Shown: in pieces, positions 1 through 64,000 of the stretch
Layout of the letters: each line of letters begins with the position of its first letter
Position numbering within the stretch: position 1 is the first letter of the stretch
Translations under genes and position numbers: made by a program
Source of the DNA: Ginsengibacter hankyongi
Lineage (GTDB): Bacteria > Bacteroidota > Bacteroidia > Chitinophagales > Chitinophagaceae
Assembly: GCF_008710285.1 (NCBI RefSeq)
Contig: NZ_VYQF01000005.1
Location: 62,001-126,000 of the forward strand
Reading direction: 5' to 3'
DNA: 64,000 bases
The notes under the pieces: model-generated
Database searches by the model: none
What the model was told of the DNA's origin: nothing
Seen by the model: the letters and a program-made list of their open reading frames with translations, nothing else

Positions 1-366
1 ACCGCTGGGCCGATGGCTGCTGCATTGCAGGCGAATATACCCGGCATTGCAAACACCTGCCGCATAACTGAGGGAGGTACTTCATTTTTATTTACCATGG
101 GCGATAAAGCAGTGAATGCTTCAGGGAAATATGTAGAACCTTCTTTTTTCAGCATGTTTACTTTGCCATTTGCTCAGGGCAATGCAGAAAGCGCTTTTTC
201 ACAGTTACATTCTATCGTACTCACACAAAAAACGACAACTAAATTTTTTGGTGATGAAAAGGAGAATTATGTTTCTAACAAGATTGAACAAAATGCTGAA
301 TGCATGCAACGCGCTATGCCATTAAAATCAGGACGAAGTGATGAGAAATTTTGTAATGTAGGTTGA
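1..366 (+). pseudogene. 3'-truncated ABC transporter permease remnant (MacB-like periplasmic domain)
   Basis: The frame is open from the window edge, so the gene begins upstream. Residues such as GGTSFLFTMGDKAVN, YVEPSFFSMFTLPFAQG and SIVLTQKTTTKFFGDE match the periplasmic core domain of FtsX/MacB-type permeases common in Bacteroidota (family knowledge, recalled pattern). After the FFGDE motif the expected continuation (a glycine-rich strand, then three more membrane helices) is missing. About 30 unrelated residues follow, then a stop. A full permease has roughly 780 to 800 residues, so this is a broken copy or a recombination junction. Without the upstream sequence I cannot say whether the N-terminal half is intact. 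Confidence 0.6.
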
Positions 367-713
367 CGGAAGGTTTATCATAATGCAAAAAATGGTAGAG
401 AGTTAAATGTTCGTGGACTTTCATGTTTTTTGAGACGGATCATTACGTTTGTTAAACAAAAGTAATTTTGATTAATTCGTTAGGATACGCAACATTAACT
501 TCAAAAAAAATCCTGGATTTATCCATTAACGGATTAACGATTGAGAAGTTTTTCTTTGAGCAATAAAAATCTTTCTAATTACAGTCAATCCTATAATTTT
601 TTTAGTAAGAACAGATAATCCATTGCGTTGATAAAAATATTTCACCGTTTGAACTTGAATCCTTTCCGGCAACCTTTAGGCCAGAACTCCCGATTTACTT
701 CTGAAACACTTGT
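367..713. other. Intergenic stretch without a recognisable gene
   Basis: About 350 bases between the permease remnant and the OB-fold protein gene. I see no convincing reading frame, tRNA or strong hairpin. It probably holds decayed remains of the upstream gene plus the promoter of the downstream operon, but no clear -33/-7 pair stands out. Confidence 0.5.
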
Positions 714-1151
714 ATGCGAAAGAAAGGCAGAACTATTCTCTTTATTCTCATTGCATTTGCATTATTCGCTTTTGTGATTGGCTTCCTGCTATGGAATAAA
801 CCCCACGTCAATGTAAAGGATGCTGACGCAGTTACGACCGACGCCATTGCATTGTACAGTAGTTTCATGAGTGATTCCGCAAAAGCTAAATCTGCTTTCC
901 TGGATAAGGTTGTCGAGGTCTCAGGAGTAGTGCAGGAAGTTTCGATGAACCAACAGCGGCAACAAGTAGTTCTTTTGAAAACATCGGTGCCAGGCGCTTC
1001 AGTGAATTGTACTATGGAACAAAACCGCAATAAAATAAAACCAGGCGATAGGGTTGTTATCAAAGGTATCTGCAGTGGCTACATCGGCGGAGACAGGGAA
1101 ATGGGCATACCTGGAGATGTTTTCTTAATACGATGCTATCCGTCAATATAA
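714..1151 (+). CDS. Membrane-anchored OB-fold (tRNA_anti-like) protein
   Basis: The 145-residue protein has one N-terminal membrane segment (about residues 7-27), then a domain with VVEVSGVVQEV, VVLLKT and KPGDRVVIKGICSGY. That order fits the OB-fold putative lipoprotein family found in Bacteroidota (tRNA_anti-like). The binding partner is unknown. It starts an operon: the YceI-family gene follows after 4 bases and the barrel gene shortly after. This trio recurs in Bacteroidota, often near cytochrome c genes (recalled association). A role in envelope or respiratory function is inference only. The ATG is followed by a basic MRKKGR stretch, consistent with a membrane anchor. Confidence 0.7.
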   Translation: MRKKGRTILFILIAFALFAFVIGFLLWNKPHVNVKDADAVTTDAIALYSSFMSDSAKAKSAFLDKVVEVSGVVQEVSMNQQRQQVVLLKTSVPGASVNCTMEQNRNKIKPGDRVVIKGICSGYIGGDREMGIPGDVFLIRCYPSI

Positions 1152-1155
1152 AAAT

Positions 1156-1713
1156 ATGAAAAGAGGAATTATTATTTTATTGTTTATAATATTTTGTTGT
1201 AGCTATTGCAACTCTTATGGCCAGCTATACTTTACCAAAAATGGGAGAATATCCTTCTTCTCAAAAACCGGTCTTGAAAATATTTCTGCGGATAATAACC
1301 AGGTGTTGAGTGTTGTTAATATGGAAACGGGCGCTCTTCAATTTTCATTGCTTAATAATGCCTTTTTCTTTCCAAAAGCGAAAATGCAGGAGGATTTTAA
1401 TGAAAATTATATGGAGAGCGACAAATATCCAAAATCAACCTTTAAAGGAATTATCACTGACATTGGCACCATCAATTTAAACAACGACGGAAATTATCAT
1501 GTGCATGTTAAGGGCGATTTAACGATACATGGTGTAACAAAAAATATCACCACCACCGGAGATCTAATTATAAAAAACGGAAATATTTCCGCAACTGCAT
1601 CCTTCAAAGTACTGTTGACGGATTATAACATAAAAATACCCACAATAGTAACGGATAAAATTGCCAAAGACATAACGGTTACCGTTAGCTGTAATTACGA
1701 AAAAAAATTATAA
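1156..1713 (+). CDS. YceI-family periplasmic lipid-binding-like protein
   Basis: 185 residues with a signal peptide (hydrophobic about residues 4-22, cleavage near SYGQ). The mature part carries YceI features: the opening strand LYFTKNGRISFFSKT, then NYMESDKYPKSTFKG around residues 85-100, VKGDLTIHGVTKNI, and a final strand ending in VTVSCNYEK. YceI proteins form a lipocalin-like barrel that binds long isoprenoids such as polyprenyl or quinone precursors in the periplasm (family knowledge). The actual ligand is not visible. It lies between the OB-fold and DUF5777 genes with short gaps, so the three are likely co-transcribed. Confidence 0.85.
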   Translation: MKRGIIILLFIIFCCSYCNSYGQLYFTKNGRISFFSKTGLENISADNNQVLSVVNMETGALQFSLLNNAFFFPKAKMQEDFNENYMESDKYPKSTFKGIITDIGTINLNNDGNYHVHVKGDLTIHGVTKNITTTGDLIIKNGNISATASFKVLLTDYNIKIPTIVTDKIAKDITVTVSCNYEKKL

Positions 1714-1725
1714 AAATAACCAGGT

Positions 1726-2670
1726 ATGAGTTTAATAAAATTTTTATTGCTGACAACCGCACTGTTGAACATATATAACAAGACCGGTGCACAGGATACA
1801 ACTAGGATCGCCGGGAGTGACGCCACCCTTATGAGCCAATTGGAAACACAGGAAGCAAAGAATGAAACTAATTATGCTGCAGCTACCTTTAAATATACGC
1901 ACGTTATTGACGGCCAATCGGTGGAGAATCTTCCTGCACGAGTTTTAGATGTAAGGATACTTCACCGCTTCGGGCCGCTTAGTAGTGGTCTTTATAACTT
2001 CTTTGGATTGGATTATTCGCCCTTCAATGTTAAGATTGGTTTCGAGTATGGCATTACCAATAATTTTATGATTGGTGTTGCACATAGCGGGTATAATAAA
2101 ACTTATGACGCCTTTTTTAAACTCAGGTTATTGCGGCAATCAACAGGAGCGATAAAATCACCGGTAACTGTTTCTTTTGCTTCCACAGTTGCTATCAGTA
2201 CACTGAAGCCTTCACAAATTGATCCGGCTGTGAAGCCCGATCCTACTACAAAAATTGACAGGGCATCTTATGTATTGCAACTACTGGCTGCCAGGAAATT
2301 TTCTGAAGGATTTGCTCTGCAGCTAATGCCAACGTTCGTTCATGCAGATAATATTTCGTTCCTTCATAACAAGCACGACATATTCGCCATAGGCATTGCA
2401 GGTCGTCAAAAACTTTCTAAAAGGATAAACTTTAATGCTGAATATTATTACCAGCTACCCGATATGAAAGCACCCGGGGCACACAACGTTTTATCTTTTG
2501 GAATAAACATTGGCACAGGAGGCCATGTGTTTGAATTACTTTTTTCCAATTCGTTTGGACTAACGGAAAAACAATTCATAACAGAAACCCCTGGCAGATG
2601 GGATAATGCCGACGCTTTGTTTGGATTTAACATTTCAAGAGTATTTCAGTTGGGGAAAAAACATAAATAG
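1726..2670 (+). CDS. DUF5777-type outer-membrane beta-barrel protein
   Basis: 314 residues with an N-terminal signal peptide (cleavage near TGAQ). Alternating hydrophobic strands such as FNVKIGFEYGITNNFMIGV, FALQLMPTFVHADN and INFNAEYYYQLP are typical of a small outer-membrane barrel, and the FTHVIDG-like opening and the ending resemble the DUF5777 family of Bacteroidota. Function is unknown. It is last in the OB-fold/YceI/DUF5777 operon, 12 bases after the YceI gene. A role in transport or as partner of a periplasmic electron or lipid carrier is only a guess from context. Confidence 0.7.
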   Translation: MSLIKFLLLTTALLNIYNKTGAQDTTRIAGSDATLMSQLETQEAKNETNYAAATFKYTHVIDGQSVENLPARVLDVRILHRFGPLSSGLYNFFGLDYSPFNVKIGFEYGITNNFMIGVAHSGYNKTYDAFFKLRLLRQSTGAIKSPVTVSFASTVAISTLKPSQIDPAVKPDPTTKIDRASYVLQLLAARKFSEGFALQLMPTFVHADNISFLHNKHDIFAIGIAGRQKLSKRINFNAEYYYQLPDMKAPGAHNVLSFGINIGTGGHVFELLFSNSFGLTEKQFITETPGRWDNADALFGFNISRVFQLGKKHK

Positions 2671-2673
2671 CTA

Positions 2674-2925
2674 TTGAGAAATATTATAAAAAATATTTTT
2701 AGGATACTCATTACAGATGAAAAGAAAAATTTCAGAAAGCTAATTGTATCAGACGTAGTGATTAGCATTCTTGATATTTCTTTCCTGGCTATACTTTCTG
2801 GTTATTTAAAGTTGCATACATTCTTTTTGATTTTGTTGATAAAAAGAATAGAGATCCGTTATAATGTAGCTGTGCACCCCCGATACTTTGTCATAAGTAT
2901 TTCTTATTTTTTAAATGAAATTTAA
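2674..2925 (+). pseudogene. Possible N-terminal fragment of an ABC transporter
   Basis: An 83-codon frame opening with TTG directly after the barrel gene stop. DEKKNFRKLIVSDVVISIL followed by a hydrophobic run resembles the start of ABC transporter ATP-binding/permease proteins of Chitinophagaceae (recalled pattern, not tested). The rest of such a protein, about 500 residues with Walker motifs, is absent. It may equally be a chance open frame with hydrophobic composition. Confidence 0.3.
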
Positions 2926-3049
2926 ATTAACAATAATATTATATTCAAATTTTAATATGAGGATTAAAAAGCATCCTAAGTTTAATTATTTTTTACCAGG
3001 CGTCCTTATTTATTACAAAATTCTGCATACTTTTTGATAGATAGAATAT

Positions 3050-3427
3050 ATGCCCCGCATTTACGTAATTGATGATGATATGGACCTGCTTAAAGTGGTA
3101 AAATCACTTTTATTAAAAAGGGGATTCGACGTATCTATCTTTTCAGATTGGGAAGCTGCAAATTGTTCAATGAAGGTTTATGAGCCACAATTAATTTTAT
3201 TGGACGTTTTTCTGTCAGGAATTGATGGGCTCGATGTATGTCAGCGACTAAAAGCTTCGCCTTATACTAAACACATCCCAATCCTTCTCTTTTCTGCTTT
3301 TCCGCGTATAGCTGAAAGCGCCATTCATGATTATGGCGCTGATGATTTTATTGCAAAACCTTTCGAAGTTGGCGATCTAATACAGAAGGTTCACTCAGTA
3401 TTATCAATGAAAGGCGTATCTGCCTGA
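3050..3427 (+). CDS. Stand-alone response regulator receiver protein
   Basis: 125 residues forming only a CheY-like receiver domain. The acidic pocket is IDDD at residues 7-10, the phosphoacceptor is Asp52 in ILLDVF, Ser82 is the conserved Ser/Thr, and Lys103 lies in the AKPF motif. There is no output domain and no histidine kinase next door, so it is an orphan whose partner must be encoded elsewhere. Such single-domain regulators act by phosphorylation-dependent protein binding or as phosphate sinks (family knowledge). Confidence 0.92.
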   Translation: MPRIYVIDDDMDLLKVVKSLLLKRGFDVSIFSDWEAANCSMKVYEPQLILLDVFLSGIDGLDVCQRLKASPYTKHIPILLFSAFPRIAESAIHDYGADDFIAKPFEVGDLIQKVHSVLSMKGVSA

Positions 3428-3430
3428 ATT

Positions 3431-3691
3431 TTAAGAAATCTTAGATTTTAAGAAACTTTCAATAGTGCTGCAAGGTACCAGGAACGGCTTATCAGTTATC
3501 AGTAGATTTAGCGTTTGTGCGGAAACGTTATAATTGCCTCTTATTACATTACCAAAAACTGACACTTGAAAACTCCCTGAATTGACATCGCCGCTGAAAT
3601 CCCCGTTTTGACTTTCGACTGCGGCCTTTGCTTTTGCCAAAACAGTTTCGGCCGGACCTGAAAATGGTATAGAAAAGTTACATGTTGACAT
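3431..3691 (-). CDS. Small conserved hypothetical protein
   Basis: 86 residues, no signal peptide or membrane segment. The pattern FSIPFSGPAETVLAKAKAAV, GDFSGDVNSGSFQV, GNYNV and ITDKPFLVPCSTIESFLK looks like a compact alpha/beta domain of a type I recall in many Bacteroidota, with no known function. It ends 3 bases from the convergent response regulator gene. A TAAATTTG box (reverse complement at 3696-3703) lies exactly 4 bases before the ATG, which raises the possibility of a leaderless transcript. Confidence 0.65.
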   Translation of the reverse strand: MSTCNFSIPFSGPAETVLAKAKAAVESQNGDFSGDVNSGSFQVSVFGNVIRGNYNVSAQTLNLLITDKPFLVPCSTIESFLKSKIS

Positions 3692-3824
3692 TGCACAAAT
3701 TTATCGCTTTCATAATAAAAATAACTAAGGCTCTTTATTTCACCTTTGTAGAATTTAATTTCCAACATTATAATTTCGAGAAGGCATCTAAAAAATGGAA
3801 AGTATTTTGCGTCTCCGGTATAAA

Positions 3825-4298
3825 TTAATAAAGAGTTTTATCCTTTTTTTTAAACCAGTGCTCAAAAATTTTGCCGGCATCTGTCCTGCATAAGTTGGTA
3901 AGCGGAATTTTTCTATTATCCGGTTCTATGTTCATTTCATCATATATCATCGAATCATCAAACCCAATTGCTGCTGCATCGTTCCTGGTGTTTGCATAAT
4001 ACACAATTTTAGGCCGTGCCCAATAAATAGCTCCAAGGCACATGGGGCAAGGCTCACAGGACGTATATACTTCGCAGTCGTCCAGTTGAAAGGTCCCGAG
4101 GTTCTTGCAGGCATCTCTAATAGCGACAACCTCTGCATGCGAAGTGGGATCGTTGTCGAAGAGCACTCTATTATTTCCGCGGCCTACAATTTTGTTGTCT
4201 TTTACAATAACGCAACCGAAAGGGCCGCCTTCATTATTTTCAATTGCTTTTTTTGAAAGCGCTATTGCTTCCATCATAAATTGTTCTTCTCTTGTCAT
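3825..4298 (-). CDS. guaD: Guanine deaminase (cytidine deaminase-like fold)
   Basis: 157 residues, the length of Bacillus-type guanine deaminase. It hydrolyses guanine to xanthine and ammonia in purine salvage. Zinc-site residues are visible: His54 and the catalytic Glu56 in SHAEV, and Cys84 and Cys87 in PCPMC. GGPFGCVIVKDNKIV and AIYWARPKIVYYA are typical, and the C-terminal GFDDSMIYDE segment favours guanine deaminase over the tRNA adenosine deaminase TadA. It is monocistronic, divergent from the methyltransferase gene. Substrate assignment is by family resemblance; a broader nucleoside deaminase activity is possible. Confidence 0.85.
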   Translation of the reverse strand: MTREEQFMMEAIALSKKAIENNEGGPFGCVIVKDNKIVGRGNNRVLFDNDPTSHAEVVAIRDACKNLGTFQLDDCEVYTSCEPCPMCLGAIYWARPKIVYYANTRNDAAAIGFDDSMIYDEMNIEPDNRKIPLTNLCRTDAGKIFEHWFKKKDKTLY

Positions 4299-4382
4299 AC
4301 GCTTTTCTTCTGTTATAAAGTTAATTCCGTTTCATGAGTTATTTAACTTTATCAGTTCGCTTTATAAATCATATTTGTAATT

Positions 4383-5132
4383 ATGAAAGATAATTTCTCA
4401 AAACAATCTGATTTATATTCCAGGTTTCGCCCGGGCTATCCAAATCAATTGTTTGATTTTCTTATTCCATTACTTCCCGACAAAAAATATGCATGGGACT
4501 GTGCAACCGGTAACGGCCAGGTTGCAACGAAACTTTGCAAATATTTTAAAGAAGTATATGCAACCGATTTAAGCGCTGCACAAATTAATAATGCAGAAAA
4601 GAAGCAAAATATTTTTTATAGTGTTGAAAGCGCAGAAGAGACCTTGTTGCCTGATAATAAGTTTGATTTAATAACTGTTGCACAGGCAATTCATTGGTTT
4701 GATTTTAAAAGTTTTTACAAACAGGTAGACAGAACTTTAAAGCCCGGTGGTGTTATAGCTATAATAGGTTACGATGTGTGTAGCATAAATAAAGAGATTA
4801 ATTTTTTAATTAATGATTTCTATAGCAAAACCATAGGCCCTTACTGGGATAAAGAAAGAAAATACGTTGAGGAGCATTACACAACGATTCCTTTCCCTTT
4901 TAAAGAAATAAAAACGCCCCGCTTTTCTATCAGTTATAAATGGGAGTTGGAGGAGCTAATTGGTTATTTAAATACATGGTCCGCGGTACAGCATTACACC
5001 AGGAAAAATAATGAAAACCCTGTTACAAAAATTTCAGAGCAATTAAAAGAGGTTTGGGGAAGTGTTGTAAAAAGAAAAGTTACATTTCCCGTCTTTATGC
5101 GAACGGGCATAAAACAAAATATTACATTTTAG
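4383..5132 (+). CDS. Class I SAM-dependent methyltransferase
   Basis: 249 residues with a Rossmann methyltransferase core. The SAM loop is WDCATGNGQVA at about residues 38-48, motif II is VYATDLS, and FDLITVAQAIHWFD and LKPGGVIAIIGY complete the fold. The AQAIHWFD motif is typical of the Methyltransf_11 group that includes trans-aconitate and Crg1-like enzymes (family knowledge). The substrate cannot be told. It converges on the ATP-grasp/SET fusion gene and overlaps it by 11 bases, so it is not in that operon. A near -7 box, CATATTTG, sits 5 bases before the ATG. Confidence 0.85.
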   Translation: MKDNFSKQSDLYSRFRPGYPNQLFDFLIPLLPDKKYAWDCATGNGQVATKLCKYFKEVYATDLSAAQINNAEKKQNIFYSVESAEETLLPDNKFDLITVAQAIHWFDFKSFYKQVDRTLKPGGVIAIIGYDVCSINKEINFLINDFYSKTIGPYWDKERKYVEEHYTTIPFPFKEIKTPRFSISYKWELEELIGYLNTWSAVQHYTRKNNENPVTKISEQLKEVWGSVVKRKVTFPVFMRTGIKQNITF

Positions 5133-6549
5133 TTTTTTCACGAAACGTTATTGAGTTTTCGTCAATACCCTGGACTACCTTTTTGCAATTTTCCGCTCCG
5201 CAATTACAGATAAAGCTTTCCATTTCATTATTAAGGAAGGTTGTATAATCGAGGGTTAATTCTTCGCCCGCAGCGATAGGTTTTATCGCCGTTACATTTA
5301 AACCTGAATAGACGGTATTGGGATTGCATGAATGATTTTGAGGTGACCATTCTGCAGGTGAATTGTCCCATAAAATATATACTTCGCTGCTAACCGGCCA
5401 TGCATATCGTCTAAAATTTTCCCGCTCATCAATGTTCCAGTTTTGTTCAACAAATTTTTTTGTTACAAGGCGGTGAGGCTTTTCTTCGCTGGCAAAAATA
5501 ATTTCTCCGGGGGCTAAGTCTTTGGCTGCATAAATTCCATAGCCGGATATAGCGTTGCATTTCACAAAATATTTCTTTTGCTTTTCTGCATGCCGGTAAA
5601 TTCCTTCTTTAATAATCTTTTGTAGGAAACCTTCTTTGCCGGCCGGGTCGTTCATTAATATATAATCGGCAGAACCTTCATAACCTTTGTCGTAAAAAAC
5701 GGAGCAGGTAAAATTAATTTCAAGAAAAAATATCTCTCCTTGATCATTTACTCTAAAATCCATCCGGGCATAACCCACACCATTAAACGCTTTAAATATT
5801 TTTGCGGCGCTTTCTTTTAGCTGACTGGCAAGTTCTGGTTCTTTACAAGGAATATTACACTCTTCGTGCAGTTCAGAAGTTTTAAGTGAATATGTTTTAA
5901 ATTTTTTTCCTTCGGGAAAAACAAACTCAAGCGGATTATAAACTGTACAATTATTTTTATCTCCTGCTTCTGCAACAACCAAAACTGTAAACTCCCGCCC
6001 CGGAATATATTCTTCCACTAAAAGTTCCTGGTAATCTTCTAAAAGCTCATCAATTTTTTTCTTTAAATTCTTTTCATTCTTCACAAGAGAGTCCGCATTT
6101 ATACCAAGACTGTCGCCTGCTTTGGCTGGTTTTATAAACAGGGGAAATTTTAATTTAGCAATCACCTCACTTATCTGATCAACGTGTTTTACTAATATAT
6201 AAGCCGGGGTTTTTACACCGCATGTATAAGCAACATATTTCATTAATTCCTTCGGCGGGTCATATAATAAGGGTGTCGGGCCGGTGTAAGGAAGATTAAG
6301 CATTTCAAAAGAATGAATAACATCAATTGAAGGAACTGACCATTCAAGGTATCCTTCGCACAGATTTACGAAAATGTCATAATTTTTCTTTCTGAGTTCC
6401 TTCAGTCTTTTATAAGTAGAAAGTTTATTTAGAAAAACATGATCAACTATATCGCCGGGAAGTAATGAAGATAAGTTTCTTGGCGGATCGTAATATTTAT
6501 AATCAACATTAGTTGTGGAATAATCAGGTTGCAACACACAAATTTTCAT
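5122..6549 (-). CDS. ATP-grasp ligase fused to a SET-domain methyltransferase
   Basis: A 475-residue two-domain protein. Residues about 1-318 form a D-Ala-D-Ala-ligase-like ATP-grasp domain: Lys140 in LFIKPAKAGDSLG, EEYIPGREFTVL at 179-190, Asp264 in ARMDF, and Glu277 and Asn279 in FFLEINF as metal ligands. Residues about 328-460 form a SET domain: SGYGIYAAKDLAPGEII, NHSCNPN at 405-411, catalytic Tyr435 in LDYTT, and a post-SET zinc cluster CNCGAENC at 448-455. ATP-grasp enzymes form amide bonds through acyl phosphates, and SET enzymes methylate lysine with SAM. Having both in one chain suggests ligation and N-methylation in one pathway. It is the last gene of the minus-strand cassette, 88 bases after the free ATP-grasp gene. 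Substrate unknown. Confidence 0.88.
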   Translation of the reverse strand: MKICVLQPDYSTTNVDYKYYDPPRNLSSLLPGDIVDHVFLNKLSTYKRLKELRKKNYDIFVNLCEGYLEWSVPSIDVIHSFEMLNLPYTGPTPLLYDPPKELMKYVAYTCGVKTPAYILVKHVDQISEVIAKLKFPLFIKPAKAGDSLGINADSLVKNEKNLKKKIDELLEDYQELLVEEYIPGREFTVLVVAEAGDKNNCTVYNPLEFVFPEGKKFKTYSLKTSELHEECNIPCKEPELASQLKESAAKIFKAFNGVGYARMDFRVNDQGEIFFLEINFTCSVFYDKGYEGSADYILMNDPAGKEGFLQKIIKEGIYRHAEKQKKYFVKCNAISGYGIYAAKDLAPGEIIFASEEKPHRLVTKKFVEQNWNIDERENFRRYAWPVSSEVYILWDNSPAEWSPQNHSCNPNTVYSGLNVTAIKPIAAGEELTLDYTTFLNNEMESFICNCGAENCKKVVQGIDENSITFREKTKM

Positions 6550-6637
6550 TGTATAAAATTTATTTTTTTATTACACTAATTCGTTAGTCAAATTCGTGCC
6601 ATCCTGTTTAGGGTGAATATAATTTAATTGCTATTGA

Positions 6638-7759
6638 TTAAATAAGTTCGAGTTGTTTTGCTTTTTTTTGCTTTCCTATATGTTTATGAGTTAAAGCATT
6701 TCTTATGATAGTAGCAATCAATGAGCCAAATGAATTGCCCGAGAGCCGAAGTATGGCACCGATGGAAGTAAAATTTTCGTCATCAGATAAACCGCATTGT
6801 GCGTTTACCTCAAGCACATACATTTTGCCGGTGTTTTTATCCATTCTTATATCGATGCGGCCATAGCCTTTTCCTCTTACAGCTTTATAAGAGTCAAAAC
6901 TTATTTTGCAAATATTTTTTATAAATGATGGATCGGGCGTGCGGTAATTATAAAAATCTTCATTGTTATTTACCGGCATTTCTTCTTCGTACATTTCCCA
7001 AAGCCTGTCGAACGATAAAAATTTTTCATGAGGCGGCAGCGAACTATTAAAAGCCCGTTCTACCGGCATATAAATTTTACATTCCCTTGCATTCGCGCTA
7101 TTGCCTACAATAAGTGTTGTAAACTCCGGGCCATCGATAAATTTTTCTGCAAATACACCACCATCAACAAGGTTCCATCCGTGATATCCTTTTAGCAGTT
7201 TATCATATTGGAGTAATAATTCTTTTGAATTTTTTACTACTGAATGAATACCTACACCAAGGCTTCCGCCTGAGATAGCAGGTTTTACAATAACAGGATT
7301 ACCCAGATTTTTGAAAATTGATTTTGCATCTCCAGGATCATCGGTAATAATTTGCCAGGGTGGAGTAGCAACATTTCGCGCTTCAAAAACCTGCTTCATT
7401 ATTATTTTGGAAGTGGTGGTGCGATAAAAATATTCATCAGATCCGGTAAAGCATAAGCCGCTTTTTTTAAGATACCTTATAATGTTTACACCGGGAGCAT
7501 TATTAATTTCATCGCCATCGCAAAGATTGATTATGACTGTGTTTTCGGGCTGTGAACCTGCAATGATTGAATCTATAACAGGTTTATAATTTTCATTGGT
7601 TACCTGCTGCCATTTCCATTTCAGGTTTAGTTCTTTAAAAGCGACGGTAAATTCTTCTATGCTTTGAGTGTAGTCGTAATAGTAGTCAAGATTAACATCA
7701 TTTGTTTCAACAAAGGGAGCTAAAACCCATACAAAAAGTTCTTTATGAAATGGAAGCAT
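6638..7759 (-). CDS. D-Ala-D-Ala-ligase-like ATP-grasp protein
   Basis: 373 residues of ATP-grasp type. Visible motifs are VIVKPAISGGSLGVGIHS (ATP-binding Lys and glycine loop), FAEKFIDGPEFTTLIVG, GYGRIDIRMD, and MYVLEVNAQCGL with the Glu and Asn metal ligands. It resembles Ddl but is longer, and the N-terminal region is unlike true Ddl, so cell-wall D-Ala-D-Ala synthesis is unlikely. It sits 25 bases after the SET gene and 88 before the ATP-grasp/SET fusion, so the three are probably one operon. It could join an amino acid or peptide to a product that the SET domains methylate, which is inference. Confidence 0.85.
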   Translation of the reverse strand: MLPFHKELFVWVLAPFVETNDVNLDYYYDYTQSIEEFTVAFKELNLKWKWQQVTNENYKPVIDSIIAGSQPENTVIINLCDGDEINNAPGVNIIRYLKKSGLCFTGSDEYFYRTTTSKIIMKQVFEARNVATPPWQIITDDPGDAKSIFKNLGNPVIVKPAISGGSLGVGIHSVVKNSKELLLQYDKLLKGYHGWNLVDGGVFAEKFIDGPEFTTLIVGNSANARECKIYMPVERAFNSSLPPHEKFLSFDRLWEMYEEEMPVNNNEDFYNYRTPDPSFIKNICKISFDSYKAVRGKGYGRIDIRMDKNTGKMYVLEVNAQCGLSDDENFTSIGAILRLSGNSFGSLIATIIRNALTHKHIGKQKKAKQLELI

Positions 7760-7784
7760 AATTTTTTTAAGATCATTTACATGA

Positions 7785-8294
7785 TCAAACTTTTTGCAGG
7801 TGAGGTATGTTTAATTTTTGCATGATGAAATCAGTAAACTTATAATGAAGAATGACTTCCTGTGATAAAAATGAAGCACCTTGTATTTTATGAAGACAAT
7901 TATTTGCGCCGCAAAAACAATTAAATGGCGATGCCATTGCAAATTCTGTTGAAGGATAAAAAAATGTTAGCTCATCTCCGGGCAAAATATCTTTCAAGCA
8001 ACTTAATTCCATTCTTGTTGTATCAAAAAAAACATTGGGGTTGCAACTGTGATTAATGTATTGCAAAAATTCTGGATCAAGGATGATGTGGGTATCATCG
8101 TTAACCTGGACTGTATATTTATTAGGAGTGGCAAGGGTTTCAGCCGCATCGAACTTTGAAAAAATGTTGCCTGCATTGTACGATACCGTTGCATGTAAAG
8201 ATTTTTCTCCGGTTATGTTATTTTGGTATAGAGTAGCAAAACCATAATGAGATATTTTGGTAAGGTTGGGTAGGGAGTAAGCAGAATATGTCAT
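7785..8294 (-). CDS. SET-domain protein (putative protein lysine methyltransferase)
   Basis: 169 residues, essentially only a SET domain. NHSCNPN lies at residues 81-87, LPGDELTFFYPSTEF supplies the catalytic tyrosine (Tyr113), and the post-SET zinc ligands are Cys126, Cys128 and Cys133 with Cys84. SET enzymes transfer methyl groups from SAM to lysine side chains. Bacterial SET proteins are uncommon and their targets largely unknown. It is first in a three-gene minus-strand operon with two ATP-grasp proteins, the last of which carries its own SET domain, so the two may act on the same substrate or as a pair. Confidence 0.85.
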   Translation of the reverse strand: MTYSAYSLPNLTKISHYGFATLYQNNITGEKSLHATVSYNAGNIFSKFDAAETLATPNKYTVQVNDDTHIILDPEFLQYINHSCNPNVFFDTTRMELSCLKDILPGDELTFFYPSTEFAMASPFNCFCGANNCLHKIQGASFLSQEVILHYKFTDFIMQKLNIPHLQKV

Positions 8295-8500
8295 TAGGAT
8301 TTTTTAAGATTGTTTACAATTTAATAACATATCTAAATTATCTTAAAAAAGATATTGAATGCAATTATAGGCATGAAAACTTATCAACAAATGTGCATAT
8401 AGAAACGTACTGTTATAAAGCAAAACATTGGCTTAATAAATATTGATTGATTAAGACTGTTAGATGACATAAAAATTAATTAAAATCAACAGACATTAAT

Positions 8501-9595
8501 TCATTCGTATTGTTCATTTATCAATCTTCGTACACTGTAAATTTCTGTGATTCCCTGTTTTCCTCTTAGCTGGGTTTCTGCAATTTTGGTATATATATAT
8601 AGCCCTTCTTCTTTATTAAGTTCATCATACAATTTTTTTGAAATCAATAATTTTTCTCCATAAAGATTACATACAGATTCAATGCGTGATGCTGTATTCA
8701 AAGTATTTCCGTGGAAAGCAATCTCTTTTTTAATATCTCCGATTTCTACAACCGTTACCACTCCTAAACTCATACCCGCTTTAAATTCAGGAATGATGCC
8801 ATATTTATCAAGATAATATCCTGATCTTTTTAATAATTCATCGCTAAATGCCCAAAAAGCGTGAATACATTCTGTAATCTTTTTCATTTTATTTATTTCC
8901 CAGGTAAGCACTGCTTCGTCGCCAACGTACTGGTAAATCTGTGCATTGTAATGTTGTACAATTGCAAGGTCATAAAAGCAATCTTTTATAAAACTGCTAT
9001 AAGCAAGATGCCCGAGCTTTTCGGCTATAGTTGTTGAAGATTTTAAATCAACAAACATAAATATCCTGTATTCTTCTTTTGGACTATAAAATTTCCCGGT
9101 TATTAATTTAAAAAAGTTGCCGCGACCCAATAATCTGGTAACCTCCCATAAAAAGCTAAGAGATAAGTTTACAAGAAACGCATATAAATAATAAATTAAA
9201 GTTGTAGGCGATTGAATAAAATTCAAAAAGCTAATTTGGTTTACTTGAACCATTCGTAGTAACAAATAATAGACAAAGGTTAAGGCTGAAATTATCAGCA
9301 ATTGATCAATAGACAACAGCAACATTACTTGCCAAAGTGGAATTTTTCTTAAAAAATATTTTTGAAAAAAATAATGAAGTGAGCCAAAGATTATTCCTGA
9401 TACAATTGAAAAAAGTGGAAGTAATACAACAAATTTTATAATTGTAAAATGAACCTGGCTTAACCCGGATGCCCCGGCCCACCGCATAAGATAAAAGAAT
9501 ACAAGTGCAATAAACCAGCCGCCTGTAAAAAATTTTACATGCTCTTTCCATTCTTTCGGAATATGCCTCCTGATATTTGTTTTTAATAAATACAC
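8501..9595 (-). CDS. Membrane-bound class III adenylate/guanylate cyclase
   Basis: 364 residues. Four hydrophobic segments (about 24-38, 50-75, 87-113, 131-150) precede a class III cyclase domain from about residue 175. The metal-binding aspartates are Asp183 in FMFVDLKSS and Asp226 in YVGDEAVL. NTLNTASRIESVC carries the Asn and Arg of the transition-state site. It would convert ATP, or possibly GTP, to a cyclic nucleotide at the inner membrane; nucleotide specificity cannot be settled by eye. About 200 bases separate it from the SET gene on the same strand, so it may or may not be linked to that cassette. Confidence 0.88.
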   Translation of the reverse strand: MYLLKTNIRRHIPKEWKEHVKFFTGGWFIALVFFYLMRWAGASGLSQVHFTIIKFVVLLPLFSIVSGIIFGSLHYFFQKYFLRKIPLWQVMLLLSIDQLLIISALTFVYYLLLRMVQVNQISFLNFIQSPTTLIYYLYAFLVNLSLSFLWEVTRLLGRGNFFKLITGKFYSPKEEYRIFMFVDLKSSTTIAEKLGHLAYSSFIKDCFYDLAIVQHYNAQIYQYVGDEAVLTWEINKMKKITECIHAFWAFSDELLKRSGYYLDKYGIIPEFKAGMSLGVVTVVEIGDIKKEIAFHGNTLNTASRIESVCNLYGEKLLISKKLYDELNKEEGLYIYTKIAETQLRGKQGITEIYSVRRLINEQYE

Positions 9596-9653
9596 TTTTT
9601 TAAAAACGTATTAGGTCTAAATTCTTTATTCAAAACTAAAAATAAATGATATT

Positions 9654-9661
9654 TATATTTG
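9654..9661 (+). promoter_or_regulatory. Candidate -7 box (TATATTTG) for the glucokinase operon
   Basis: Matches the Bacteroidota TAnnTTTG element about 68 bases before the ATG at 9730. No clear TTTG-type -33 element sits at the usual 19-base spacing, so the call is weak. Confidence 0.35.
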
Positions 9662-9729
9662 TGTTTTGCGGAACGAGGTTCCATTTACGTGCTGGTAACG
9701 AATAAACGGTTCTTCATAAAATAATAAAA

Positions 9730-10491
9730 ATGCTTACAGAGAACAACGGGAAGATTCTTTCAGTAGATATTGGTGGCTCACATATTAAAGCTACAGTTTT
9801 AAATGTTGCGGGAATCTTTCTCCAGGATTATGAAAGATTGCCAACACCAACGCCTGCAACTCCCGGCAAAGTTCTCGATGTTATTAAAGAGCTCGCTCAA
9901 AAGTTTCCCGGTTATGATAAAGTTGCTGCAGGCTTTCCCGGCTTTATTAAAGACGGCTTGGTAAAAACAGCTCCTAATTTAAACACAGCCGATTGGGCAA
10001 ATTTTAATCTTGTAAAAGCGCTTGAAGAAATTTTAGGTAAACCTGCACTGGTAGTAAATGATGCGGATTTGCAAGGGCTCGCTGTTGTAAGTGGTAAAGG
10101 TCTTGAATTGATGATAACGTTAGGTACAGGCTTCGGCACGGCATTATTGAGGGATGGAGTTTTGATGCCGCATCTTGAAATTGCACATCATCCCGTAACA
10201 AAAAACAAAGATTATGATGCGTACATTGGCGAATTTGAATTTAAAAGAATCGGGAAGAAAAAATGGAATAAGCGAATGAAAAGAGTAATTGAAATTTTAA
10301 AGGTAGTTTTTAATTACGATCGCCTTTATATAAGCGGTGGAAGCGCGAAAGAAATAAATTTTAAACTCGATGATAATATTGTAATTGCCGGCAACCGCGA
10401 TGGAATTAAAGGCGGGGCAAAGCTTTGGGAACAGGAACATAGAATGAACGCATGGAAACAGGAAATAGTTAATCCAACAGAAAAAATTTAA
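9730..10491 (+). CDS. ppgK: ROK-family polyphosphate glucokinase
   Basis: 253 residues. The ROK/actin-fold phosphate loop is LSVDIGGSHIKATV, followed by LPTPTPATPGKVL, the catalytic aspartate in VVNDADLQGLAV, and TLGTGFGTALL. The LEIAHHPV segment replaces the zinc-binding motif of ordinary ROK glucokinases, as in the polyphosphate glucokinase branch. It phosphorylates glucose using polyphosphate and possibly ATP; donor preference is by family resemblance. It is the first of three genes: rpiB starts 11 bases later and a HAD phosphatase follows, a small sugar-phosphate operon. Confidence 0.82.
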   Translation: MLTENNGKILSVDIGGSHIKATVLNVAGIFLQDYERLPTPTPATPGKVLDVIKELAQKFPGYDKVAAGFPGFIKDGLVKTAPNLNTADWANFNLVKALEEILGKPALVVNDADLQGLAVVSGKGLELMITLGTGFGTALLRDGVLMPHLEIAHHPVTKNKDYDAYIGEFEFKRIGKKKWNKRMKRVIEILKVVFNYDRLYISGGSAKEINFKLDDNIVIAGNRDGIKGGAKLWEQEHRMNAWKQEIVNPTEKI

Positions 10492-10502
10492 AACCCGGTA
10501 TT

Positions 10503-10961
10503 ATGAAAATAGGACTAGCAGCCGATCACGGGGGATATGAGCTTAAAGGAATTGTTTCAACATTTCTCAAAAATCTTGGGCACGAACTTATAGATTATGG
10601 AGCGTATGAATTAGATACAAAGGATGATTATCCTGATTTTGTTATTCCACTTGCGGTGGCGATCACGTCAAAAGAAGTGGAAAGAGGAATTGCCATTTGT
10701 GGCAGTGGAGTGGGGGCTTCTGTTGCTGCAAATAAAGTTACCGGTGTTAGGGCAGGGCTCATTCACGATCACTTTTCTGCACACCAGGGCGTGGAAGATG
10801 ATGATATGAATATGATTTGCCTGGGTGGACGCGTAACCGGTTTTATGGCTGCTGAGGAATTAATTACTGCTTTTTTAAACGCAAAATTTATCGGTGCTGA
10901 AAGGCATAAAAGACGTTTGGAAAAAGTTGAAGCGCTGGAAAATAATCAAAATAAAGTGTGA
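10503..10961 (+). CDS. rpiB: Ribose-5-phosphate isomerase B
   Basis: 152 residues, the normal RpiB length. IGLAADHGGYELK opens the protein, and IAICGSGVGASVAANK carries the catalytic cysteine (about residue 66). GVRAGLIHDHFSAHQGVEDDDMNM and LGGRVTG match RpiB/LacAB proteins. It interconverts ribose-5-phosphate and ribulose-5-phosphate in the pentose phosphate pathway, complementing rpe at 57 kb. The nearby glucokinase and HAD genes suggest joint expression. An allose-6-phosphate isomerase activity is known for some family members and cannot be excluded. Confidence 0.93.
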   Translation: MKIGLAADHGGYELKGIVSTFLKNLGHELIDYGAYELDTKDDYPDFVIPLAVAITSKEVERGIAICGSGVGASVAANKVTGVRAGLIHDHFSAHQGVEDDDMNMICLGGRVTGFMAAEELITAFLNAKFIGAERHKRRLEKVEALENNQNKV

Positions 10962-10990
10962 TAATATTTCAAACAAATGAAAATAATTTA

Positions 10991-11599
10991 ATGAGTCAAC
11001 AATATAAAATTTTATTCTCCGATATAGGAGGCGTATTGCTTACAAATGGCTGGGGGCAAGAATCCCGTGAGGCTGCTGCAAAAAAATTTGGCATTGAATA
11101 TAACGAAATGGATTTGCTGCACGACTTTATTTTTAATGTGTGGGAGATGGGTAAAATATCATTGGATGATTATCTCGATACAGCAGTATTCAATCACCCT
11201 AGAAAATTTTCCAGGGAAGAATTTAAGTTATTTATGTTGGAGCAATCTCATCAATTGCCGGGCACGTTACAATGGTTGATAGAATGGAAACACGCAAATC
11301 ATTTTATTAAAACAATATCTATAAATAATGAACCAAAAGAACTAAATGAATTCAGGATTAAGAAGTTTAAACTTCATAATTTTTTTGATGCATTCGTTTC
11401 ATCATGCGAAGTAGGTATGCGAAAGCCTGACCCTGGAATCTTCAGGCTTGCATTAGGTATCGCACAGGCAGAGCCTCAGGAATGTTTATATTTTGATGAC
11501 CGGGTAATGCTGGTGGAGGCAGCAAAAAAAGAAGGAATTCACGCACATCATCACACAGATTTTGAAAGCACGAAGAAGATAATTACTTCGTTAATGTAG
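10991..11599 (+). CDS. HAD-superfamily sugar-phosphatase-like hydrolase
   Basis: About 202 residues from the ATG at 10991; an earlier GTG at 10958 overlaps the rpiB stop and is less likely. HAD motif I is FSDIGGVLL with the nucleophile aspartate; the second motif I acid is replaced by Gly, as in glucose-1-phosphatase-type members. KTISINNEP fits motif II, RKPDPGIF motif III, and YFDDRVMLVEAAKKEGIHA motif IV. It likely removes phosphate from a small sugar phosphate, which fits its place behind ppgK and rpiB, but the substrate is unknown. Confidence 0.82.
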   Translation: MSQQYKILFSDIGGVLLTNGWGQESREAAAKKFGIEYNEMDLLHDFIFNVWEMGKISLDDYLDTAVFNHPRKFSREEFKLFMLEQSHQLPGTLQWLIEWKHANHFIKTISINNEPKELNEFRIKKFKLHNFFDAFVSSCEVGMRKPDPGIFRLALGIAQAEPQECLYFDDRVMLVEAAKKEGIHAHHHTDFESTKKIITSLM

Positions 11600-11947
11600 A
11601 AATAAATTTTCTGCGTTTAACCCTTACAGTTATATTATTGATAGATTTCCTGCCCGGCTTAACGTAACTAACTATTCAATAAATACCGATGTCATGATTG
11701 ACAGAATGTAGAAAACTTTCTATAAAAAGATAGACCTGATTACTACAAATATATTTTTCCGGATAGAGACCTTTGTAATTATCTAAATTATTCTTATCTG
11801 AACCTATGAGATTAGCCCCCAAAGGAAGCCATGCATATAAGCGTGGCTTTTTTATTACAGCACGGTCTGAATGTTTAAGAATAAACAGGAATAGTATTTA
11901 GATATAAAAAGAGTTGATAAATTTTAAAAGCAATTCTTTAAAACGAT
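11600..11947. other. Intergenic gap between convergent genes, with one hairpin
   Basis: About 350 bases without a believable protein gene. The only clear structure is the plus-strand terminator-like hairpin at 11826-11853. The hairpin lies 227 bases past the HAD gene stop, so either the transcript has a long tail or a small RNA is made from within the gap. No clear promoter decides this. Confidence 0.5.
11826..11853 (+). terminator. Rho-independent terminator-like hairpin
   Basis: AAGCCATGC and GCGTGGCTT form a 9-base-pair stem with one G-U pair around a 6-base loop, followed directly by a run of T on the plus strand. It could end the ppgK-rpiB-HAD transcript or an unannotated small RNA. Confidence 0.6.
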
Positions 11948-13285
11948 TTATTCCATTTTGAAGCTTTCCAAAAATTTAGTTGTAAAATTTCCCGAGCGGA
12001 AACTTTCATTTTTCATTAATTTTTTATGAAAGGGAATGGTTGTTTTAATCCCTTCAATTACATATTCACTCAGGGCACGGCTCATCGTATTAATTGCTTC
12101 ATCACGCGTTTGAGCAACCGCAATTAGCTTACCAATCATGCTGTCATAATAAGGCGGGATAACATAACCTGCGTAAACATGACTGTCAACACGTACGCCG
12201 TGTCCGCCTGGTTGGTGCAATACAGTAATGCGGCCCGGAGACGGGCGGAAATCATTATAGGGATCTTCAGCGTTTATCCTGCATTCTATCGCATGCATTT
12301 CCGGATAGTAATTTCTCCCCGAGATACTTTCGCCAAAAGCAATTTTTATTTGTTCTTTAATTAAGTCATAGTTTACAACTTCTTCAGTAACGCAATGCTC
12401 TACCTGTATGCGTGTATTCATTTCCATGAAATAAAAGTTGCGATGCTTGTCTACCAAAAACTCAATAGTTCCTACACTTTCATAATTGATTGCCGATGCT
12501 GCTTTAATTGCTGCTTCGCCCATTTTCTCTCTTAGTTCGGGTGTCATAAATGGCGAAGGAGATTCTTCAACTAATTTTTGATGACGCCTTTGTATAGAGC
12601 AATCGCGTTCACTAAGGTGACAGACATTTCCAAACTGGTCGCCTGCAATCTGTATTTCTATGTGACGTGGCTCTTCCACAAACTTTTCCATGTAGATGCC
12701 GTCGTTCTTGAATGACGCCGCGGCTTCTGTTTTGGCATTATCAAATGCTTTCTCAATATCTTTTTCTTCCCATACCACCCGCATTCCTTTACCACCGCCA
12801 CCAGCGGTTGCTTTTAAAATAACCGGGTAACCAATTTCCCTGGCAAGTCCTTTCGCATGGTCCACGCTTTGCAATAAACCTTCGCCACCGGGCACCACAG
12901 GTACACCTGCTTTTATCATGGTTTCCTTTGCCGTTATTTTATCACCCATACTATTGATCATCTCAGGCGTTGGGCCAATAAATTTTATTCCATGATCTGT
13001 GCATATCTGGGCAAATTTTGCGTTCTCTGCCAGGAAGCCATAGCCAGGGTGTATAGCATCTGCATTAGTTATTTCAACAGCCGCCATTATATGCGGTATG
13101 TTCAGGTAACTATCAATACTGGCGGGTTTGCCAATGCAAACTGCTTCATCAGCAAATTTTACATGGAGGCTATCTTTATCAGCGGTTGAATAAACTGCAA
13201 CAGTTTTAATTCCCATTTCTTTACAGGTTCTGATAACCCGTAATGCAATTTCACCTCTATTGGCTATAAGTATTTTTTTAAACAA
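11948..13285 (-). CDS. accC: Acetyl-CoA carboxylase, biotin carboxylase subunit
   Basis: 445 residues, the usual AccC length. [20 protein letters not shown] opens the protein. The ATP-grasp glycine loop is [14 protein letters not shown], and [25 protein letters not shown] and [11 protein letters not shown] are the biotin carboxylase signatures. It carboxylates biotin on AccB using ATP and bicarbonate, the first step of fatty acid synthesis. It lies 25 bases downstream of accB on the same strand. The carboxyltransferase subunits are not in the window. Confidence 0.97.
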
Positions 13286-13310
13286 GATATTATAATTTGA
13301 AGATTTGGGT

Positions 13311-13787
13311 TTAAGCCGGTTCCACTAAAAACAGGGGCTGGTCAAATTCAACAGGGGAAGCGTCTTCTACTAACACTTTAACAATAGTGCCGGATACTTC
13401 ACTTTCTATTTCATTAAAAAGTTTCATGGCTTCTATTATACATACTACCTGGCCTTCTTCCACTTCATCACCAACATTTACAAATATTGGTTTGCCCGGG
13501 CCTGCCTGGCGATAAAAGGTTCCGATCATTGGACTCTTAATGGTAAGCAGATTGTCAGCTTTCACATTTAAGGGTTCTGTACTTTTTACACCTGATGGAG
13601 TTGGAGTGGCGGGTGGCAAAACCTGCTGCGGCTGATGAACCTGTTGTTGTAACGGCGACACAAATTGTTGCACCGGTTGTTTCTTTTGTTTAATGGTAAT
13701 CTTAAAATCGTTTTTCTCAATACTAAGCTCACCGATATTGCTTTTATTTACAAGCTTTACGAGTTCCTGAATTTGTTTAATGTCCAT
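13311..13787 (-). CDS. accB: Biotin carboxyl carrier protein of acetyl-CoA carboxylase
   Basis: 158 residues. The N-terminal helix region (1-35), a Gln/Pro-rich linker (about 36-75) and the C-terminal biotinyl domain are in the standard AccB order. The biotin lysine is in [10 protein letters not shown], and [11 protein letters not shown] starts the domain. It carries the carboxyl group between AccC and the carboxyltransferase. It precedes accC by 25 bases. A near -7 element (TTAATTTG on the minus strand) sits 5 bases before the ATG. Confidence 0.96.
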
Positions 13788-14012
13788 TTTGACAAATTAA
13801 ATTTATATTATTGAAGACGGGCAGCTAAGATAGGGATGATTTATCAAAATAGCATTTTTAAAAAAATAAAAAAATTGATGAAATTGAAAGGTTTTTAAAA
13901 GAAACCCATTAGAATTTCCCCGAAATACCGGTTTTTTTGATTAAAAAATAAAAATACCGGAAATGAATTTATCAATTATAAGGAAAGAAAACCATGCATA
14001 ATAGGAAGCAAA

Positions 14013-14579
14013 TTATTCTTTTACCCGTTCAACATATTCACCTGTTTTAGTGTTCACACGAATCAGCTCTCCTTCATTTACAAACAAAGGAACGTTAACA
14101 GTTGCACCTGTTTCAACTGTTGCAGGTTTTAAAGTGCGTGTGGCGGTATCACCTCTTACGCCGGGCTCGCTGTAGGTTACCATTACCACAATTTTGTCAG
14201 GCAGTTCAACACCCATTGGCTGGTCAGTTTCTCCGTTTATTAAAACTGAAACTTCCTGTCCGTCTTTTAAAAACTGGGGTGCATCAACCATTTCAGCAGG
14301 TACGGAAATCTGCTCATAGGTAGTAGTGTCCATAAACGTATAACCCGTATCATCTTTGTATAAAAACTGGTAAGGTTTTTTTTCAACTCTTACAGGATAT
14401 ATAGTTTCACCGCTGTTCCACGTTTGTTCAATAGTGCGGCTATTATCCACACCTTTTAGTTTTGCCCACACTTTTGCAGCAGCACGTGCCGTTTTATTTT
14501 GACCAAATTCGATCACTGTATAAAGGCTTCCATCAATTTTTAAGATTAGCCCGGTCCTCATATCTGAAGTAGATGCCAT
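14013..14579 (-). CDS. efp: Elongation factor P with an arginine-tipped loop
   Basis: 188 residues in three beta-barrel domains: KOW-like (1-65), middle (70-125), and the C-terminal domain with GVRGDTATRTLKPATVETGA. EF-P binds between the P and E sites and relieves stalling at polyproline. The tip of the first-domain loop, which is usually PGKG with a lysine modified by EpmA, reads NKTARAAA, placing Arg32 where the modified residue normally sits. Arginine at this place is known from rhamnosylated EF-P in Pseudomonas. No earP or epm gene lies in the window. I recall the same loop in other Chitinophagaceae, which supports the taxonomic call. Confidence 0.95.
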   Translation of the reverse strand: MASTSDMRTGLILKIDGSLYTVIEFGQNKTARAAAKVWAKLKGVDNSRTIEQTWNSGETIYPVRVEKKPYQFLYKDDTGYTFMDTTTYEQISVPAEMVDAPQFLKDGQEVSVLINGETDQPMGVELPDKIVVMVTYSEPGVRGDTATRTLKPATVETGATVNVPLFVNEGELIRVNTKTGEYVERVKE

Positions 14580-14723
14580 AAGATTTTTTTTAAGGCGGTG
14601 AAGGTATAAAAAAGGAATGAATATGAAAATTGAATCACTATGAAATTTGAAAATGATTCAATAGATTAATTTTCACATTTTTATATTTTAGCATTCATCT
14701 ATCTTTATTCAAAAATTATACTC

Positions 14724-15218
14724 TTGAAAAAATTATTCCTTTTACCCGCATTAATATTTTTATATATGGCTGCTTTTTGCCAGGAAGATAGTACAGCGCC
14801 TGTTTACCAGAGATTTCCGACTATTCCTCAGTTCACCATATTTAAAGCACCTGATAGCACTTCGTTTACAAGAAATGATCTCAAAAGAAACAAATCTGTT
14901 GTATTTATGATCTTCAGCCCTGATTGTGAGCACTGCCAGCATGAAACTGAAAACCTATTAGCTAATATTAATAAATTTAAGAATTGCCAAATAGTGATGG
15001 TAACTTACCTGCCGTATAGCGATATGATGGCGTTTTATAAAAATTACAAGATTGCTGATTATCCGCAAATTACAATGGGCCGGGATACCAAATTTTTCTT
15101 TCCCGTATTTTTTAAAGTGAGGAATCTACCTTCCATTTTTGTGTATGATAAAAAAGGAAAATTTAAAAAGAATTTTGAGGGAAGTGTAAGTACTGATTTA
15201 ATCTCAGATGAATTGTAA
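14724..15218 (+). CDS. Periplasmic thioredoxin-like protein
   Basis: 164 residues starting from a TTG codon; only this start gives a full signal peptide (MKKLFLLPALIFLYMAAF then CQ). The domain carries FMIFSPDCEHCQHET, a thioredoxin-type CxxC (CEHC), and LPSIFVYDKKGKF with the cis-proline. It is probably an exported TlpA/ResA-like or peroxiredoxin-like oxidoreductase acting on periplasmic disulfides. No cytochrome maturation genes are adjacent, so the substrate is open. Confidence 0.82.
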   Translation: MKKLFLLPALIFLYMAAFCQEDSTAPVYQRFPTIPQFTIFKAPDSTSFTRNDLKRNKSVVFMIFSPDCEHCQHETENLLANINKFKNCQIVMVTYLPYSDMMAFYKNYKIADYPQITMGRDTKFFFPVFFKVRNLPSIFVYDKKGKFKKNFEGSVSTDLISDEL

Positions 15219-15228
15219 TCCTTTTTTT

Positions 15229-15392
15229 ACACGAATTATAGAAGCACAAATTACACGAATTCGTTTTGCTCACACGTTTTTCTCACAGTTTACACAGATG
15301 AAAAAGATAAAATCATTATTGAAAAAATTCACCTGCGTCTTTCCATGCCATCTGTGTTGCCATTAACTTGTGTAGTTAGATTTAATTCGCGT
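15229..15392. repeat. REP-like fold-back element between convergent genes
   Basis: ACACGAATT occurs at 15229-15237 and 15253-15261, with a near-complement AATTCGCGT at 15384-15392. Inside lies ACACAGATG at 15292-15300 with its exact complement CATCTGTGT at 15349-15357. Nested arms built from CACAGAT and ACGAATT words are typical of dispersed intergenic repeats I recall from Bacteroidota. Copy number elsewhere cannot be seen here. Confidence 0.5.
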
Positions 15393-15403
15393 CATATTCT
15401 AAA

Positions 15404-16084
15404 CTATTGCTTTATAAACTTATCGTTTAATTGAATTTCGTTTTCTACATTAATTTTTATAAAATAAATACCCGCATGAAGTTTATTAACGGAAAGGTGT
15501 AGCTGCTTATTGGTGGAGGCAGCCCTGAAGCGGACAACAACTTTGCCAAGGGCATCCTGTATTACTATATTAATAACCCCTTTTATTATTTCATTTCTTT
15601 GGTAAATGAGATTGAGAATATCATGCGCCAGATTAGGAAATATTTGCCATATGTTGCCGTGATAGCTGGTTACAGGCTCGTCAATATTTGTATTTCTTTT
15701 TGCTAATGGTTTTTTAGATGGATAAGAAGTGACAGGATTGGCAACCACAGCAGTGTTAGAAATGTCAACTATATTTTTATTGGTATCATAAATTTTTACC
15801 CGGTAGAATATCTTTTGTTCACCAGAAAAAACATCACGGTAAGCAAGCTTTGTGGAAGTTGTATATTTTCTAAATACAGGATTCGCAGCTGCTGTTTCCC
15901 ACGCAACTCCATCTGAACTTTTAAATAAAATATAAGTAGTCATTCCGGGATAATTTACCATATTCCATTGCAAGGTTACAGTTGGATTACCCGCATTGAT
16001 TAAAGCAATGAGCCGGATTGCTGCAGAAGTTTTCATGGCGGAAAACAAAAAAACGACAATAAATAAAGAAGATAACTTGGTCAT
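15404..16084 (-). CDS. Secreted protein with type IX secretion sorting domain
   Basis: 226 residues. A signal peptide (about 1-21, ending TSAA) is followed by a fibronectin-type region (TVTLQWNMVNYPGMTTYILF, then FYRVKIYD at the next strand). The last 80 residues (IWQIFPNLAHDILNLI to the end) look like a type A C-terminal sorting domain of the Por/type IX secretion system. It would be exported and either released or attached to the surface. No catalytic motif is seen. Confidence 0.72.
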   Translation of the reverse strand: MTKLSSLFIVVFLFSAMKTSAAIRLIALINAGNPTVTLQWNMVNYPGMTTYILFKSSDGVAWETAAANPVFRKYTTSTKLAYRDVFSGEQKIFYRVKIYDTNKNIVDISNTAVVANPVTSYPSKKPLAKRNTNIDEPVTSYHGNIWQIFPNLAHDILNLIYQRNEIIKGVINIVIQDALGKVVVRFRAASTNKQLHLSVNKLHAGIYFIKINVENEIQLNDKFIKQ

Positions 16085-16203
16085 GAAAGCCTTTGAAAAC
16101 AGACCATTAAATTAGAGTAAAGAATAAATCGCAGTAGTTAAAGAAGCTGTAAAAAATAATGTTCCATTATCTTTTTTGCTTTTTTATGAAACGTTATTAC
16201 AGT

Positions 16204-16211
16204 TACCTTTG
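16204..16211 (+). promoter_or_regulatory. Candidate -7 box (TACCTTTG) for mdh
   Basis: Matches TAnnTTTG 35 bases before the mdh ATG, in the short gap after the divergent gene. T-rich sequence upstream could supply a -33 element, but the spacing is not ideal. Confidence 0.45.
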
Positions 16212-16246
16212 GCCGGAAAATAATTTTTAAAAATAAATACGATAAA

Positions 16247-17173
16247 ATGAAAGTAACTGTAGTAGGCGCCGGAGCAGTTGGCGCAACCTGTGCTGATAAT
16301 ATTGCCAGGAAAGAGCTCTGCGAAGAATTAGTATTGCTCGATATTAAAGAGGGAATTTCTGAAGGGAAGTCTATTGATTTTATGCAGAGTGCGGCTTTGC
16401 TTGGCAGCGATACCAAAATTATTGGCAGCACTAATGACTATAAAAAAACTGCCGGAAGTAAAGTAGTGATCATTACTTCGGGTATACCACGTAAGCCGGG
16501 GATGTCACGTGAAGAACTGATTGGCATTAATGCCGGCATTGTAAAAGGTGTAACTCAAAATATTTTAGAACAGTCTCCGGACGCTATAATAATTGTTATT
16601 AGTAACCCCATGGATACTATGACCTACCTCGCTTTAAAATCAAGCGGACTTCCTAAGAACAGGATCATTGGTATGGGCGGAATTCTTGACAGCAGCCGGT
16701 TTAAATATTACCTGTCAACTGCAATAGGTTGTTCTATGCAAGACCTGCAGGCAGTAGTAATTGGCGGCCATGGTGATACAACAATGATTCCGTTAACAAG
16801 ATTAGCAACATACAATGGCACACCTGTTTCTAATTTACTGGATGAAGGAACATTAAAAAAAGTAGCGGCAGATACAATGGTTGGAGGTGCAACTCTTACG
16901 GGCTTGCTCGGAACCAGCGCATGGTATGCTCCTGGTGCTGCAGGCGCAACCCTGGTGGAAGCAATTATTCGCGATGAAAAGAAATTAATTCCATGCTGCG
17001 TAATGCTCGACGGCGAGTACGGACAAAAAGATATTTGTATTGGAGTGCCTGTTGTAATTGGTAAAAATGGCTGGGAAAAAATTATCGATTTCAAACTAAA
17101 TGATGAAGAGCAAGCTGCTTTTAATAAAAGTGCGGATGCAGTAAGGAATATGAATGGAGCATTAACATTGTAA
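16247..17173 (+). CDS. mdh: Malate dehydrogenase
   Basis: 308 residues, the lactate/malate dehydrogenase fold. The NAD loop is VVGAGAVGATCADN, Asp32 binds the adenosine ribose, IPRKPGMSREE supplies Arg82 (malate specificity) and Arg88, Asn120 is in VISNPMD, Arg151 binds substrate, and His175 in GGHGDTTM is the catalytic base. It interconverts malate and oxaloacetate in the TCA cycle. The gene is single and followed by a strong terminator. Confidence 0.96.
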   Translation: MKVTVVGAGAVGATCADNIARKELCEELVLLDIKEGISEGKSIDFMQSAALLGSDTKIIGSTNDYKKTAGSKVVIITSGIPRKPGMSREELIGINAGIVKGVTQNILEQSPDAIIIVISNPMDTMTYLALKSSGLPKNRIIGMGGILDSSRFKYYLSTAIGCSMQDLQAVVIGGHGDTTMIPLTRLATYNGTPVSNLLDEGTLKKVAADTMVGGATLTGLLGTSAWYAPGAAGATLVEAIIRDEKKLIPCCVMLDGEYGQKDICIGVPVVIGKNGWEKIIDFKLNDEEQAAFNKSADAVRNMNGALTL

Positions 17174-17196
17174 TAATCTATTAGAAAGTAATAGCA

Positions 17197-17223
17197 ATGG
17201 CAGATTTTTTATCTGCCATTTTT
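17197..17223 (+). terminator. Rho-independent terminator after mdh
   Basis: ATGGCAGAT and ATCTGCCAT form a perfect 9-base-pair stem around TTTTT, followed by more T. It lies about 24 bases past the mdh stop. Confidence 0.85.
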
Positions 17224-17382
17224 GTTTCGGTAATTGACTGCAAATTTCATATATCTAATATAAAAGATTAGAAGCCCTTACTTTTAAATTATTTATTAGG
17301 TATGCGTGATTTGTAAATTGAAGATCTGGCTTCATCCATAAAGCTCGCTATCATAAATTATATAGAACAGGATTTACTAACG

Positions 17383-17601
17383 TTGAAGGTTAAACTGAAT
17401 GATAATTTTCCGGTAAGCACACGCACTGAAGATGGTAACCTGCAGGAAATAATACAATTTGAAGACGCAGGCAATAGCAATACAAAAATAATTTCTTCAA
17501 TGGTAGGCTGGGGTGTTGGAACAGATTGGGATAAGGTATATAAATTTTTTGAAAAAGGAAATACATAGACTTACGAAGAGATGAGCAGAATTTTCCAGTG
17601 A
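17383..17601 (+). pseudogene. SRPBCC/AHSA1-family remnant with a nonsense codon
   Basis: The frame encodes FPVSTRTEDGNLQEIIQFED, then TKIISSMVGWGVGTDWDKVY and FFEKGNT, the C-terminal part of a START/AHSA1-like (SRPBCC) protein. There is no upstream ATG and the N-terminal half, about 80 residues, is missing. At 17566-17568 a TAG interrupts the frame; reading through it gives TYEEMSRIFQ and then TGA, which fits the family ending with the usual tryptophan changed to a stop (TGG to TAG). Both lesions mark a decayed gene. Confidence 0.65.
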
Positions 17602-17628
17602 AAAAATCTAATTGAAGTTGTAGAGAAA

Positions 17629-18252
17629 TCAGGGAAGATATTTATCCAGCTTATTGGGTAATAAATAAAGGATAGGTGTAAAAAAATAAATAACGATGCT
17701 TATCCATGGAAAATAAAAAGAAATAGCTATAGCAATTCCATATAATATTGGCGAAATTAAAAATAACCTGTTTGCTTCTTTTTTTACTTCTGCCGGCAAT
17801 AATCTTTCATGAAGGGAAGGCCGTTTTATTCCATAAATCCATTGTGCATATAGCGCCAGGTTGCAACAACTAAGGTTCAATCCATACATTAAAATAGCAA
17901 ACCATTTTAATGTATTGGCAGCAAGAAACCGGGTGCTAAAGGGAACCAGACATACCATCATATAAAACAATACACCCAGGTAAATAAAATAACGATTCGT
18001 TCTGTGGATGTATTCAAAAACCATGCGATGACCAAACCACATAATTCCCAAAACAATAAAACTTATGAAATAACAAAATAATTCCTGCCGGGTTTCATAT
18101 AAGCCATGTAGAAAATCTTTCAACGAGTTTCCCTCGACCGAAGGAATTTTAAGTTCAATGGCAAGGATCGTCATTGCAACACTGAAAATGCCATCGCCTA
18201 GGGCCTCCAGCCGCCCCGCTGACATTGTAAGCCTGTCGGGTTCGATCTTCAT
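17629..18252 (-). CDS. TMEM175-family (DUF1211) membrane protein
   Basis: 207 residues with about five to six hydrophobic segments. The opening helix RLEALGDGIFSVAMTILAIE carries the pore-helix pattern of the TMEM175 potassium channel family, where FS and D are conserved. Bacterial members form tetrameric K+-selective channels (family knowledge). Here the residue before Asp is Gly instead of the more common Ser. Neighbours give no functional hint. Confidence 0.82.
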   Translation of the reverse strand: MKIEPDRLTMSAGRLEALGDGIFSVAMTILAIELKIPSVEGNSLKDFLHGLYETRQELFCYFISFIVLGIMWFGHRMVFEYIHRTNRYFIYLGVLFYMMVCLVPFSTRFLAANTLKWFAILMYGLNLSCCNLALYAQWIYGIKRPSLHERLLPAEVKKEANRLFLISPILYGIAIAISFYFPWISIVIYFFTPILYLLPNKLDKYLP

Positions 18253-18486
18253 TTTCCTAAATTAAAAATTCAATTGAACAATTGAAAGTAAACGGAACGA
18301 AATTTATTTCATGGTTATAGCCAGGGATATTTATTACAAAAGACGATTATAAAAAAGATTCATTCTTGTTATAAGTGATAAGATTTTGTAAAGTAGACGC
18401 AAAAAATATTTTAGGTAATAAAATATTAATGACCTTTATAAAAAATATTTTCTTAGATAAATAAAACTTTAATAAAAACTTACCGA

Positions 18487-19167
18487 ATGAATAAGACGTT
18501 AAAAATTATCACTTGTTTTTTATTCCTTTTTTTTGCGTATACAAGTTTACCTGCGCAACAACATTTGCCTTTTTATGACGAAATAGAACATTTTAAAAAG
18601 CTTGACAGTGCTCATTTCCCCCCTAAAAATGCGGTGTTATTTGTTGGCAGTTCATCTATTCGTAAATGGGAAGATGTACAGAACTACTTTCCAAATGAAA
18701 CGGTCATCAATCGTGGATTTGGAGGTTCCGAACTTACGGATGCGATCCGTTATGCTAATGATATTATTATACCTTATCATCCACGTGAAATCGTAATTTA
18801 TTCGGGTGAAAATGACCTTGCTTATGCTGATTCTATAACGCCGGCAATTGTGTTGAGAAGATTTGAAACCTTGTTTAATATCATTCGTTCGGCAATGCCA
18901 AAAGTTCCTGTTATTTATGTGTCCATAAAACCAAGCCCTTCAAGAGAAAGGCTAATGCCGGAAATGGAAGTTGCTAATAAACTTATCAAACAATTTTTAA
19001 AATCTAAAAACAAAACAGTATTTGTTGATGTCTATCATAAAATGCTGGATAAAAGCGGGACGCCAATGACCGATATCTTCTTAAGTGATAACTTACATAT
19101 GAATGCAAAAGGCTACCACATTTGGCAAAAAGCAATAACGCCTTACTTAGAGAGATACAAAAATTAA
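18487..19167 (+). CDS. Secreted SGNH/GDSL-family hydrolase
   Basis: 226 residues with a signal peptide (1-24, ending LPAQ). Block I is LFVGSSSIRKW with the nucleophile serine, block II NRGFGGSELTD (Gly), block III YSGENDLA (Asn), and block V DNLHMNAKGY with the Asp and His. It resembles GDSL-type lipases and platelet-activating-factor acetylhydrolase-like proteins. It probably removes acyl or acetyl groups from lipids or sugars in the periplasm; the substrate is unknown. No partner gene is next to it. Confidence 0.85.
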   Translation: MNKTLKIITCFLFLFFAYTSLPAQQHLPFYDEIEHFKKLDSAHFPPKNAVLFVGSSSIRKWEDVQNYFPNETVINRGFGGSELTDAIRYANDIIIPYHPREIVIYSGENDLAYADSITPAIVLRRFETLFNIIRSAMPKVPVIYVSIKPSPSRERLMPEMEVANKLIKQFLKSKNKTVFVDVYHKMLDKSGTPMTDIFLSDNLHMNAKGYHIWQKAITPYLERYKN

Positions 19168-19245
19168 CAGCCATCTATTTCTCTTGTATGCTATCATTAT
19201 TCGCAAGTTATTATACATCATTTTGTAGCAAAGGATTTAATTCTA

Positions 19246-20802
19246 ATGAATAGGGAAGCCGTTGTAGAAAAGATAAAAACTACTGCCATTTGGGATGTTG
19301 TGGTGATTGGTGGTGGCGCATCTGGTTTGGGTATTGCAGCAGAAGCTGCCAGCCGCGGCTATGCTACACTGTTAGTAGAGCAATCAGACTTTGCAAAATC
19401 GACTTCTTCCAAAAGCACTAAACTCGTTCATGGTGGTGTAAGGTACCTTGCGCAAGGCAATATAAGCCTTGTGAGGGAAGCAAGTGTAGAAAGGGGATTG
19501 CTCGGTAAAAATGCACCTCACCTTGTAAAAAATCAAATATTTATCATTCCGGTTTACACCTGGTGGAGCAGGTTAAAATATACAGTGGGTTTAAAATTGT
19601 ATGATTGGATATCGGGGCGTTTAAGCCTCGGGTCATCTCTTTTCATTTCACGAAACGAAGTTTTGCAAAAATTACCCGGCATTATTTCTGAAAATTTATT
19701 TGGTGGGATTTTGTATCATGACGGGCAATTTGATGATGCACGACTTGCCATCAACCTTGCTCAAACAATTTTCGATAATGGTGGATACGCTACGAATTAC
19801 ATGAAAGTTGTTGATTTAATTAAAGAAGAGGGAAAGGCTTGTGGCATCAAAGTTCTCAATACGGAAAGTAATGAACAGTATTCAATAATATCGAAGGTTG
19901 TAATTAACGCAACCGGTGTATTTGTAGATTATATTTTGCAAATGGATAAACCAGGCACAAAGAAAAATATCGCAGTAAGCCAGGGAATTCATTTGGTGCT
20001 TGACAAAAAATTTTTTCCGGGAGAGGATGCCCTGATGATTCCTGAAACCAGCGATGGCAGGGTTTTGTTTATTGTGCCATGGCATAACAAACTTTTAATG
20101 GGAACAACTGATACACCTGTGAATAATATTTCGCTTGAACCCATTGCTTTGGAGACAGAAATACAATTCATTCTGGAAACAGCAAGCGTGTATCTTACGG
20201 AGAGGCCTAAACGAAAGGATGTGTTAAGTGTTTTTGCCGGCCTTCGGCCCTTGGCTGCGCCGGACGAGGGAGGAAGTGATACAAAAGAGATTTCAAGAAG
20301 TCACAAGATACTTGTTTCAGCTTCAGGATTATTTTCAATTCTTGGAGGCAAATGGACTACCTACAGGAAAATGGGAGAGGATATGATCGACAGAGTTGAA
20401 AAGGAATTGCGTTGGAATCACATTCCATCTGTAACTGCTTCCTTACATATTCATGGATACGCAACAGAGCCTAACCAAATGAATCCGCTGTATTATTATG
20501 GGAGTGATGAAGCTTTCATCAAAAAATTAATTGAAGAAAAGGGCAATAGATGGATCAGTGAAAAATTGCAAATTTACGAAGCGCAGGTTATTTGGGCTAT
20601 AAGAGAAGAGATGGCAAGAACAGCAGAAGATATATTGAGCAGAAGAACGAGAGCGTTATTCCTGGATGCGAAAGAAAGCATTACTGTGGCCCCTTTAGTT
20701 GCTACAGTAATGGCCCAGGAAATGAATAAAGATGAGGATTGGATAAATGAGCAAATAGAAATATTTAATAGTGTTGCATCCAATTATGTGCTTGAAAATT
20801 GA
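19246..20802 (+). CDS. glpD: Aerobic glycerol-3-phosphate dehydrogenase
   Basis: 518 residues, the normal GlpD length. The FAD-binding motif VVIGGGASGLGIAAEAASRG lies near residues 19-38, followed by KSTKLVHGGVRYL, LVLDKKFFPGEDALMIP and LLMGTTDTP. ILGGKWTTYRKMGEDMID starts the C-terminal part. It oxidises glycerol-3-phosphate to dihydroxyacetone phosphate at the membrane, passing electrons to quinone. It starts the glycerol block; glpK follows after 87 bases and glpF after that. Confidence 0.95.
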   Translation: MNREAVVEKIKTTAIWDVVVIGGGASGLGIAAEAASRGYATLLVEQSDFAKSTSSKSTKLVHGGVRYLAQGNISLVREASVERGLLGKNAPHLVKNQIFIIPVYTWWSRLKYTVGLKLYDWISGRLSLGSSLFISRNEVLQKLPGIISENLFGGILYHDGQFDDARLAINLAQTIFDNGGYATNYMKVVDLIKEEGKACGIKVLNTESNEQYSIISKVVINATGVFVDYILQMDKPGTKKNIAVSQGIHLVLDKKFFPGEDALMIPETSDGRVLFIVPWHNKLLMGTTDTPVNNISLEPIALETEIQFILETASVYLTERPKRKDVLSVFAGLRPLAAPDEGGSDTKEISRSHKILVSASGLFSILGGKWTTYRKMGEDMIDRVEKELRWNHIPSVTASLHIHGYATEPNQMNPLYYYGSDEAFIKKLIEEKGNRWISEKLQIYEAQVIWAIREEMARTAEDILSRRTRALFLDAKESITVAPLVATVMAQEMNKDEDWINEQIEIFNSVASNYVLEN

Positions 20803-20889
20803 TAGGTGAAAATTATTCTCTACTCTCAATCATTTTATTTTCTATTAATTTTAAATCAGTTATTTTAGTTTGTCTCAAATTGCGATTGC

Positions 20890-22380
20890 ATGTCAAAATA
20901 CATCTTATCCTTCGACCAGGGAACAACGAGTTCCCGTGCTATAATTTTTGATAAAAAAGGCTCGATAAAAGCAATGGCCCAAAAAGAATTCACTCAGATA
21001 TTTCCCCAGCCCGGCTGGGTTGAGCATGATGGAAATGAAATATGGTACACGCAATTGGGCGTGGCTACAGAAGTAGTTTTAAAAGCCGGCCTCACTGTCC
21101 ATGATATTGCCGCAATAGGTATTACCAATCAAAGAGAGACAACTTTGGTATGGCACAGGCATACACATCAACCGATTTATAACGCAATCGTTTGGCAGGA
21201 CCGCCGCACATCTGAATATTGTGATGAATTAAAAAAAATGGGACATGCCGAAGATATTCAACAAAAAACCGGGCTTGTTATTGATGCATATTTTTCTGCG
21301 ACTAAATTAAAATGGATTTTAGATAATATAGAAGGAGCCAGACAAAAAGCAGAGAGTGGCGATTTATGCTTCGGAACAATTGATTCATGGTTGTTATTTA
21401 AGCTTACTAACGGTAAAGTACACACGACAGATGTGACCAATGCTTCCCGAACGATGTTGTTTAATATTCACACATTACATTGGGATGAAGATTTATTGAA
21501 ATTATTTGATATTCCTGCATCAATGTTGCCGGAAGTAAAATCGAGTAGCGAAATTTACGGCTATACTGAACAAATTTTAACGGCCAGGCAAATACCGGTA
21601 TGCGGAATTGCCGGAGACCAGCAGGCAGCGCTGTTTGGGCAAATGTGTATTAAACCAGGCATGGTAAAAAATACTTATGGCACGGGATGTTTTATGTTGA
21701 TGAATACAGGAGATAAACCAGTGCTAAGTAAAAATAATTTACTTACAACAATTGCCTGGAAAATTGGTGATGTAACAACTTATGCTTTAGAAGGTGGTGT
21801 GTTTATTGGCGGCGCTGTTGTGCAATGGTTAAGGGATGGCCTGGGCATAATTAAAAATTCACCGGATGTTGAAAAGTTAGCAACGTCAGTAAATGATAAC
21901 GGTGGTGTTTATTTTGTTCCTGCCTTTGCAGGCCTCGGAGCGCCTTACTGGAACCAGTTTGCAAGAGGAACGATGCTTGGAATTACAAGAGGAACTACCA
22001 CTGCACATATTGCAAGAGCATCTATTGAAAGTATTGCATTGCAAACAATGGATGTTTTACAAGCCATGAATGCAGATGCTTCCTTACCTATAAGGGAATT
22101 GCGGGTAGATGGTGGCGCAACAGCAAATGATCTTTTAATGCAATATCAGAGTGATATGATGGATTGTAAAGTAATTCGCCCAAAGATAACGGAGACGACC
22201 GCTTTAGGCGCTGCATACCTTGCAGGCCTTGCAATAGGTTTTTGGAAAGATACGAGTGAGATAGAAAATTATTGGGAAGCAGAAAAATCTTTTGAACCGC
22301 AAATGAAAGATGAAGCACGACAAAAGGTAATTCATCAATGGAAGAAAGCGATCAAAGCAGCACAAGCATGGGCTGATTAA
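20890..22380 (+). CDS. glpK: Glycerol kinase
   Basis: 496 residues. The FGGY fold is marked by [33 protein letters not shown], the catalytic Asp in [15 protein letters not shown], and [13 protein letters not shown] and [15 protein letters not shown] in the second half. It phosphorylates glycerol that enters through GlpF; the product is used by GlpD. It lies between glpD and glpF on the same strand. No regulator gene is attached. Confidence 0.97.
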
Positions 22381-22429
22381 ATACAACCTGAATTTTCAAT
22401 TTTCAATTATAAATTCTCAATCATTTTAA

Positions 22430-23134
22430 ATGTCAATTTTTCTAAGTGAATTTTTAGGAACCGCCATATTGATCGCCTTTGGAAACGGCGTGGTAGCCAA
22501 CGTGGTTTTAAATAAAACCAAAGGGCAGAACAGCGGCTGGATAGTTATTGCCTTTGGATGGGCAATTGCAGTTTTTGCAGGTGTATTTGTTTCTGCTAAA
22601 TACAGTGGTGCACATTTGAATCCTGCTGTTACATTAGCATTAGTATATCTTAAAAAAATAAGCTGGAATGTAGTGCCTCAATATTTAGCCGGGCAATTAC
22701 TTGGAGCTATGACAGGAAGCGTAATTGTCTGGCTTTCTTATTTGCAACATTATAAAGCAACCGAAAATGCAGAAGGTATTCTTGCAACCTTTGCTACCAG
22801 CCCAGCGGTTAAAAGTTCAGGCCACAATTTTCTTACAGAATTTTTGGCAACATTTATTTTTGTACTCAGTATCTTATTTATTGTTGCTCCTTCTAACAGT
22901 CTTGGCTCGTTAGATGCTTTACCAGTTGCGTTATTAGTGCTGGGTATTGGATTGAGTTTTGGTGGCCCCACTGGTTATGCAATTAACCCCGTTCGGGATC
23001 TTGGGCCAAGAATAGTACATCAGTTATTACCCATAACACATAAAGGTGGCAGTGAGTGGAAATATGCACTGGTGCCCATTTTGGGTCCGTTAGCCGGCGG
23101 ACTTTTAGCAGCAATTGTTTTTTCATTTATATAA
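22430..23134 (+). CDS. glpF: Glycerol facilitator (aquaporin family)
   Basis: 234 residues with six hydrophobic helices. The first pore motif is intact, HLNPAVTLA. The second reads NPVRDLGPR rather than the usual NPARDLGPR, an unusual Ala to Val change beside the pore asparagine. The Arg of the selectivity filter and the Asp typical of glycerol channels are present. It lets glycerol diffuse across the inner membrane to GlpK, whose gene ends 49 bases upstream. Confidence 0.93.
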   Translation: MSIFLSEFLGTAILIAFGNGVVANVVLNKTKGQNSGWIVIAFGWAIAVFAGVFVSAKYSGAHLNPAVTLALVYLKKISWNVVPQYLAGQLLGAMTGSVIVWLSYLQHYKATENAEGILATFATSPAVKSSGHNFLTEFLATFIFVLSILFIVAPSNSLGSLDALPVALLVLGIGLSFGGPTGYAINPVRDLGPRIVHQLLPITHKGGSEWKYALVPILGPLAGGLLAAIVFSFI

Positions 23135-23184
23135 ATTTATTTTGTACAACCTGCTGGGCATAGGGCGCAAAATTGTATCCTTCG

Positions 23185-23192
23185 TATCTTTG
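23185..23192 (+). promoter_or_regulatory. Candidate -7 box (TATCTTTG) for lipB
   Basis: A TAnnTTTG match 18 bases before the TTG start of lipB, giving a very short leader. The expected -33 position has no good TTTG, so it is a partial match. Confidence 0.45.
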
Positions 23193-23210
23193 TAAATCAA
23201 ATATTTTGAT

Positions 23211-23981
23211 TTGGACAAACAACCTGTAATTTTTGAAGACCTTGGTATTATCAATTATAAATCTGCGTGGGATTACCAGGAAATGCTGGTAAAGAAAAAC
23301 CTGGATATAAAATCAGAAATAAGAAAAGCTGAGGCGAGTGGCATCCCTATTCATGTTCCGGAATTTACAGTTCGCAATACGACAACAAACTATCTTTTAT
23401 TTTGCGAGCATCCGCCTGTGTACACGTTAGGTAAGAGTGGCCACATGGAAAACGTCTTGTTGAGTGAAGATGAAATGGAAGAAAAAGAAATCGAATTTTT
23501 TAAAACGAACAGGGGAGGCGATATTACCTTTCACGGATTGCAGCAAGTGGTTGGTTATCCCATTTTAGATCTTGAAAATTTTTATACTGATATCGGTAAA
23601 TATCTTCGGAGCCTTGAGGAAGTTATTATTCTTACCATTGCCGAATATGGGATTAAAGGTGAAAGAAGTAAAGGTGAAACTGGCGTATGGATCGATGCGG
23701 GGGTGTTAGGTAAGGAAAGAAAAATATGCGCCATGGGCATACGTTGCAGCCGGTGGATTACAATGCATGGCTTTGCCTTAAACGTAAATACAGATCTTAG
23801 TTATTTCTCCAATATAATTCCATGTGGTATAGTAAATAAACAAGTCACTTCTGTTGAGAAAGAACTTGGGCACGAGGTAGATTTTGAAGAAATAAAAGAA
23901 AAAATTAAAAGAAATTTTGAGCAGGTTTTTAATGTAGAAATTATTTTATCAAATACCCATTTACATCAAGTGCCGGCATAG
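23211..23981 (+). CDS. lipB: Octanoyl-[acyl-carrier-protein] transferase (lipoate synthesis)
   Basis: 256 residues from a TTG start; the next in-frame ATG would cut into the conserved region. LFCEHPPVYTLGKSG, NRGGDITFHGLQQVVGYPI, KICAMGIRCSRWITMHGFAL and IIPCGI match LipB, with the catalytic cysteine in PCGI and lysine in KICAMG. It moves octanoate from ACP to lipoyl domains. The usual HGPGQ motif reads HGLQQ here. It converges on and overlaps the next gene by 41 bases. LipA is not in the window. Confidence 0.93.
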   Translation: MDKQPVIFEDLGIINYKSAWDYQEMLVKKNLDIKSEIRKAEASGIPIHVPEFTVRNTTTNYLLFCEHPPVYTLGKSGHMENVLLSEDEMEEKEIEFFKTNRGGDITFHGLQQVVGYPILDLENFYTDIGKYLRSLEEVIILTIAEYGIKGERSKGETGVWIDAGVLGKERKICAMGIRCSRWITMHGFALNVNTDLSYFSNIIPCGIVNKQVTSVEKELGHEVDFEEIKEKIKRNFEQVFNVEIILSNTHLHQVPA

Positions 23982-24648
23982 GCTGGCCATCTTTGGGAAT
24001 ATAAAATTTGTGTCTTTCTACCAACGCGCCATCCGCGTATAATTCAAAATTAAAGAGACCCGCATGAATAAAGTTTACTTTATCCAGTGTTAAATAAGGC
24101 TCGGTAATTTTTTTTATTTCAAATATCGGAGTGCCATCGTTTTCAAAAAATTTAATAGAATATTTTTTCTTGTTCGCATCCGGCAAAGAAATAATAACGT
24201 TATTTTCTTTACCTGTATAAACCAGTTTAGATGGAATAAAAAATGTTTGTACCGGCGGTCCCTGTTTAACTATTTCTTTTATCTCATTTACTTCCGCAAT
24301 TGTTTTCGATGTATCAATGCCGGGCCTGTGCGATTGTGTAAACATATATGTACCTCCTTCAAAAGAAATAAAAACACGGTAATACTGTGAAGGAATAAAT
24401 TCTTTTGAATCAACAAAACCATTGTTTCTTGCGCTTACATTTAGTACACTTCCGATTGTTGTAAAATTTTTAAGGCTATCGTAAGACCGTTGTATATTAA
24501 TTGTAGTAAGAGAATTAAAAGGATTAACCCAAGATACCAAAACCTTAGTACCTAATTGTGTTACCGAAATTTTGGGAAGCGTATCCTGTGCCAAAGAAAT
24601 TTTATGCAACACTATCAAAGAAAGTATAATAAAAATTGACTTACGCAT
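23941..24648 (-). CDS. Secreted hypothetical protein, fibronectin-like N-terminal part
   Basis: 235 residues with a signal peptide (1-20, ending SLAQ). VLVSWVNPFNSLTTINIQRS and YYRVFISFEGGTY look like a fibronectin type III-like domain at about 25-110; a second beta-rich part follows. The protein ends without a sorting domain. I do not recognise the family. The 3' end overlaps the lipB 3' end by 41 bases on the other strand. Confidence 0.65.
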   Translation of the reverse strand: MRKSIFIILSLIVLHKISLAQDTLPKISVTQLGTKVLVSWVNPFNSLTTINIQRSYDSLKNFTTIGSVLNVSARNNGFVDSKEFIPSQYYRVFISFEGGTYMFTQSHRPGIDTSKTIAEVNEIKEIVKQGPPVQTFFIPSKLVYTGKENNVIISLPDANKKKYSIKFFENDGTPIFEIKKITEPYLTLDKVNFIHAGLFNFELYADGALVERHKFYIPKDGQPMPALDVNGYLIK

Positions 24649-24709
24649 AGGAACCGGACGAAGCTATTTGTTTTTTCAAATTGTAAATATAACTTGTTGT
24701 TAAATGAAT

Positions 24710-25621
24710 TTAAAAATTGAGCATTCCTTCCGGTAACGATTTATTTCCCTGCAAACCGCCGGTATGAGTGCAGAGGATGTTTGATCCTTCCGGAAAATAT
24801 TTTTTCTCAACAAGATCATACACGCCAAACATCATCTTTCCTGTATAAACAAAATCCAATGGGATTTTATTGTCCATATAAAATGAATTCATATATGATA
24901 TGAGATTATTATTTCTTTTGGCATAGCCACCAAAATGATATTCATAAATAATTGAGGAAACTTTTGAAGATTCAATACCTAACAATTCCAGTTTTTCTTC
25001 AACATCATTTAAATTTTTTAAAACAGGGAAACCAATAATTTTAGCTTCACTATCGCTTCCCTTTATCAGCCCTGCAATGGTTGTTGCACTACCAATTGCA
25101 CAGCATATATGTGAATAGTTTTCCGCATTGAAATAATTGCAGATTAATTTTGCTCCGTCAGCACCTTTTTGTGAAAAGCCTCCTTCCGGAATTAATGTAT
25201 GATCGCCATATTTTTTTATCAGTTCTCCATGAAATTTTTCTTCATTAATGTTTTTATAGAGTTCCCTGCTGATAAATTCAAGTTGCATTCCGTTCTCAAG
25301 ACAATAAAGCAAAGTATGCGACAATTCTTTTGGTTTTTCGGCCCGAACAAACCCTATACTTTTTATCCCGGCTTTCCTGCACGCAAAAGCGGTGGCGGCA
25401 AGGTGATTGGAATAGGCGCCCCCAAAAGTTATAATAAGTTTATGGAATGAATTTTTTGCTTCGTCCAAAAAATAACTCAATTTAAAAATCTTATTTCCTG
25501 AAATTACCGGATCAATCAAATCCAGCCGAAGCATCGACACGGATATTTTACTTTCATCAAGCAGTTTATTTTGCAATAAATCAATTCTAATATTATCAGT
25601 TTTGCTTAGAAGGTCTATCAT
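24710..25621 (-). CDS. PLP-dependent ACC deaminase/D-cysteine desulfhydrase-like enzyme
   Basis: 303 residues of the fold-II PLP family. SGNKIFKLSYFLDEA holds the likely PLP lysine, TFGGAYSNHLAATAFACRKAG binds substrate, and AIGSATTIAGLIKG and TGGLQGN form the phosphate loop. The family removes ammonia from aminocyclopropane carboxylate or breaks D-cysteine into pyruvate, H2S and ammonia; which one applies here is not decidable, but D-cysteine desulfhydrase is common in bacteria without ethylene precursors. It diverges from the nucleotidyltransferase gene. Confidence 0.85.
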   Translation of the reverse strand: MIDLLSKTDNIRIDLLQNKLLDESKISVSMLRLDLIDPVISGNKIFKLSYFLDEAKNSFHKLIITFGGAYSNHLAATAFACRKAGIKSIGFVRAEKPKELSHTLLYCLENGMQLEFISRELYKNINEEKFHGELIKKYGDHTLIPEGGFSQKGADGAKLICNYFNAENYSHICCAIGSATTIAGLIKGSDSEAKIIGFPVLKNLNDVEEKLELLGIESSKVSSIIYEYHFGGYAKRNNNLISYMNSFYMDNKIPLDFVYTGKMMFGVYDLVEKKYFPEGSNILCTHTGGLQGNKSLPEGMLNF

Positions 25622-25731
25622 TTGGAATTTATAGCATAAAAATTGTTTCTTACTTTCGCAGGCAAATTTAATGAGCTTTGTAATTTATAAATAGTTATAA
25701 TCTTTAGAATAAACTTAAACAATAAGACGAT

Positions 25732-26631
25732 ATGAAACCTACACTTTTAATTTTGGCTGCAGGAATGGGAAGCCGTTATGGGGGAATAAAACAAATGGAT
25801 TCTTTTGGCCCATCTGGTGAAACCATTATAGACTATTCAATCTATGATGCAATAAGAAGCGGATTTGGTAAGATTGTTTTTATAATACGCGAAGATTTTG
25901 CTGAAGCCTTTAAAAATATTTTTGAATCAAAACTAAAAGGTAAAGTTGAAACGGATTATGTAATGCAGGAAATGGATTCATTTACAAATGGCTTTAAGCC
26001 TTCTGTAGAACGTACAAAGCCGTGGGGAACTGCCCATGCAGTGTTATGCGCCAAAGATGCGATTAATGAACCGTTTGCTGTTATTAATGCAGATGATTTT
26101 TATGGAAGAGATGCTTTTGAAAAAGCTGCGAAGTTTTTAAGGGAAGAAGTTTCACCGCAAACCTGGTGCATCATAGGTTACCAGCTAGCGAAAACACTTT
26201 CTGAAAATGGGACCGTTAGTCGCGGTGTTTGCCAGGTTGATGAAAATGGAAATTTAATGAGCATCGCAGAACGTGTAAAAATTTACCCTGAAGGAAATAA
26301 AATTATTTATGAAGAAAATGATGCTAAAACAGAACTACCATCCGATACTCCGGTAAGTATGAATTTCTGGTGTTTCCATCAAAATGCATTTGATTATATT
26401 CAACAATTATTTAAAAAATTTTTAGAGGAAAATGGGTATAAGCCAAAGGCCGAATTTTTTATCCCAATAGTTGGGGATGCTTTTATAAAAGAAAAGATTG
26501 GACAAATAAAAGTAATAGAAACTTCTTCGCAATGGTTTGGTGTTACTTACAAAGAAGATGCACCGGGCGTAAAACAAAGTATCCAGGCATTAATTGAAAG
26601 CGGCGCGTATCCTAAGAAGTTATGGGATTGA
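25732..26631 (+). CDS. Sugar nucleotidyltransferase
   Basis: 299 residues. LLILAAGMGSRYGGIKQMDS is the nucleotide-binding loop of NTP transferases, followed by KPWGTAHAVLCA and the metal site VINADDFYGRDAF. VSMNFWCFHQNAF and PIVGDAFI are also typical of sugar-1-phosphate nucleotidyltransferases. It likely makes an NDP-sugar from a sugar-1-phosphate, but base and sugar are unknown. No polysaccharide cluster surrounds it. Confidence 0.85.
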   Translation: MKPTLLILAAGMGSRYGGIKQMDSFGPSGETIIDYSIYDAIRSGFGKIVFIIREDFAEAFKNIFESKLKGKVETDYVMQEMDSFTNGFKPSVERTKPWGTAHAVLCAKDAINEPFAVINADDFYGRDAFEKAAKFLREEVSPQTWCIIGYQLAKTLSENGTVSRGVCQVDENGNLMSIAERVKIYPEGNKIIYEENDAKTELPSDTPVSMNFWCFHQNAFDYIQQLFKKFLEENGYKPKAEFFIPIVGDAFIKEKIGQIKVIETSSQWFGVTYKEDAPGVKQSIQALIESGAYPKKLWD

Positions 26632-26726
26632 TGGATCAACTTTTGCGAGTAGCCGATTAGAGAATGTTGAATTGTCAAGGATGTTCATTAACATCGTACA
26701 TCACACTTTGACATTTTCAAGTCGCG

Positions 26727-27830
26727 TTAGTTTCCCTTAATCATATAAACAAAATCTTCCAGCTTTTTAATTTGCTGAACTCTCTCGAGTCCCCTTAAAC
26801 TATTTACAGAAGGAAGTTTTATTGAATCATTGCCACTTGCTTTAATAGCGTTGTAAATATTTTTTGATTTGATGGCAAATACAACGCCGTCTGCATTAGC
26901 TTCTTTACTGCTGATGATACCAATGATTTCGCCGTTTTTATTAACAACCGGTCCACCGCTGTTTCCAGGATTGACCGAAATGCTGATTTGATACGAAGTG
27001 GTATCTCCATAATAACCTGATTTTGCGCTCAGGTATCCTTCTCCATATACCACTTCTTCCCGCGGGTATCCTAATGTAAAAATATGCTCTCCTAATTCTG
27101 CTGAATATTTAGGAAATGTATAAGGGAGGCCAATTACTCTTTTAAAGGAAGTGTCCGAAATTTTTAAGATGGCCAGGTCGGTTAATTTATTTGAATAAAT
27201 TGCTTTAGCAAAATATTGATCTCCTTTTTTATTCTCAACGATTATATTCCTGGCATTATCTACTACATGGGCGTTAGTAACAAGATATCCGTTCCCATCG
27301 ACTAAAAATGCGGTTGCCCTGAAGTTCGCTTCGAAATCAGGCTTTACCGGTGTTTTTGTTTGTACAGACGATGCATCTTTTAGTTTACTCTCTATTTGTG
27401 TAAGTTTATGCTCAAACTGATTAAGCCGTGTATCTACTAAAGGAGTAATAACCGCTACTTTTTTATTTTCAGAATAAATAGAAACAATAGTTGCTGTTGA
27501 AATAGAAACAATACCGGCAATAGAGGCGGCAACTGCAATAGTCCGGCGATATTTATTCCACAGATAAATAATCTTAGCTTTCCCCTTTGCCTCTTTGCGT
27601 GAAATAATTCCTTCGTTAGTTAATTTATTCTCAACTTCATTTAAATTATGCCTATAGGCTTTTAAGTCACTCATTTTCTCGAGCTCTCCTAAAAAGAAAT
27701 TATGTTCTGCAGCCAATTGATCTATTTCAGGATTATTCTTTCTTAATTCTTCGAAGAAAGTAATTTCCTGGGCAGACATTTCACCATTCCTATATCTTTC
27801 AACTGCGTCTAATAGTAAGGTATCGTCCAT
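26727..27830 (-). CDS. Membrane-anchored trypsin-like serine protease with anti-sigma-like N-terminus
   Basis: 367 residues. The cytoplasmic first 95 residues are helical and acidic, like an anti-sigma domain (MDDTLLLDAVERYRNGEMSA); one membrane helix follows (97-119), then a short coiled coil (133-152), and an S1C protease domain with His188 in TNAHVVD, Asp218 in LTDLAIL and Ser291 in NPGNSGGP. There is no PDZ domain. It starts 11 bases after the ECF sigma gene on the same strand, so the pair is probably an operon. A model in which it binds the sigma factor and is released by periplasmic proteolysis is inference. Confidence 0.85.
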   Translation of the reverse strand: MDDTLLLDAVERYRNGEMSAQEITFFEELRKNNPEIDQLAAEHNFFLGELEKMSDLKAYRHNLNEVENKLTNEGIISRKEAKGKAKIIYLWNKYRRTIAVAASIAGIVSISTATIVSIYSENKKVAVITPLVDTRLNQFEHKLTQIESKLKDASSVQTKTPVKPDFEANFRATAFLVDGNGYLVTNAHVVDNARNIIVENKKGDQYFAKAIYSNKLTDLAILKISDTSFKRVIGLPYTFPKYSAELGEHIFTLGYPREEVVYGEGYLSAKSGYYGDTTSYQISISVNPGNSGGPVVNKNGEIIGIISSKEANADGVVFAIKSKNIYNAIKASGNDSIKLPSVNSLRGLERVQQIKKLEDFVYMIKGN

Positions 27831-27841
27831 ATTATAATATT

Positions 27842-28408
27842 TTATTCGCCATTTTTATATTGTGCAAAAAACAGTTTTTTTAATCTTATCAAGCACTTGT
27901 ACTTCTGCGTTTTGGCGTTATCAGCATTAGTATAACCAAACGTTTCTGCAATCTCAGGCATCGACTTTTTTTCAATGTAGTAAGCTTCTAAAATACTCTT
28001 ACAGGGTTCACCAATTTTAAGGAGTGCCTGTTCCATCAAATGAAAATCATTGTTCACCTTTTCATGTACATCAATTTCTTCCTCAACCTGCACAGTTTCA
28101 TCCAGCAATTCAAACGCAGGGTAGTACTGATTTTTCTGCTGGAGTCTTTTTAGCCAGAGCCGCCTGCATACCGAATATAAATAAGTCCTGATCTGGCAGC
28201 TTAGAACAAAAGATTTCAATTTTGCTTTCTCAAAAAGAACTATCATGGCCTCCTGGAAAATGTCTCTCGCGTCTTCAGGGTAACCGTTATTTTTAACTAT
28301 AAAGGCCTGTATAGTTGAAAAATTTTCCCTGTAAATTTTTTCAATTGCATTTGTTTCGTTGGCTGCAAGGCCTTCTAATAATGCTTTTTCCTCTTCAATT
28401 GTATTCAC
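27842..28408 (-). CDS. ECF-type RNA polymerase sigma-70 factor
   Basis: 188 residues. Region 2 is recognisable as ARDIFQEAMIVLFEKAK and region 4 as KIGEPCKSILEAYYIEKKS followed by MPEIAETFGYTNADNAKTQ with a helix-turn-helix. It is an extracytoplasmic function sigma factor. Its gene immediately precedes the membrane protease gene. Upstream lies a 12-base inverted repeat (28438-28491), which may be its own promoter or operator. The target genes are unknown; the divergent lipoprotein is a candidate. Confidence 0.9.
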   Translation of the reverse strand: MNTIEEEKALLEGLAANETNAIEKIYRENFSTIQAFIVKNNGYPEDARDIFQEAMIVLFEKAKLKSFVLSCQIRTYLYSVCRRLWLKRLQQKNQYYPAFELLDETVQVEEEIDVHEKVNNDFHLMEQALLKIGEPCKSILEAYYIEKKSMPEIAETFGYTNADNAKTQKYKCLIRLKKLFFAQYKNGE

Positions 28409-28437
28409 CAGGATTGTAATTAATACTTATAATGTGG

Positions 28438-28491
28438 AAAAGTAACCCAAAAAATAACCTGAAAAAATTTTTTTAACCGTGGGTTACTTTT
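28438..28491. promoter_or_regulatory. 12-base inverted repeat between sigma factor and lipoprotein genes
   Basis: AAAAGTAACCCA at 28438-28449 is repeated as TGGGTTACTTTT at 28480-28491, 30 bases apart. Two more TAACC-like words lie between the arms. It sits in the divergent gap upstream of both the ECF sigma gene and a lipoprotein gene. An AAC core is typical of ECF -35 elements, so each arm may be a promoter facing one gene; a plain hairpin is the alternative. Confidence 0.5.
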
Positions 28492-28545
28492 TAGAGATTA
28501 TGGTATAAACCTAAAATAATTATAAAAAATCTAAATTAAATTAAA

Positions 28546-28755
28546 ATGAAAAAATTACTGGTAATCGTTTGTACTTCTGCTTTACTTGCAGCTTGTGGTG
28601 GTTCTTCAACAACTGAAACATCTTCAGATTCAACAACTGTTACAAAAGATTCAACAATGGCTCCTATGGCTTCTGATTCTTCTAAAATGTCAGCAGATAC
28701 TACTAAGATGATGAGCGATACAACTAAGATGAAAGCTGATACTACAAAGAAATAA
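28546..28755 (+). CDS. Small Thr/Ser/Lys-rich lipoprotein
   Basis: 69 residues. Signal peptide with lipobox LLAAC and lipid cysteine at position 17. The mature part is low complexity: Asp-Ser/Thr-Thr-Lys-Met units repeat several times toward the end (SADTTKMMSDTTKMKADTT). No fold is evident. It is divergent from the ECF sigma operon and shares the inverted repeat region, so it may be a target of that sigma factor. Confidence 0.7.
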   Translation: MKKLLVIVCTSALLAACGGSSTTETSSDSTTVTKDSTMAPMASDSSKMSADTTKMMSDTTKMKADTTKK

Positions 28756-28807
28756 TTATTGATCGTATTATTATAATGTCATAAATTTTTATTTTGGCAG
28801 GCAATCT

Positions 28808-28838
28808 AAAAGCCGTTTCTGAAAAGGAACGGTTTTTA
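28808..28838 (+). terminator. Terminator after the small lipoprotein gene
   Basis: AAGCCGTT and AACGGTTTT form a stem of 7 to 8 pairs around TCTGAAAAGG, followed by T-rich sequence, about 55 bases past the stop. Confidence 0.6.
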
Positions 28839-28913
28839 TTTTTAACAAATAGCATTAAACCTTGAAAAATTTCTATCACATTGGTAAATTTTTTAGCAAT
28901 TAAAAAAAATTGG

Positions 28914-28944
28914 TTGGAAAATTCAATTTCCATTCTTACTTTTG
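28914..28944 (+). promoter_or_regulatory. Promoter of the aromatic amino acid operon leader
   Basis: TTGG at 28914-28917 and TACTTTTG at 28937-28944 are separated by 19 bases, a good fit to the Bacteroidota TTTG/TAnnTTTG pattern. Transcription would start near 28950, a few bases before the leader-peptide ATG at 28957. Confidence 0.6.
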
Positions 28945-28956
28945 ACAAATCAAACG

Positions 28957-29031
28957 ATGAACAGCACAAAAGCATATACCTTTTTTTATTTTAGCTACTA
29001 TTTTAGAAATAGTCCGGGAGGCTTTTGTTAA
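28957..29031 (+). CDS. Phe/Tyr-rich leader peptide of the aromatic operon (attenuator)
   Basis: A 24-codon frame with ATG start and TAA stop: MNSTKAYTFFYFSYYF then RNSPGGFC. Nine of 24 residues are Phe or Tyr (five Phe, four Tyr), seven of them within residues 9-16 plus Tyr7. It ends 26 bases before a 12-pair terminator stem and about 65 bases before pheA. This is the layout of a pheL-type ribosome-mediated attenuator: slow decoding of Phe or Tyr codons would stall the ribosome and let the operon be transcribed. The downstream genes make prephenate, Phe and Tyr, which matches the codons. No Shine-Dalgarno site is seen, as usual in this phylum. Confidence 0.82.
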   Translation: MNSTKAYTFFYFSYYFRNSPGGFC

Positions 29032-29089
29032 AACTTAATTTAAAAAGATAACATAAAAGAATCCCGGCCAAAAGCCGGGATTCTTGTTT
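29014..29089 (+). promoter_or_regulatory. Attenuator: alternative stems and terminator before pheA
   Basis: Terminator: AAGAATCCCGGC (29057-29068) and GCCGGGATTCTT (29074-29085) form a perfect 12-pair stem around CAAAA, followed by GTTT. Rival pairing: CCGGGA (29014-29019) complements TCCCGG (29062-29067), and GGCTTTTG (29020-29027) complements CAAAAGCC (29069-29076). The rival segment lies in the last codons of the leader peptide, so a ribosome at the stop would cover it and favour termination, while one stalled on the Phe/Tyr codons would leave it free. Confidence 0.78.
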
Positions 29090-29095
29090 AGTACA

Positions 29096-29920
29096 ATGAG
29101 TAAAAAAATATCCATACAAGGGTTCGAAGGTAGTTTTCACCAGGTGGCTGCACGCCAGTTTTTTGGCAACGACGTGGAGATAATCTGCTGCTCTACTTTT
29201 CGTGAGGTGGTAAAAATTGCAGCGGATAAAAATGAAAGCGACGGTGGCATAATGGCTATAGAAAATTCTCTTGCCGGAAGCATTTTACCCAATTACAACT
29301 TATTACAGAAAAGCCATTTGAAAATTACCGGCGAAGTTTATCTTAAAATAAATCAACATCTTTTAATAAATCCCGGGGTAACACTCGAAGATATTCGTGA
29401 AGTGCACTCTCACCCGATGGCATTATTGCAATGCATGGATTACCTTGAAAAATACAACTGGAAACTAATTGAAACAGAAGATACCGCTTTAAGTGCCAAA
29501 CATATTCACCAACATAGAAGTAAACACATTGCTGCTATTGCAAGTAAACTTGCTGCAGAATTATATAATTTGAATGTCGTTGTTCCCAACATTCACACAC
29601 TTAAAAATAATTACACACGGTTTTTAGTTTTGGAAAGGCCTGAAAATGCTAAAGAGGTGGAAGGCGCTGATAAAGCTTCGGTAAATTTTCAAACTGATCA
29701 TTCTAAAGGAAGCCTTGCAAAAGTGCTTACGAAAATTGCAGAAAGAGACATTAATCTTAGCAAGCTACAGTCATTTCCAATTCCCGGAAGCGATTGGAAA
29801 TATTCTTTTCACGCAGATCTTGAATTTCAAAATATAGATCAATTTAATAAAGTAATAAATGATATACAACCAATAACCGAAGCATTAAGGATTTATGGTG
29901 TATATAAAAAAGGTAAATAA
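29096..29920 (+). CDS. pheA: Prephenate dehydratase
   Basis: 274 residues from the ATG at 29096; an upstream TTG at 29084 lies inside the terminator stem and is unlikely. The catalytic domain has IQGFEGSFHQVAARQFF, GGIMAIENSLAGSILPNYN, HSHPMALLQC and NNYTRFLVL. An ACT domain follows at about 190-274 (GSLAKVLTKIAERDINLSKL). The enzyme decarboxylates and dehydrates prephenate to phenylpyruvate and is usually inhibited by phenylalanine through ACT. No chorismate mutase domain is fused here; that activity is carried by the DAHP synthase gene. The next gene overlaps by one base. Confidence 0.95.
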   Translation: MSKKISIQGFEGSFHQVAARQFFGNDVEIICCSTFREVVKIAADKNESDGGIMAIENSLAGSILPNYNLLQKSHLKITGEVYLKINQHLLINPGVTLEDIREVHSHPMALLQCMDYLEKYNWKLIETEDTALSAKHIHQHRSKHIAAIASKLAAELYNLNVVVPNIHTLKNNYTRFLVLERPENAKEVEGADKASVNFQTDHSKGSLAKVLTKIAERDINLSKLQSFPIPGSDWKYSFHADLEFQNIDQFNKVINDIQPITEALRIYGVYKKGK

Positions 29921-31068
29921 TGGAGGTATCAAAAAGACTGGAAGGTGTTGGCGAATATTATTTTTCTCAAAAGCTGAGGGAGATAGATGATATGAACAAA
30001 GCCGGGAAGCAGGTGATTAATTTAGGAATTGGAAGCCCTGATCTGCCCCCGCATCCTGATGTTATTAAAACGCTGCAGGATGAAGCAGCAAAGCCTAACA
30101 CCCATGCCTACCAGAATTATAAAGGAAGCCCCGTTTTTCGCAATGCCATTTCGAAATGGTATAAAAAGTGGTATGATGTTGATCTGAATCCTGAATCAGA
30201 AATATTACCACTTATTGGAAGTAAAGAAGGTATTATGCATGTTTGCATGACTTATATAAATGAAGAAGATACTGTTTTAATTCCCGATCCTGGTTATCCA
30301 ACATATAAAAGTGCTGCGACAATTGCCGGTGCTAACGTAGTACCTTATACGCTGAAAGAAGAAAATAACTGGTTCCCTGATTTTAATGAATTGGAAAAAA
30401 CTGATTTGAAGAACGTGAAACTGATGTTTTTAAATTATCCCGAAATGCCAACCGGGCAATTGCCAACAAAAGAATTATTTCAACAGTTGATTGCATTTGC
30501 AAAAAAACATGATATACTTCTCTGCCATGATAACCCTTATAGTTTTATTTTGAATAAAGCGCCGATGAGTATATTAAGCATTGAAGGAGCGAAGGACGTA
30601 GCGATAGAATTAAATTCCTTCAGCAAGAGCCATAACATGGCGGGATGGAGAGTTGGAATGCTATCTGGTAAAAAAGAAAGGATTGATGAAATACTTCGGT
30701 TTAAAAGTAATATGGACAGTGGCATGTTCTTGCCGGTACAATTGGCTGCAGCAAAGGCGTTGGAACTCGGACAGGATTGGCACGATAAATTAAATGAAGT
30801 CTACTCAAAACGAAGAGAAAAAGTGTTCGAACTCCTACAATTATTGGATTGCAAGTTTGATAGAAAACAGGCTGGTTTATTTGTATGGGCTGCTATACCT
30901 GCCATGTTTAAAGATGGATACGAATTAAGTGATTCGGTTTTACAAAAATCAAATGTGTTTATAACACCGGGCGGAATTTTCGGCAATGGAGGAAATAAAT
31001 ACGTGAGAGTAAGTTTGTGTGCCACGGAACAAAAAATTGAGGAAGCTATTAAAAGAATTAAGAATTAA
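29920..31068 (+). CDS. Class I PLP aminotransferase (aromatic pathway)
   Basis: 382 residues. NLGIGSPDLPPHPDV opens the fold, Asn172 is in FLNYPEMPTG, Asp204 in CHDNPYSFI, the PLP lysine is Lys236 in NSFSKSHNMAGWRVG with Arg244 for phosphate, and the C-terminal Arg lies in NKYVRVSLC. In this operon it most likely converts phenylpyruvate and hydroxyphenylpyruvate to Phe and Tyr. Family members also include diaminopimelate and aspartate aminotransferases, so the role is inferred from the pheA-tyrA context. It overlaps pheA by one base and precedes tyrA by 5. Confidence 0.9.
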   Translation: MEVSKRLEGVGEYYFSQKLREIDDMNKAGKQVINLGIGSPDLPPHPDVIKTLQDEAAKPNTHAYQNYKGSPVFRNAISKWYKKWYDVDLNPESEILPLIGSKEGIMHVCMTYINEEDTVLIPDPGYPTYKSAATIAGANVVPYTLKEENNWFPDFNELEKTDLKNVKLMFLNYPEMPTGQLPTKELFQQLIAFAKKHDILLCHDNPYSFILNKAPMSILSIEGAKDVAIELNSFSKSHNMAGWRVGMLSGKKERIDEILRFKSNMDSGMFLPVQLAAAKALELGQDWHDKLNEVYSKRREKVFELLQLLDCKFDRKQAGLFVWAAIPAMFKDGYELSDSVLQKSNVFITPGGIFGNGGNKYVRVSLCATEQKIEEAIKRIKN

Positions 31069-31073
31069 TTATA

Positions 31074-31922
31074 ATGTTTAATAACGTTACGATAGTTGGT
31101 GTCGGGTTAATAAGCGGTTCATTTGCCTTGGCGCTGAAAGATAAAGGTTATGCCAAAAAAATTATCGGTGTAAGCCGAACAAAAGCAAGCACTGATAAAG
31201 CAATAGAACTTGGAATTATCGACGAAGCGTTACCGTTAGAAGAGGCGGTAAGGCAAAGCGATTTTATTTATGTAGCTATTCCGGTAGACGCAACAATACC
31301 GGTGATGAAACAAATAATGAATCTGGTAACCGATAAGCAAATTATAGCGGATGCTGGCTCTACAAAATTCGTGTTGTGCAATTCATTGGCAGATCATCCT
31401 ATGCGTAAACGCTTTGTGGCAACTCACCCCATGTGGGGAACAGAATACAGTGGACCCGAAGCCGCTGTGAGAGGAGCTTTTAAAGACAGGTCGTGTGTAA
31501 TTTGTGAGAAAGAAAAGAGTGATGAGGATGCTGTTAGTTTAGTGGAAAAGATTTATAAATCGCTGGGTATGCATATTGCTTACATGGATCCCGAAAATCA
31601 TGATATACATGCGGCTTATGTAAGCCATATATCTCACATTACATCTTTTGCATTGGCTAATACCGTTTTGGAAAAGGAAAAAGAAGAGGATGCTATATTT
31701 GAATTGGCAGGTGGTGGGTTTGAAAGCACCGTTCGATTGGCAAAAAGCAGCCCTGCAATGTGGGCGCCGATTTTTATGCAAAACAAGGAAAATGTTTTGG
31801 ATGTTTTAAATGAACATATTTCTCAATTAAGAAAATTTAAAAGTTGTCTTGAAAAGGAAAATTATGAATACCTGGTTGAATTAATGGAGAATGCAAATAA
31901 GATAACTAGGATAATAAAATAA
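31074..31922 (+). CDS. tyrA: Prephenate dehydrogenase
   Basis: 282 residues. The NAD loop is IVGVGLISGSFALALKDKG, followed by IADAGSTKF, THPMWGTEYSGPEAA with the catalytic histidine region, and AYVSHISHITSFAL. It oxidises prephenate to 4-hydroxyphenylpyruvate. It lacks a clear ACT domain. It follows the aminotransferase by 5 bases, and the DAHP synthase gene begins 97 bases later, all on one strand. Confidence 0.94.
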   Translation: MFNNVTIVGVGLISGSFALALKDKGYAKKIIGVSRTKASTDKAIELGIIDEALPLEEAVRQSDFIYVAIPVDATIPVMKQIMNLVTDKQIIADAGSTKFVLCNSLADHPMRKRFVATHPMWGTEYSGPEAAVRGAFKDRSCVICEKEKSDEDAVSLVEKIYKSLGMHIAYMDPENHDIHAAYVSHISHITSFALANTVLEKEKEEDAIFELAGGGFESTVRLAKSSPAMWAPIFMQNKENVLDVLNEHISQLRKFKSCLEKENYEYLVELMENANKITRIIK

Positions 31923-32019
31923 AAATCAATTAATATTTTTTGGCAATCGGTAGTAATGGGATAAATCAAATTTAAAAAACTTAAGGATAGAACATGAGTA
32001 TTATTAAAATAAATTTACA

Positions 32020-33108
32020 ATGCAAACAGAAACAAAATCAATGAAAGATCTAATGCAGGAAAAATGGACCAAACGTCCTTTAATTATAAGCGGCCCCTGC
32101 AGCGCGGAAACCGAAGAACAAGTGTTGGAAACCGCTACAAGGCTGGTTAACACAGGAAAAGTAGATATTCTTCGTGCAGGTATATGGAAGCCGCGTACCA
32201 AGCCGGGAATGTTTGAAGGTATTGGTATGAAAGGCTTGCCATGGATGGCGCAGGCTAAAAAAATTACCGGCCTTCCAATCACAGTTGAAGTGGCAACTGC
32301 CAAGCATGTTGAGGATGCATTGCATTTTGATGTTGACATGCTTTGGATTGGTGCGAGAACAACCGTAAATCCTTTTAGTGTGCAGGAAGTTTGCGATGCG
32401 CTACGTGGAGTAGATGTTCCTGTGCTCATAAAAAATCCTATCAATCCTGATCTCGAATTATGGTGTGGTGGAATTGAAAGGCTGCAAAAAGTAGGAGTGA
32501 AACAAGTAGGAATGATTCATCGTGGTTTTTCAAATTATGGTAATACGGAATTTCGTAATGCACCCATGTGGCACCTGCCAATTGAAATGAAACGTCGGTT
32601 CCCGGAGATGTTATTGATCTGCGATCCTTCACATATTTGTGGTAACAGAACCATGTTGCAGTCAGTGGCGCAAAAAAGTATCGATCTTGATTTTAATGGT
32701 TTGATGATAGAAAGCCATATTGATCCTGATAACGCCTGGAGCGATGCAAAACAACAGATAACTCCAGAACGCTTATCTGAGATGCTCGGAGAATTAATCT
32801 GGAGATCAGAAAATACCGACGAAAAGGAGTTTCTAACGGCGCTGGCTACCCTGAGAGAACAAATCAATCATATAGATGATGAATTGCTTACCCTTATTGG
32901 TCAGCGTATGAAGATTGCTGATAAGATTGGTAAGTATAAAAAGGATAACAACATCACTATCCTGCAGACTAACCGTTGGAATGATATACTTGCAAAAGCA
33001 TTTAAGAAGGGTGATAAATTAGGATTGAGTAAGGAATTTATCACCAAATATTTTGATGCAGTTCACCTTGAAAGTATCAATCACCAGAATAAAGTAATGA
33101 ATGATTAG
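32020..33108 (+). CDS. DAHP synthase fused to type II chorismate mutase
   Basis: 362 residues. Residues about 1-265 are a KDO8P-type (AroG-like) DAHP synthase: RPLIISGPCSAETEEQV, RAGIWKPRTKPGMFEG, VAMHR-like GMIHRGFSNYG, and ICDPSHICGNR. The last 90 residues (LREQINHIDDELLTLIGQRM to the end) are an AroQ chorismate mutase helix bundle. The DAHP synthase makes the first shikimate intermediate from PEP and erythrose-4-phosphate, and the mutase makes prephenate, so one protein controls entry and branch point. It overlaps aroB by 8 bases. Likely feedback-regulated by prephenate or aromatic products (family knowledge). Confidence 0.94.
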   Translation: MQTETKSMKDLMQEKWTKRPLIISGPCSAETEEQVLETATRLVNTGKVDILRAGIWKPRTKPGMFEGIGMKGLPWMAQAKKITGLPITVEVATAKHVEDALHFDVDMLWIGARTTVNPFSVQEVCDALRGVDVPVLIKNPINPDLELWCGGIERLQKVGVKQVGMIHRGFSNYGNTEFRNAPMWHLPIEMKRRFPEMLLICDPSHICGNRTMLQSVAQKSIDLDFNGLMIESHIDPDNAWSDAKQQITPERLSEMLGELIWRSENTDEKEFLTALATLREQINHIDDELLTLIGQRMKIADKIGKYKKDNNITILQTNRWNDILAKAFKKGDKLGLSKEFITKYFDAVHLESINHQNKVMND

Positions 33109-34141
33109 TAAAGAAATATTGCCGCAGCAATATAAATTTTCAGAAAAAAAAATTGATGTTTTTTTTGATGCAGATTTTTCTTTGATTGAAGCAAAACTTC
33201 AAAAAGATAAGACCATATTTATAACGGATGAAAATGTATATGCTGCACACAAAGAAAAATTTTCGGGCTGGCAAAGCATTGTAATAAAGGCGGGCGAGCA
33301 GTTTAAGAATCAGCAAACGGTTGATTTAATAATTCAGCACCTCATTGATTTGCATGCAGACAGGCAAGCCTTTATCGTGGGAATTGGAGGTGGGGTTATA
33401 ACAGACATTGCGGGATTCGTAGCATCTATTTACATGCGTGGTGTAAAATTTGCGTTTGTGCCCACCAGTATTTTAGCAATGGTTGATGCTAGCATTGGCG
33501 GAAAGAACGGAATAGATGTGGGTGTTTATAAAAATTTAGTTGGCGTAATAAATCACCCGGAATTTTTATTATATGATTATTCTTTTTTAGAAACATTGCC
33601 GGATCACGAATGGGTAAATGGTTTTGCTGAAATTATTAAGCATGCCTGCATTAAAGACAGTGAAATGTTTCAGTTGCTTGAAAAACGTTCCATCGCAAAA
33701 TTCCAGCAATCTTCAGAAGATACTGCTTCAATTATCAAAAGAAATGTTGATATAAAATATAATGTTGTAGCCAATGATGAACAGGAAACCGGCGAAAGAA
33801 AACTGTTAAATTTTGGACATACCATTGGCCATGCAATTGAAAATGAAAGTAAGCTTCCGCATGGTCATGCAATAAGTATAGGAATGGTTGCTGCATGCCA
33901 TATTTCAGAAATGATAAATGATTTTAGTAAAGCAGATACCAGGCGAATTTCTGATCTGCTTGGCAAATATGAATTGCCAGTTTCATTTACATCTGATAAA
34001 GAAAAAACCTGGGAAATTTTATTGCACGATAAGAAAAAATCGGGCATTAATATGAGCTTTGTTGTTCTGGATTCAATTGGCAAAGCATCAATAAAATCGC
34101 TACCCTTGGATCAGTTACATAAAATTTTTAATAGTATATAG
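33101..34141 (+). CDS. aroB: 3-dehydroquinate synthase
   Basis: 346 residues. IVGIGGGVITDIAGFVASIY is the NAD loop, followed by PTSILAMVDASIGGKNG, GVYKNLVGVI, GFAEIIKHACI and LNFGHTIGHAIE with metal-binding His residues. It turns DAHP into 3-dehydroquinate. It overlaps the upstream gene by 8 bases and shares one base with aroA, so translation is probably coupled. aroC, aroE and aroK are not in the window. Confidence 0.96.
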   Translation: MISKEILPQQYKFSEKKIDVFFDADFSLIEAKLQKDKTIFITDENVYAAHKEKFSGWQSIVIKAGEQFKNQQTVDLIIQHLIDLHADRQAFIVGIGGGVITDIAGFVASIYMRGVKFAFVPTSILAMVDASIGGKNGIDVGVYKNLVGVINHPEFLLYDYSFLETLPDHEWVNGFAEIIKHACIKDSEMFQLLEKRSIAKFQQSSEDTASIIKRNVDIKYNVVANDEQETGERKLLNFGHTIGHAIENESKLPHGHAISIGMVAACHISEMINDFSKADTRRISDLLGKYELPVSFTSDKEKTWEILLHDKKKSGINMSFVVLDSIGKASIKSLPLDQLHKIFNSI

Positions 34142-35427
34142 TGATAGTTACTGTTTCTCCTTCCTCCGTTTCGGGTAGCCTGCAGGCGCCGCCATCAAAG
34201 AGTTGTATGCAAAGAGCATGCGCTGCTGCGCTTATTAATAATGGAACAACTATTATTGATAATGCCGGCAACAGCAATGATGAACAGGCTGCAAAAAACA
34301 TTGTGCAAAAGCTGGGCGCCACTGTTGATACAGTTCGAAAAGAAGTTATCATCACATCAAACGACCATATTTTTTCTTCAACTTATCCCGGTAAACGCTC
34401 CATCATTTCCGTAGGAGAAAGTGGATTGTCATTACGGATGTTTACACCGCTCGCTGCATTATTTAAACATGAAATTATTTTTACGGGCGAAGGAAGTATT
34501 CTAAAAAGGCCTGTAGATTTTTTTGAAAATGTTTTACCACAATTGGGAGTAGAGATACAAACTACTGGTGGCAAAATACCATTGACATTAAAAGGGCCAT
34601 TAAAGCCTAAAAACATTACGGTCGATGGATCTTTGAGCTCGCAGTTTCTAACAGGATTGTTAATGGCTTATGCAAAAGCGTGTACAGTGCCCGTTAGTAT
34701 AAAGGTAAATAACCTTACCAGTAGACCTTATATTGATCTTACGCTCGATATTTTAAAACATTTCGGATTTAAGGTAGAAAATGAGCATTATGAAAAATTT
34801 AACCTATTTCCTTCTAAAACTGTAAACAACCATAGTATAAAATATACCGTTGAGGGCGACTGGAGCAATATAGCCTTCCTATTAGTGGCCGGCGCAATTG
34901 CCGGCGAAGTGACAGTAAAGAATGCTGATATTAATTCTTCGCAAGGTGATAAAAGGGTTATTCATGCACTCGAAGCATGCGGTGCTAAACTTAATATTGG
35001 TAAGGGAGAAATTACTGTTACAAAAAATAAACTGGAGTCTTTTGATTTTGATGCAACACATTCACCTGATTTATTTCCCCCGTTGGTTGCACTTGCTGCG
35101 TATTGCAAGGGAACAACCACCATTAAGGGCGTTAACAGGTTGCTGCACAAAGAAAGTAACCGGGCCAGCACACTTCAATCTGAATTTAGAAAATTGAAAG
35201 TTGATGTTGAGATTAATGGAGACCTAATGCTTATAAAAGGAGGCAATCAAATTAAAGGAGCAAAAGTTTCTTCGCACAACGACCATCGGATAGCTATGGC
35301 CTGTGCTGTAGCGGCTTTGGGAGCAAAAGGAAATACCATCATACACGACGCGGACGCCGTAAATAAATCATACCCATCTTTCTTTAACGATATAAAAAAG
35401 CTAAAAGCGTCTCTGCAAATTTCATAA
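34141..35427 (+). CDS. aroA: 3-phosphoshikimate 1-carboxyvinyltransferase (EPSP synthase)
   Basis: 428 residues from a GTG start that overlaps the aroB stop by one base. LQAPPSKSCMQRACAAALI is the substrate loop, SLSSQFLTGLLMAYAKA and GDWSNIAFLLVAGAIAGEV are typical, and SSHNDHRIAMACAVAALG holds the catalytic Asp-His-Arg area. It transfers enolpyruvate from PEP to shikimate-3-phosphate. The GESGLSLRM motif differs from the usual GNAGTALR form, as often seen in Bacteroidota. Last gene of the aromatic operon. Confidence 0.95.
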   Translation: MIVTVSPSSVSGSLQAPPSKSCMQRACAAALINNGTTIIDNAGNSNDEQAAKNIVQKLGATVDTVRKEVIITSNDHIFSSTYPGKRSIISVGESGLSLRMFTPLAALFKHEIIFTGEGSILKRPVDFFENVLPQLGVEIQTTGGKIPLTLKGPLKPKNITVDGSLSSQFLTGLLMAYAKACTVPVSIKVNNLTSRPYIDLTLDILKHFGFKVENEHYEKFNLFPSKTVNNHSIKYTVEGDWSNIAFLLVAGAIAGEVTVKNADINSSQGDKRVIHALEACGAKLNIGKGEITVTKNKLESFDFDATHSPDLFPPLVALAAYCKGTTTIKGVNRLLHKESNRASTLQSEFRKLKVDVEINGDLMLIKGGNQIKGAKVSSHNDHRIAMACAVAALGAKGNTIIHDADAVNKSYPSFFNDIKKLKASLQIS

Positions 35428-35431
35428 ACGA

Positions 35432-35439
35432 TACCTTTG
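35432..35439 (+). promoter_or_regulatory. Candidate -7 box (TACCTTTG) for der
   Basis: A TAnnTTTG match 4 bases past the aroA stop, which would give der a leader of about 185 bases. There is no clear -33 element, so der may instead be co-transcribed with the aro genes. Confidence 0.3.
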
Positions 35440-35627
35440 TGTGTTATTCGGCCTAGTTGATAACTTTTTAGGGTGTCAACTAAAAAATAATTTTGCTGGC
35501 AGAGCGGTTGAACAAAGTTGCACATAGAACAAAAAGTACAAAGGGAGTGACACAACCGGGATGCCCAAAGAAGTAAAGCTGGTAACAAAAAATTATTTTC
35601 TAAGAAATTATTTTCAATTGCATTTTC

Positions 35628-36932
35628 ATGTCATACACAATAGCCATAACGGGAAGGCCTAACGTAGGAAAGAGTACTTTTTTTAACCGGTTGCTTGAAC
35701 AGCGTAAAGCGATAGTAGACGATGTGAGCGGAGTTACACGAGACAGGCAATACGGTGTTGCAGAATGGATTGGCAAATCATTTAACGTGATTGACACCGG
35801 CGGTTTTGTGGCGCATAGCGATGACGTTTTTGAAAGAGAAATTCGCAAGCAGGTGCATATTGCGATAGAAGAAGCCAACGCAATTATTTTTATGGTTGAT
35901 GTTACTACCGGCATTACCAACCTTGACCAGGAAATGGCTGAACTGCTGCGCAAGTCGCCTAAGCCTGTTTACCTGGTAGTTAATAAAGTTGACAATCATG
36001 CACGCATGCTGGAGGCTTCAGAATTTTATAGCCTTGGTTTTAAAAATATATTCTTTGTCTCATCAATAAGCGGCACAGGAACAGGCGAATTATTGGATGA
36101 AGTGTGTGCGGCTATTCCTACAGAAATAGAAGAAGAAAAAAATGAACTTCCAAAGTTTGCAATAATTGGTCAACCTAACGTTGGTAAATCATCTTTGTTG
36201 AATGCCTTAACCGGTAAGGAACGCACGATTGTAAGTAACATCGCGGGCACTACAAGAGATTCCATTCATACAACATATAATCTTTTTAATAAAGAATTTA
36301 TTTTAATAGATACAGCGGGCATAAGGCGTAAAACAAAAGTGAATGAAGACCTGGAATTTTATTCGGTGATACGTGCTGTGAAAGCCGTAGACGAAGCAGA
36401 TGTATGCCTGATAGTATTGGATGCAAAAAGTGGTATAACCGCACAAGACCTTAATATTTTTTCTTTATGTGTAAAAAAAGGAAAGGGCATTGTTGTACTT
36501 GTAAATAAATGGGATTTGGTTGAAAAAGGAACAAACACCGCACGTGATTACGAAAAAGTGTTAAAACAAAAACTGGCGCCTTTTAAAGATGTTCCAATTA
36601 TGTTTATATCTGCAACAGAAAAACTGCGCATACTCCAATCTATGGAAATGGCGATTAAAGTATACGAAAACAGGCAGCAGAAAATAGCCACTTCCAAATT
36701 AAATGATGTAATGTTGAAAGCTACAGAAGCTTATCACGCACCGGTTGTGAGAGGTCATCCATTAAAAATAAAATACGTTACGCAGTTGCCAACCGTTGTT
36801 CCGTCTTTTGCATTTTTTTGTAACTATCCTGAAGATGTGAAGCCGGCCTATAAAAATTATCTCGAAAATCAATTGCGTGAGAATTTTCATTTTACCGGCG
36901 TTCCAATCCGTATTTTTTTTAGAAAAAAGTAA
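35628..36932 (+). CDS. der: Ribosome-assembly GTPase Der (EngA)
   Basis: 434 residues with two G domains and a KH-like C-terminus. G1 motifs are TGRPNVGKSTFFN and IGQPNVGKSSLLN, G3 motifs DTGGF and DTAGIRR, G4 motifs NKVD and NKWD. It is needed for 50S ribosome assembly. It follows aroA by 200 bases on the same strand. Length, order of domains and motifs are all normal. Confidence 0.97.
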   Translation: MSYTIAITGRPNVGKSTFFNRLLEQRKAIVDDVSGVTRDRQYGVAEWIGKSFNVIDTGGFVAHSDDVFEREIRKQVHIAIEEANAIIFMVDVTTGITNLDQEMAELLRKSPKPVYLVVNKVDNHARMLEASEFYSLGFKNIFFVSSISGTGTGELLDEVCAAIPTEIEEEKNELPKFAIIGQPNVGKSSLLNALTGKERTIVSNIAGTTRDSIHTTYNLFNKEFILIDTAGIRRKTKVNEDLEFYSVIRAVKAVDEADVCLIVLDAKSGITAQDLNIFSLCVKKGKGIVVLVNKWDLVEKGTNTARDYEKVLKQKLAPFKDVPIMFISATEKLRILQSMEMAIKVYENRQQKIATSKLNDVMLKATEAYHAPVVRGHPLKIKYVTQLPTVVPSFAFFCNYPEDVKPAYKNYLENQLRENFHFTGVPIRIFFRKK

Positions 36933-37001
36933 GTGCTTTTTTTTGTGTGAAAAATGGTATAACTTAATTCGATCAAATCATTAAAATTTAAAAAAAATCT
37001 A

Positions 37002-37424
37002 ATGAAAAAATTAATTACGATTGTAGCTATTGCAGCCCTTTTTACTTCATGCAATAGTGGCACTTCAACAAGCTCAGAGTCTGGATCAGATTCGTCAATG
37101 ACCGATAAAAAGATGAGCTCAGATTCTTCTATGAATTCAATGTCATCTTCGTCTATGGCCTCTATGCCGGGTGAAGGGAGTATGACTATGAAAGATGGAA
37201 AAATGATGGTGATGAAAGATGGCAAATGGGTTTTGATGGATCAGCAAATGACGTGTACTGACGGCTGTAAAGTTACACCTGCTGGTGAAGTTATTATGCC
37301 AAACGGGGAGAAAATGATGATGACGGAAGGAATGGTTATTGATAAAGATGGCCACATGATGGATGATAAAGGTAAAATGATGCCAATGGATGATAAGATG
37401 AAGATGGACAGTATGAAGAAATAG
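37002..37424 (+). CDS. Met-rich lipoprotein (DUF6799-like)
   Basis: 140 residues. Lipobox FTSC with lipid cysteine at 17, then a long Ser/Met-rich spacer (about 18-60), then two copies of a short motif: MKDGKMMVMKDGKWVLM, and MTCTDGCKVTPAGEVIMPNG with EKMMMTEGMVIDKDGHMMDD. The latter fits the DUF6799 pattern. Methionine makes up an unusual share, which suggests metal or oxidant binding, though no function is established. A strong terminator follows. Confidence 0.75.
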   Translation: MKKLITIVAIAALFTSCNSGTSTSSESGSDSSMTDKKMSSDSSMNSMSSSSMASMPGEGSMTMKDGKMMVMKDGKWVLMDQQMTCTDGCKVTPAGEVIMPNGEKMMMTEGMVIDKDGHMMDDKGKMMPMDDKMKMDSMKK

Positions 37425-37449
37425 AAAGACGCTTATTTTTATTAAAATT

Positions 37450-37478
37450 ATTCCCCGGAAATTTCCGGGGATTTTTGT
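37450..37478 (+). terminator. Terminator after the Met-rich lipoprotein gene
   Basis: TCCCCGGAAATTTCCGGGGA is a self-complementary stem followed by TTTTTGTTT, 26 bases past the stop. Confidence 0.85.
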
Positions 37479-37631
37479 TTATTAATACTTAGTTATATAA
37501 ACATTAATTTCTAACCCTTATTCTGTTATAAATTCCGAAACGAAAATTTTTCATGTAGGAAGTAGAATAAATATCAGTTTTTTGAAATAATTTGAATAAT
37601 CATTTTTTAAACTTATCAATACTCGTGCTGC

Positions 37632-38465
37632 ATGTACCAAAACTTTATTACTGTAAATAATTTACAAATAGCCTACTACACTAGGAACCCGGAGCAAGCG
37701 GAAACAATTTTTTTTATTCATGGTAATTCATCTTCTTCCAGGGTATGGCGCAAGCAGGTGGAAAGCCCGTTGTTAGCGGCTTACCGCTTGATTACAGTCG
37801 ACTTACCCTCTCATGGTAATTCTGACCAATTGCCACCCTATGCAGATTTTAGTGTGCTCGCCCTTGGACAAATAATGGCAATAGTCATTAACGAACTCAT
37901 CAATGATAAACCTTATATAATTTGTGGCAGTTCTTTGGGTACCAATATTGTTGTTGAAATGATAGTCAATAACTGTTCACCGAAAGGAATAGTGTTGGCG
38001 GGCCCATGTATTGTTGGTGAAAGGTTTGGTATGGATAAAATGATCTTACCAGGAGCCGACGTAAGTCCCATATTTGCAGATAATGTACCGAAGGAACTTG
38101 TAAATAAATATGCAAAAGAAACTTCCTTTTCAACGGAGGAAAAAGATACGGAAATATTTTTAGAGGATTATTATACAGTAACAGGGAACTTCCGTTCTTC
38201 TTTATACGACACCGTCGCAAATGGATCTTATAACGATGAGATTGAAATACTCAAAAATAAAAACTGCACGATTTGTATTGTTTTTGGTAAAGATGAAAAA
38301 GTAGTAAATAATCATTACTTAGATGAGGCGCCAATAAATGTATGGCACAATACGATCTATAGAATTGCGGGTGCAAGCCATTTGGTAAATATAGATGCGC
38401 CTGAAGCATTTAATAAGATAACTGCTGAATTTGCAAAAGACATTTTTACAAAAGATGTTGCTTAA
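37632..38465 (+). CDS. Alpha/beta hydrolase
   Basis: 277 residues. FFIHGNSSSSRVW is the oxyanion-hole loop, the nucleophile elbow is CGSSLGTN with Ser101 (GSSLG instead of the usual GHSMG), the acid is in FGKDEKVV, and the base His in GASHLVNIDAPEAF. No signal peptide, so it is probably cytoplasmic. Substrate unknown. Its 3' end overlaps the convergent LuxR-type gene by 20 bases. Confidence 0.85.
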   Translation: MYQNFITVNNLQIAYYTRNPEQAETIFFIHGNSSSSRVWRKQVESPLLAAYRLITVDLPSHGNSDQLPPYADFSVLALGQIMAIVINELINDKPYIICGSSLGTNIVVEMIVNNCSPKGIVLAGPCIVGERFGMDKMILPGADVSPIFADNVPKELVNKYAKETSFSTEEKDTEIFLEDYYTVTGNFRSSLYDTVANGSYNDEIEILKNKNCTICIVFGKDEKVVNNHYLDEAPINVWHNTIYRIAGASHLVNIDAPEAFNKITAEFAKDIFTKDVA

Positions 38466-39291
38466 AAGCAAAGCTTATTAAAGCTGCACTATTTTGTGTG
38501 TTGCTTTTATTATGCATACTGCGCTTGTGGTTGATAACGGTATGTTCGCTTATAAACAATTTATCAGCTATTTCTTTGCTCGTTAAGCCTTCACCCAGCC
38601 ATAATAAAATTTCCTTTTCCCGTTTAGAAAAAACTTTATCTTCCTCGTGCAGATAATAAGTATTTTTTAGAAGGACTTCAACATCTCCGGAGGTAGGATC
38701 TACTTTTTCCACTAACTGTATTACCGGGCTTTTATCATTAAACTGATCAATATTGGTAAGCACACCGAGGCTCAGGAGAGGGTTCCCATTATCATCTGAT
38801 TCGATAAAAGAGTTACGTTGCAACAGGCTTATATACTCGCCTTTGCCATTTTTTATACGAATGTTAAAAGAGAAAATATAATTCTTATGTTGTTCAGCGG
38901 GAATCGTTTTCAGGATGCTTAACCTATCCTTAAAAATTTGTTCATTAAATACCTTCATGTCTGCCGGGTGGTATCTTTCCATCACAAAAGGTATGCCCCC
39001 ATCCAACATTTTTTTATTGGAAAAATTTACAACAGCCTGGCATTGATTACTCACAACCAGGTATTTTCCGGTAGTATAATCTAATAGGTAAATGAAGGGG
39101 ATGCTGTGGCTAAGGATATTAAATGCAGATTGTTGAAGGTTAATAAACTTATCAATCCCTTCTATCTGTAATTGCTTCGGCACAATTTCTTTATTGCTCA
39201 AATCGTCTAGGTAATTAACCCAGGTAATAGAATTTTTGGATGGCATAAGCAGGTTGCTGGCTACTTGTTTTGGTGAAATTGATTTTGGCAA
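38446..39291 (-). CDS. LuxR-family transcriptional regulator with PAS-like sensor
   Basis: 281 residues, TTG start at 39291 (an ATG 15 codons later is the alternative). Residues about 50-180 resemble a PAS domain (FIYLLDYTTGKYLVVSN, FSFNIRIKNGKGEYI). Residues 221-281 form a LuxR-type helix-turn-helix: FSKREKEILLWLGEGLTSKE then IADKLFISEHTVINHKRS. It probably binds DNA in response to an internal signal. The start region lies 186 bases from a 20-base perfect palindrome (39478-39497). Confidence 0.85.
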   Translation of the reverse strand: MPKSISPKQVASNLLMPSKNSITWVNYLDDLSNKEIVPKQLQIEGIDKFINLQQSAFNILSHSIPFIYLLDYTTGKYLVVSNQCQAVVNFSNKKMLDGGIPFVMERYHPADMKVFNEQIFKDRLSILKTIPAEQHKNYIFSFNIRIKNGKGEYISLLQRNSFIESDDNGNPLLSLGVLTNIDQFNDKSPVIQLVEKVDPTSGDVEVLLKNTYYLHEEDKVFSKREKEILLWLGEGLTSKEIADKLFISEHTVINHKRSMHNKSNTQNSAALISFAFKQHLL

Positions 39292-39668
39292 TCCGAATAT
39301 ACACCAATTTATAAAAAAATGACAAGTTCTTGCTATAGAATATTAAGATAATCGGCTTTACTTTCACTACCGAATATTCAATACCGTTAAAATACCCGAT
39401 TCGATCTCCGTGGAAATACGCTTGTGCTGATAAAATCAATTGAGGAAGTTTGCTGAGTAAATGAAATTGAAGGTAAAAATACCAACTAGTTGGTATTGCC
39501 TGTAAAATGAATTTGACACATTATTGTTTAATAACATTTTCCTTTTTGACTCAAATAGATTTCTTATCCAACTTCCTGCGCATCGCCATTGTTAGCCTCC
39601 ACTTTACGACTTTTTATATAATTTATAAAGCTGCATCCACAGATTTGAATAGCTATCAATAAATTTTT
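39292..39668. other. Intergenic region with one operator-like palindrome
   Basis: About 375 bases between the LuxR-type regulator and the small lipoprotein gene. It contains the 20-base palindrome described separately. No further RNA gene or reading frame is convincing. Confidence 0.5.
39478..39497. promoter_or_regulatory. 20-base perfect palindrome, operator-like
   Basis: AATACCAACTAGTTGGTATT reads the same on both strands. Symmetry of this kind, with ACCAACTAGTTGGT at its core, resembles operators of TetR-type repressors, but no TetR gene is in the window. It lies 186 bases upstream of the LuxR-type gene and 171 bases upstream of the small lipoprotein gene. Confidence 0.55.
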
Positions 39669-39830
39669 ATGAAACTAACCAGACAAAAAACGTGGAAGAT
39701 TATAGAAATTTTAATTGCTGCGTTTCTTATTATCAGTAGTTGCGGAGAACCAGGTAAAACTTACACCAACGATGAAAAGCAATTAACCAACAATTTGCAG
39801 CTTTTTCTTAAAAACAATTTCTTTCACTGA
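39669..39830 (+). CDS. Small lipoprotein, 53 residues
   Basis: An ATG-to-TGA frame with a convincing signal peptide: basic MKLTRQKTWK, a hydrophobic stretch, and lipobox ISSC with the lipid cysteine at residue 25 (CGEPG). The mature part is 29 residues (TYTNDEKQLTNNLQLFLKNN). The function is unknown. The beta-helix protein gene starts 54 bases downstream, so they may be co-transcribed. Confidence 0.55.
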   Translation: MKLTRQKTWKIIEILIAAFLIISSCGEPGKTYTNDEKQLTNNLQLFLKNNFFH

Positions 39831-39884
39831 TAAATTTCCCCTACAATTTATTCTATAAAACTTCATTATTAAAAACTTACAATC

Positions 39885-40955
39885 ATGACAACAAAATTTA
39901 TTACTTTCTTAATAGCTGCTTTAATTATTAGCAACTTTTCTTTTGGAAATATATTTCGCGTAGGCTATTCAGGACCCCAACTGACCGGGGTTGATTTTGC
40001 TACTGTATCGGAAGCTATAGCTGCCGCCAATGCGAACGATACTATACAGATTTATCCGGGCGCAAATAGTCCAAGCGCAGCAGGTTTTGATAAAAGATTA
40101 GTCTTTATCGGAATGGGTTATTTATTGGACAAAAATACGGGCTTGCAGGTGGCCACTACTTCGTCTGCATTGACTGTTCAAAACATAAATGCCGGAGCAA
40201 GCGGTTCTGTATTTGAGGGATTGGAAATCAACCAGACCATCAATTCTACTTCAGGGCTGTTGCAAGATATCACATTCCATCGGTGTAAGATCACAAATAA
40301 CCAGATTCAACTTAGTACTGCCGGAGATAGCATCAAGAATATGACATTTTCTCAATGCTTTTTTTCGGTTAATTCAGGTACGAGCTATTATAGTGGCGCA
40401 AATACAAAAATAGCCGGTATGCAATTTCTAAATTGTATTTTTTCGTTTGAAAATTATTGGGGAGTTTTTAATAATGATGTAGGAGGAGCAATTACCAATA
40501 CCAGCTTTGTGAATTGCAGTGGCAACGGGTATCCGGCTCTAATTGAAAATGGACTTGTATCAATCTATTACCGAAATTGTATTTTGGAAACTGAACCAAC
40601 CGTTGCAAATACTGATCTTTATGATTATTGTACTTTCCAATCTGATTATTCCACGCATTATGTTTCCGGCACTTCCAACCAGTTTGGTAAAGATTTCACT
40701 ACCGTATTTTCAGGCGATGTATCGGCTGCTTCCGGTTTAGATGCAGGATGGACAATTGCATCGGGTAGTCCAGCCATTGGTTATGGAAAAGACAATAGTA
40801 ATAACTCTATAGATGCCGGCGCTTACGGCGGAGTAAGTCCATATAAACTAAGTGGCGTTCCTCCTGTACCCGCCTTTTATAAATTAACGGCGCCCACTAC
40901 CAATGCTTCATCCAATCCATATACCATCACGTTTAGCGTAAGAGCCAATAATTAA
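39885..40955 (+). CDS. Secreted right-handed beta-helix-like protein
   Basis: 356 residues. Signal peptide (1-22, ending FSFGN). GVDFATVSEAIAAANANDTI opens a pectate-lyase-type fold, followed by repeated turns such as LLQDITFHRCKIT, IKNMTFSQCFFS, IAGMQFLNCIFS and ITNTSFVNC at about 22-residue spacing, which fits a parallel beta helix. No catalytic motif or sorting domain is evident. It precedes the large sorting-domain protein by 59 bases, so the two may be expressed together. Polysaccharide or surface binding is a guess. Confidence 0.7.
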   Translation: MTTKFITFLIAALIISNFSFGNIFRVGYSGPQLTGVDFATVSEAIAAANANDTIQIYPGANSPSAAGFDKRLVFIGMGYLLDKNTGLQVATTSSALTVQNINAGASGSVFEGLEINQTINSTSGLLQDITFHRCKITNNQIQLSTAGDSIKNMTFSQCFFSVNSGTSYYSGANTKIAGMQFLNCIFSFENYWGVFNNDVGGAITNTSFVNCSGNGYPALIENGLVSIYYRNCILETEPTVANTDLYDYCTFQSDYSTHYVSGTSNQFGKDFTTVFSGDVSAASGLDAGWTIASGSPAIGYGKDNSNNSIDAGAYGGVSPYKLSGVPPVPAFYKLTAPTTNASSNPYTITFSVRANN

Positions 40956-41014
40956 AAATTTAATAGCCTTTCAATGGGCTTGTAATTTCTTATGCTAAAT
41001 CAAATTTTACACAA

Positions 41015-44014
41015 ATGAAACATTTAATAAAATTCATTGGATTGTATGGAACTACCATGCTATTGTGGTTTTGTTCTGCAGCACAGCCAAATGTAACAAG
41101 AGTGGAATATTATATTGATTCCGACCCAGGATATGGTGCCGCAACTAATGTTACTATTTCTGCAGGCACCAATCTTGCCAATCAAACAATAAATATTGAT
41201 CCATCTTCTTTATCACCAGGCATTCATTTTCTCGGCCTTCGTGCTAAAGATGCCAATGGAAATTGGAGTCTCAACCAAAAATGGATATTTGTAAAACCGT
41301 CCAGTGTTACACAAACTGCGCCTCCAGCTAAAACCATAAAGCAGGTAGAATATTATATTGACAATGATCCGGGATGGGGCAATGGCGTTCCTGTTGCGAT
41401 CCAAAACAATGCAACCCACCTTTCTGATATTCTCATTGCTGCCAATGTAACGGGATTAACAACGGGGTTACATAATTTTTATATTAGAGGCAAAGACACT
41501 ACTGATGCATGGAGCCTTACCGATACTCTCCAATTTAATATCCCAACGGCTTTATCTACACCAGCTATTACTGTAAACAGCATTGTAGCAAAAACATCTA
41601 ATTGCGCAAGGGATAGTTTCGATATTTCTTACGATAAAACCGGAACATATAATGCAGGAAATAAATTTAATGTAGAGCTAAGCGATGCATCAGGCAGTTT
41701 TACATCTCCAACAATTATAGGTTCTTATACCGGAACCGGCAATGCAATTATAAAAGCAAGATTACCGTCCCATTTGACTGATGGAACAAATTATCAGGTA
41801 AGGGTAAGCAGTACTAATCCTGTAGTTACGGGAGTTGCAAATGCAACTACTCTTACCATTCACGACCGCCCAACCGTGCAATCGATAACCGGCGCAGGCG
41901 ATGCCAATGCAACATTCAGTTATCCATATTCCATACCTTCTTTTACAGGAAGCACGTGGACCTGGCTGGCGCCTGCCGCAAGCATTACGCAAACTAACAA
42001 TACTGCCAACCTTTTATGGAAGACAGCAGCGCAACCCGATACTATTAAAATCATTGAAACCAATCAATATGGTTGTGTGGGTGATACCAGCATAAAATAT
42101 GTGAATGTTTATAATTTGAAAGTTGATAACGTTGCTGTATCATCTTTAACTCCATGCCCATCCGAAAACATAACGGTTACAGGCAACGCAACAGGTGTAT
42201 TTGATGTGGCCAATAAATTCACCGCACAATTAAGCGATGCATCAGGCAGTTTTGCGAGCCCGGTAAATATCGGTTCACAAACCGCTAATCCTGTGGGCCT
42301 TTCACAAGCAGTAAGCATCAATGCAACTTTGCCATTTCCTTTGGCAAATGGCGCAGGCTACCGGATACGCATAGTCGCTAATTCTCCCGCTGTAACGGGA
42401 ATCGATAACGGGCAAAACATTACTATCAATAAACCAAATCTTGGCGCAGATCAAACAGTAAGTAAATGCCCCGGTTCTATGGCGGATATCAGTTCAGTAT
42501 TTAATGCTACCGGTTTAACCGTTCTATGGAATACGGCAGACCCAACATCAGTAGATGTAGGCACGTACCAGTTAATTGTAACGAATGCTAACGGATGTAA
42601 GGATACGGCTAATGTAACGGTAACCAATTATCCAAAACCAAATTTAGGAGCGGATAAATCAACCACTATCAGTTGTGCTAATGGCACGGCAGATTTAACT
42701 ACTTTGTACAATACTTCCGGTTATTCAAGTGTGGTGTACAGCGTTGCTACTCCAGCAGCAGCCGGAGTGGGCGTTTACACGCTTATAGTGACCACTAGTA
42801 ATGGGTGCAAAGACACAACTAATATAACGGTGCTGGATGCCAGTACTGTAACAGTTCCCACCGCAGGAAGCGATTTGATAACAGCCAACCGTGAATGTAC
42901 CGATGCACAGGGCTGGACGCATTATTATGATGACAACGGTACTCCTACTGATTACAGCGATGACATTCGCCTGTTATCAATCAAAAAGAATGGTAACAAT
43001 ATTGGCACAGTTGGTGACGGTACGTTCCAGTTGAAAGTGGCCGCTACAAGTGGCGCAGGAAGCAATCATGCAGTATTTGTGTCTAATAATTTAGTGACGA
43101 CAGGCAATGATTTTTATAGCATGAACCGTTACTGGAATATAACGCCAACGAACCAGCCAACCTCATCAGTTGGTGTAAGATTTTATTACAATACACAAGA
43201 CCTTACCGATGTAAATGGTGATATAACTGGCGGACCGATAAACCATACACAGTTAACCGTGTATAAACTACAAGGTGGAAATCCTGATCCAACTTCGAAC
43301 TGGGCCGGTGCGACGGGTGTTAATTATTACACTTCAGGCGTTACTGCATCTTTAAGTAATTGGGTATATACTGATCTTGGTAATAACCGTCACCAGGCAG
43401 AGTTTTTAGTAAGCAGCTTTAGCGGTGGTGGGGCAGGAGTTATAGCCTTATCTCCTTTACCGGTTACTTATGTTTCATTTACTGCCAATGCCGAAAAAGA
43501 TAAAGTGGTATTGCAGTGGAGTACAGCAACAGAAATTAACAGCAAAGATTTCGAAGTTCAACGTAGTCTCGATGGAATTCATTTTGAAACTATTGCAACA
43601 GTTAATGCTGCAGGTAACAGCAATTCCACTCGTAATTACAGTTTTGATGATTTGCAAAGCATTACTTTAAAAGGCAAGGTGGTGTTCTTCAGAATTGTTG
43701 AGACAGATATTGACGGGCATTTATTTTATACGGATGTGAAGAAAGTGAAAATATCGGATAGTAAAAATAAGTTCACATTAGCGTATAATCCTGTAAGAAA
43801 TGAAGCTGTATTGAATTACGAGTGTGTTGAAAAAGATGAAGTGCTGATAAGGGTTATAGATCATTTGGGACAGGTGGTTATCAATAAGGAAGTAAAGGTA
43901 ATGGCTGGGACGAACAAGATACAATTACAGACCGGCAATCTCGCAAAAGGCATATACGAAGTTGAATTAACAAGCAACAAAAATCAGGGAGTGGTAAGAA
44001 TGATGAAGGAGTAG
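41015..44014 (+). CDS. Large secreted protein with type IX sorting domain
   Basis: 999 residues. Signal peptide (1-23). Two tandem copies of an EYYIDxDPGxG unit lie at about 30-100 and 108-180. Several Ig/PKD-like units follow, rich in NLGADxxxxxxC and NGCKDTxN patterns (about 470-620), then a beta-rich domain with GNDFYSMNRYWNITPT, and a fibronectin-like VVLQWSTATEINSKDFEVQR. The last 85 residues (FTLAYNPVRNEAVLNYE to the end) form a type A sorting domain. It is an exported surface protein; no enzyme active site is seen. A terminator follows at once. Confidence 0.85.
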   Translation: MKHLIKFIGLYGTTMLLWFCSAAQPNVTRVEYYIDSDPGYGAATNVTISAGTNLANQTINIDPSSLSPGIHFLGLRAKDANGNWSLNQKWIFVKPSSVTQTAPPAKTIKQVEYYIDNDPGWGNGVPVAIQNNATHLSDILIAANVTGLTTGLHNFYIRGKDTTDAWSLTDTLQFNIPTALSTPAITVNSIVAKTSNCARDSFDISYDKTGTYNAGNKFNVELSDASGSFTSPTIIGSYTGTGNAIIKARLPSHLTDGTNYQVRVSSTNPVVTGVANATTLTIHDRPTVQSITGAGDANATFSYPYSIPSFTGSTWTWLAPAASITQTNNTANLLWKTAAQPDTIKIIETNQYGCVGDTSIKYVNVYNLKVDNVAVSSLTPCPSENITVTGNATGVFDVANKFTAQLSDASGSFASPVNIGSQTANPVGLSQAVSINATLPFPLANGAGYRIRIVANSPAVTGIDNGQNITINKPNLGADQTVSKCPGSMADISSVFNATGLTVLWNTADPTSVDVGTYQLIVTNANGCKDTANVTVTNYPKPNLGADKSTTISCANGTADLTTLYNTSGYSSVVYSVATPAAAGVGVYTLIVTTSNGCKDTTNITVLDASTVTVPTAGSDLITANRECTDAQGWTHYYDDNGTPTDYSDDIRLLSIKKNGNNIGTVGDGTFQLKVAATSGAGSNHAVFVSNNLVTTGNDFYSMNRYWNITPTNQPTSSVGVRFYYNTQDLTDVNGDITGGPINHTQLTVYKLQGGNPDPTSNWAGATGVNYYTSGVTASLSNWVYTDLGNNRHQAEFLVSSFSGGGAGVIALSPLPVTYVSFTANAEKDKVVLQWSTATEINSKDFEVQRSLDGIHFETIATVNAAGNSNSTRNYSFDDLQSITLKGKVVFFRIVETDIDGHLFYTDVKKVKISDSKNKFTLAYNPVRNEAVLNYECVEKDEVLIRVIDHLGQVVINKEVKVMAGTNKIQLQTGNLAKGIYEVELTSNKNQGVVRMMKE

Positions 44015-44021
44015 TGGTAAT

Positions 44022-44060
44022 AATCCTCATCCATTTCTAAAAATGGGTGGGGATTTTTTT
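44022..44060 (+). terminator. Terminator after the large secreted protein
   Basis: AATCCTCATCCATTT pairs with AATGGGTGGGGATT around CTAAA, followed by a run of seven T, starting 8 bases past the stop. Confidence 0.8.
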
Positions 44061-44154
44061 AATAAGTGAGCAAAAAACTTTGTAAAGCAATAACGTAAGA
44101 TTTTATTTTTCTAATAAGTGTTATCAGTGGTTTTTTAGAGAGTGTGAACAAGCG

Positions 44155-44178
44155 CCCATTCGAAAGAATGGGTTTTTT
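44155..44178 (+). terminator. Second hairpin with GAAA tetraloop and T run
   Basis: CCCATTC and GAATGGG enclose GAAA, followed by six T. It lies 100 bases past the first terminator, and could be a backup or belong to a short RNA between the two. Confidence 0.65.
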
Positions 44179-44304
44179 GTGCGTGGTAATTTATTTACCG
44201 TTAACACAGCTCATTTTTTTAGAAGGATAGCCAAAACTAATGTCACAACAGCTGATAATATATTTAATGAAAAAATCGTTTACGATATAAAGGCGTCCGT
44301 TAGG

Positions 44305-44721
44305 TTACTTAATAATAATTGTTGTTTCTTTTTTTGCAGGAATTTTTATTTGATCTCGCTCACTCTCCAAATGCTTTTTTATAAGAATAAATCCGATCAA
44401 AATAATTATAAGAATAAGAATGATTGAAAAATATAACCAGTTCAGGTTTTTAATTTCTCTTTTTAATTTTTTTGCTTTCTTTTTTTCAAGTTGCTTTTTC
44501 AGGCTAACATTAAGTTGTTCAACCAAAGCTGAAACTTCTTTTTTATTTTTGAATTTTTCAAGGCCTTCAACCACATCGTTGAGCATTTCGGAATCAGCGA
44601 TATTTTTTTCAAATTCATGTTTTTCCTGCTGCGACAATTTATCGCTCACGTAATCCATTAGCTTTTGATTGTCTATGTCTTTATTACTATTTGATAATAT
44701 GTTTAATAATTCATCATCCAT
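44305..44721 (-). CDS. Single-pass membrane protein, likely anti-sigma partner
   Basis: 138 residues. An acidic, helical N-terminal part (MDDELLNILSNSNKDIDNQK, then LMDYVSDKLSQQEKHEFEKN) resembles the cytoplasmic domain of anti-sigma factors, followed by a Lys-rich coil and one membrane helix (about residues 93-114). The C-terminal tail is short. It lies 73 bases after the ECF sigma gene on the same strand. The anti-sigma role is inferred from this pairing and composition. Confidence 0.6.
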   Translation of the reverse strand: MDDELLNILSNSNKDIDNQKLMDYVSDKLSQQEKHEFEKNIADSEMLNDVVEGLEKFKNKKEVSALVEQLNVSLKKQLEKKKAKKLKREIKNLNWLYFSIILILIIILIGFILIKKHLESERDQIKIPAKKETTIIIK

Positions 44722-44794
44722 TTATGTGCGATTTACGACGTTCGATGTACGATATTTTTGTTTGTTAATGTTTCATATTAATATTCATCATTAG

Positions 44795-45352
44795 TTAATT
44801 ATTTTCCATCATCAATCTTAAATTTCTTTTGCCATTTTGAATATGGCTTTTTACCTGCAGCATCGTAAATCCTGTTATGTCTGCAATTTCAGCATAGGAT
44901 TTTTTTTGCAGGTAAAACAAACTTACACATTCTTTTTGCTCGCTGTTTAGACGTTTAATAGCATTCATCATTTTATTTAAAAGAACATCTTTTTCTATTA
45001 ATGAATTTTTCTCTTCAGTTTCATCTGGTACACTTGTCATTTTTTCATTAAGTTCTGCAGTAAGTTTTCCTTTATCTCTGAGTTTCATGAGGCAGTGATT
45101 TTTTGCTATCACGTATATCCAGCTCTTGAAATAATCAACCTTATATTTATGCAACTCGTTAATAATTTTTATAAAAATCTGTTGAACACAATCTTTGGCA
45201 TCTTCCTCATTTTTTAAATATTTCATGCATACACCAAGGAGCAAAAGCGTATAACGTGGGAGCAAAATTCCGAGCCATTTATTATCACGGTCGTTATAAA
45301 AATTTTGCAGCAGTTCACTATCGTCAGTATCGTTGTAGCTTTGTGACTTCAA
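44795..45352 (-). CDS. ECF-type RNA polymerase sigma factor
   Basis: About 185 residues from a TTG at 45352 (MKSQSYNDTDDSELLQNF). Region 2 is EDAKDCVQQIFIKIINEL, and region 4 is LNSEQKECVSLFYLQKKSYA then EIADITGFTMLQVKSHIQNG with the helix-turn-helix. An ATG at 45421 would add 23 residues that look noncoding and leave only 13 bases to the divergent NlpC gene, so the TTG is preferred. It probably works with the membrane protein encoded just downstream. Target genes unknown. Confidence 0.85.
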   Translation of the reverse strand: MKSQSYNDTDDSELLQNFYNDRDNKWLGILLPRYTLLLLGVCMKYLKNEEDAKDCVQQIFIKIINELHKYKVDYFKSWIYVIAKNHCLMKLRDKGKLTAELNEKMTSVPDETEEKNSLIEKDVLLNKMMNAIKRLNSEQKECVSLFYLQKKSYAEIADITGFTMLQVKSHIQNGKRNLRLMMENN

Positions 45353-45403
45353 CTGCTTTGTGTTTTTCTTAATGAGATGTAAACATAAATAATTTCCATA
45401 ATT

Positions 45404-45411
45404 TACATTTG
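45404..45411 (+). promoter_or_regulatory. Candidate -7 box (TACATTTG) for the NlpC/P60 gene
   Basis: A TAnnTTTG match 23 bases before the ATG at 45435. If used, it overlaps the longer version of the divergent sigma gene, which supports the shorter start. Confidence 0.45.
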
Positions 45412-45434
45412 AAATAAACATTTTATAATTCTGT

Positions 45435-46205
45435 ATGCAATACACTGTTTGTTGTGTTCCCGTAAGCCCTTTAAGAGCAGAGCCTTCCCACAAATCAGAA
45501 ATGGTTACACAGCATTTATTCGGCGAAAAATCTGTTGTTATAGAAACAGCTATTGATAACTGGGCAAAAATTATTTTAAAATATGATGGCTACCAGGGAT
45601 GGTGCCAGCTTAGCCACCTAGCAGAAATTGACGAAGAGCATTATACGAATATTGACAAAGACCTTACAGCCGGCTGGGTAAATGAAGTAGACTATAACGG
45701 GCACCGGATGTTTGTTCCATTGGGAAGCTCACTTTCTGCTTTTAAAAACGGAAAGGCTTTCTGGAGAAAAAATTCAGTCCAGTTTAAAGGAGAAATCTGG
45801 AACCCTGATGAAATAAAAATTACCAACAAAATTATTAAGCAGGTGGCCTATAAGTTTTTAAATACTTCTTATTTATGGGGGGGGAAATCAGTATTTGGAA
45901 TTGATTGCAGTGGCTTCGCACAAATGACTTATAAATTTTTAAATGTAAAACTGCCCCGGGATGCATGGCAACAGGCTGAACAAGGAACGGTGATAAATTT
46001 TTTACAGGAAGCGCATTGCGGTGATCTTGCTTTTTTTGATAACGACGCGGGTAATATCGTTCATGTGGGCATCTTACTTAACGACCATGAAATTATTCAT
46101 TCATCCGGTAAAGTGAGGATTGATAAAATTGATACGCAGGGAATTTTAAATTTTGATACAAAACAAAGAACACATCAACTTCGTATAATAAAAAGATATT
46201 TCTAA
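45435..46205 (+). CDS. SH3-containing NlpC/P60 (C40) peptidoglycan hydrolase
   Basis: 256 residues. An SH3-like domain (VSPLRAEPSHKSEMVTQ) spans about 3-75, a linker or second SH3 part follows, and the C40 peptidase spans about 130-256. The catalytic triad is Cys158 in FGIDCSGFAQ, His210 in NIVHVGILL and a third polar residue, His222, in IIHSSG. It likely cleaves peptidoglycan stem peptides or recycles muropeptides. There is no signal peptide, so it may act in the cytoplasm like the Bacteroidota dipeptidyl peptidase VI type. Divergent from an ECF sigma gene. Confidence 0.88.
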   Translation: MQYTVCCVPVSPLRAEPSHKSEMVTQHLFGEKSVVIETAIDNWAKIILKYDGYQGWCQLSHLAEIDEEHYTNIDKDLTAGWVNEVDYNGHRMFVPLGSSLSAFKNGKAFWRKNSVQFKGEIWNPDEIKITNKIIKQVAYKFLNTSYLWGGKSVFGIDCSGFAQMTYKFLNVKLPRDAWQQAEQGTVINFLQEAHCGDLAFFDNDAGNIVHVGILLNDHEIIHSSGKVRIDKIDTQGILNFDTKQRTHQLRIIKRYF

Positions 46206-46210
46206 AAAAT

Positions 46211-46750
46211 TTATCCCGGAAATTTCTGTTTATAAAATTCTATTGATTCATTAATAATTTCGAAAGCTTTTTCCTTTGTTTGAAAGTCATTAATCTCTAC
46301 TTTTTTATTTTCCAAAACCTTATACTGTTCAAAATAATTTTTAAGGACTTTTATAAAGTGCTGTGGCACATCATACATAGTTTTTATATAATTAACGCCG
46401 GGATCTTTTGCCGCAACAGCTATAATTTTGTCATCAATCAATCCGCCATCAATCATCTGCATATTGCCAATAACGTAAGCTTCTACCAGACATAAAGGTT
46501 GTATAGATTCTGAACACATCACCAATATATCAAGCGGATCAGCATCCTGCCCCAATGTTTGCGGAATAAATCCATAGTTAACCGGGTAATGAAATGAAGA
46601 ATAAATTACCCTGTCGAGTTTTAGCAAGCCGGTTTTTTTATCAATTTCATATTTCGATTTTGACCCTTGCGGAATTTCAATAAGTGCATTTACTAACTGA
46701 GGGGCTTCTGCTCCATAATGAGCGCCATGCCATGGATGTAATACGTACAT
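46211..46750 (-). CDS. ppa: Inorganic pyrophosphatase
   Basis: 179 residues, family I. IPQGSKSKYEIDKKTG, then NYGFIPQTLGQDADPLDILV with the catalytic aspartates, and DDKIIAVAAKDPGV are typical. It hydrolyses pyrophosphate and drives biosynthetic reactions. It converges on the NlpC gene with a 5-base gap. Length and motifs are normal. Confidence 0.94.
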   Translation of the reverse strand: MYVLHPWHGAHYGAEAPQLVNALIEIPQGSKSKYEIDKKTGLLKLDRVIYSSFHYPVNYGFIPQTLGQDADPLDILVMCSESIQPLCLVEAYVIGNMQMIDGGLIDDKIIAVAAKDPGVNYIKTMYDVPQHFIKVLKNYFEQYKVLENKKVEINDFQTKEKAFEIINESIEFYKQKFPG

Positions 46751-46800
46751 AATTATTTTAATTTTTTTTGATTAACTATTAAACCAACTAACTTTTTAAC

Positions 46801-47151
46801 TTATTTTTTTCCTGCCCTGTATCTTATAATTTCTGCTTTCTCTAATGTAATTAATCCTCCCGACTTTGTTTGCTCAAATAAATCTTCAACCGTTTTAATA
46901 AACCCCCTTATTTTGTCTTCGGCATCAACTATTTCAATAATTAAAGGTAAATCAACAGAAATTTCAAAAAGCTTCGTTGTGTGAACTTTGCTGTTAGCGC
47001 CAAAACCCATAATTCCTCTCGTAACAGTTGCACCTGAAAGAGATTGTTTTTTTGCTTCAAAAACAATGGCTTCATACAACGGCTGATGTCCGGCTTTATC
47101 TGATTCTCCAACAAAAATCCTCAGCAATTTTGCATTTTCATTATTCTCCAT
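46801..47151 (-). CDS. DUF190 protein, partner of CrcB
   Basis: 116 residues. LLRIFVGESDKAGHQPLYEA, then SGATVTRGIMGFGANSKVHT and LPLIIEIVDAEDKIR match the DUF190 family, a PII-like small protein often next to crcB (family knowledge). Its gene starts 1 base after the crcB stop, so the two are clearly one operon. It probably modulates fluoride export; mechanism unknown. Confidence 0.88.
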   Translation of the reverse strand: MENNENAKLLRIFVGESDKAGHQPLYEAIVFEAKKQSLSGATVTRGIMGFGANSKVHTTKLFEISVDLPLIIEIVDAEDKIRGFIKTVEDLFEQTKSGGLITLEKAEIIRYRAGKK

Positions 47152-47152
47152 C

Positions 47153-47527
47153 TTACAAAAGTTTTATTAACGAAATACCTATAAAGGTTGCCAACAGGCA
47201 GATCACCATGCTGGACATTATATAAGTAAATGCCTGCCACATCTGCCCGTCGCGAAGTAACCCGACGGTCTCCATTGAAAACGAAGAAAACGTACTGAAA
47301 CCTCCCAAAAATCCTGTTGCAAGAAACAATCGCCATTCCATATTGAAATTGCCTCGTTCGCTAAGGCCAAAAACAATGCCTATGAGAAAGCAAGCCATAA
47401 TGTTTACACCCAGCGTTCCAAAGGGAAACGTAGAGAGAAATTTATTTTGTATAAATAAAGAGAGCAGGTACCTGGAGATGCCACCTATAAAGCTTCCGAT
47501 ACCAATCAGTAAAATTATTTTCATCAA
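47153..47527 (-). CDS. crcB: Fluoride channel/exporter CrcB (Fluc)
   Basis: 124 residues with four membrane helices. GTLGVNIMACFLIGIVFGL has the conserved Asn, and GFLGGFSTFSSFSMETVGLL carries the Thr/Ser/Phe track of the fluoride pore and the central sodium site. It protects cells from fluoride as a dual-topology dimer. No fluoride riboswitch fits in the 33 bases upstream. The DUF190 gene follows directly. Confidence 0.92.
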   Translation of the reverse strand: MMKIILLIGIGSFIGGISRYLLSLFIQNKFLSTFPFGTLGVNIMACFLIGIVFGLSERGNFNMEWRLFLATGFLGGFSTFSSFSMETVGLLRDGQMWQAFTYIMSSMVICLLATFIGISLIKLL

Positions 47528-47560
47528 TTCCGGTTTATTGTTTTAATTCAAAAAACGGCA

Positions 47561-47965
47561 TTACATATTACTGTTGAAAGTATATTTAAAATCAACAAGC
47601 CATTCATTATTCTTTTTAACCATTTTTAATCTTGATGGTTTATTTTTATAAGTGTTTGAATAGGTTATAATGGTAACTGAATCCGATAATTGCTGTGTTG
47701 AATCAATAAGAATATTTGCGTTTTTGTAACCTTCTTTTTCAACGTCACTTCTTTTGCTGTTGAAATCTTTAAGGCCTTCAAAATATTGCATATTTATGCT
47801 ATCCTGCAGCAGGTATTTTTGAGCTTCATCATAATCGCCCTTTAAAGACGACTCTATAAATCCCCTGCCAGATTCAAGCGGATCTCTTTTACTTACTTCT
47901 GCAGAATGTTTACAAGCTAAAATTGTAAAAATTATAGCCAGTATTCCAATTATTAATTTGTTCAT
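47561..47965 (-). CDS. DUF4878-like lipoprotein
   Basis: 134 residues with lipobox ILAC (lipid cysteine at 18). ESGRGFIESSLKGDYDEAQK and ITYSNTYKNKPSRLKMVKKN plus EWLVDFKYTF fit the cystatin-like DUF4878 fold. No function is known. It precedes crcB by 33 bases on the same strand, so it may be co-transcribed with it, and it follows a second DUF4878-like gene after a terminator. Confidence 0.7.
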   Translation of the reverse strand: MNKLIIGILAIIFTILACKHSAEVSKRDPLESGRGFIESSLKGDYDEAQKYLLQDSINMQYFEGLKDFNSKRSDVEKEGYKNANILIDSTQQLSDSVTIITYSNTYKNKPSRLKMVKKNNEWLVDFKYTFNSNM

Positions 47966-48010
47966 TTGGGTAGTTTAAAAAACTAAGGTAATTATCTTTC
48001 GAATGTAAAT

Positions 48011-48035
48011 AAAAAACACCCCGTAAAAGGAGTGT
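48011..48035 (-). terminator. Minus-strand terminator after the second lipoprotein gene
   Basis: On the minus strand ACACTCC pairs with GGGGTGT (one G-U pair) around TTTTAC, followed by six T. It lies 28 bases past the stop of the gene ending at 48063. Confidence 0.7.
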
Positions 48036-48062
48036 AATATTAAAATGAATATGTAACAAAAA

Positions 48063-48641
48063 TTACTTTGCATTTTCTTTTGCTTCGTTAAGCATCTTGT
48101 TGGCGCTATCCATCATTTTGTGTGCCTGCTGCATCTCTTCCTTCGAAACAGAATCCATATTTGGCATTGAACCACCGTTGATATTATTTAGAGAATCATT
48201 CATTCCACGGTTCATCATTCCACCCATTCCATGCTCTTTCATTTTTTTCTGGGCCATACCCATTAAGGTAGATTTATCGAATGCTACTTTCCAATCACCA
48301 CCCTCTTTCTTTAAAGTAAAGTCTGTGGTTTCCCCTGATTTTTTTTCTTTAACAGGAACCGTTGCCATATCACCGTTAATAACCGCATCGCCCATCTCCA
48401 GGTTATCCCTGTTGAACTTCATGGTCTGGGAGGTATCAGGCATTTGTTGCATTGCCATTTGCATCATACCCAACATACTTTCGCTATCCTTGGTGGATAG
48501 TTTTTTTACAGTAGTAAAATCTTTTTTCAGCATTGCATCAAAAAAGCTTGAGAGAACCATTTTAGGATTACCCCCGCCCGATTTACAGCCTGCTAAAATT
48601 ATAATGCTTACAGTTAAAGCTGCTAAAATAATTTTCTTCAT
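48063..48641 (-). CDS. DUF4878-like lipoprotein with Met-rich tail
   Basis: 192 residues from the ATG at 48641. The start at 48662 would lie on the likely -7 box and adds only seven residues. Lipobox ILAGC, lipid cysteine at 19. MVLSSFFDAMLKKDFTTVKK and TDFTLKKEGGDWKVAFDKST fit DUF4878, a cystatin-like fold. The C-terminal 60 residues are rich in Met, Gly and Asn, and look flexible. Function unknown. Confidence 0.72.
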   Translation of the reverse strand: MKKIILAALTVSIIILAGCKSGGGNPKMVLSSFFDAMLKKDFTTVKKLSTKDSESMLGMMQMAMQQMPDTSQTMKFNRDNLEMGDAVINGDMATVPVKEKKSGETTDFTLKKEGGDWKVAFDKSTLMGMAQKKMKEHGMGGMMNRGMNDSLNNINGGSMPNMDSVSKEEMQQAHKMMDSANKMLNEAKENAK

Positions 48642-48659
48642 AAATGTTTTGTTTATCGG

Positions 48660-48667
48660 CAAATGTA
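48660..48667 (-). promoter_or_regulatory. Candidate -7 box (TACATTTG) for the lipoprotein gene
   Basis: On the minus strand a TAnnTTTG match ends 18 bases before the ATG at 48641, and it helps to decide that start. No good -33 element is visible. Confidence 0.45.
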
Positions 48668-48688
48668 ATAGTTATTTAGAAAAGACAC

Positions 48689-49381
48689 TTATTGCCGGGC
48701 GTAGGTAACCCGTTTTATCTGAGCGCAAAAAGGGTTTATAAAAAGATTATCAAGTGCAATAAATTTTATATTATTTATGGTGGTTGTTGGCAAAACAATT
48801 TTATTATTACTGGCATGTTCTATGACTTTGTAAACAAATTCGGAGCAATACATTCTATCATCAGAAGCAAGATTGAACTGCATATCGAACATTATTTTTT
48901 TGTTATAAAGCTTATGAATAAAATGGACGAGAGATATTTTCTCACCCGGCGTTATCTTGTATCTGAAGATTCCAAAACCCCTGTTCTCATAAGGATTGCA
49001 AAATATTTCAAACGGGTCTTTTCTTAATTTTTCATCGGGATTCCATTCACCGCCAATAGAATGATAAACGAAAAGTGAATCGTGCTCAATACTGGCAATG
49101 CCGCAATGGGAATAGGTTTTATCTTTTGTGGAAAGCAACCGCATTGTTTCGCTTGTAAAATCTTTACCTGTTCTTACAACAAGGTCTCCCGTCTTTACCA
49201 TTTTTTTATACTGATAAATACTGTCTAATGCCTCATTGATTTTTTGTTCATCTGCTATGGAATCAATTTTTGTAGTGGTGAAACTGGTATAATCTTTTTT
49301 TGAGTTGCAGGCGAAAACAAAAAATAAAAGGCAGCATAATAGCCACCTTTCATTATTTATTCTTTTTAAAATGAAATTCAT
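48689..49381 (-). CDS. YiiX/YebB-like permuted papain-fold lipoprotein
   Basis: 230 residues. Lipobox VFAC (lipid cysteine at 25). [20 protein letters not shown] and [20 protein letters not shown] supply the catalytic histidine (His92), and [12 protein letters not shown] the cysteine (Cys179), in the permuted order of the YiiX family of NlpC/P60-related cysteine hydrolases. It likely acts on peptidoglycan or lipids in the periplasm. Its start overlaps the phoH stop by 4 bases, so the two are translationally coupled. Confidence 0.82.
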
Positions 49382-50352
49382 CTATTATCTTCCATTTCTT
49401 TTATTTTTTCTTTGTCGTAAGCTTTTATAATTGCTTTTACCAGCTTATGTCTTACAACATCTTCTTCGTCAAGCTCAATATGGCCGATGCCGTCAATATT
49501 TTTTAGAATTCTCGCAGATTTTTCTAAGCCGCTTTTTATTTTGGGAGGAAGATCGATTTGTGTAACATCGCCCGTGATGATTGCTTTTGCATTTGCACCA
49601 ATCCTGGTAAGAAACATTTTAAGTTGAAGGTCGGTAGAGTTCTGCGCTTCATCTAAGATTATAAAGGCATTGTCGAGCGTACGGCCACGCATATACGCAA
49701 GCGGGGCAATCTCAATAGTTCGTGTTGTCATATAATATCCCAGCTTATCAGCAGGTATCATATCATCAAGCGCATCGTAAAGAGGCCTTAAATACGGATC
49801 AATTTTTTCCTTAAGATCGCCGGGAAGAAATCCAAGATTTTCTCCTGCTTCTACTGCGGGTCTTGTTAAGATTATTTTTTTTACTTGCTTATTTTTAAGC
49901 GCTCTCACTGCAAGCGCAACGGCGGTATACGTTTTACCAGTACCAGCAGGGCCGATAGCAAATACTATATCATTTTTATCAACAGAACTCACCATCAGTT
50001 TTTGATTGGCTGTTCGTGCTCGAACCGTTTTTCCATTGGGGCCAAAAACCAAAATGTCGTTAGGATTTCTTTCGATAAAATTATCAATGGTTTTCTCATC
50101 ATCACCGCCAAGTATCTGTTCCAGGTAATTTTCCGTCATGTGGCCATTTCGTTCGAGATATTGCACTGCAAGATTTATTTTATCTCTCGCATCTTCAATT
50201 TGCTCAGGTGCTCCACTCAACTTTATTTGCGTACCACGGCTGAGAATTTTGAGACGGGGAAATTTCTTTTTTAAAATATCGAGTTTTCCATTGTTAACTC
50301 CAAAGAATTCAATAGGGTTTACTGTTTCGAGGTTAATTATTGTTTCAGTCAA
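49378..50352 (-). CDS. phoH: PhoH-family ATPase
   Basis: 324 residues from a TTG start. An N-terminal KH-like part (about 1-75) precedes a RecA-like ATPase: Walker A GPAGTGKT at 134-141, [20 protein letters not shown], and Walker [10 protein letters not shown]. PhoH proteins are ATP-dependent RNA-linked enzymes of incompletely known role (family knowledge). The lipoprotein hydrolase gene downstream overlaps by 4 bases. Confidence 0.93.
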
Positions 50353-50545
50353 TCGGGTTTACGTTTTAATTTTAAAAAAAAAATGCTGCACTTATTCAAA
50401 TATAAAATTCTGATAAGCATCTTTACTAAATTACTTATTAACATTAAGTTGAAAAAGTTAAATAAGTTAATATAATGCCCTTTAAAAATAATAGATTTCT
50501 TTCAATGTTTAAATTTTCAATATTTTCGGTGATAAATTCAACAAA

Positions 50546-51124
50546 ATGAAAAAAAGCTTTTTAGTAATTCTTACTTGTGTTATAAGTGTAATTATTTTCC
50601 AGGCATTTACAACGTCGCGGGAGCCACACTTTAAAAATTTACAAATACTTCCTAAAGATATTTCAGGACATGATCTCGATAGTGTGATGCATCACTTTAC
50701 TGCAGCGCTGGGAGTAAAATGCAATTTTTGCCATGTAAGAAATGAAAGCGAAAGAAAAATGGATTTTGCAAGCGATGATAAACCTGAAAAAAATATCGCG
50801 CGTAAAATGATGTTAATGGCGATAGACATTAATAAAAATTATTTCAAAGGGATGGAGCATGATATGGATCACGACATGGACCATGATATGAAAAACATGG
50901 ACAGCAGTATGCATAAAGATATGGTTCATGATATGAGTAATATGGTTCATGATATGAGTAACATGGATCATAAAATGATGGAAGGCGATTCAAAATATAT
51001 GTTACAATCTGTAACTTGCTATACTTGCCATAAAGGAGATCCTCATCCTGAATCAAAACTACCTCCACGCCCGGAAGGTCCAAAACCTGCGGAACAACAA
51101 CAGAAGCCAGCGGATAATAAATAG
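50546..51124 (+). CDS. Di-heme cytochrome c with Met/His-rich insertion
   Basis: 192 residues with a signal anchor (1-22). Two heme sites are visible: CNFCH at 59-63 and CYTCH at 158-162. NLQILPKDISGHDLDSVMHH and DFASDDKPEKNIARKMM match a Bacteroidota cytochrome c type related to the photosynthetic-reaction-centre cytochrome subunit. Between the hemes, residues about 103-144 are an array of MDHDM, MVHDMSN and similar units, a Met/His/Asp-rich insert that looks like a copper-binding tail. The C-terminus is Pro/Lys-rich. Periplasmic electron transfer is likely; the partner is unknown. Confidence 0.85.
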   Translation: MKKSFLVILTCVISVIIFQAFTTSREPHFKNLQILPKDISGHDLDSVMHHFTAALGVKCNFCHVRNESERKMDFASDDKPEKNIARKMMLMAIDINKNYFKGMEHDMDHDMDHDMKNMDSSMHKDMVHDMSNMVHDMSNMDHKMMEGDSKYMLQSVTCYTCHKGDPHPESKLPPRPEGPKPAEQQQKPADNK

Positions 51125-51276
51125 TACCGTTTTGTAACCGACATTTTGTTCATAGTAAACTCCGTTCCGTTTACCCGGGAGAAATTTTTTGCCGGGTAAT
51201 AATTCCTCTTATCGGACTTTTAATAAAATTTGAAGGACTATAAATTGAAAGGTTTTGCCTGGAGATTAAAAATATT

Positions 51277-52000
51277 TTATTCAATTTCAAATAACAGAAC
51301 GCGTGTTTTTTCAAGAGGATTAAAATTATTATCGGCAACAAATAATAAAGATATTTTGCCGTTGGGCAGTGTTGTTCCAAAAGTGACCTTCAACATTATC
51401 AATATAAATTCCCAGTTTATCCATATTTAATAATAGCTTTTTTGAAACTGTTTTCAACTCCGGTTTATTTTTTAGAGAAGAAAGTTCTTGAACATTTTCT
51501 GCGGAAGAAACATCTGCAATGAAAACTTTAATGGTAAACGCAAGCCTGCCGGTAGAGTAGGAGAACTCAATAACTAAAAATTTATTTTTATTTAGCGCAA
51601 GAAGATCCGGAATGCCGTTAATTCTAAATGCATTTAATGGTGTTGGAGCAAAAGTAACAGGATCGAGAATGTATGCATATTGTGCTATGGGCTTTTTGGT
51701 ATCCATATCAAATTTAAGGATTCTTGTAATGCCCGTAGAATCGTTTAACCCTGCCCGTGAGCCATCAACGTATAGCGGTTCTTCCACGCTTGCAAATAGT
51801 GCTTTATAATTTTCTGAGAAAGTTACACCTTCGAAAACGCTATTTTTTCTTGCGCCTGATTTATTGGATTGCATATGCAATTGCGGCGGTAATTGAAAGG
51901 TATCCAAATAATTTCCATCAGCATTTATTCAGTTTCAGATGGATCTTCCAGAACTAATTTTCCCGGCTTTGCAATGCGCTCACCTTCATTGGTCCATACA
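51277..52000 (-). pseudogene. Frameshifted phytase-like (esterase-like beta-propeller) gene
   Basis: Pieces of one protein lie in different frames on the minus strand. WTNEGERIAKPGKLVLEDPS is read just below 52000; a frameshift near 51930 leads to NADGNYLDTFQLPPQ and KNSVFEGVTFSENYKALFAS, then ITRILKFDMDTKKPIAQYAY and GIYIDNVEG. A second frameshift near 51386 restores VTFGTTLPNGKISLLFVADN and the ending LEKTRVLLFEIE. All parts fit the phytase-like family of secreted beta-propellers. The first third of the gene is missing. Either the gene has decayed, or sequencing errors caused the shifts, but two shifts plus a lost N-terminus favour decay. Confidence 0.75.
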
Positions 52001-52171
52001 AACGTGAAACACGCAAATACAACTTCATAAATTATTATTGAAACGCAAATTTGGAGAAACTTTACAATAAAATGAGCCTTTGTAAATGAAAACAATAATT
52101 GCTAATTTTAGGATATACAGTATTCATAAAACTGTAACAGTTCTTTCGTTTATCATTTAAAATCTAAAGTT

Positions 52172-52651
52172 ATGGAAGACACTGATATAACAGAAAAAAC
52201 AAGTATTACTCAACCCCGGTGGCTTACTATTGTTAGAATCGCATTAGGCCTCATTCTTTTTTGGAAAGGAATTTCTTTTATTCGCGATTCATCAGACCTG
52301 CATTTAATGCTGCAAAGAATGGCAATAGGTGTTGTTGATAAAAACTCTGAGTGGATTGCTTTCCTGATTACTTATATAAATTTATTAGGTGGCTTGTTTA
52401 TTACGGTCGGCCTTTTTACTAAAACCTCCTGCATTGTGCAAATACCCATTCTTATTGGCGCAGTATTCTTTGTGAATACAAAACACGGGCTTAATCAAAG
52501 TACGTCACAACTTATTCTTTCCGCGGTCGTGCTGGTTCTGCTGGTTCTTTTTGCAATAAAAGGGAGCGGTGTCTTATCCGCGGATGAATATTTTAGAAGT
52601 TATTACAAAGCCGGCTCAGAGGATGGTAATACAAAAAAGTTTTTTAAATAG
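52172..52651 (+). CDS. DoxX-family membrane protein
   Basis: 159 residues with four hydrophobic helices (about 20-36, 62-82, 87-107, 112-131). RIALGLILFWKGISFIRD opens the family pattern, and ITYINLLGGLFITVGLFTKT marks the second helix. DoxX-like proteins are small membrane subunits linked to quinol oxidation or to thiosulfate:quinone reductase; most remain of unknown role. It stands alone between the pseudogene and the epimerase. Confidence 0.85.
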   Translation: MEDTDITEKTSITQPRWLTIVRIALGLILFWKGISFIRDSSDLHLMLQRMAIGVVDKNSEWIAFLITYINLLGGLFITVGLFTKTSCIVQIPILIGAVFFVNTKHGLNQSTSQLILSAVVLVLLVLFAIKGSGVLSADEYFRSYYKAGSEDGNTKKFFK

Positions 52652-52682
52652 TGAATGTTATTCCGATGGAAAAGACTTAAGA

Positions 52683-53801
52683 TCAAACAATTATTTTTTC
52701 TAATTTTTCTAATCTTTCTTTTGCTATCCATGCGCCAAGCCCTACGGTTTCAGGCACATCGATAATCCCATTTTCTTTGTAAATAATTCCGCCACTCACG
52801 GGATCTTCTGCAAACATAAGCGGAGTATCAAAATCGCAATACAAAATATTTTTGCTGCTTAATGCCAGGTGTGCATTTGCGGTCATTGCAATTTTTGATT
52901 CCATAAAACCCCCAACCTGCATTTTCATATTTTCTTTTTCAGCCAATGCAATTATTTTTTTTGCTTTTAATAAGCCGGATGATTTCCCCAACTTTAAATT
53001 AAACATATCACATGAACGCAATTGAATCAATCGTTCAGCATCGTGGTGATCGCAACAACTTTCATCAGCCATAATTGGTATAGGGCTTTTCTTTTTTACT
53101 TTTTTAAGATTAAGATAATCCCAGCGTGGTATTGGCTCTTCGCAATATTGTATATTATAATCTTTCAAAGCCTGTAAAACTTTTATAGCTGTCTTCGCAT
53201 CCCATCCCTGGTTGGCATCTATGCGAATTGGTATTTTTCCTCCAATTGCTTTTCTTATTGCTTTTATTCTTGCAACATCAGTTTCTTTACTTTCTCCCAA
53301 TTTTACTTTTATAACCTGGTAACCTGCTTTTTTTATCTTTAACGCATCGCTTGCCATTTTCTCAGGATTACCAATACTTACTGTATAATCTGTAATTAAT
53401 TTTTTGTCTTTTTTGCCACCCAAAAATTTATATAACGGCACTCCCGTATGTTGCGAGGCAATATCGTATAAGGCGATATCAAATGCACTTTTAATGCTGT
53501 GGTTACCATAAATGGTTTTGTCCATCATGTTCATACAATCTTCAATATTCAATGGATTCTTTCCCTTTAGTTTTTTGGCAAGAATTTCACCTACTGAGAA
53601 ACAAGTAGATTGTGTTTCTCCGTTAATAGTCATGAAAGGGCTGCATTCTCCAAAGCCGCTAATGCCAATGTTTGTCCGGATAACTGCTATAATATTTTCT
53701 GCGTTATAAATTGGCCCCAGTGAAATAACAAAGGGCTCTTTTAAAGGAATAAATAATTTGTATAATTCAATTTGGGTTATTTGCAAATCGTGAGCTGTCA
53801 T
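52683..53801 (-). CDS. Dipeptide epimerase (enolase superfamily)
   Basis: 372 residues. Capping domain about 1-130, barrel about 140-340. Catalytic Lys in VIKVKLG, metal ligands in RIDANQGW, CEEPIP and MADESC, second Lys in FNLKLGKSSG, and the CDFDTPLM motif, where the DxD pair marks dipeptide epimerases. It likely epimerises L-Ala-D/L-Glu or a related dipeptide, fitting muropeptide recycling. The exact dipeptide is not decidable. The divergent neighbour is DoxX; the TonB receptor gene lies upstream on the same strand. Confidence 0.85.
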   Translation of the reverse strand: MTAHDLQITQIELYKLFIPLKEPFVISLGPIYNAENIIAVIRTNIGISGFGECSPFMTINGETQSTCFSVGEILAKKLKGKNPLNIEDCMNMMDKTIYGNHSIKSAFDIALYDIASQHTGVPLYKFLGGKKDKKLITDYTVSIGNPEKMASDALKIKKAGYQVIKVKLGESKETDVARIKAIRKAIGGKIPIRIDANQGWDAKTAIKVLQALKDYNIQYCEEPIPRWDYLNLKKVKKKSPIPIMADESCCDHHDAERLIQLRSCDMFNLKLGKSSGLLKAKKIIALAEKENMKMQVGGFMESKIAMTANAHLALSSKNILYCDFDTPLMFAEDPVSGGIIYKENGIIDVPETVGLGAWIAKERLEKLEKIIV

Positions 53802-53860
53802 TTATCTTCTGGTTTAAAAATCTTAATTTATTTTAATGAATATGTGCCAAGGATTATCAT

Positions 53861-56359
53861 TTAAAACCTTGCCAGCAATTTAAAATTAATAAGCCTTGGC
53901 GTTAACCGATTTGGAATGCTGAATGTATCGTTTGCAAAATCTTTTATTAATTGATAAGAGATGGTATTTGCACGATCAATTAAATTAAATACTTCAAGGC
54001 TCGCCCAGATATTATCAAAACTGCGAAAAGGGGAGTGGCTGCGGCGCAATGATTTTTCACTGAGCAATAAAGCGCTAAAACCAATATCAGCTCTTATGTA
54101 TGGCTCAATAATCAACGCATTGCGATACCTCACATTGTTAGGAATATTATAAGGCATATTGCTTCCGTAAATCAGGTTAAGATGCACTCTAAAATTTTTA
54201 TTGGTGCTTAAATAATCCTGTAAAAAGAGCCCAAGCGTTAGTAACCTATCAGTCGGCCTTCTTACATAACCCACGTTATTCTTTAAGCTGTCGGCAACAA
54301 CCTGGTCTGTCGCTTGAGACGTTATAATTTCACCGGCAGCATTTTTATAAGTATAATAAAAGTCATTATTAAGATTTTCTTTAGTGCTGCTTAATCCAAT
54401 ACTAAACCAGCTTTCAGCGTCTTTTACCAGATCAGTAAAGATGCGGGTTTCAATTCCGGTAGCATAAGCTTTTGCATTATTGTTTCCGTAATATTGAATT
54501 CTTACATTGTCAATATCATAAACATCCACATCAGTAAGCGATTTATAATATGCTTCTGTAGTTATGCGCATGGGCCGGTCACCTGAAGAAAGATTGTAAT
54601 CGAATCCGGCAACAAACTGTGCACTTTTCTGGCTTTTTAATGCGGTGTTTACAGTTCCATCATATCTTCTCATTTCACGATAAAATGGTGGCTGGTCATA
54701 TATTCCGGCTGCGGCTTTAAGAACGATATCTTTTTTCCAGTTAGGTTTATAACTGAGCTGTGCCCTGGGACTAACAAGGAACTCGTGATTCAATGAATTG
54801 TAATTGAAGCGGGCGCCTACCTGCAGAGTGACATCTCTAACGGAATCGCCTAATCGAATATTGTCCTGAACGTAACCGCTATATTTATCAATAGAAAGAT
54901 TTGTTGAAGATTTTAATACACGGCTTAGATTTAGAACATTCGGATTATAGGGCAACGAATATTCTGCACTGTCCTGGTATTCCCATTCATTCAATTTTTC
55001 ACGAATAATTGTATGATCAACTCCTGCTCCCCATTGTATAAAATGTTTTCCTATATCAAAATTTCCTTTATGGCTTATGTTGTAAACATCAATGTTTAGT
55101 GAATTGCGTGCGTAGTTTTGATATACGCCGGCGCCAAGCGGATTTACAATCTGGCCGTAACTTGAACTCGTTTTATCAAAATCCCTTTCGCCAAAAAAAT
55201 AGGCGCCTGTGATATCATAATTTTCTTTTTCATTATCTCCGTAATGGCTCGCCATCCATTTTAATTTTACTCTTTTATTTACCACTTGATTGAGGCTTAA
55301 ACCAACAAGATTTGTATTATAATTATCTTTCTCCTGTCCATCGAAAAATATATTAAGTGCAAGGTCTGCTGTAAATAAAGGGGAGAAAACTGCCGTGGAT
55401 TTTTGAGCAGATTCAGGGATTAAAGTAAACTTTGAACCTGAAAGAATCCCAAGTAACTCAAGTTGTAATTTATTGGAAAGTTTATAAGTAATAAATGCCT
55501 GGAGGTCTAAAGCAGATGGAACATAATTCCCTTTTACTTCCTGGCTGCTTAATAAATCTTTATTGGTTTTACTGCGAACTCCAAACAACCAGGTAAGCTT
55601 TTGATTTTTTGAAGACCCTTCAAAATGAAATCCCTGTTCTAAAAGACTTACGTAAGCCGAGCCGCCAAATGTAGTTGGTTTTTTGTATTGAATATCGAGT
55701 ACGCTGCTTATTTTATCGCCATACTTTGCCTGGAATCCACCGTTATAAAAACTAATGTTTTTTGCAAGCTCAGGATTTATAAAACTTAATCCTTCCTGCT
55801 GTGCATTGCTTACAAGGAATGGGCGATAAATTTCAAAATCATTTATGTAAATAAGATTTTCATCGTAATTACCACCACGGACAGAATATTGTGATGTAAG
55901 CTCATTATTGCTTCCAACCAATATTTTTATAAGAGCTTCAACGCCTCCTGTAGCACTTGGCAAAGTAGTGGTGCTTTTAGGATTTATCTTTACAAGACCT
56001 GTTTCTGTTCTTTCCTTCTGATTATTTATTATAACTGCCTGTAATGTTTTTCCACTTCGGTCAAGCTTTACCGTTAGTTGCTCTTCTTCACTCTCACTCA
56101 GGTAAAAATTCTTTTGTTCATCCCTGTAGCCTGTAAAGGAAAATATTAATGCAAAAGCTTTTTCGGCGGGAACTTTTATACGGTAGGTTCCGGAATCGGA
56201 AGTAACAATGCCTTTTTCTTTTCCCAGTATTGTAATACTAACACCCGGTAAAGGATTTTCATTTTCATCAATTACTTTCCCTGATACATAAGCAGCCTTC
56301 TTTTGCGAAAACCCCGAAAGCGCCATAAATACAAGGATAAAGGAAACCGCTATTCTCAT
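53861..56359 (-). CDS. TonB-dependent receptor with carboxypeptidase-regulatory-like domain
   Basis: 832 residues. Signal peptide (1-18), then an Ig-like CarboxypepD_reg domain (GKVIDENENPLPGVSITILG, about 28-105), a plug domain (TLPSATGGVEALIKILVGSN, about 110-230) and a 22-strand-type barrel ending in ITPRLINFKLLARF-like aromatic residues. It imports an unknown ligand across the outer membrane with TonB energy. No SusD partner is next to it, so it is not a standard polysaccharide locus. It precedes the epimerase gene by about 60 bases; co-transcription is possible. Confidence 0.9.
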   Translation of the reverse strand: MRIAVSFILVFMALSGFSQKKAAYVSGKVIDENENPLPGVSITILGKEKGIVTSDSGTYRIKVPAEKAFALIFSFTGYRDEQKNFYLSESEEEQLTVKLDRSGKTLQAVIINNQKERTETGLVKINPKSTTTLPSATGGVEALIKILVGSNNELTSQYSVRGGNYDENLIYINDFEIYRPFLVSNAQQEGLSFINPELAKNISFYNGGFQAKYGDKISSVLDIQYKKPTTFGGSAYVSLLEQGFHFEGSSKNQKLTWLFGVRSKTNKDLLSSQEVKGNYVPSALDLQAFITYKLSNKLQLELLGILSGSKFTLIPESAQKSTAVFSPLFTADLALNIFFDGQEKDNYNTNLVGLSLNQVVNKRVKLKWMASHYGDNEKENYDITGAYFFGERDFDKTSSSYGQIVNPLGAGVYQNYARNSLNIDVYNISHKGNFDIGKHFIQWGAGVDHTIIREKLNEWEYQDSAEYSLPYNPNVLNLSRVLKSSTNLSIDKYSGYVQDNIRLGDSVRDVTLQVGARFNYNSLNHEFLVSPRAQLSYKPNWKKDIVLKAAAGIYDQPPFYREMRRYDGTVNTALKSQKSAQFVAGFDYNLSSGDRPMRITTEAYYKSLTDVDVYDIDNVRIQYYGNNNAKAYATGIETRIFTDLVKDAESWFSIGLSSTKENLNNDFYYTYKNAAGEIITSQATDQVVADSLKNNVGYVRRPTDRLLTLGLFLQDYLSTNKNFRVHLNLIYGSNMPYNIPNNVRYRNALIIEPYIRADIGFSALLLSEKSLRRSHSPFRSFDNIWASLEVFNLIDRANTISYQLIKDFANDTFSIPNRLTPRLINFKLLARF

Positions 56360-56500
56360 AAAGTGAAGATAATATTTTATGCATTATATCTTATAACGAT
56401 CATATACATTTCAAATTGCTGCGATGGTTAACAACTTTAGTACGGGTATAAAATTTCAAACGCAACCAAAGTTCCGTTTCAATTTTATTATTTTTGAAAA

Positions 56501-57343
56501 ATGAGAAAGACACATATTATTTTTTGGTTTTTTATTTCTTTGGTACCCGTTAGCTGCTCTATGCAACAGGAACGCAAAGATGAAAGAATTGTGGATGATA
56601 AACCTCTCGTTTTTAAGGATCCTTTTCATAGGCTTTGTCAATATTGGGAAGTTACTGATGCTGAAAACCCCACGTTCAGGGACCTTTATGATGATAAGGA
56701 AGAAGACGTTATAAATTATCCGGGCATCATATTTATGACAGACTCAACGTTTCTTGAAAACCCAAAAGCCGCGATGCGTTATGGCAAATTCATTTTTAAG
56801 GGTAAAGAGATTGATGCGCAATTTGATGATGGAAAAAAAGCAGTCTATACCATTCAACGTGTGCAGGGCGATACGATGCAGGTTAGGAGAGTTGAGAAGG
56901 ATCATACAACCATTCTATTTGTAGAAGGAAACCGGGTATTCTGGCCGGATGCTTCATTAAATCCTTTTAATAAAATAAACAGCTTATGGAGAATTAAACC
57001 TTCTAAAAGCGAAAGTGAACAGGAGTTAAAAGAAAGGTTGAAAGGATGTGTTCAGTTTTACGAATATCTTTTTTTGGGCAATGCTGAAAGCGATAATAAA
57101 GAGATAGATTTTGTTGGGTTGCCCACATGTTTTAAATGGTACCAGGGCGGCATTTTTGTTCTTTCAGAAAAAAACCTTGATAAGAAATGGATCAACTGTT
57201 TTTATTCTAAAGAACAGGCGTTGCAGGCAAGGCAAATGATGGAAGACGCAGTTACAACAAAAAAATACGACTGGGATACCACGCAAACGAATTGGCTAAA
57301 ACAAACTGCCAATGTTTTAAAACAGATACACGATAAAATGTAG
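56501..57343 (+). CDS. Hypothetical lipoprotein
   Basis: 280 residues with signal peptide and lipobox VSC (lipid cysteine at 19). The middle is beta-rich (FIFKGKEIDAQFDDGKKAVY), the C-terminal part helical (KEQALQARQMMEDAVTTKKY). I do not recognise the family. A TATTTTTG box ends exactly 4 bases before the ATG. It is divergent from the TonB receptor gene. Confidence 0.65.
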   Translation: MRKTHIIFWFFISLVPVSCSMQQERKDERIVDDKPLVFKDPFHRLCQYWEVTDAENPTFRDLYDDKEEDVINYPGIIFMTDSTFLENPKAAMRYGKFIFKGKEIDAQFDDGKKAVYTIQRVQGDTMQVRRVEKDHTTILFVEGNRVFWPDASLNPFNKINSLWRIKPSKSESEQELKERLKGCVQFYEYLFLGNAESDNKEIDFVGLPTCFKWYQGGIFVLSEKNLDKKWINCFYSKEQALQARQMMEDAVTTKKYDWDTTQTNWLKQTANVLKQIHDKM

Positions 57344-57362
57344 GTTTGAGTTGTGAGTGGCT

Positions 57363-58007
57363 CTAAAGCATCTTAAATTTCTTTATTGTTTCTTTAGGAT
57401 CAACAGAATTAAAAATTGCATTTCCTGCAACCAATACATCAGCACCCGCATTTAAAATTTCCTTTGCATTTTGTAACGATACACCACCGTCAATTTCAAT
57501 TTTTGCAGAAGAACCGGATTCTGTAATTAATTTTTTTAAGTCTTTAATTTTTTGAATTGAATAAGGAATGAATGATTGTGCACCAAACCCCGGGTTTACA
57601 CTCATAAGGTTTACCAAATCAATATCAGCAATAATATCGTTAAGAAGAATAATAGGAGAATGAGGATTAATAGCCACACCGGCTTTCATGCCCAAAGATT
57701 TTATCTGCTGAATATTGCGATGCAAATTCGGGCACGCTTCCAGGTGAACCGTTAGTCCATCGGCACCGGCATCTTTAAATTCATCTGCATATTTTTCAGG
57801 TTCTAAAATCATTAGGTGTACGTCAAAAAATTTTGTTCCAACTTTTTTTAGTTGTTTAATTACATTCATCCCATAACTGATATTCGGGACGAACCTTCCA
57901 TCCATAACGTCAAGATGAAACCAGTCAGCTTCGCTTTCATTAACTATTTTACAGGCATCGGCCAGGTGTAAAAAATCAGCAGCTAAAATCGATGGAGCAA
58001 GTATCAT
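57363..58007 (-). CDS. rpe: Ribulose-phosphate 3-epimerase
   Basis: 214 residues, TIM barrel. ILAPSILAADFLHL opens the fold, followed by WFHLDVMDGRFVPN, FDVHLM, LMSVNPGFGAQSFI and KIEIDGGV with the metal-binding His/Asp. It interconverts ribulose-5-phosphate and xylulose-5-phosphate, completing the link with rpiB. The TPR lipoprotein gene lies 32 bases upstream on the same strand, so they may be co-transcribed. Confidence 0.96.
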   Translation of the reverse strand: MILAPSILAADFLHLADACKIVNESEADWFHLDVMDGRFVPNISYGMNVIKQLKKVGTKFFDVHLMILEPEKYADEFKDAGADGLTVHLEACPNLHRNIQQIKSLGMKAGVAINPHSPIILLNDIIADIDLVNLMSVNPGFGAQSFIPYSIQKIKDLKKLITESGSSAKIEIDGGVSLQNAKEILNAGADVLVAGNAIFNSVDPKETIKKFKML

Positions 58008-58039
58008 TTATTATAAATTAAGAATTATGAGTTTAAATA

Positions 58040-58852
58040 TCAATTATTAGTTTTTCCCTGGAGTTTATTCAAGGCTTCCCGGGCTTCAATAAAATTTTTA
58101 TCATATAAAAGCGCAGTCTGGTAGCTTTGAATGGCATCATCTTTTTTGCCAAGTTTTTCATAACATCTTCCCATCCAGTAATATCCTTCATCAAAATTAT
58201 TTTGAACCGTCACAGCTCTTTTTAAAACTTCTAAAGCTTCTTCATATTTTTCTAAATCGTACAAAGCAATGGCTTTTTCACGATAAGAAAACATATAAGT
58301 GAAATCCATGTGGAGACTGCTGTCAAAATAATTAATGGCTTTAGTCTTATCATTATTGTAACTATAATATAATCCTTTTACAAACATTGCATCGGCGCCG
58401 GATTTTACCCTGTTTACTTTTAATAATCCATCTGCAATAATTAATGATTTTGGGTTTTTTACCTCAGCATAAATAGTTCCGAGTGCCACAAGATATTCCG
58501 GCATTGGATAAATATCTACAGCATGTTCCAAAGAATTTATTGCATTGAGTGTATCATCATTTTCAAAATGCAAAGTGGCTTTCATGTTCCATAGATAAGC
58601 ATTATTGCTGTCTTTTTTTATCTGGTCATCAGTAAGCGTTAACGCAGAATCATAAGAACCTTCATTCCTGTATGCTTCAATTAAATCCTGTATTAATAAA
58701 AGAGAATCAGGGTATTTCTTTATTGCATTTTTTAAAGATTCCTTTGAGCTTCCGGAGAGGTCAGCTTGAACTTTGTCATTAGAGTTATTGTTACATGAAA
58801 TAATTATGGTGAGGATAGTGCCACAGGCAATCTTTAAAATCGTTTTCATCAT
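58040..58852 (-). CDS. TPR-repeat lipoprotein
   Basis: 270 residues with lipobox IISC (lipid cysteine at 20). About five to six tetratricopeptide repeats follow, for example YLWNMKATLHFENDDTLNAI and YYWMGRCYEKLGKKDDAIQS. TPR proteins are scaffolds for protein contacts, here on the periplasmic or outer-membrane face. A TAAATTTG box (58857-58864, minus strand) ends 4 bases before the ATG. rpe follows 32 bases downstream. Confidence 0.8.
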   Translation of the reverse strand: MMKTILKIACGTILTIIISCNNNSNDKVQADLSGSSKESLKNAIKKYPDSLLLIQDLIEAYRNEGSYDSALTLTDDQIKKDSNNAYLWNMKATLHFENDDTLNAINSLEHAVDIYPMPEYLVALGTIYAEVKNPKSLIIADGLLKVNRVKSGADAMFVKGLYYSYNNDKTKAINYFDSSLHMDFTYMFSYREKAIALYDLEKYEEALEVLKRAVTVQNNFDEGYYWMGRCYEKLGKKDDAIQSYQTALLYDKNFIEAREALNKLQGKTNN

Positions 58853-58948
58853 TTCGCAAATTTACTCTACTGAACATTCATTATTTCCCGCGGATAGAAT
58901 TGCAAATATAAAGTTTGGCTAAATTGCAATGCATTTTTAAAAGATAGT

Positions 58949-60046
58949 ATGATGAAAATTTTCATTTCATTAATAAGTTTGTTTTCCCTTGGTTTTTGTT
59001 TTCAACACAAAAATGATTTGCGTGAACCGTCAATTTATAAATCTGATACGCTTCAATATCCGGAAGAGCATCATTTTAAAAACCCTCGCCAGCTTACGTT
59101 TGGAGGTGATAATGCAGAAGCATATTTTAGTTTTGATGGAAAGTATGTGATCTTTCAGCGAACAGATCCAAAAAATGGTATTATGTGCGACCAGATTTGG
59201 ATGGGAAAGATTCCTGAAAAAGCAGATGAGCCATTTACTCCAAAATTGGTGAGCACTGGTAAAGGTCGAACAACCTGTTCTTATTTTTATCCCGATGGAA
59301 AACATATTTTGTATGCATCAACTCATCTTGCTTCCAATGATTGTCCACCTGTTCCTGATAAAGAAAAAATGAAAAGATATATCTGGCCGGTGTATGAAAG
59401 CTTTGATATTTTTAAAGGAGATACTAACGGCAATATTATTCAACAGCTTACTCATACAAAAGGTTACGATGCAGAAGCAACCGTTTCGCCCAAAGGTGAT
59501 AAAATTATATTTACGTCTATGCGTAATGGTGATCTTGATTTATATACAATGGATTTAGATGGGAAAAATATAAAGCAAATAACCAATACGCTTGGTTATG
59601 ATGGCGGTGCCTGGTTTAGCCCTGATGGAACAAAAATTGTTTGGCGTGCCAGCAGGCCCAAAACAAAAGAAGAAATCGAGGATTATAAAAATTTGTTATC
59701 GCAAAGCCTGGTGGCGCCTACTTCAATGGAGGTATATGTTGCTAATGCTGACGGAAGTGATGCGCATCAAATTACATTTCTTGATAAAGCTAATTGGGCT
59801 CCCAACTTTACTCCGGACGGAAAGCATATTATTTTTTGCAGCAATCATGAGTATGCAAGAGGTTTTCCCTTTAATATGTATATAACGGATATAAATGGAC
59901 AGGGACTCGAGAAAATAAGCAGGGATAAAGGTTTCGATGCATTCCCTATGTTTAGCCGTGATGGTAAAAAAATTCTTTTCAGCAGTAACCGTAATAATGG
60001 TGGCGGCCACGATACTAATGTTTTTATTGCTGATTGGGTGGAATGA
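58949..60046 (+). CDS. TolB-like beta-propeller (PD40) secreted protein
   Basis: 365 residues with a signal peptide (1-17). Repeats of the PD40 type are visible: AYFSFDGKYVIFQRT, YFYPDGKHILYAST, TVSPKGDKIIFTSM, WFSPDGTKIVWRAS, NFTPDGKHIIFCSN and MFSRDGKKILFSSN. The six repeats fit a six-bladed propeller like TolB or the propeller of oligopeptidases, without the hydrolase domain. It may bind a protein or sugar partner in the periplasm. Divergent from the TPR gene. Confidence 0.85.
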   Translation: MMKIFISLISLFSLGFCFQHKNDLREPSIYKSDTLQYPEEHHFKNPRQLTFGGDNAEAYFSFDGKYVIFQRTDPKNGIMCDQIWMGKIPEKADEPFTPKLVSTGKGRTTCSYFYPDGKHILYASTHLASNDCPPVPDKEKMKRYIWPVYESFDIFKGDTNGNIIQQLTHTKGYDAEATVSPKGDKIIFTSMRNGDLDLYTMDLDGKNIKQITNTLGYDGGAWFSPDGTKIVWRASRPKTKEEIEDYKNLLSQSLVAPTSMEVYVANADGSDAHQITFLDKANWAPNFTPDGKHIIFCSNHEYARGFPFNMYITDINGQGLEKISRDKGFDAFPMFSRDGKKILFSSNRNNGGGHDTNVFIADWVE

Positions 60047-60109
60047 AGAGTGATAAGTTTAAAGATTTGCTGCATTAACAATAAAAAATATTATTGCGTA
60101 GTAAACACA

Positions 60110-60598
60110 TTAGTTTAATTCAATTACCTCACAATCTTTAATATCCTTTCCATCTATCGCAAACCTGATGATGGTTTTAATTTTGTGCCATCCCTGCTTA
60201 CCTGCTGCACCTGGATTCATGTGTAAGCAACTTAGTTTTTCATCGTACATAATCTTTAGAATATGAGAGTGTCCGCTTATAAACAGTTGCGGGTGATGAA
60301 TTAAAATTTCTTTTTTGGTCTCTGCGTTATAACGCGGCGGATAACCCCCGATATGCCGCATCATCACTTTTACTCCTTCACACATGAAGACTAACTGTTC
60401 AGGGTAAACGCTTCTTATATCATAGCCGTCTATATTTCCATAAACGCCGCGAAGTGGTTTAAGAGATTTAAGTTGATCTGCAATCACTGATGTTCCAAAA
60501 TCACCCGCATGCCATATTTCATCGCAATCTTTGAAATGTTCCAAAACGGATGGATCAAGGAAATTATGTGTATCTGATATTAATCCGATCTTAGTCAA
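60110..60598 (-). CDS. YfcE-type metallophosphoesterase
   Basis: 162 residues. IGLISDTHNFLDP, IWHAGDFG, YGNIDGYDIR (a GN(H/D) site), and ISGHSHILKI with HMNPGAAGKQGWHK carry the metal-binding residues of the YfcE/MJ0936 family. It is a small cytoplasmic phosphodiesterase, usually with broad activity on cyclic or aryl phosphodiesters (family knowledge). Convergent with the propeller gene; the physiological substrate is unknown. Confidence 0.9.
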   Translation of the reverse strand: MTKIGLISDTHNFLDPSVLEHFKDCDEIWHAGDFGTSVIADQLKSLKPLRGVYGNIDGYDIRSVYPEQLVFMCEGVKVMMRHIGGYPPRYNAETKKEILIHHPQLFISGHSHILKIMYDEKLSCLHMNPGAAGKQGWHKIKTIIRFAIDGKDIKDCEVIELN

Positions 60599-60782
60599 GA
60601 TGTTCTATATAAGGCGTAAATTTACAAAGCAAATAATTGCCAATGCTTTTCTTTCGCAACTTTACTTATTATATTGATAAAAGAACCTGGAAGTATTTTT
60701 TTCTTTTGCTGGCCTTATGCAAGGGGTTTAGTTAACCTATTTTCTTAATTAACTAATTCACTATTAAACTAATTAACTAAGC

Positions 60783-61940
60783 ATGCCACACTACCATAAA
60801 TCAGGCTCAATTCCCCATAAACGCCATACACAGTTTCGTAAGCCGGATGGAGCATTATATTCAGAACAACTATTTTCAACCGAAGGTTTTTCTTCAGATT
60901 CTTCATTGCTTTATCACACACATCCGCCAACACAAATTATAAAAACGGATAAGCCATATTCTGTAATGCCCGAGATTGCAGAAGAGAAAATGCTGCAGCA
61001 CCGTAGTTTCCAGGGATTTAATATAAAAGCTGAAAATGATTATTTAAAAAGCCGTAAGCCGGTATTGGTAAATAACGATTGCCATATTTCACTGGCCGCG
61101 CCTGCAAAGAGTATGGAAAAATATTTCTATAAAAATGCAGATGCAGATGAAATTATTTTTGTCCATGAGGGAAGTGGAAAATTAAAAACTCAATATGGTG
61201 AGTTAAGTTTTTCGTATGGTGATTACCTGGTAATTCCAAGAGGTTCTATTTGCCAGATTCAATTTGATACGAAAAATAACCGCCTCTTTATTGTAGAATC
61301 GTTTAGCCCTGTACGTTACCCTAAGAAATATTTGAGCAATTACGGCCAATTGCTTGAAAATTCCCCCTATTGCGAAAGAGATATCCGCCAGCCGGAGAAT
61401 TTGCAAACTTTTGACATGAAAGGTGACTTTCTGATTATGACCAAAAAAAGCGGAATGATGTATGGTATTCATTACCTGCATCATCCTTTTGATGTTATTG
61501 GCTGGGATGGTTGTTGTTATCCCTTTGCTTTCTCTATTCATGATTTTGAGCCAATTACCGGCCGTGTACACCAGCCGCCGCCCGTGCACCTTACGTTTGA
61601 AGCGCATAATTTTGTTGTTTGTTCTTTTGTTCCCAGGATGTACGATTACCATCCTGAATCAATTCCTGCCCCCTACAACCACAGCAATATTGATAGTGAT
61701 GAATTATTGTATTACGTTGATGGAGACTTTATGAGCAGGAAACATGTTACAAGAGGCATGATAACATTGCACCCTGGGGGAATTCCGCACGGGCCGCACC
61801 CCGGCGCTGTTGAGAAAAGCATTGGCATGAAAGAGACGAAAGAACTTGCTGTAATGGTTGATACTTTTCATCCCTTGCAATTAACAAAACAGGCGCTTGA
61901 AATTGAAGATGCAAATTATGTAATGAGTTGGGCGGAGTAG
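60783..61940 (+). CDS. hmgA: Homogentisate 1,2-dioxygenase
   Basis: 385 residues. GSIPHKRHTQFRKPDGALYS opens the protein, then FVHEGSGKLKTQYGEL, YHPESIPAPYNHSNIDSDE and LHPGGIPHGPHPG supply the iron-binding His and Glu residues. It cleaves homogentisate, the intermediate of tyrosine breakdown, into maleylacetoacetate. It lies alone here; the other tyrosine degradation genes are not in the window. It is about 25 kb from the tyrosine synthesis operon and not obviously linked. Confidence 0.92.
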   Translation: MPHYHKSGSIPHKRHTQFRKPDGALYSEQLFSTEGFSSDSSLLYHTHPPTQIIKTDKPYSVMPEIAEEKMLQHRSFQGFNIKAENDYLKSRKPVLVNNDCHISLAAPAKSMEKYFYKNADADEIIFVHEGSGKLKTQYGELSFSYGDYLVIPRGSICQIQFDTKNNRLFIVESFSPVRYPKKYLSNYGQLLENSPYCERDIRQPENLQTFDMKGDFLIMTKKSGMMYGIHYLHHPFDVIGWDGCCYPFAFSIHDFEPITGRVHQPPPVHLTFEAHNFVVCSFVPRMYDYHPESIPAPYNHSNIDSDELLYYVDGDFMSRKHVTRGMITLHPGGIPHGPHPGAVEKSIGMKETKELAVMVDTFHPLQLTKQALEIEDANYVMSWAE

Positions 61941-62062
61941 GGTTTAGCTAATTAGTTAACAGTTACATTACTTTAGAAAACCAGGTTATAGAATTCTCTA
62001 TCAATAATCGAACAGGAAAATAATTTTAATTTTACCTAAATTGAGCAATAAAAAAATATAGT

Positions 62063-62467
62063 ATGATAAAATTCCACGATTTAAAAGCCGGAGACTATGT
62101 ACTTGCCGAAAGTGATGGGCAGGCCTGGGAAGGCGAAGTAACCGATTTTAACCACGACGAGAAAGAAATAAGTGTATACAACGGGGTTCAGGACTTTTGG
62201 TTTAAAAGTGAAGATTTGTACCCGCTGCCGCTTGATGAAAATCAATTAATGAAATTAAAATTTAAAAAACATGTGAACGACGATGGCACAGTGAAATATA
62301 TGAAAGGGGCTTTTAGAATTCAAACTCCTCAACAGGATAATTTTTCAAATTTTGAAATATGGTATAGAGATGAAAAAAGAATTATGACTCAGCCAATTTC
62401 TGTTCACCAGTTGCAAAACCATTATCTTGAAATGACTAAGGTGCATTTAACTGATGAGATCATTTAG
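62063..62467 (+). CDS. Conserved hypothetical protein
   Basis: 134 residues, no signal peptide. LKAGDYVLAESDGQAWEGEV and ISVYNGVQDFWFKSEDLYPL suggest a small beta-rich N-terminal domain (like a Tudor/SH3 barrel), then a helical tail. It resembles a protein seen in many Chitinophagaceae, with no known function. Its stop touches the convergent lipoprotein gene (62468). Confidence 0.6.
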   Translation: MIKFHDLKAGDYVLAESDGQAWEGEVTDFNHDEKEISVYNGVQDFWFKSEDLYPLPLDENQLMKLKFKKHVNDDGTVKYMKGAFRIQTPQQDNFSNFEIWYRDEKRIMTQPISVHQLQNHYLEMTKVHLTDEII

Positions 62468-63148
62468 TTATAAAAGACTGGCGCTTACAATCTTTGTTTG
62501 CACGTTCACATTAGCAACAACCCCTAAGTAATTAAGGCTAACGAGCGTACTATTCTCAATTAATCCATACTTTTTTGCATAATAGCTATTTATGCTGGTA
62601 GTAAGGTCGGCAGAAGGAATAAGTGTGGATGAGATAGTAGCGGTGACGTGTATAACATCTGAATAGTTTTGGCTGTTTACGGTTCTTGAAACGCCTTTTT
62701 CAGCTATTTGATAGTTAAGTGTAACAGGAACAGGAATCGGTATTCCCGGTACAGTTACAGAAAGCGTTTGAGACCAACCAGTTCCCACATTCATATTATC
62801 TTTCAGGTAAAGTCTTTCAAATGCCGTCGTGCCAAGCCCGGCAGGCAGCGAATCATATTGATAATAGTCATTTCCGGAGATGTTAAGATATTGGTTATTA
62901 CCGTTAGATACATTGTACACATGGTATGTTTTTCCGCTTATCGAACTGTCTTTTGTAGTGGAAGTAATTGTGTAATCAGTATTAACCGGTGTATTTCCTG
63001 AAGAATCGGCCTGGTGATAATGCCATGTACTGCCTGCGTCGGCGTTTACGTAAGTGTCCTGCCTTGATGGAGTAGGTGTGTCCGTGGTTTTTTTGCAGGA
63101 AAAGAAAATCAAAATAATAGCTGGAAATAGTAAGTTTTTTAGTTTCAT
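62468..63148 (-). CDS. Hypothetical lipoprotein
   Basis: 226 residues with lipobox FFSC (lipid cysteine at 18). The mature part is beta-rich (STWHYHQADSSGNTPVNTDY, then KTYHVYNVSNGN), with no clear enzyme site. The family is unknown to me. It is divergent from infA, whose promoter lies in the 90-base gap between them. Confidence 0.65.
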   Translation of the reverse strand: MKLKNLLFPAIILIFFSCKKTTDTPTPSRQDTYVNADAGSTWHYHQADSSGNTPVNTDYTITSTTKDSSISGKTYHVYNVSNGNNQYLNISGNDYYQYDSLPAGLGTTAFERLYLKDNMNVGTGWSQTLSVTVPGIPIPVPVTLNYQIAEKGVSRTVNSQNYSDVIHVTATISSTLIPSADLTTSINSYYAKKYGLIENSTLVSLNYLGVVANVNVQTKIVSASLL

Positions 63149-63189
63149 ATAGAGGATTTTTGTAGACTTGATGTAATATTAAGCCTTTT

Positions 63190-63222
63190 TTTGTAAAATT
63201 AAAATATTTAAACTTATCTTTG
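63190..63222 (+). promoter_or_regulatory. Promoter of the infA-rpmJ-rpsM cluster
   Basis: TTTG at 63190-63193 and TATCTTTG at 63215-63222 are 21 bases apart, close to the Bacteroidota pattern. Transcription would start about 10 bases before the infA ATG at 63239. Confidence 0.6.
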
Positions 63223-63238
63223 CGCTCCCAAAATCAAT

Positions 63239-63457
63239 ATGGCCAAACAAGCACTCATTAAACAAGACGGTACAATCCTGGAAGCCTTATCCAATGCGAT
63301 GTTCAGGGTTAAGCTTGAAAACGGACACGAGATTTTGGCTACCATTTCGGGTAAAATGCGTATGCATTACATAAGAATTTTGCCGGGAGACAAGGTAGGA
63401 GTGGAAATGAGTCCTTACGATTTATCAAGAGGCCGCATCATATTCAGGTATAAATAA
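63239..63457 (+). CDS. infA: Translation initiation factor IF-1
   Basis: 72 residues, the standard length. [40 protein letters not shown] and [20 protein letters not shown] match the OB-fold IF-1. It assists start site selection with IF-2 and IF-3. rpmJ follows 29 bases later. secY and map, which often precede infA, are absent; here a divergent lipoprotein gene lies upstream. Confidence 0.97.
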
Positions 63458-63486
63458 GGGTATTAAAAGCAAATAACTAAATAGTC

Positions 63487-63603
63487 ATGAAAGTAAGGGC
63501 ATCAATAAAAAAAAGAAGTGTTGATTGTAAGATCGTGAGGAGAAAAGGAAGATTGTACGTAATCAACAAAAAAAATCCCCGCTTTAAGCAGAGACAGGGA
63601 TAA
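63487..63603 (+). CDS. rpmJ: Ribosomal protein bL36 (zinc-free form)
   Basis: 38 residues, [20 protein letters not shown] then [18 protein letters not shown]. The usual zinc site of L36 (Cys11, Cys14, Cys27, His32) has only Cys14; positions 11, 27 and 32 are Ser, Asn and Phe. It is therefore the C-minus type. It sits between infA and rpsM. Confidence 0.95.
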
Positions 63604-63658
63604 TCTTTTAATAGGCTTGGGATGACAAATAATTCAAAATTAAAAATTACAGATTAGT

Positions 63659-64000
63659 ATGGCTCGTATTGCCGGTATTGATTTACCAAAAAACAAAAGG
63701 GGAGAAATTGGTCTTACATATATATATGGAATAGGCCGTTCTACCGCCCGTTACATTTTAGATAAGGCAAATGTTAATCACGATAAGAAAGTGAATGAAT
63801 GGAATGATGAAGAGCAGACCTCTATCCGTAATGTAATTAGTGGTGAATTTAAAACAGAAGGTGCATTAAGAAGTGAAGTTCAAACCAACATTAAGCGATT
63901 GCTTGATATTGCTTGCTATCGTGGTTTAAGGCATCGTAAAGGTTTACCATTGCGTGGGCAACGTACCCGCACCAACAGCCGTACCCGTAAAGGAAAACGC
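63659..64000 (+). CDS. rpsM: Ribosomal protein uS13 (cut by window end)
   Basis: The first 114 codons are present: [40 protein letters not shown] and [20 protein letters not shown]. Only the C-terminal end is missing. It binds the head of the 30S subunit and contacts the 50S and P-site tRNA. rpsK, rpsD, rpoA and rplQ would be expected next. Confidence 0.97.

Follow-up and report, generated by a model that had tools for sequence, protein, structure and literature searches.

SET-domain enzymes are mainly known as histone-lysine methyltransferases, and the makers of graspetides are among the ATP-grasp enzymes. Iyer, Aravind and co-workers are said to have reviewed both ATP-grasp ligases and the evolution of SET proteins, and these reviews may mention an operon of the type described here.

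The small SET enzyme BurB is an S-methyltransferase acting on free methionine (PMC12542666; PMC7496086). According to the Angewandte paper on BurB (PMC7496086), its partners are a decarboxylase, a transaminase, a dehydrogenase and an NRPS-PKS, and all natural-product methyltransferases known earlier belonged to classes I and III. The eukaryotic protein TTLL12 carries a SET-like domain followed by an ATP-grasp-like (TTL) domain on one chain, and is reported to lack critical residues and activity (PMC3520985). The protein FUSED described here unites the same two kinds of domain, but with the ATP-grasp domain first and with intact motifs.

In literature outside subscription journals, a search pairing ATP-grasp with SET domain yielded TTLL12 as the sole relevant case, beside an unrelated drug study, and one pairing SET domain with D-alanine-D-alanine ligase yielded none. 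No paper was found by pairing ATP-grasp with SET domain methyltransferase, in a search outside which the Iyer and Aravind reviews fell, and a review of bacterial SET proteins mentions no ligase, operon or fusion. ATP-grasp peptide clusters are already known, as is one SET enzyme that acts on a small molecule; their combination was not found in the literature searched. Here we describe a conserved ligase/SET gene set that is carried by many Bacteroidota and probably makes and methylates a small molecule.

Organization of the SETs-GRASP-FUSED operon

The window, a stretch of 64,000 nucleotides from Ginsengibacter hankyongi (contig NZ_VYQF01000005.1, positions 62,001 to 126,000), carries a minus-strand operon that the ORF list places at 8294-5122, in the order SETs-GRASP-FUSED:

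7785..8294, minus strand: SETs, a stand-alone SET-domain protein of 169 aa and first gene of the operon (ORF call, Pfam, alignment)
7760..7784, minus strand: SETs/GRASP gap of 25 bases (ORF positions)
6638..7759, minus strand: GRASP, a stand-alone Ddl-like ATP-grasp ligase of 373 aa (ORF call, Pfam, alignment, adjacency to FUSED)
6550..6637, minus strand: GRASP/FUSED gap of 88 bases (ORF positions)
5122..6549, minus strand: FUSED, 475 aa, with a Ddl-like ATP-grasp domain (about residues 1-320) and a C-terminal SET domain (about residues 330-460) (ORF, Pfam, alignment, model)
4383-5132, strand opposite to FUSED: a methyltransferase gene convergent with FUSED (ORF list)

ORFs and Pfam thereby bear out the three-gene ATP-grasp/SET operon, with its gaps of 25 and 88 bases, that a first-pass annotation had proposed. 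The 3' end of FUSED overlaps the convergent methyltransferase gene by 11 bases. All profile matches exceed the Pfam cut-offs: FUSED contains Dala_Dala_lig_C (E 1.1e-25) and SET (8.2e-11), GRASP contains Dala_Dala_lig_C (4.1e-16), and SETs matches SET at 4.1e-09, over the C-terminal half of the model only. The catalytic motifs, which the first-pass annotation had judged to look intact, are conserved throughout alignments of 19 (FUSED), 19 (SETs) and 17 (GRASP) rows that include the window's own proteins. Invariant are K140, R262, D264, N279, N405, H406, C408, Y435, C448, C450 and C455 of FUSED (E277 nearly so), K159, R301, D303, E317 and N319 of GRASP, and N81, H82, S83, C84, Y113, C126, C128 and C133 of SETs. 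Both SETs and FUSED combine a SET profile match above cut-off with NHSC, the catalytic Tyr and the post-SET cysteines that mark the superfamily.

The closest named record to FUSED comes from a Chitinophagaceae metagenome assembly (82% identity), and a single scan of genome contigs reached five loci, all from close relatives. The flanking methyltransferase and cyclase genes were rejected as further conserved operon partners, as among 27 other loci they adjoin the cassette only in L042. A scan for sigma-70-like promoters found 13 sites against 18.9 expected, using a model that does not cover Bacteroidota promoters.

Ligase domains of FUSED and GRASP compared with Ddl

FUSED and GRASP have the Ddl fold and share its ATP/Mg residues, its Arg-Asp motif and its Glu-Asn motif. 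In an alignment with Ddl proteins, including that of this genome, both keep the ATP-binding Lys, Arg-x-Asp and Glu-x-Asn. The D-Ala site of Ddl, which we take to consist of the N-terminal Glu, HG, the phosphate-loop Ser-Ser, the omega-loop Tyr and PG..S, is a different matter: the N-terminal Glu, HG, the first phosphate-loop Ser, the omega-loop Tyr and PG..S, present in the genome's own Ddl, are replaced in both proteins, with an invariant Cys at the PG..S place (C282 in FUSED, C322 in GRASP). Against the NCBIfam Ddl model TIGR01205, FUSED scores 105.8 and GRASP 74.7 bits, both below the cut-off of 245.65. In the ligase tree, for which the program warned of long branches, the two form one clade of 28 rows separate from Ddl (support 100/99), which splits into sister groups of 12 GRASP and 16 FUSED rows. 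The AlphaFold2 model of FUSED has a mean pLDDT of 82.2, lower in the SET part, and all of its best 50 PDB matches are Ddl-type ligases.

Substrate residues, TIGR01205 score and tree rule out an ordinary Ddl, and ordinary D-Ala-D-Ala ligase sites, named in the first-pass annotation, together with inactive SET domains, as grounds for abandoning its reading, were not found. A role in the cell wall, with alternative D-Ala-D-X ligases changing peptidoglycan ends, would agree with Pfam and NCBIfam, which assign the two ligases to the region of the Ddl family, albeit far below NCBI's curated cut-offs. We consider such a role very improbable, given that the genome encodes its own Ddl (G000:C31), that the two ligases have other residues at the D-Ala determinants and group apart from Ddl in the tree, and that the conserved set includes no van-type or cell-wall gene.

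Other ATP-grasp matches in Bacteroidota are single or tandem Ddl-like ligases. Nine of 26 non-cassette ligase loci adjoin a lysine-2,3-aminomutase-type gene (eight of them also a second ligase and a GNAT gene), 14 adjoin a C39-peptidase-like gene and three adjoin neither type. The operons combining a tandem Ddl-like pair with GNAT and lysine 2,3-aminomutase, which rank among the stronger ATP-grasp matches beyond the cassette, likewise have two ligases each, but they contain no SET domain and their ligases occupy tree branches separate from FUSED and GRASP.

SET domains compared with BurB and lysine methyltransferases

Among solved structures, BurB comes closest to SETs in both sequence and fold. 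With the SETs profile as query, BurB leads at 1.6e-18, ahead of 3.4e-8 for the second match; with the single sequence the values are 2.1e-16 and 1.3e-5. The three top PDB fold matches of the SETs AlphaFold2 model (pLDDT 90.5) are BurB chains (2.1e-10 to 1.8e-9), with SETD2 ranked after them at 1.5e-6. The lead in TM-score is modest (0.62-0.67 for BurB, up to 0.60 for lysine enzymes) and the rmsd to BurB is large (4.5-9.2 Å). Like SETs, BurB (PDB 9L4T, 9L4V) is a small single-domain SET protein with post-SET cysteines. Pairwise alignment shows the equivalents of BurB Thr73, His93 and Tyr124 kept in SETs, whereas R70, H72, S88, R133 and H138, contact residues named in PMC12542666, are not kept, and SETs N81 stands where BurB has Leu. 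BurB differs from SETs in several SAM/Met contacts, and its partner enzymes differ from those of the cassette.

The SET domain of FUSED behaves differently. Its profile has no preference between KMT2A (2.8e-11) and BurB (4e-11), and as a single sequence it prefers KMT2D (4z4p, 1.7e-9, compared with 9.4e-8 for BurB). Lysine methylation, as proposed in the first-pass annotation, receives a divided answer: the proximity of SETs to BurB speaks against it, and the FUSED domain scores about equally to both as a profile but favours lysine enzymes when its single sequence is searched. The SET lysine methyltransferases (KMT2/MLL, ASH1L, SETD2) have the SET fold, NHSCxPN, the catalytic Tyr and the post-SET CxC...C in common with the cassette SET domains, but their chromatin context has no counterpart in the cassette.

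The main rival to a small-molecule pathway is protein methylation/modification, in which the ATP-grasp enzymes would attach at least one residue to a protein whose lysine the SET domains would methylate, similar to eukaryotic TTL-type ligases and SET enzymes. The post-SET cysteine set is typical of lysine enzymes, the single-sequence preference of the FUSED SET domain points the same way, the FUSED relative of G548 has a MATCAP-type (tyrosine carboxypeptidase) gene nearby, and TTLL12 provides a eukaryotic union of SET-like and TTL domains, although one reported to be inactive in vitro for both functions (PMC3520985). Since neither a target protein nor a small ORF is conserved with the cassette in the loci compared, since the ABC genes at the locus fit a small molecule better, and since SETs is nearest to a small-molecule enzyme, we regard protein modification as unlikely, yet worth keeping in view.

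In the SET tree, SETs (19 rows) and the FUSED SET domains (18 rows) form separate clades (100/99 each, deeper forks weak), so that neither arose by recent duplication of the other. This tree, which does not contain BurB itself, unites three BurB-like plasmid proteins in a further clade (100/98), and the four other SET proteins of the genome fall outside both cassette clades. A search for small SET proteins on plasmids gave nine matches, four loci of which were viewed: one has a PKS/NRPS context with aminotransferase and aldehyde dehydrogenase, one lies beside a PLP decarboxylase, one beside an AdoMet decarboxylase, and one, in Streptomyces, has no clear pathway around it. A SET-AdoMet decarboxylase-spermidine synthase fusion is encoded in G540. 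These contexts support small-molecule roles for bacterial SET proteins in general, not a specific substrate of the cassette.

Distribution and co-occurrence in the home family

Full-length FUSED relatives were present in 18 of 99 kinship-sampled genomes, the window's own included (58-100% identity), with a patchy distribution even inside the window's genus. Among 294 genomes sampled from the family, 83 from 37 of 101 genera carry full-length FUSED and 79 carry SETs, which occurs in 77 of the 83 FUSED carriers compared with 2 of 211 non-carriers. The search for GRASP covered 80 of the 294 genomes and found it in 59/59 carriers and 0/21 non-carriers. The rare co-occurrence that the first-pass annotation had set against its own reading is thus not what the genomes display. 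Fisher values, which ignore phylogeny, are 7.9e-61 for SETs, 9.9e-20 for GRASP and 1.8e-4 for a lone ABC gene described below. These searches cap the number of candidates scored in each genome, and weak members may be missed.

In all 59 carriers GRASP precedes FUSED in the same orientation, with a gap of 6 to 1706 bases (median 61). In 66 of the 77 genomes with both genes, SETs lies upstream on the same strand within 3 kb; it lies just downstream in G023 and is unlinked, on another contig or far off, in ten (1.7 Mb away in G040). SETs keeps company with FUSED even where the two are unlinked. SETs occurs without FUSED in G190, where a contig end cuts within GRASP, and in G191, which has no such contig-end explanation. 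Six FUSED carriers yielded no SETs: the loci of G195, G253 and G260 are at contig ends, those of G315 and G335 are intact, and that of G212 was left out. Distances among the cassette proteins are correlated (r 0.73-0.83, 0/2000 permutations), a pattern that shared descent gives as well. NG86 dN/dS against the same-genus relative L042 is about 0.06 for SETs, 0.09 for GRASP and 0.07 for FUSED; these low values, together with co-occurrence and adjacency over many genera, place the cassette beyond chance.

A ribosomal, graspetide-like system with an overlooked precursor would have the attraction that ATP-grasp enzymes make graspetides. Among 1115 small ORFs around 28 cassettes, inspection of the 15 largest families gave no widely shared candidate for a precursor peptide: the larger families resemble alternative reading frames of GRASP or of the ABC gene, and none of the others covers more than three to four loci. 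A RiPP precursor was therefore rejected for the inspected families, and the cassette ligases, which were compared with Ddl-type enzymes, are Ddl-like. A graspetide-like system is the least probable of the readings weighed here. A defence system, a phage origin and a plasmid-borne fusion were also considered and set aside: none of SETs, GRASP, FUSED and the lone ABC protein matched a PADLOC model, SETs has no counterpart at 1e-4 among 50,697 phage records, and none of 493 plasmid records matching FUSED covers 80% of it.

Transporter genes and a second lineage

A lone ABC membrane-domain gene (PF13748), in whose product no ATPase domain was found, stands 95-176 bases downstream of FUSED in 23 of the 59 carriers tested and lies on another contig in a 24th, giving 24/59 carriers against 0/21 non-carriers. 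The remaining 35 carriers gave no match, and the gene is absent from the window's genome. No transporter lies within the window, in keeping with the first-pass annotation, which saw none in the gaps, but its statement does not extend to relatives, where ABC genes adjoin FUSED in 23/59 home-family carriers and 5/6 carriers of a second lineage. Product export is thus likely in some carriers. In the ABC-bearing lineages, ATP-grasp ligase(s), a tailoring enzyme and a transporter are encoded at one locus.

The phylum sample (395 genomes) contains full-length FUSED in 17: five of the home family, nine of genus g178, and G548, G549 and G673. Stand-alone SETs was found in 15 of the 17 and in one non-carrier, G595; the SETs matches in G548 and G540 sit within longer fused frames. 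Of 61 genomes of the g178 family, an identical set of six carries FUSED and SETs. A full ABC exporter adjoins FUSED in five of these, the sixth locus stopping at a contig end, and the other 55 genomes gave no match to the exporter at 1e-150. The gene order in this lineage is SETs-FUSED-ABC-small SET, and GRASP was not found at the FUSED locus. Magnesium-chelatase genes adjoin one g178-lineage locus, which suggests green sulfur bacteria for this lineage. At the FUSED-relative loci of G548 and G673, outside the home family, SETs and GRASP are both absent. With the second lineage also without GRASP at its locus, the full triad is not universal. The FUSED relative of G548 neighbours genes for a gamma-glutamyltranspeptidase, an N-formylglutamate amidohydrolase, the MATCAP-type peptidase and a glutathione-synthetase-type ATP-grasp protein.

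The product could also stay in the cell as a solute or storage compound, either a methylated dipeptide or a sulfonium/betaine-like molecule, and not be exported as a signal, siderophore or antibiotic. This would suit the 35 of 59 tested family carriers without a lone ABC match, and BurB yields S-methylmethionine, the precursor of the osmolyte DMSP (PMC12542666). Exporter-type ABC genes nevertheless recur beside FUSED in two lineages, and the operon includes no decarboxylase, aminotransferase or dehydrogenase, which makes a solute of this kind improbable.

Discussion

Our preferred reading, to which we assign about an even chance, is that the cassette carries out NRPS-independent ATP-grasp synthesis of a peptide, or peptide-like amide, combined with SET methylation and, in some lineages, export. 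The two sister Ddl-like ligases, GRASP and the N-terminal part of FUSED, would activate carboxylates with ATP and would form amide bonds between amino acids other than D-Ala. SETs would use SAM to methylate an amino acid building block, and the SET domain of FUSED would methylate the growing or finished product, in an order of steps that is a guess. FUSED would couple ligation and methylation on one chain, and the ABC protein encoded beside it, where present, may export the product. The data show gene content and order, conservation, co-occurrence, fold family, intact catalytic motifs, replaced Ddl determinants and ABC neighbours, whereas amide formation, a small-molecule substrate, the step order and export are inferred.

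This small-molecule pathway is favoured by co-occurrence and adjacency in both lineages, by the presence of SETs with FUSED even where they are unlinked, by the sister grouping of the two ligases apart from Ddl, by the replacement of Ddl substrate residues while the ATP machinery is kept, by the proximity of SETs to BurB, by the small-molecule contexts of small bacterial SET proteins elsewhere, by the ABC gene beside FUSED, by the peptide-related neighbours in G548, such as gamma-glutamyltranspeptidase, and by the lack of a widely recurring precursor-peptide candidate. Weighing against it are the loss of five BurB contacts and the Asn (N81) that BurB lacks, a FUSED SET domain no nearer to BurB than to lysine enzymes, the modest TM-score lead and large rmsd, a lone ABC protein that has no ATPase and is missing from the window's genome and 35/59 carriers, and the incomplete triads of G548, G673 and the second lineage. 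Of the alternatives offered in the first-pass annotation, a peptide-like product is accordingly favoured over the addition of residues to a protein, and the methylation of lysine is not established. More tentatively, and with slightly less confidence than we have in the pathway itself, the cassette may represent an undescribed ribosome- and NRPS-independent pathway class, with SET-domain enzymes acting on free amino acids or short peptides, a ligase-methyltransferase fusion and, in some lineages, a dedicated ABC exporter.

If this holds true, SET domains would be small-molecule tailoring enzymes well beyond BurB, FUSED would be a bacterial architectural counterpart of the eukaryotic SET-ATP-grasp fusion TTLL12, and cultivable bacteria would offer a compact system for a new metabolite.

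Genes flanking the ATP-grasp/SET cassette

The operon encoding a stand-alone SET protein (SETs), a Ddl-like ATP-grasp ligase and an ATP-grasp protein with a C-terminal SET domain (FUSED) is bordered in the window by two genes:

8501-9595, same strand as the operon, upstream: membrane-type adenylate/guanylate cyclase-domain gene (PF00211)
4383-5132, plus strand: class I methyltransferase gene, whose end shares 11 bases with the end of FUSED

Elsewhere, each of these genes adjoins the cassette only in L042, the locus of a same-genus relative (27 other loci compared). Some carriers have a different gene directly 3' of FUSED:

L088:10617-11474: ABC membrane domain gene (PF13748)

The PF13748 proteins of L088 and its relatives, encoded immediately downstream of FUSED, are devoid of an ATPase domain.

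Related genes in other settings

A FUSED relative in genome G548 (L082:4040-12098) is flanked on one side by a gamma-glutamyltranspeptidase gene and on the other by a three-gene group encoding an N-formylglutamate amidohydrolase, a MATCAP peptidase and a glutathione-synthetase-type ATP-grasp protein, all on the same strand. Genome G098 harbors a SETs relative (48% identity) with no FUSED nearby, in a region (L058:7650-18530) where Ddl-like ATP-grasp and GNAT-like genes are accompanied by one for a 2OG-Fe dioxygenase.

Outside the cassette, 26 Bacteroidota loci with single or tandem Ddl-like ligases were examined. Eight of them (L091:9311-13256, L092-L094, L143, L144, L154 and L157) carry a repeated operon of two such ligases, a GNAT gene and a lysine-2,3-aminomutase-type radical SAM gene. 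In 14 (L095, L096, L138-L141, L145-L151 and L153), the Ddl-like ATP-grasp gene is divergently paired with one for a C39-peptidase-like protein.

SET genes also occur with AdoMet decarboxylase. Genome G540 encodes a 617-aa protein in which a SET domain is fused to an AdoMet decarboxylase domain and a spermidine synthase domain (L127:8464-10317); its gene adjoins that for a 483-aa SET protein, the remainder of which has no domain assignment, and Rhizobium bangladeshense plasmid p7 (L136:6949-8861) displays consecutive asparagine-synthase-related, small SET and AdoMet decarboxylase genes.
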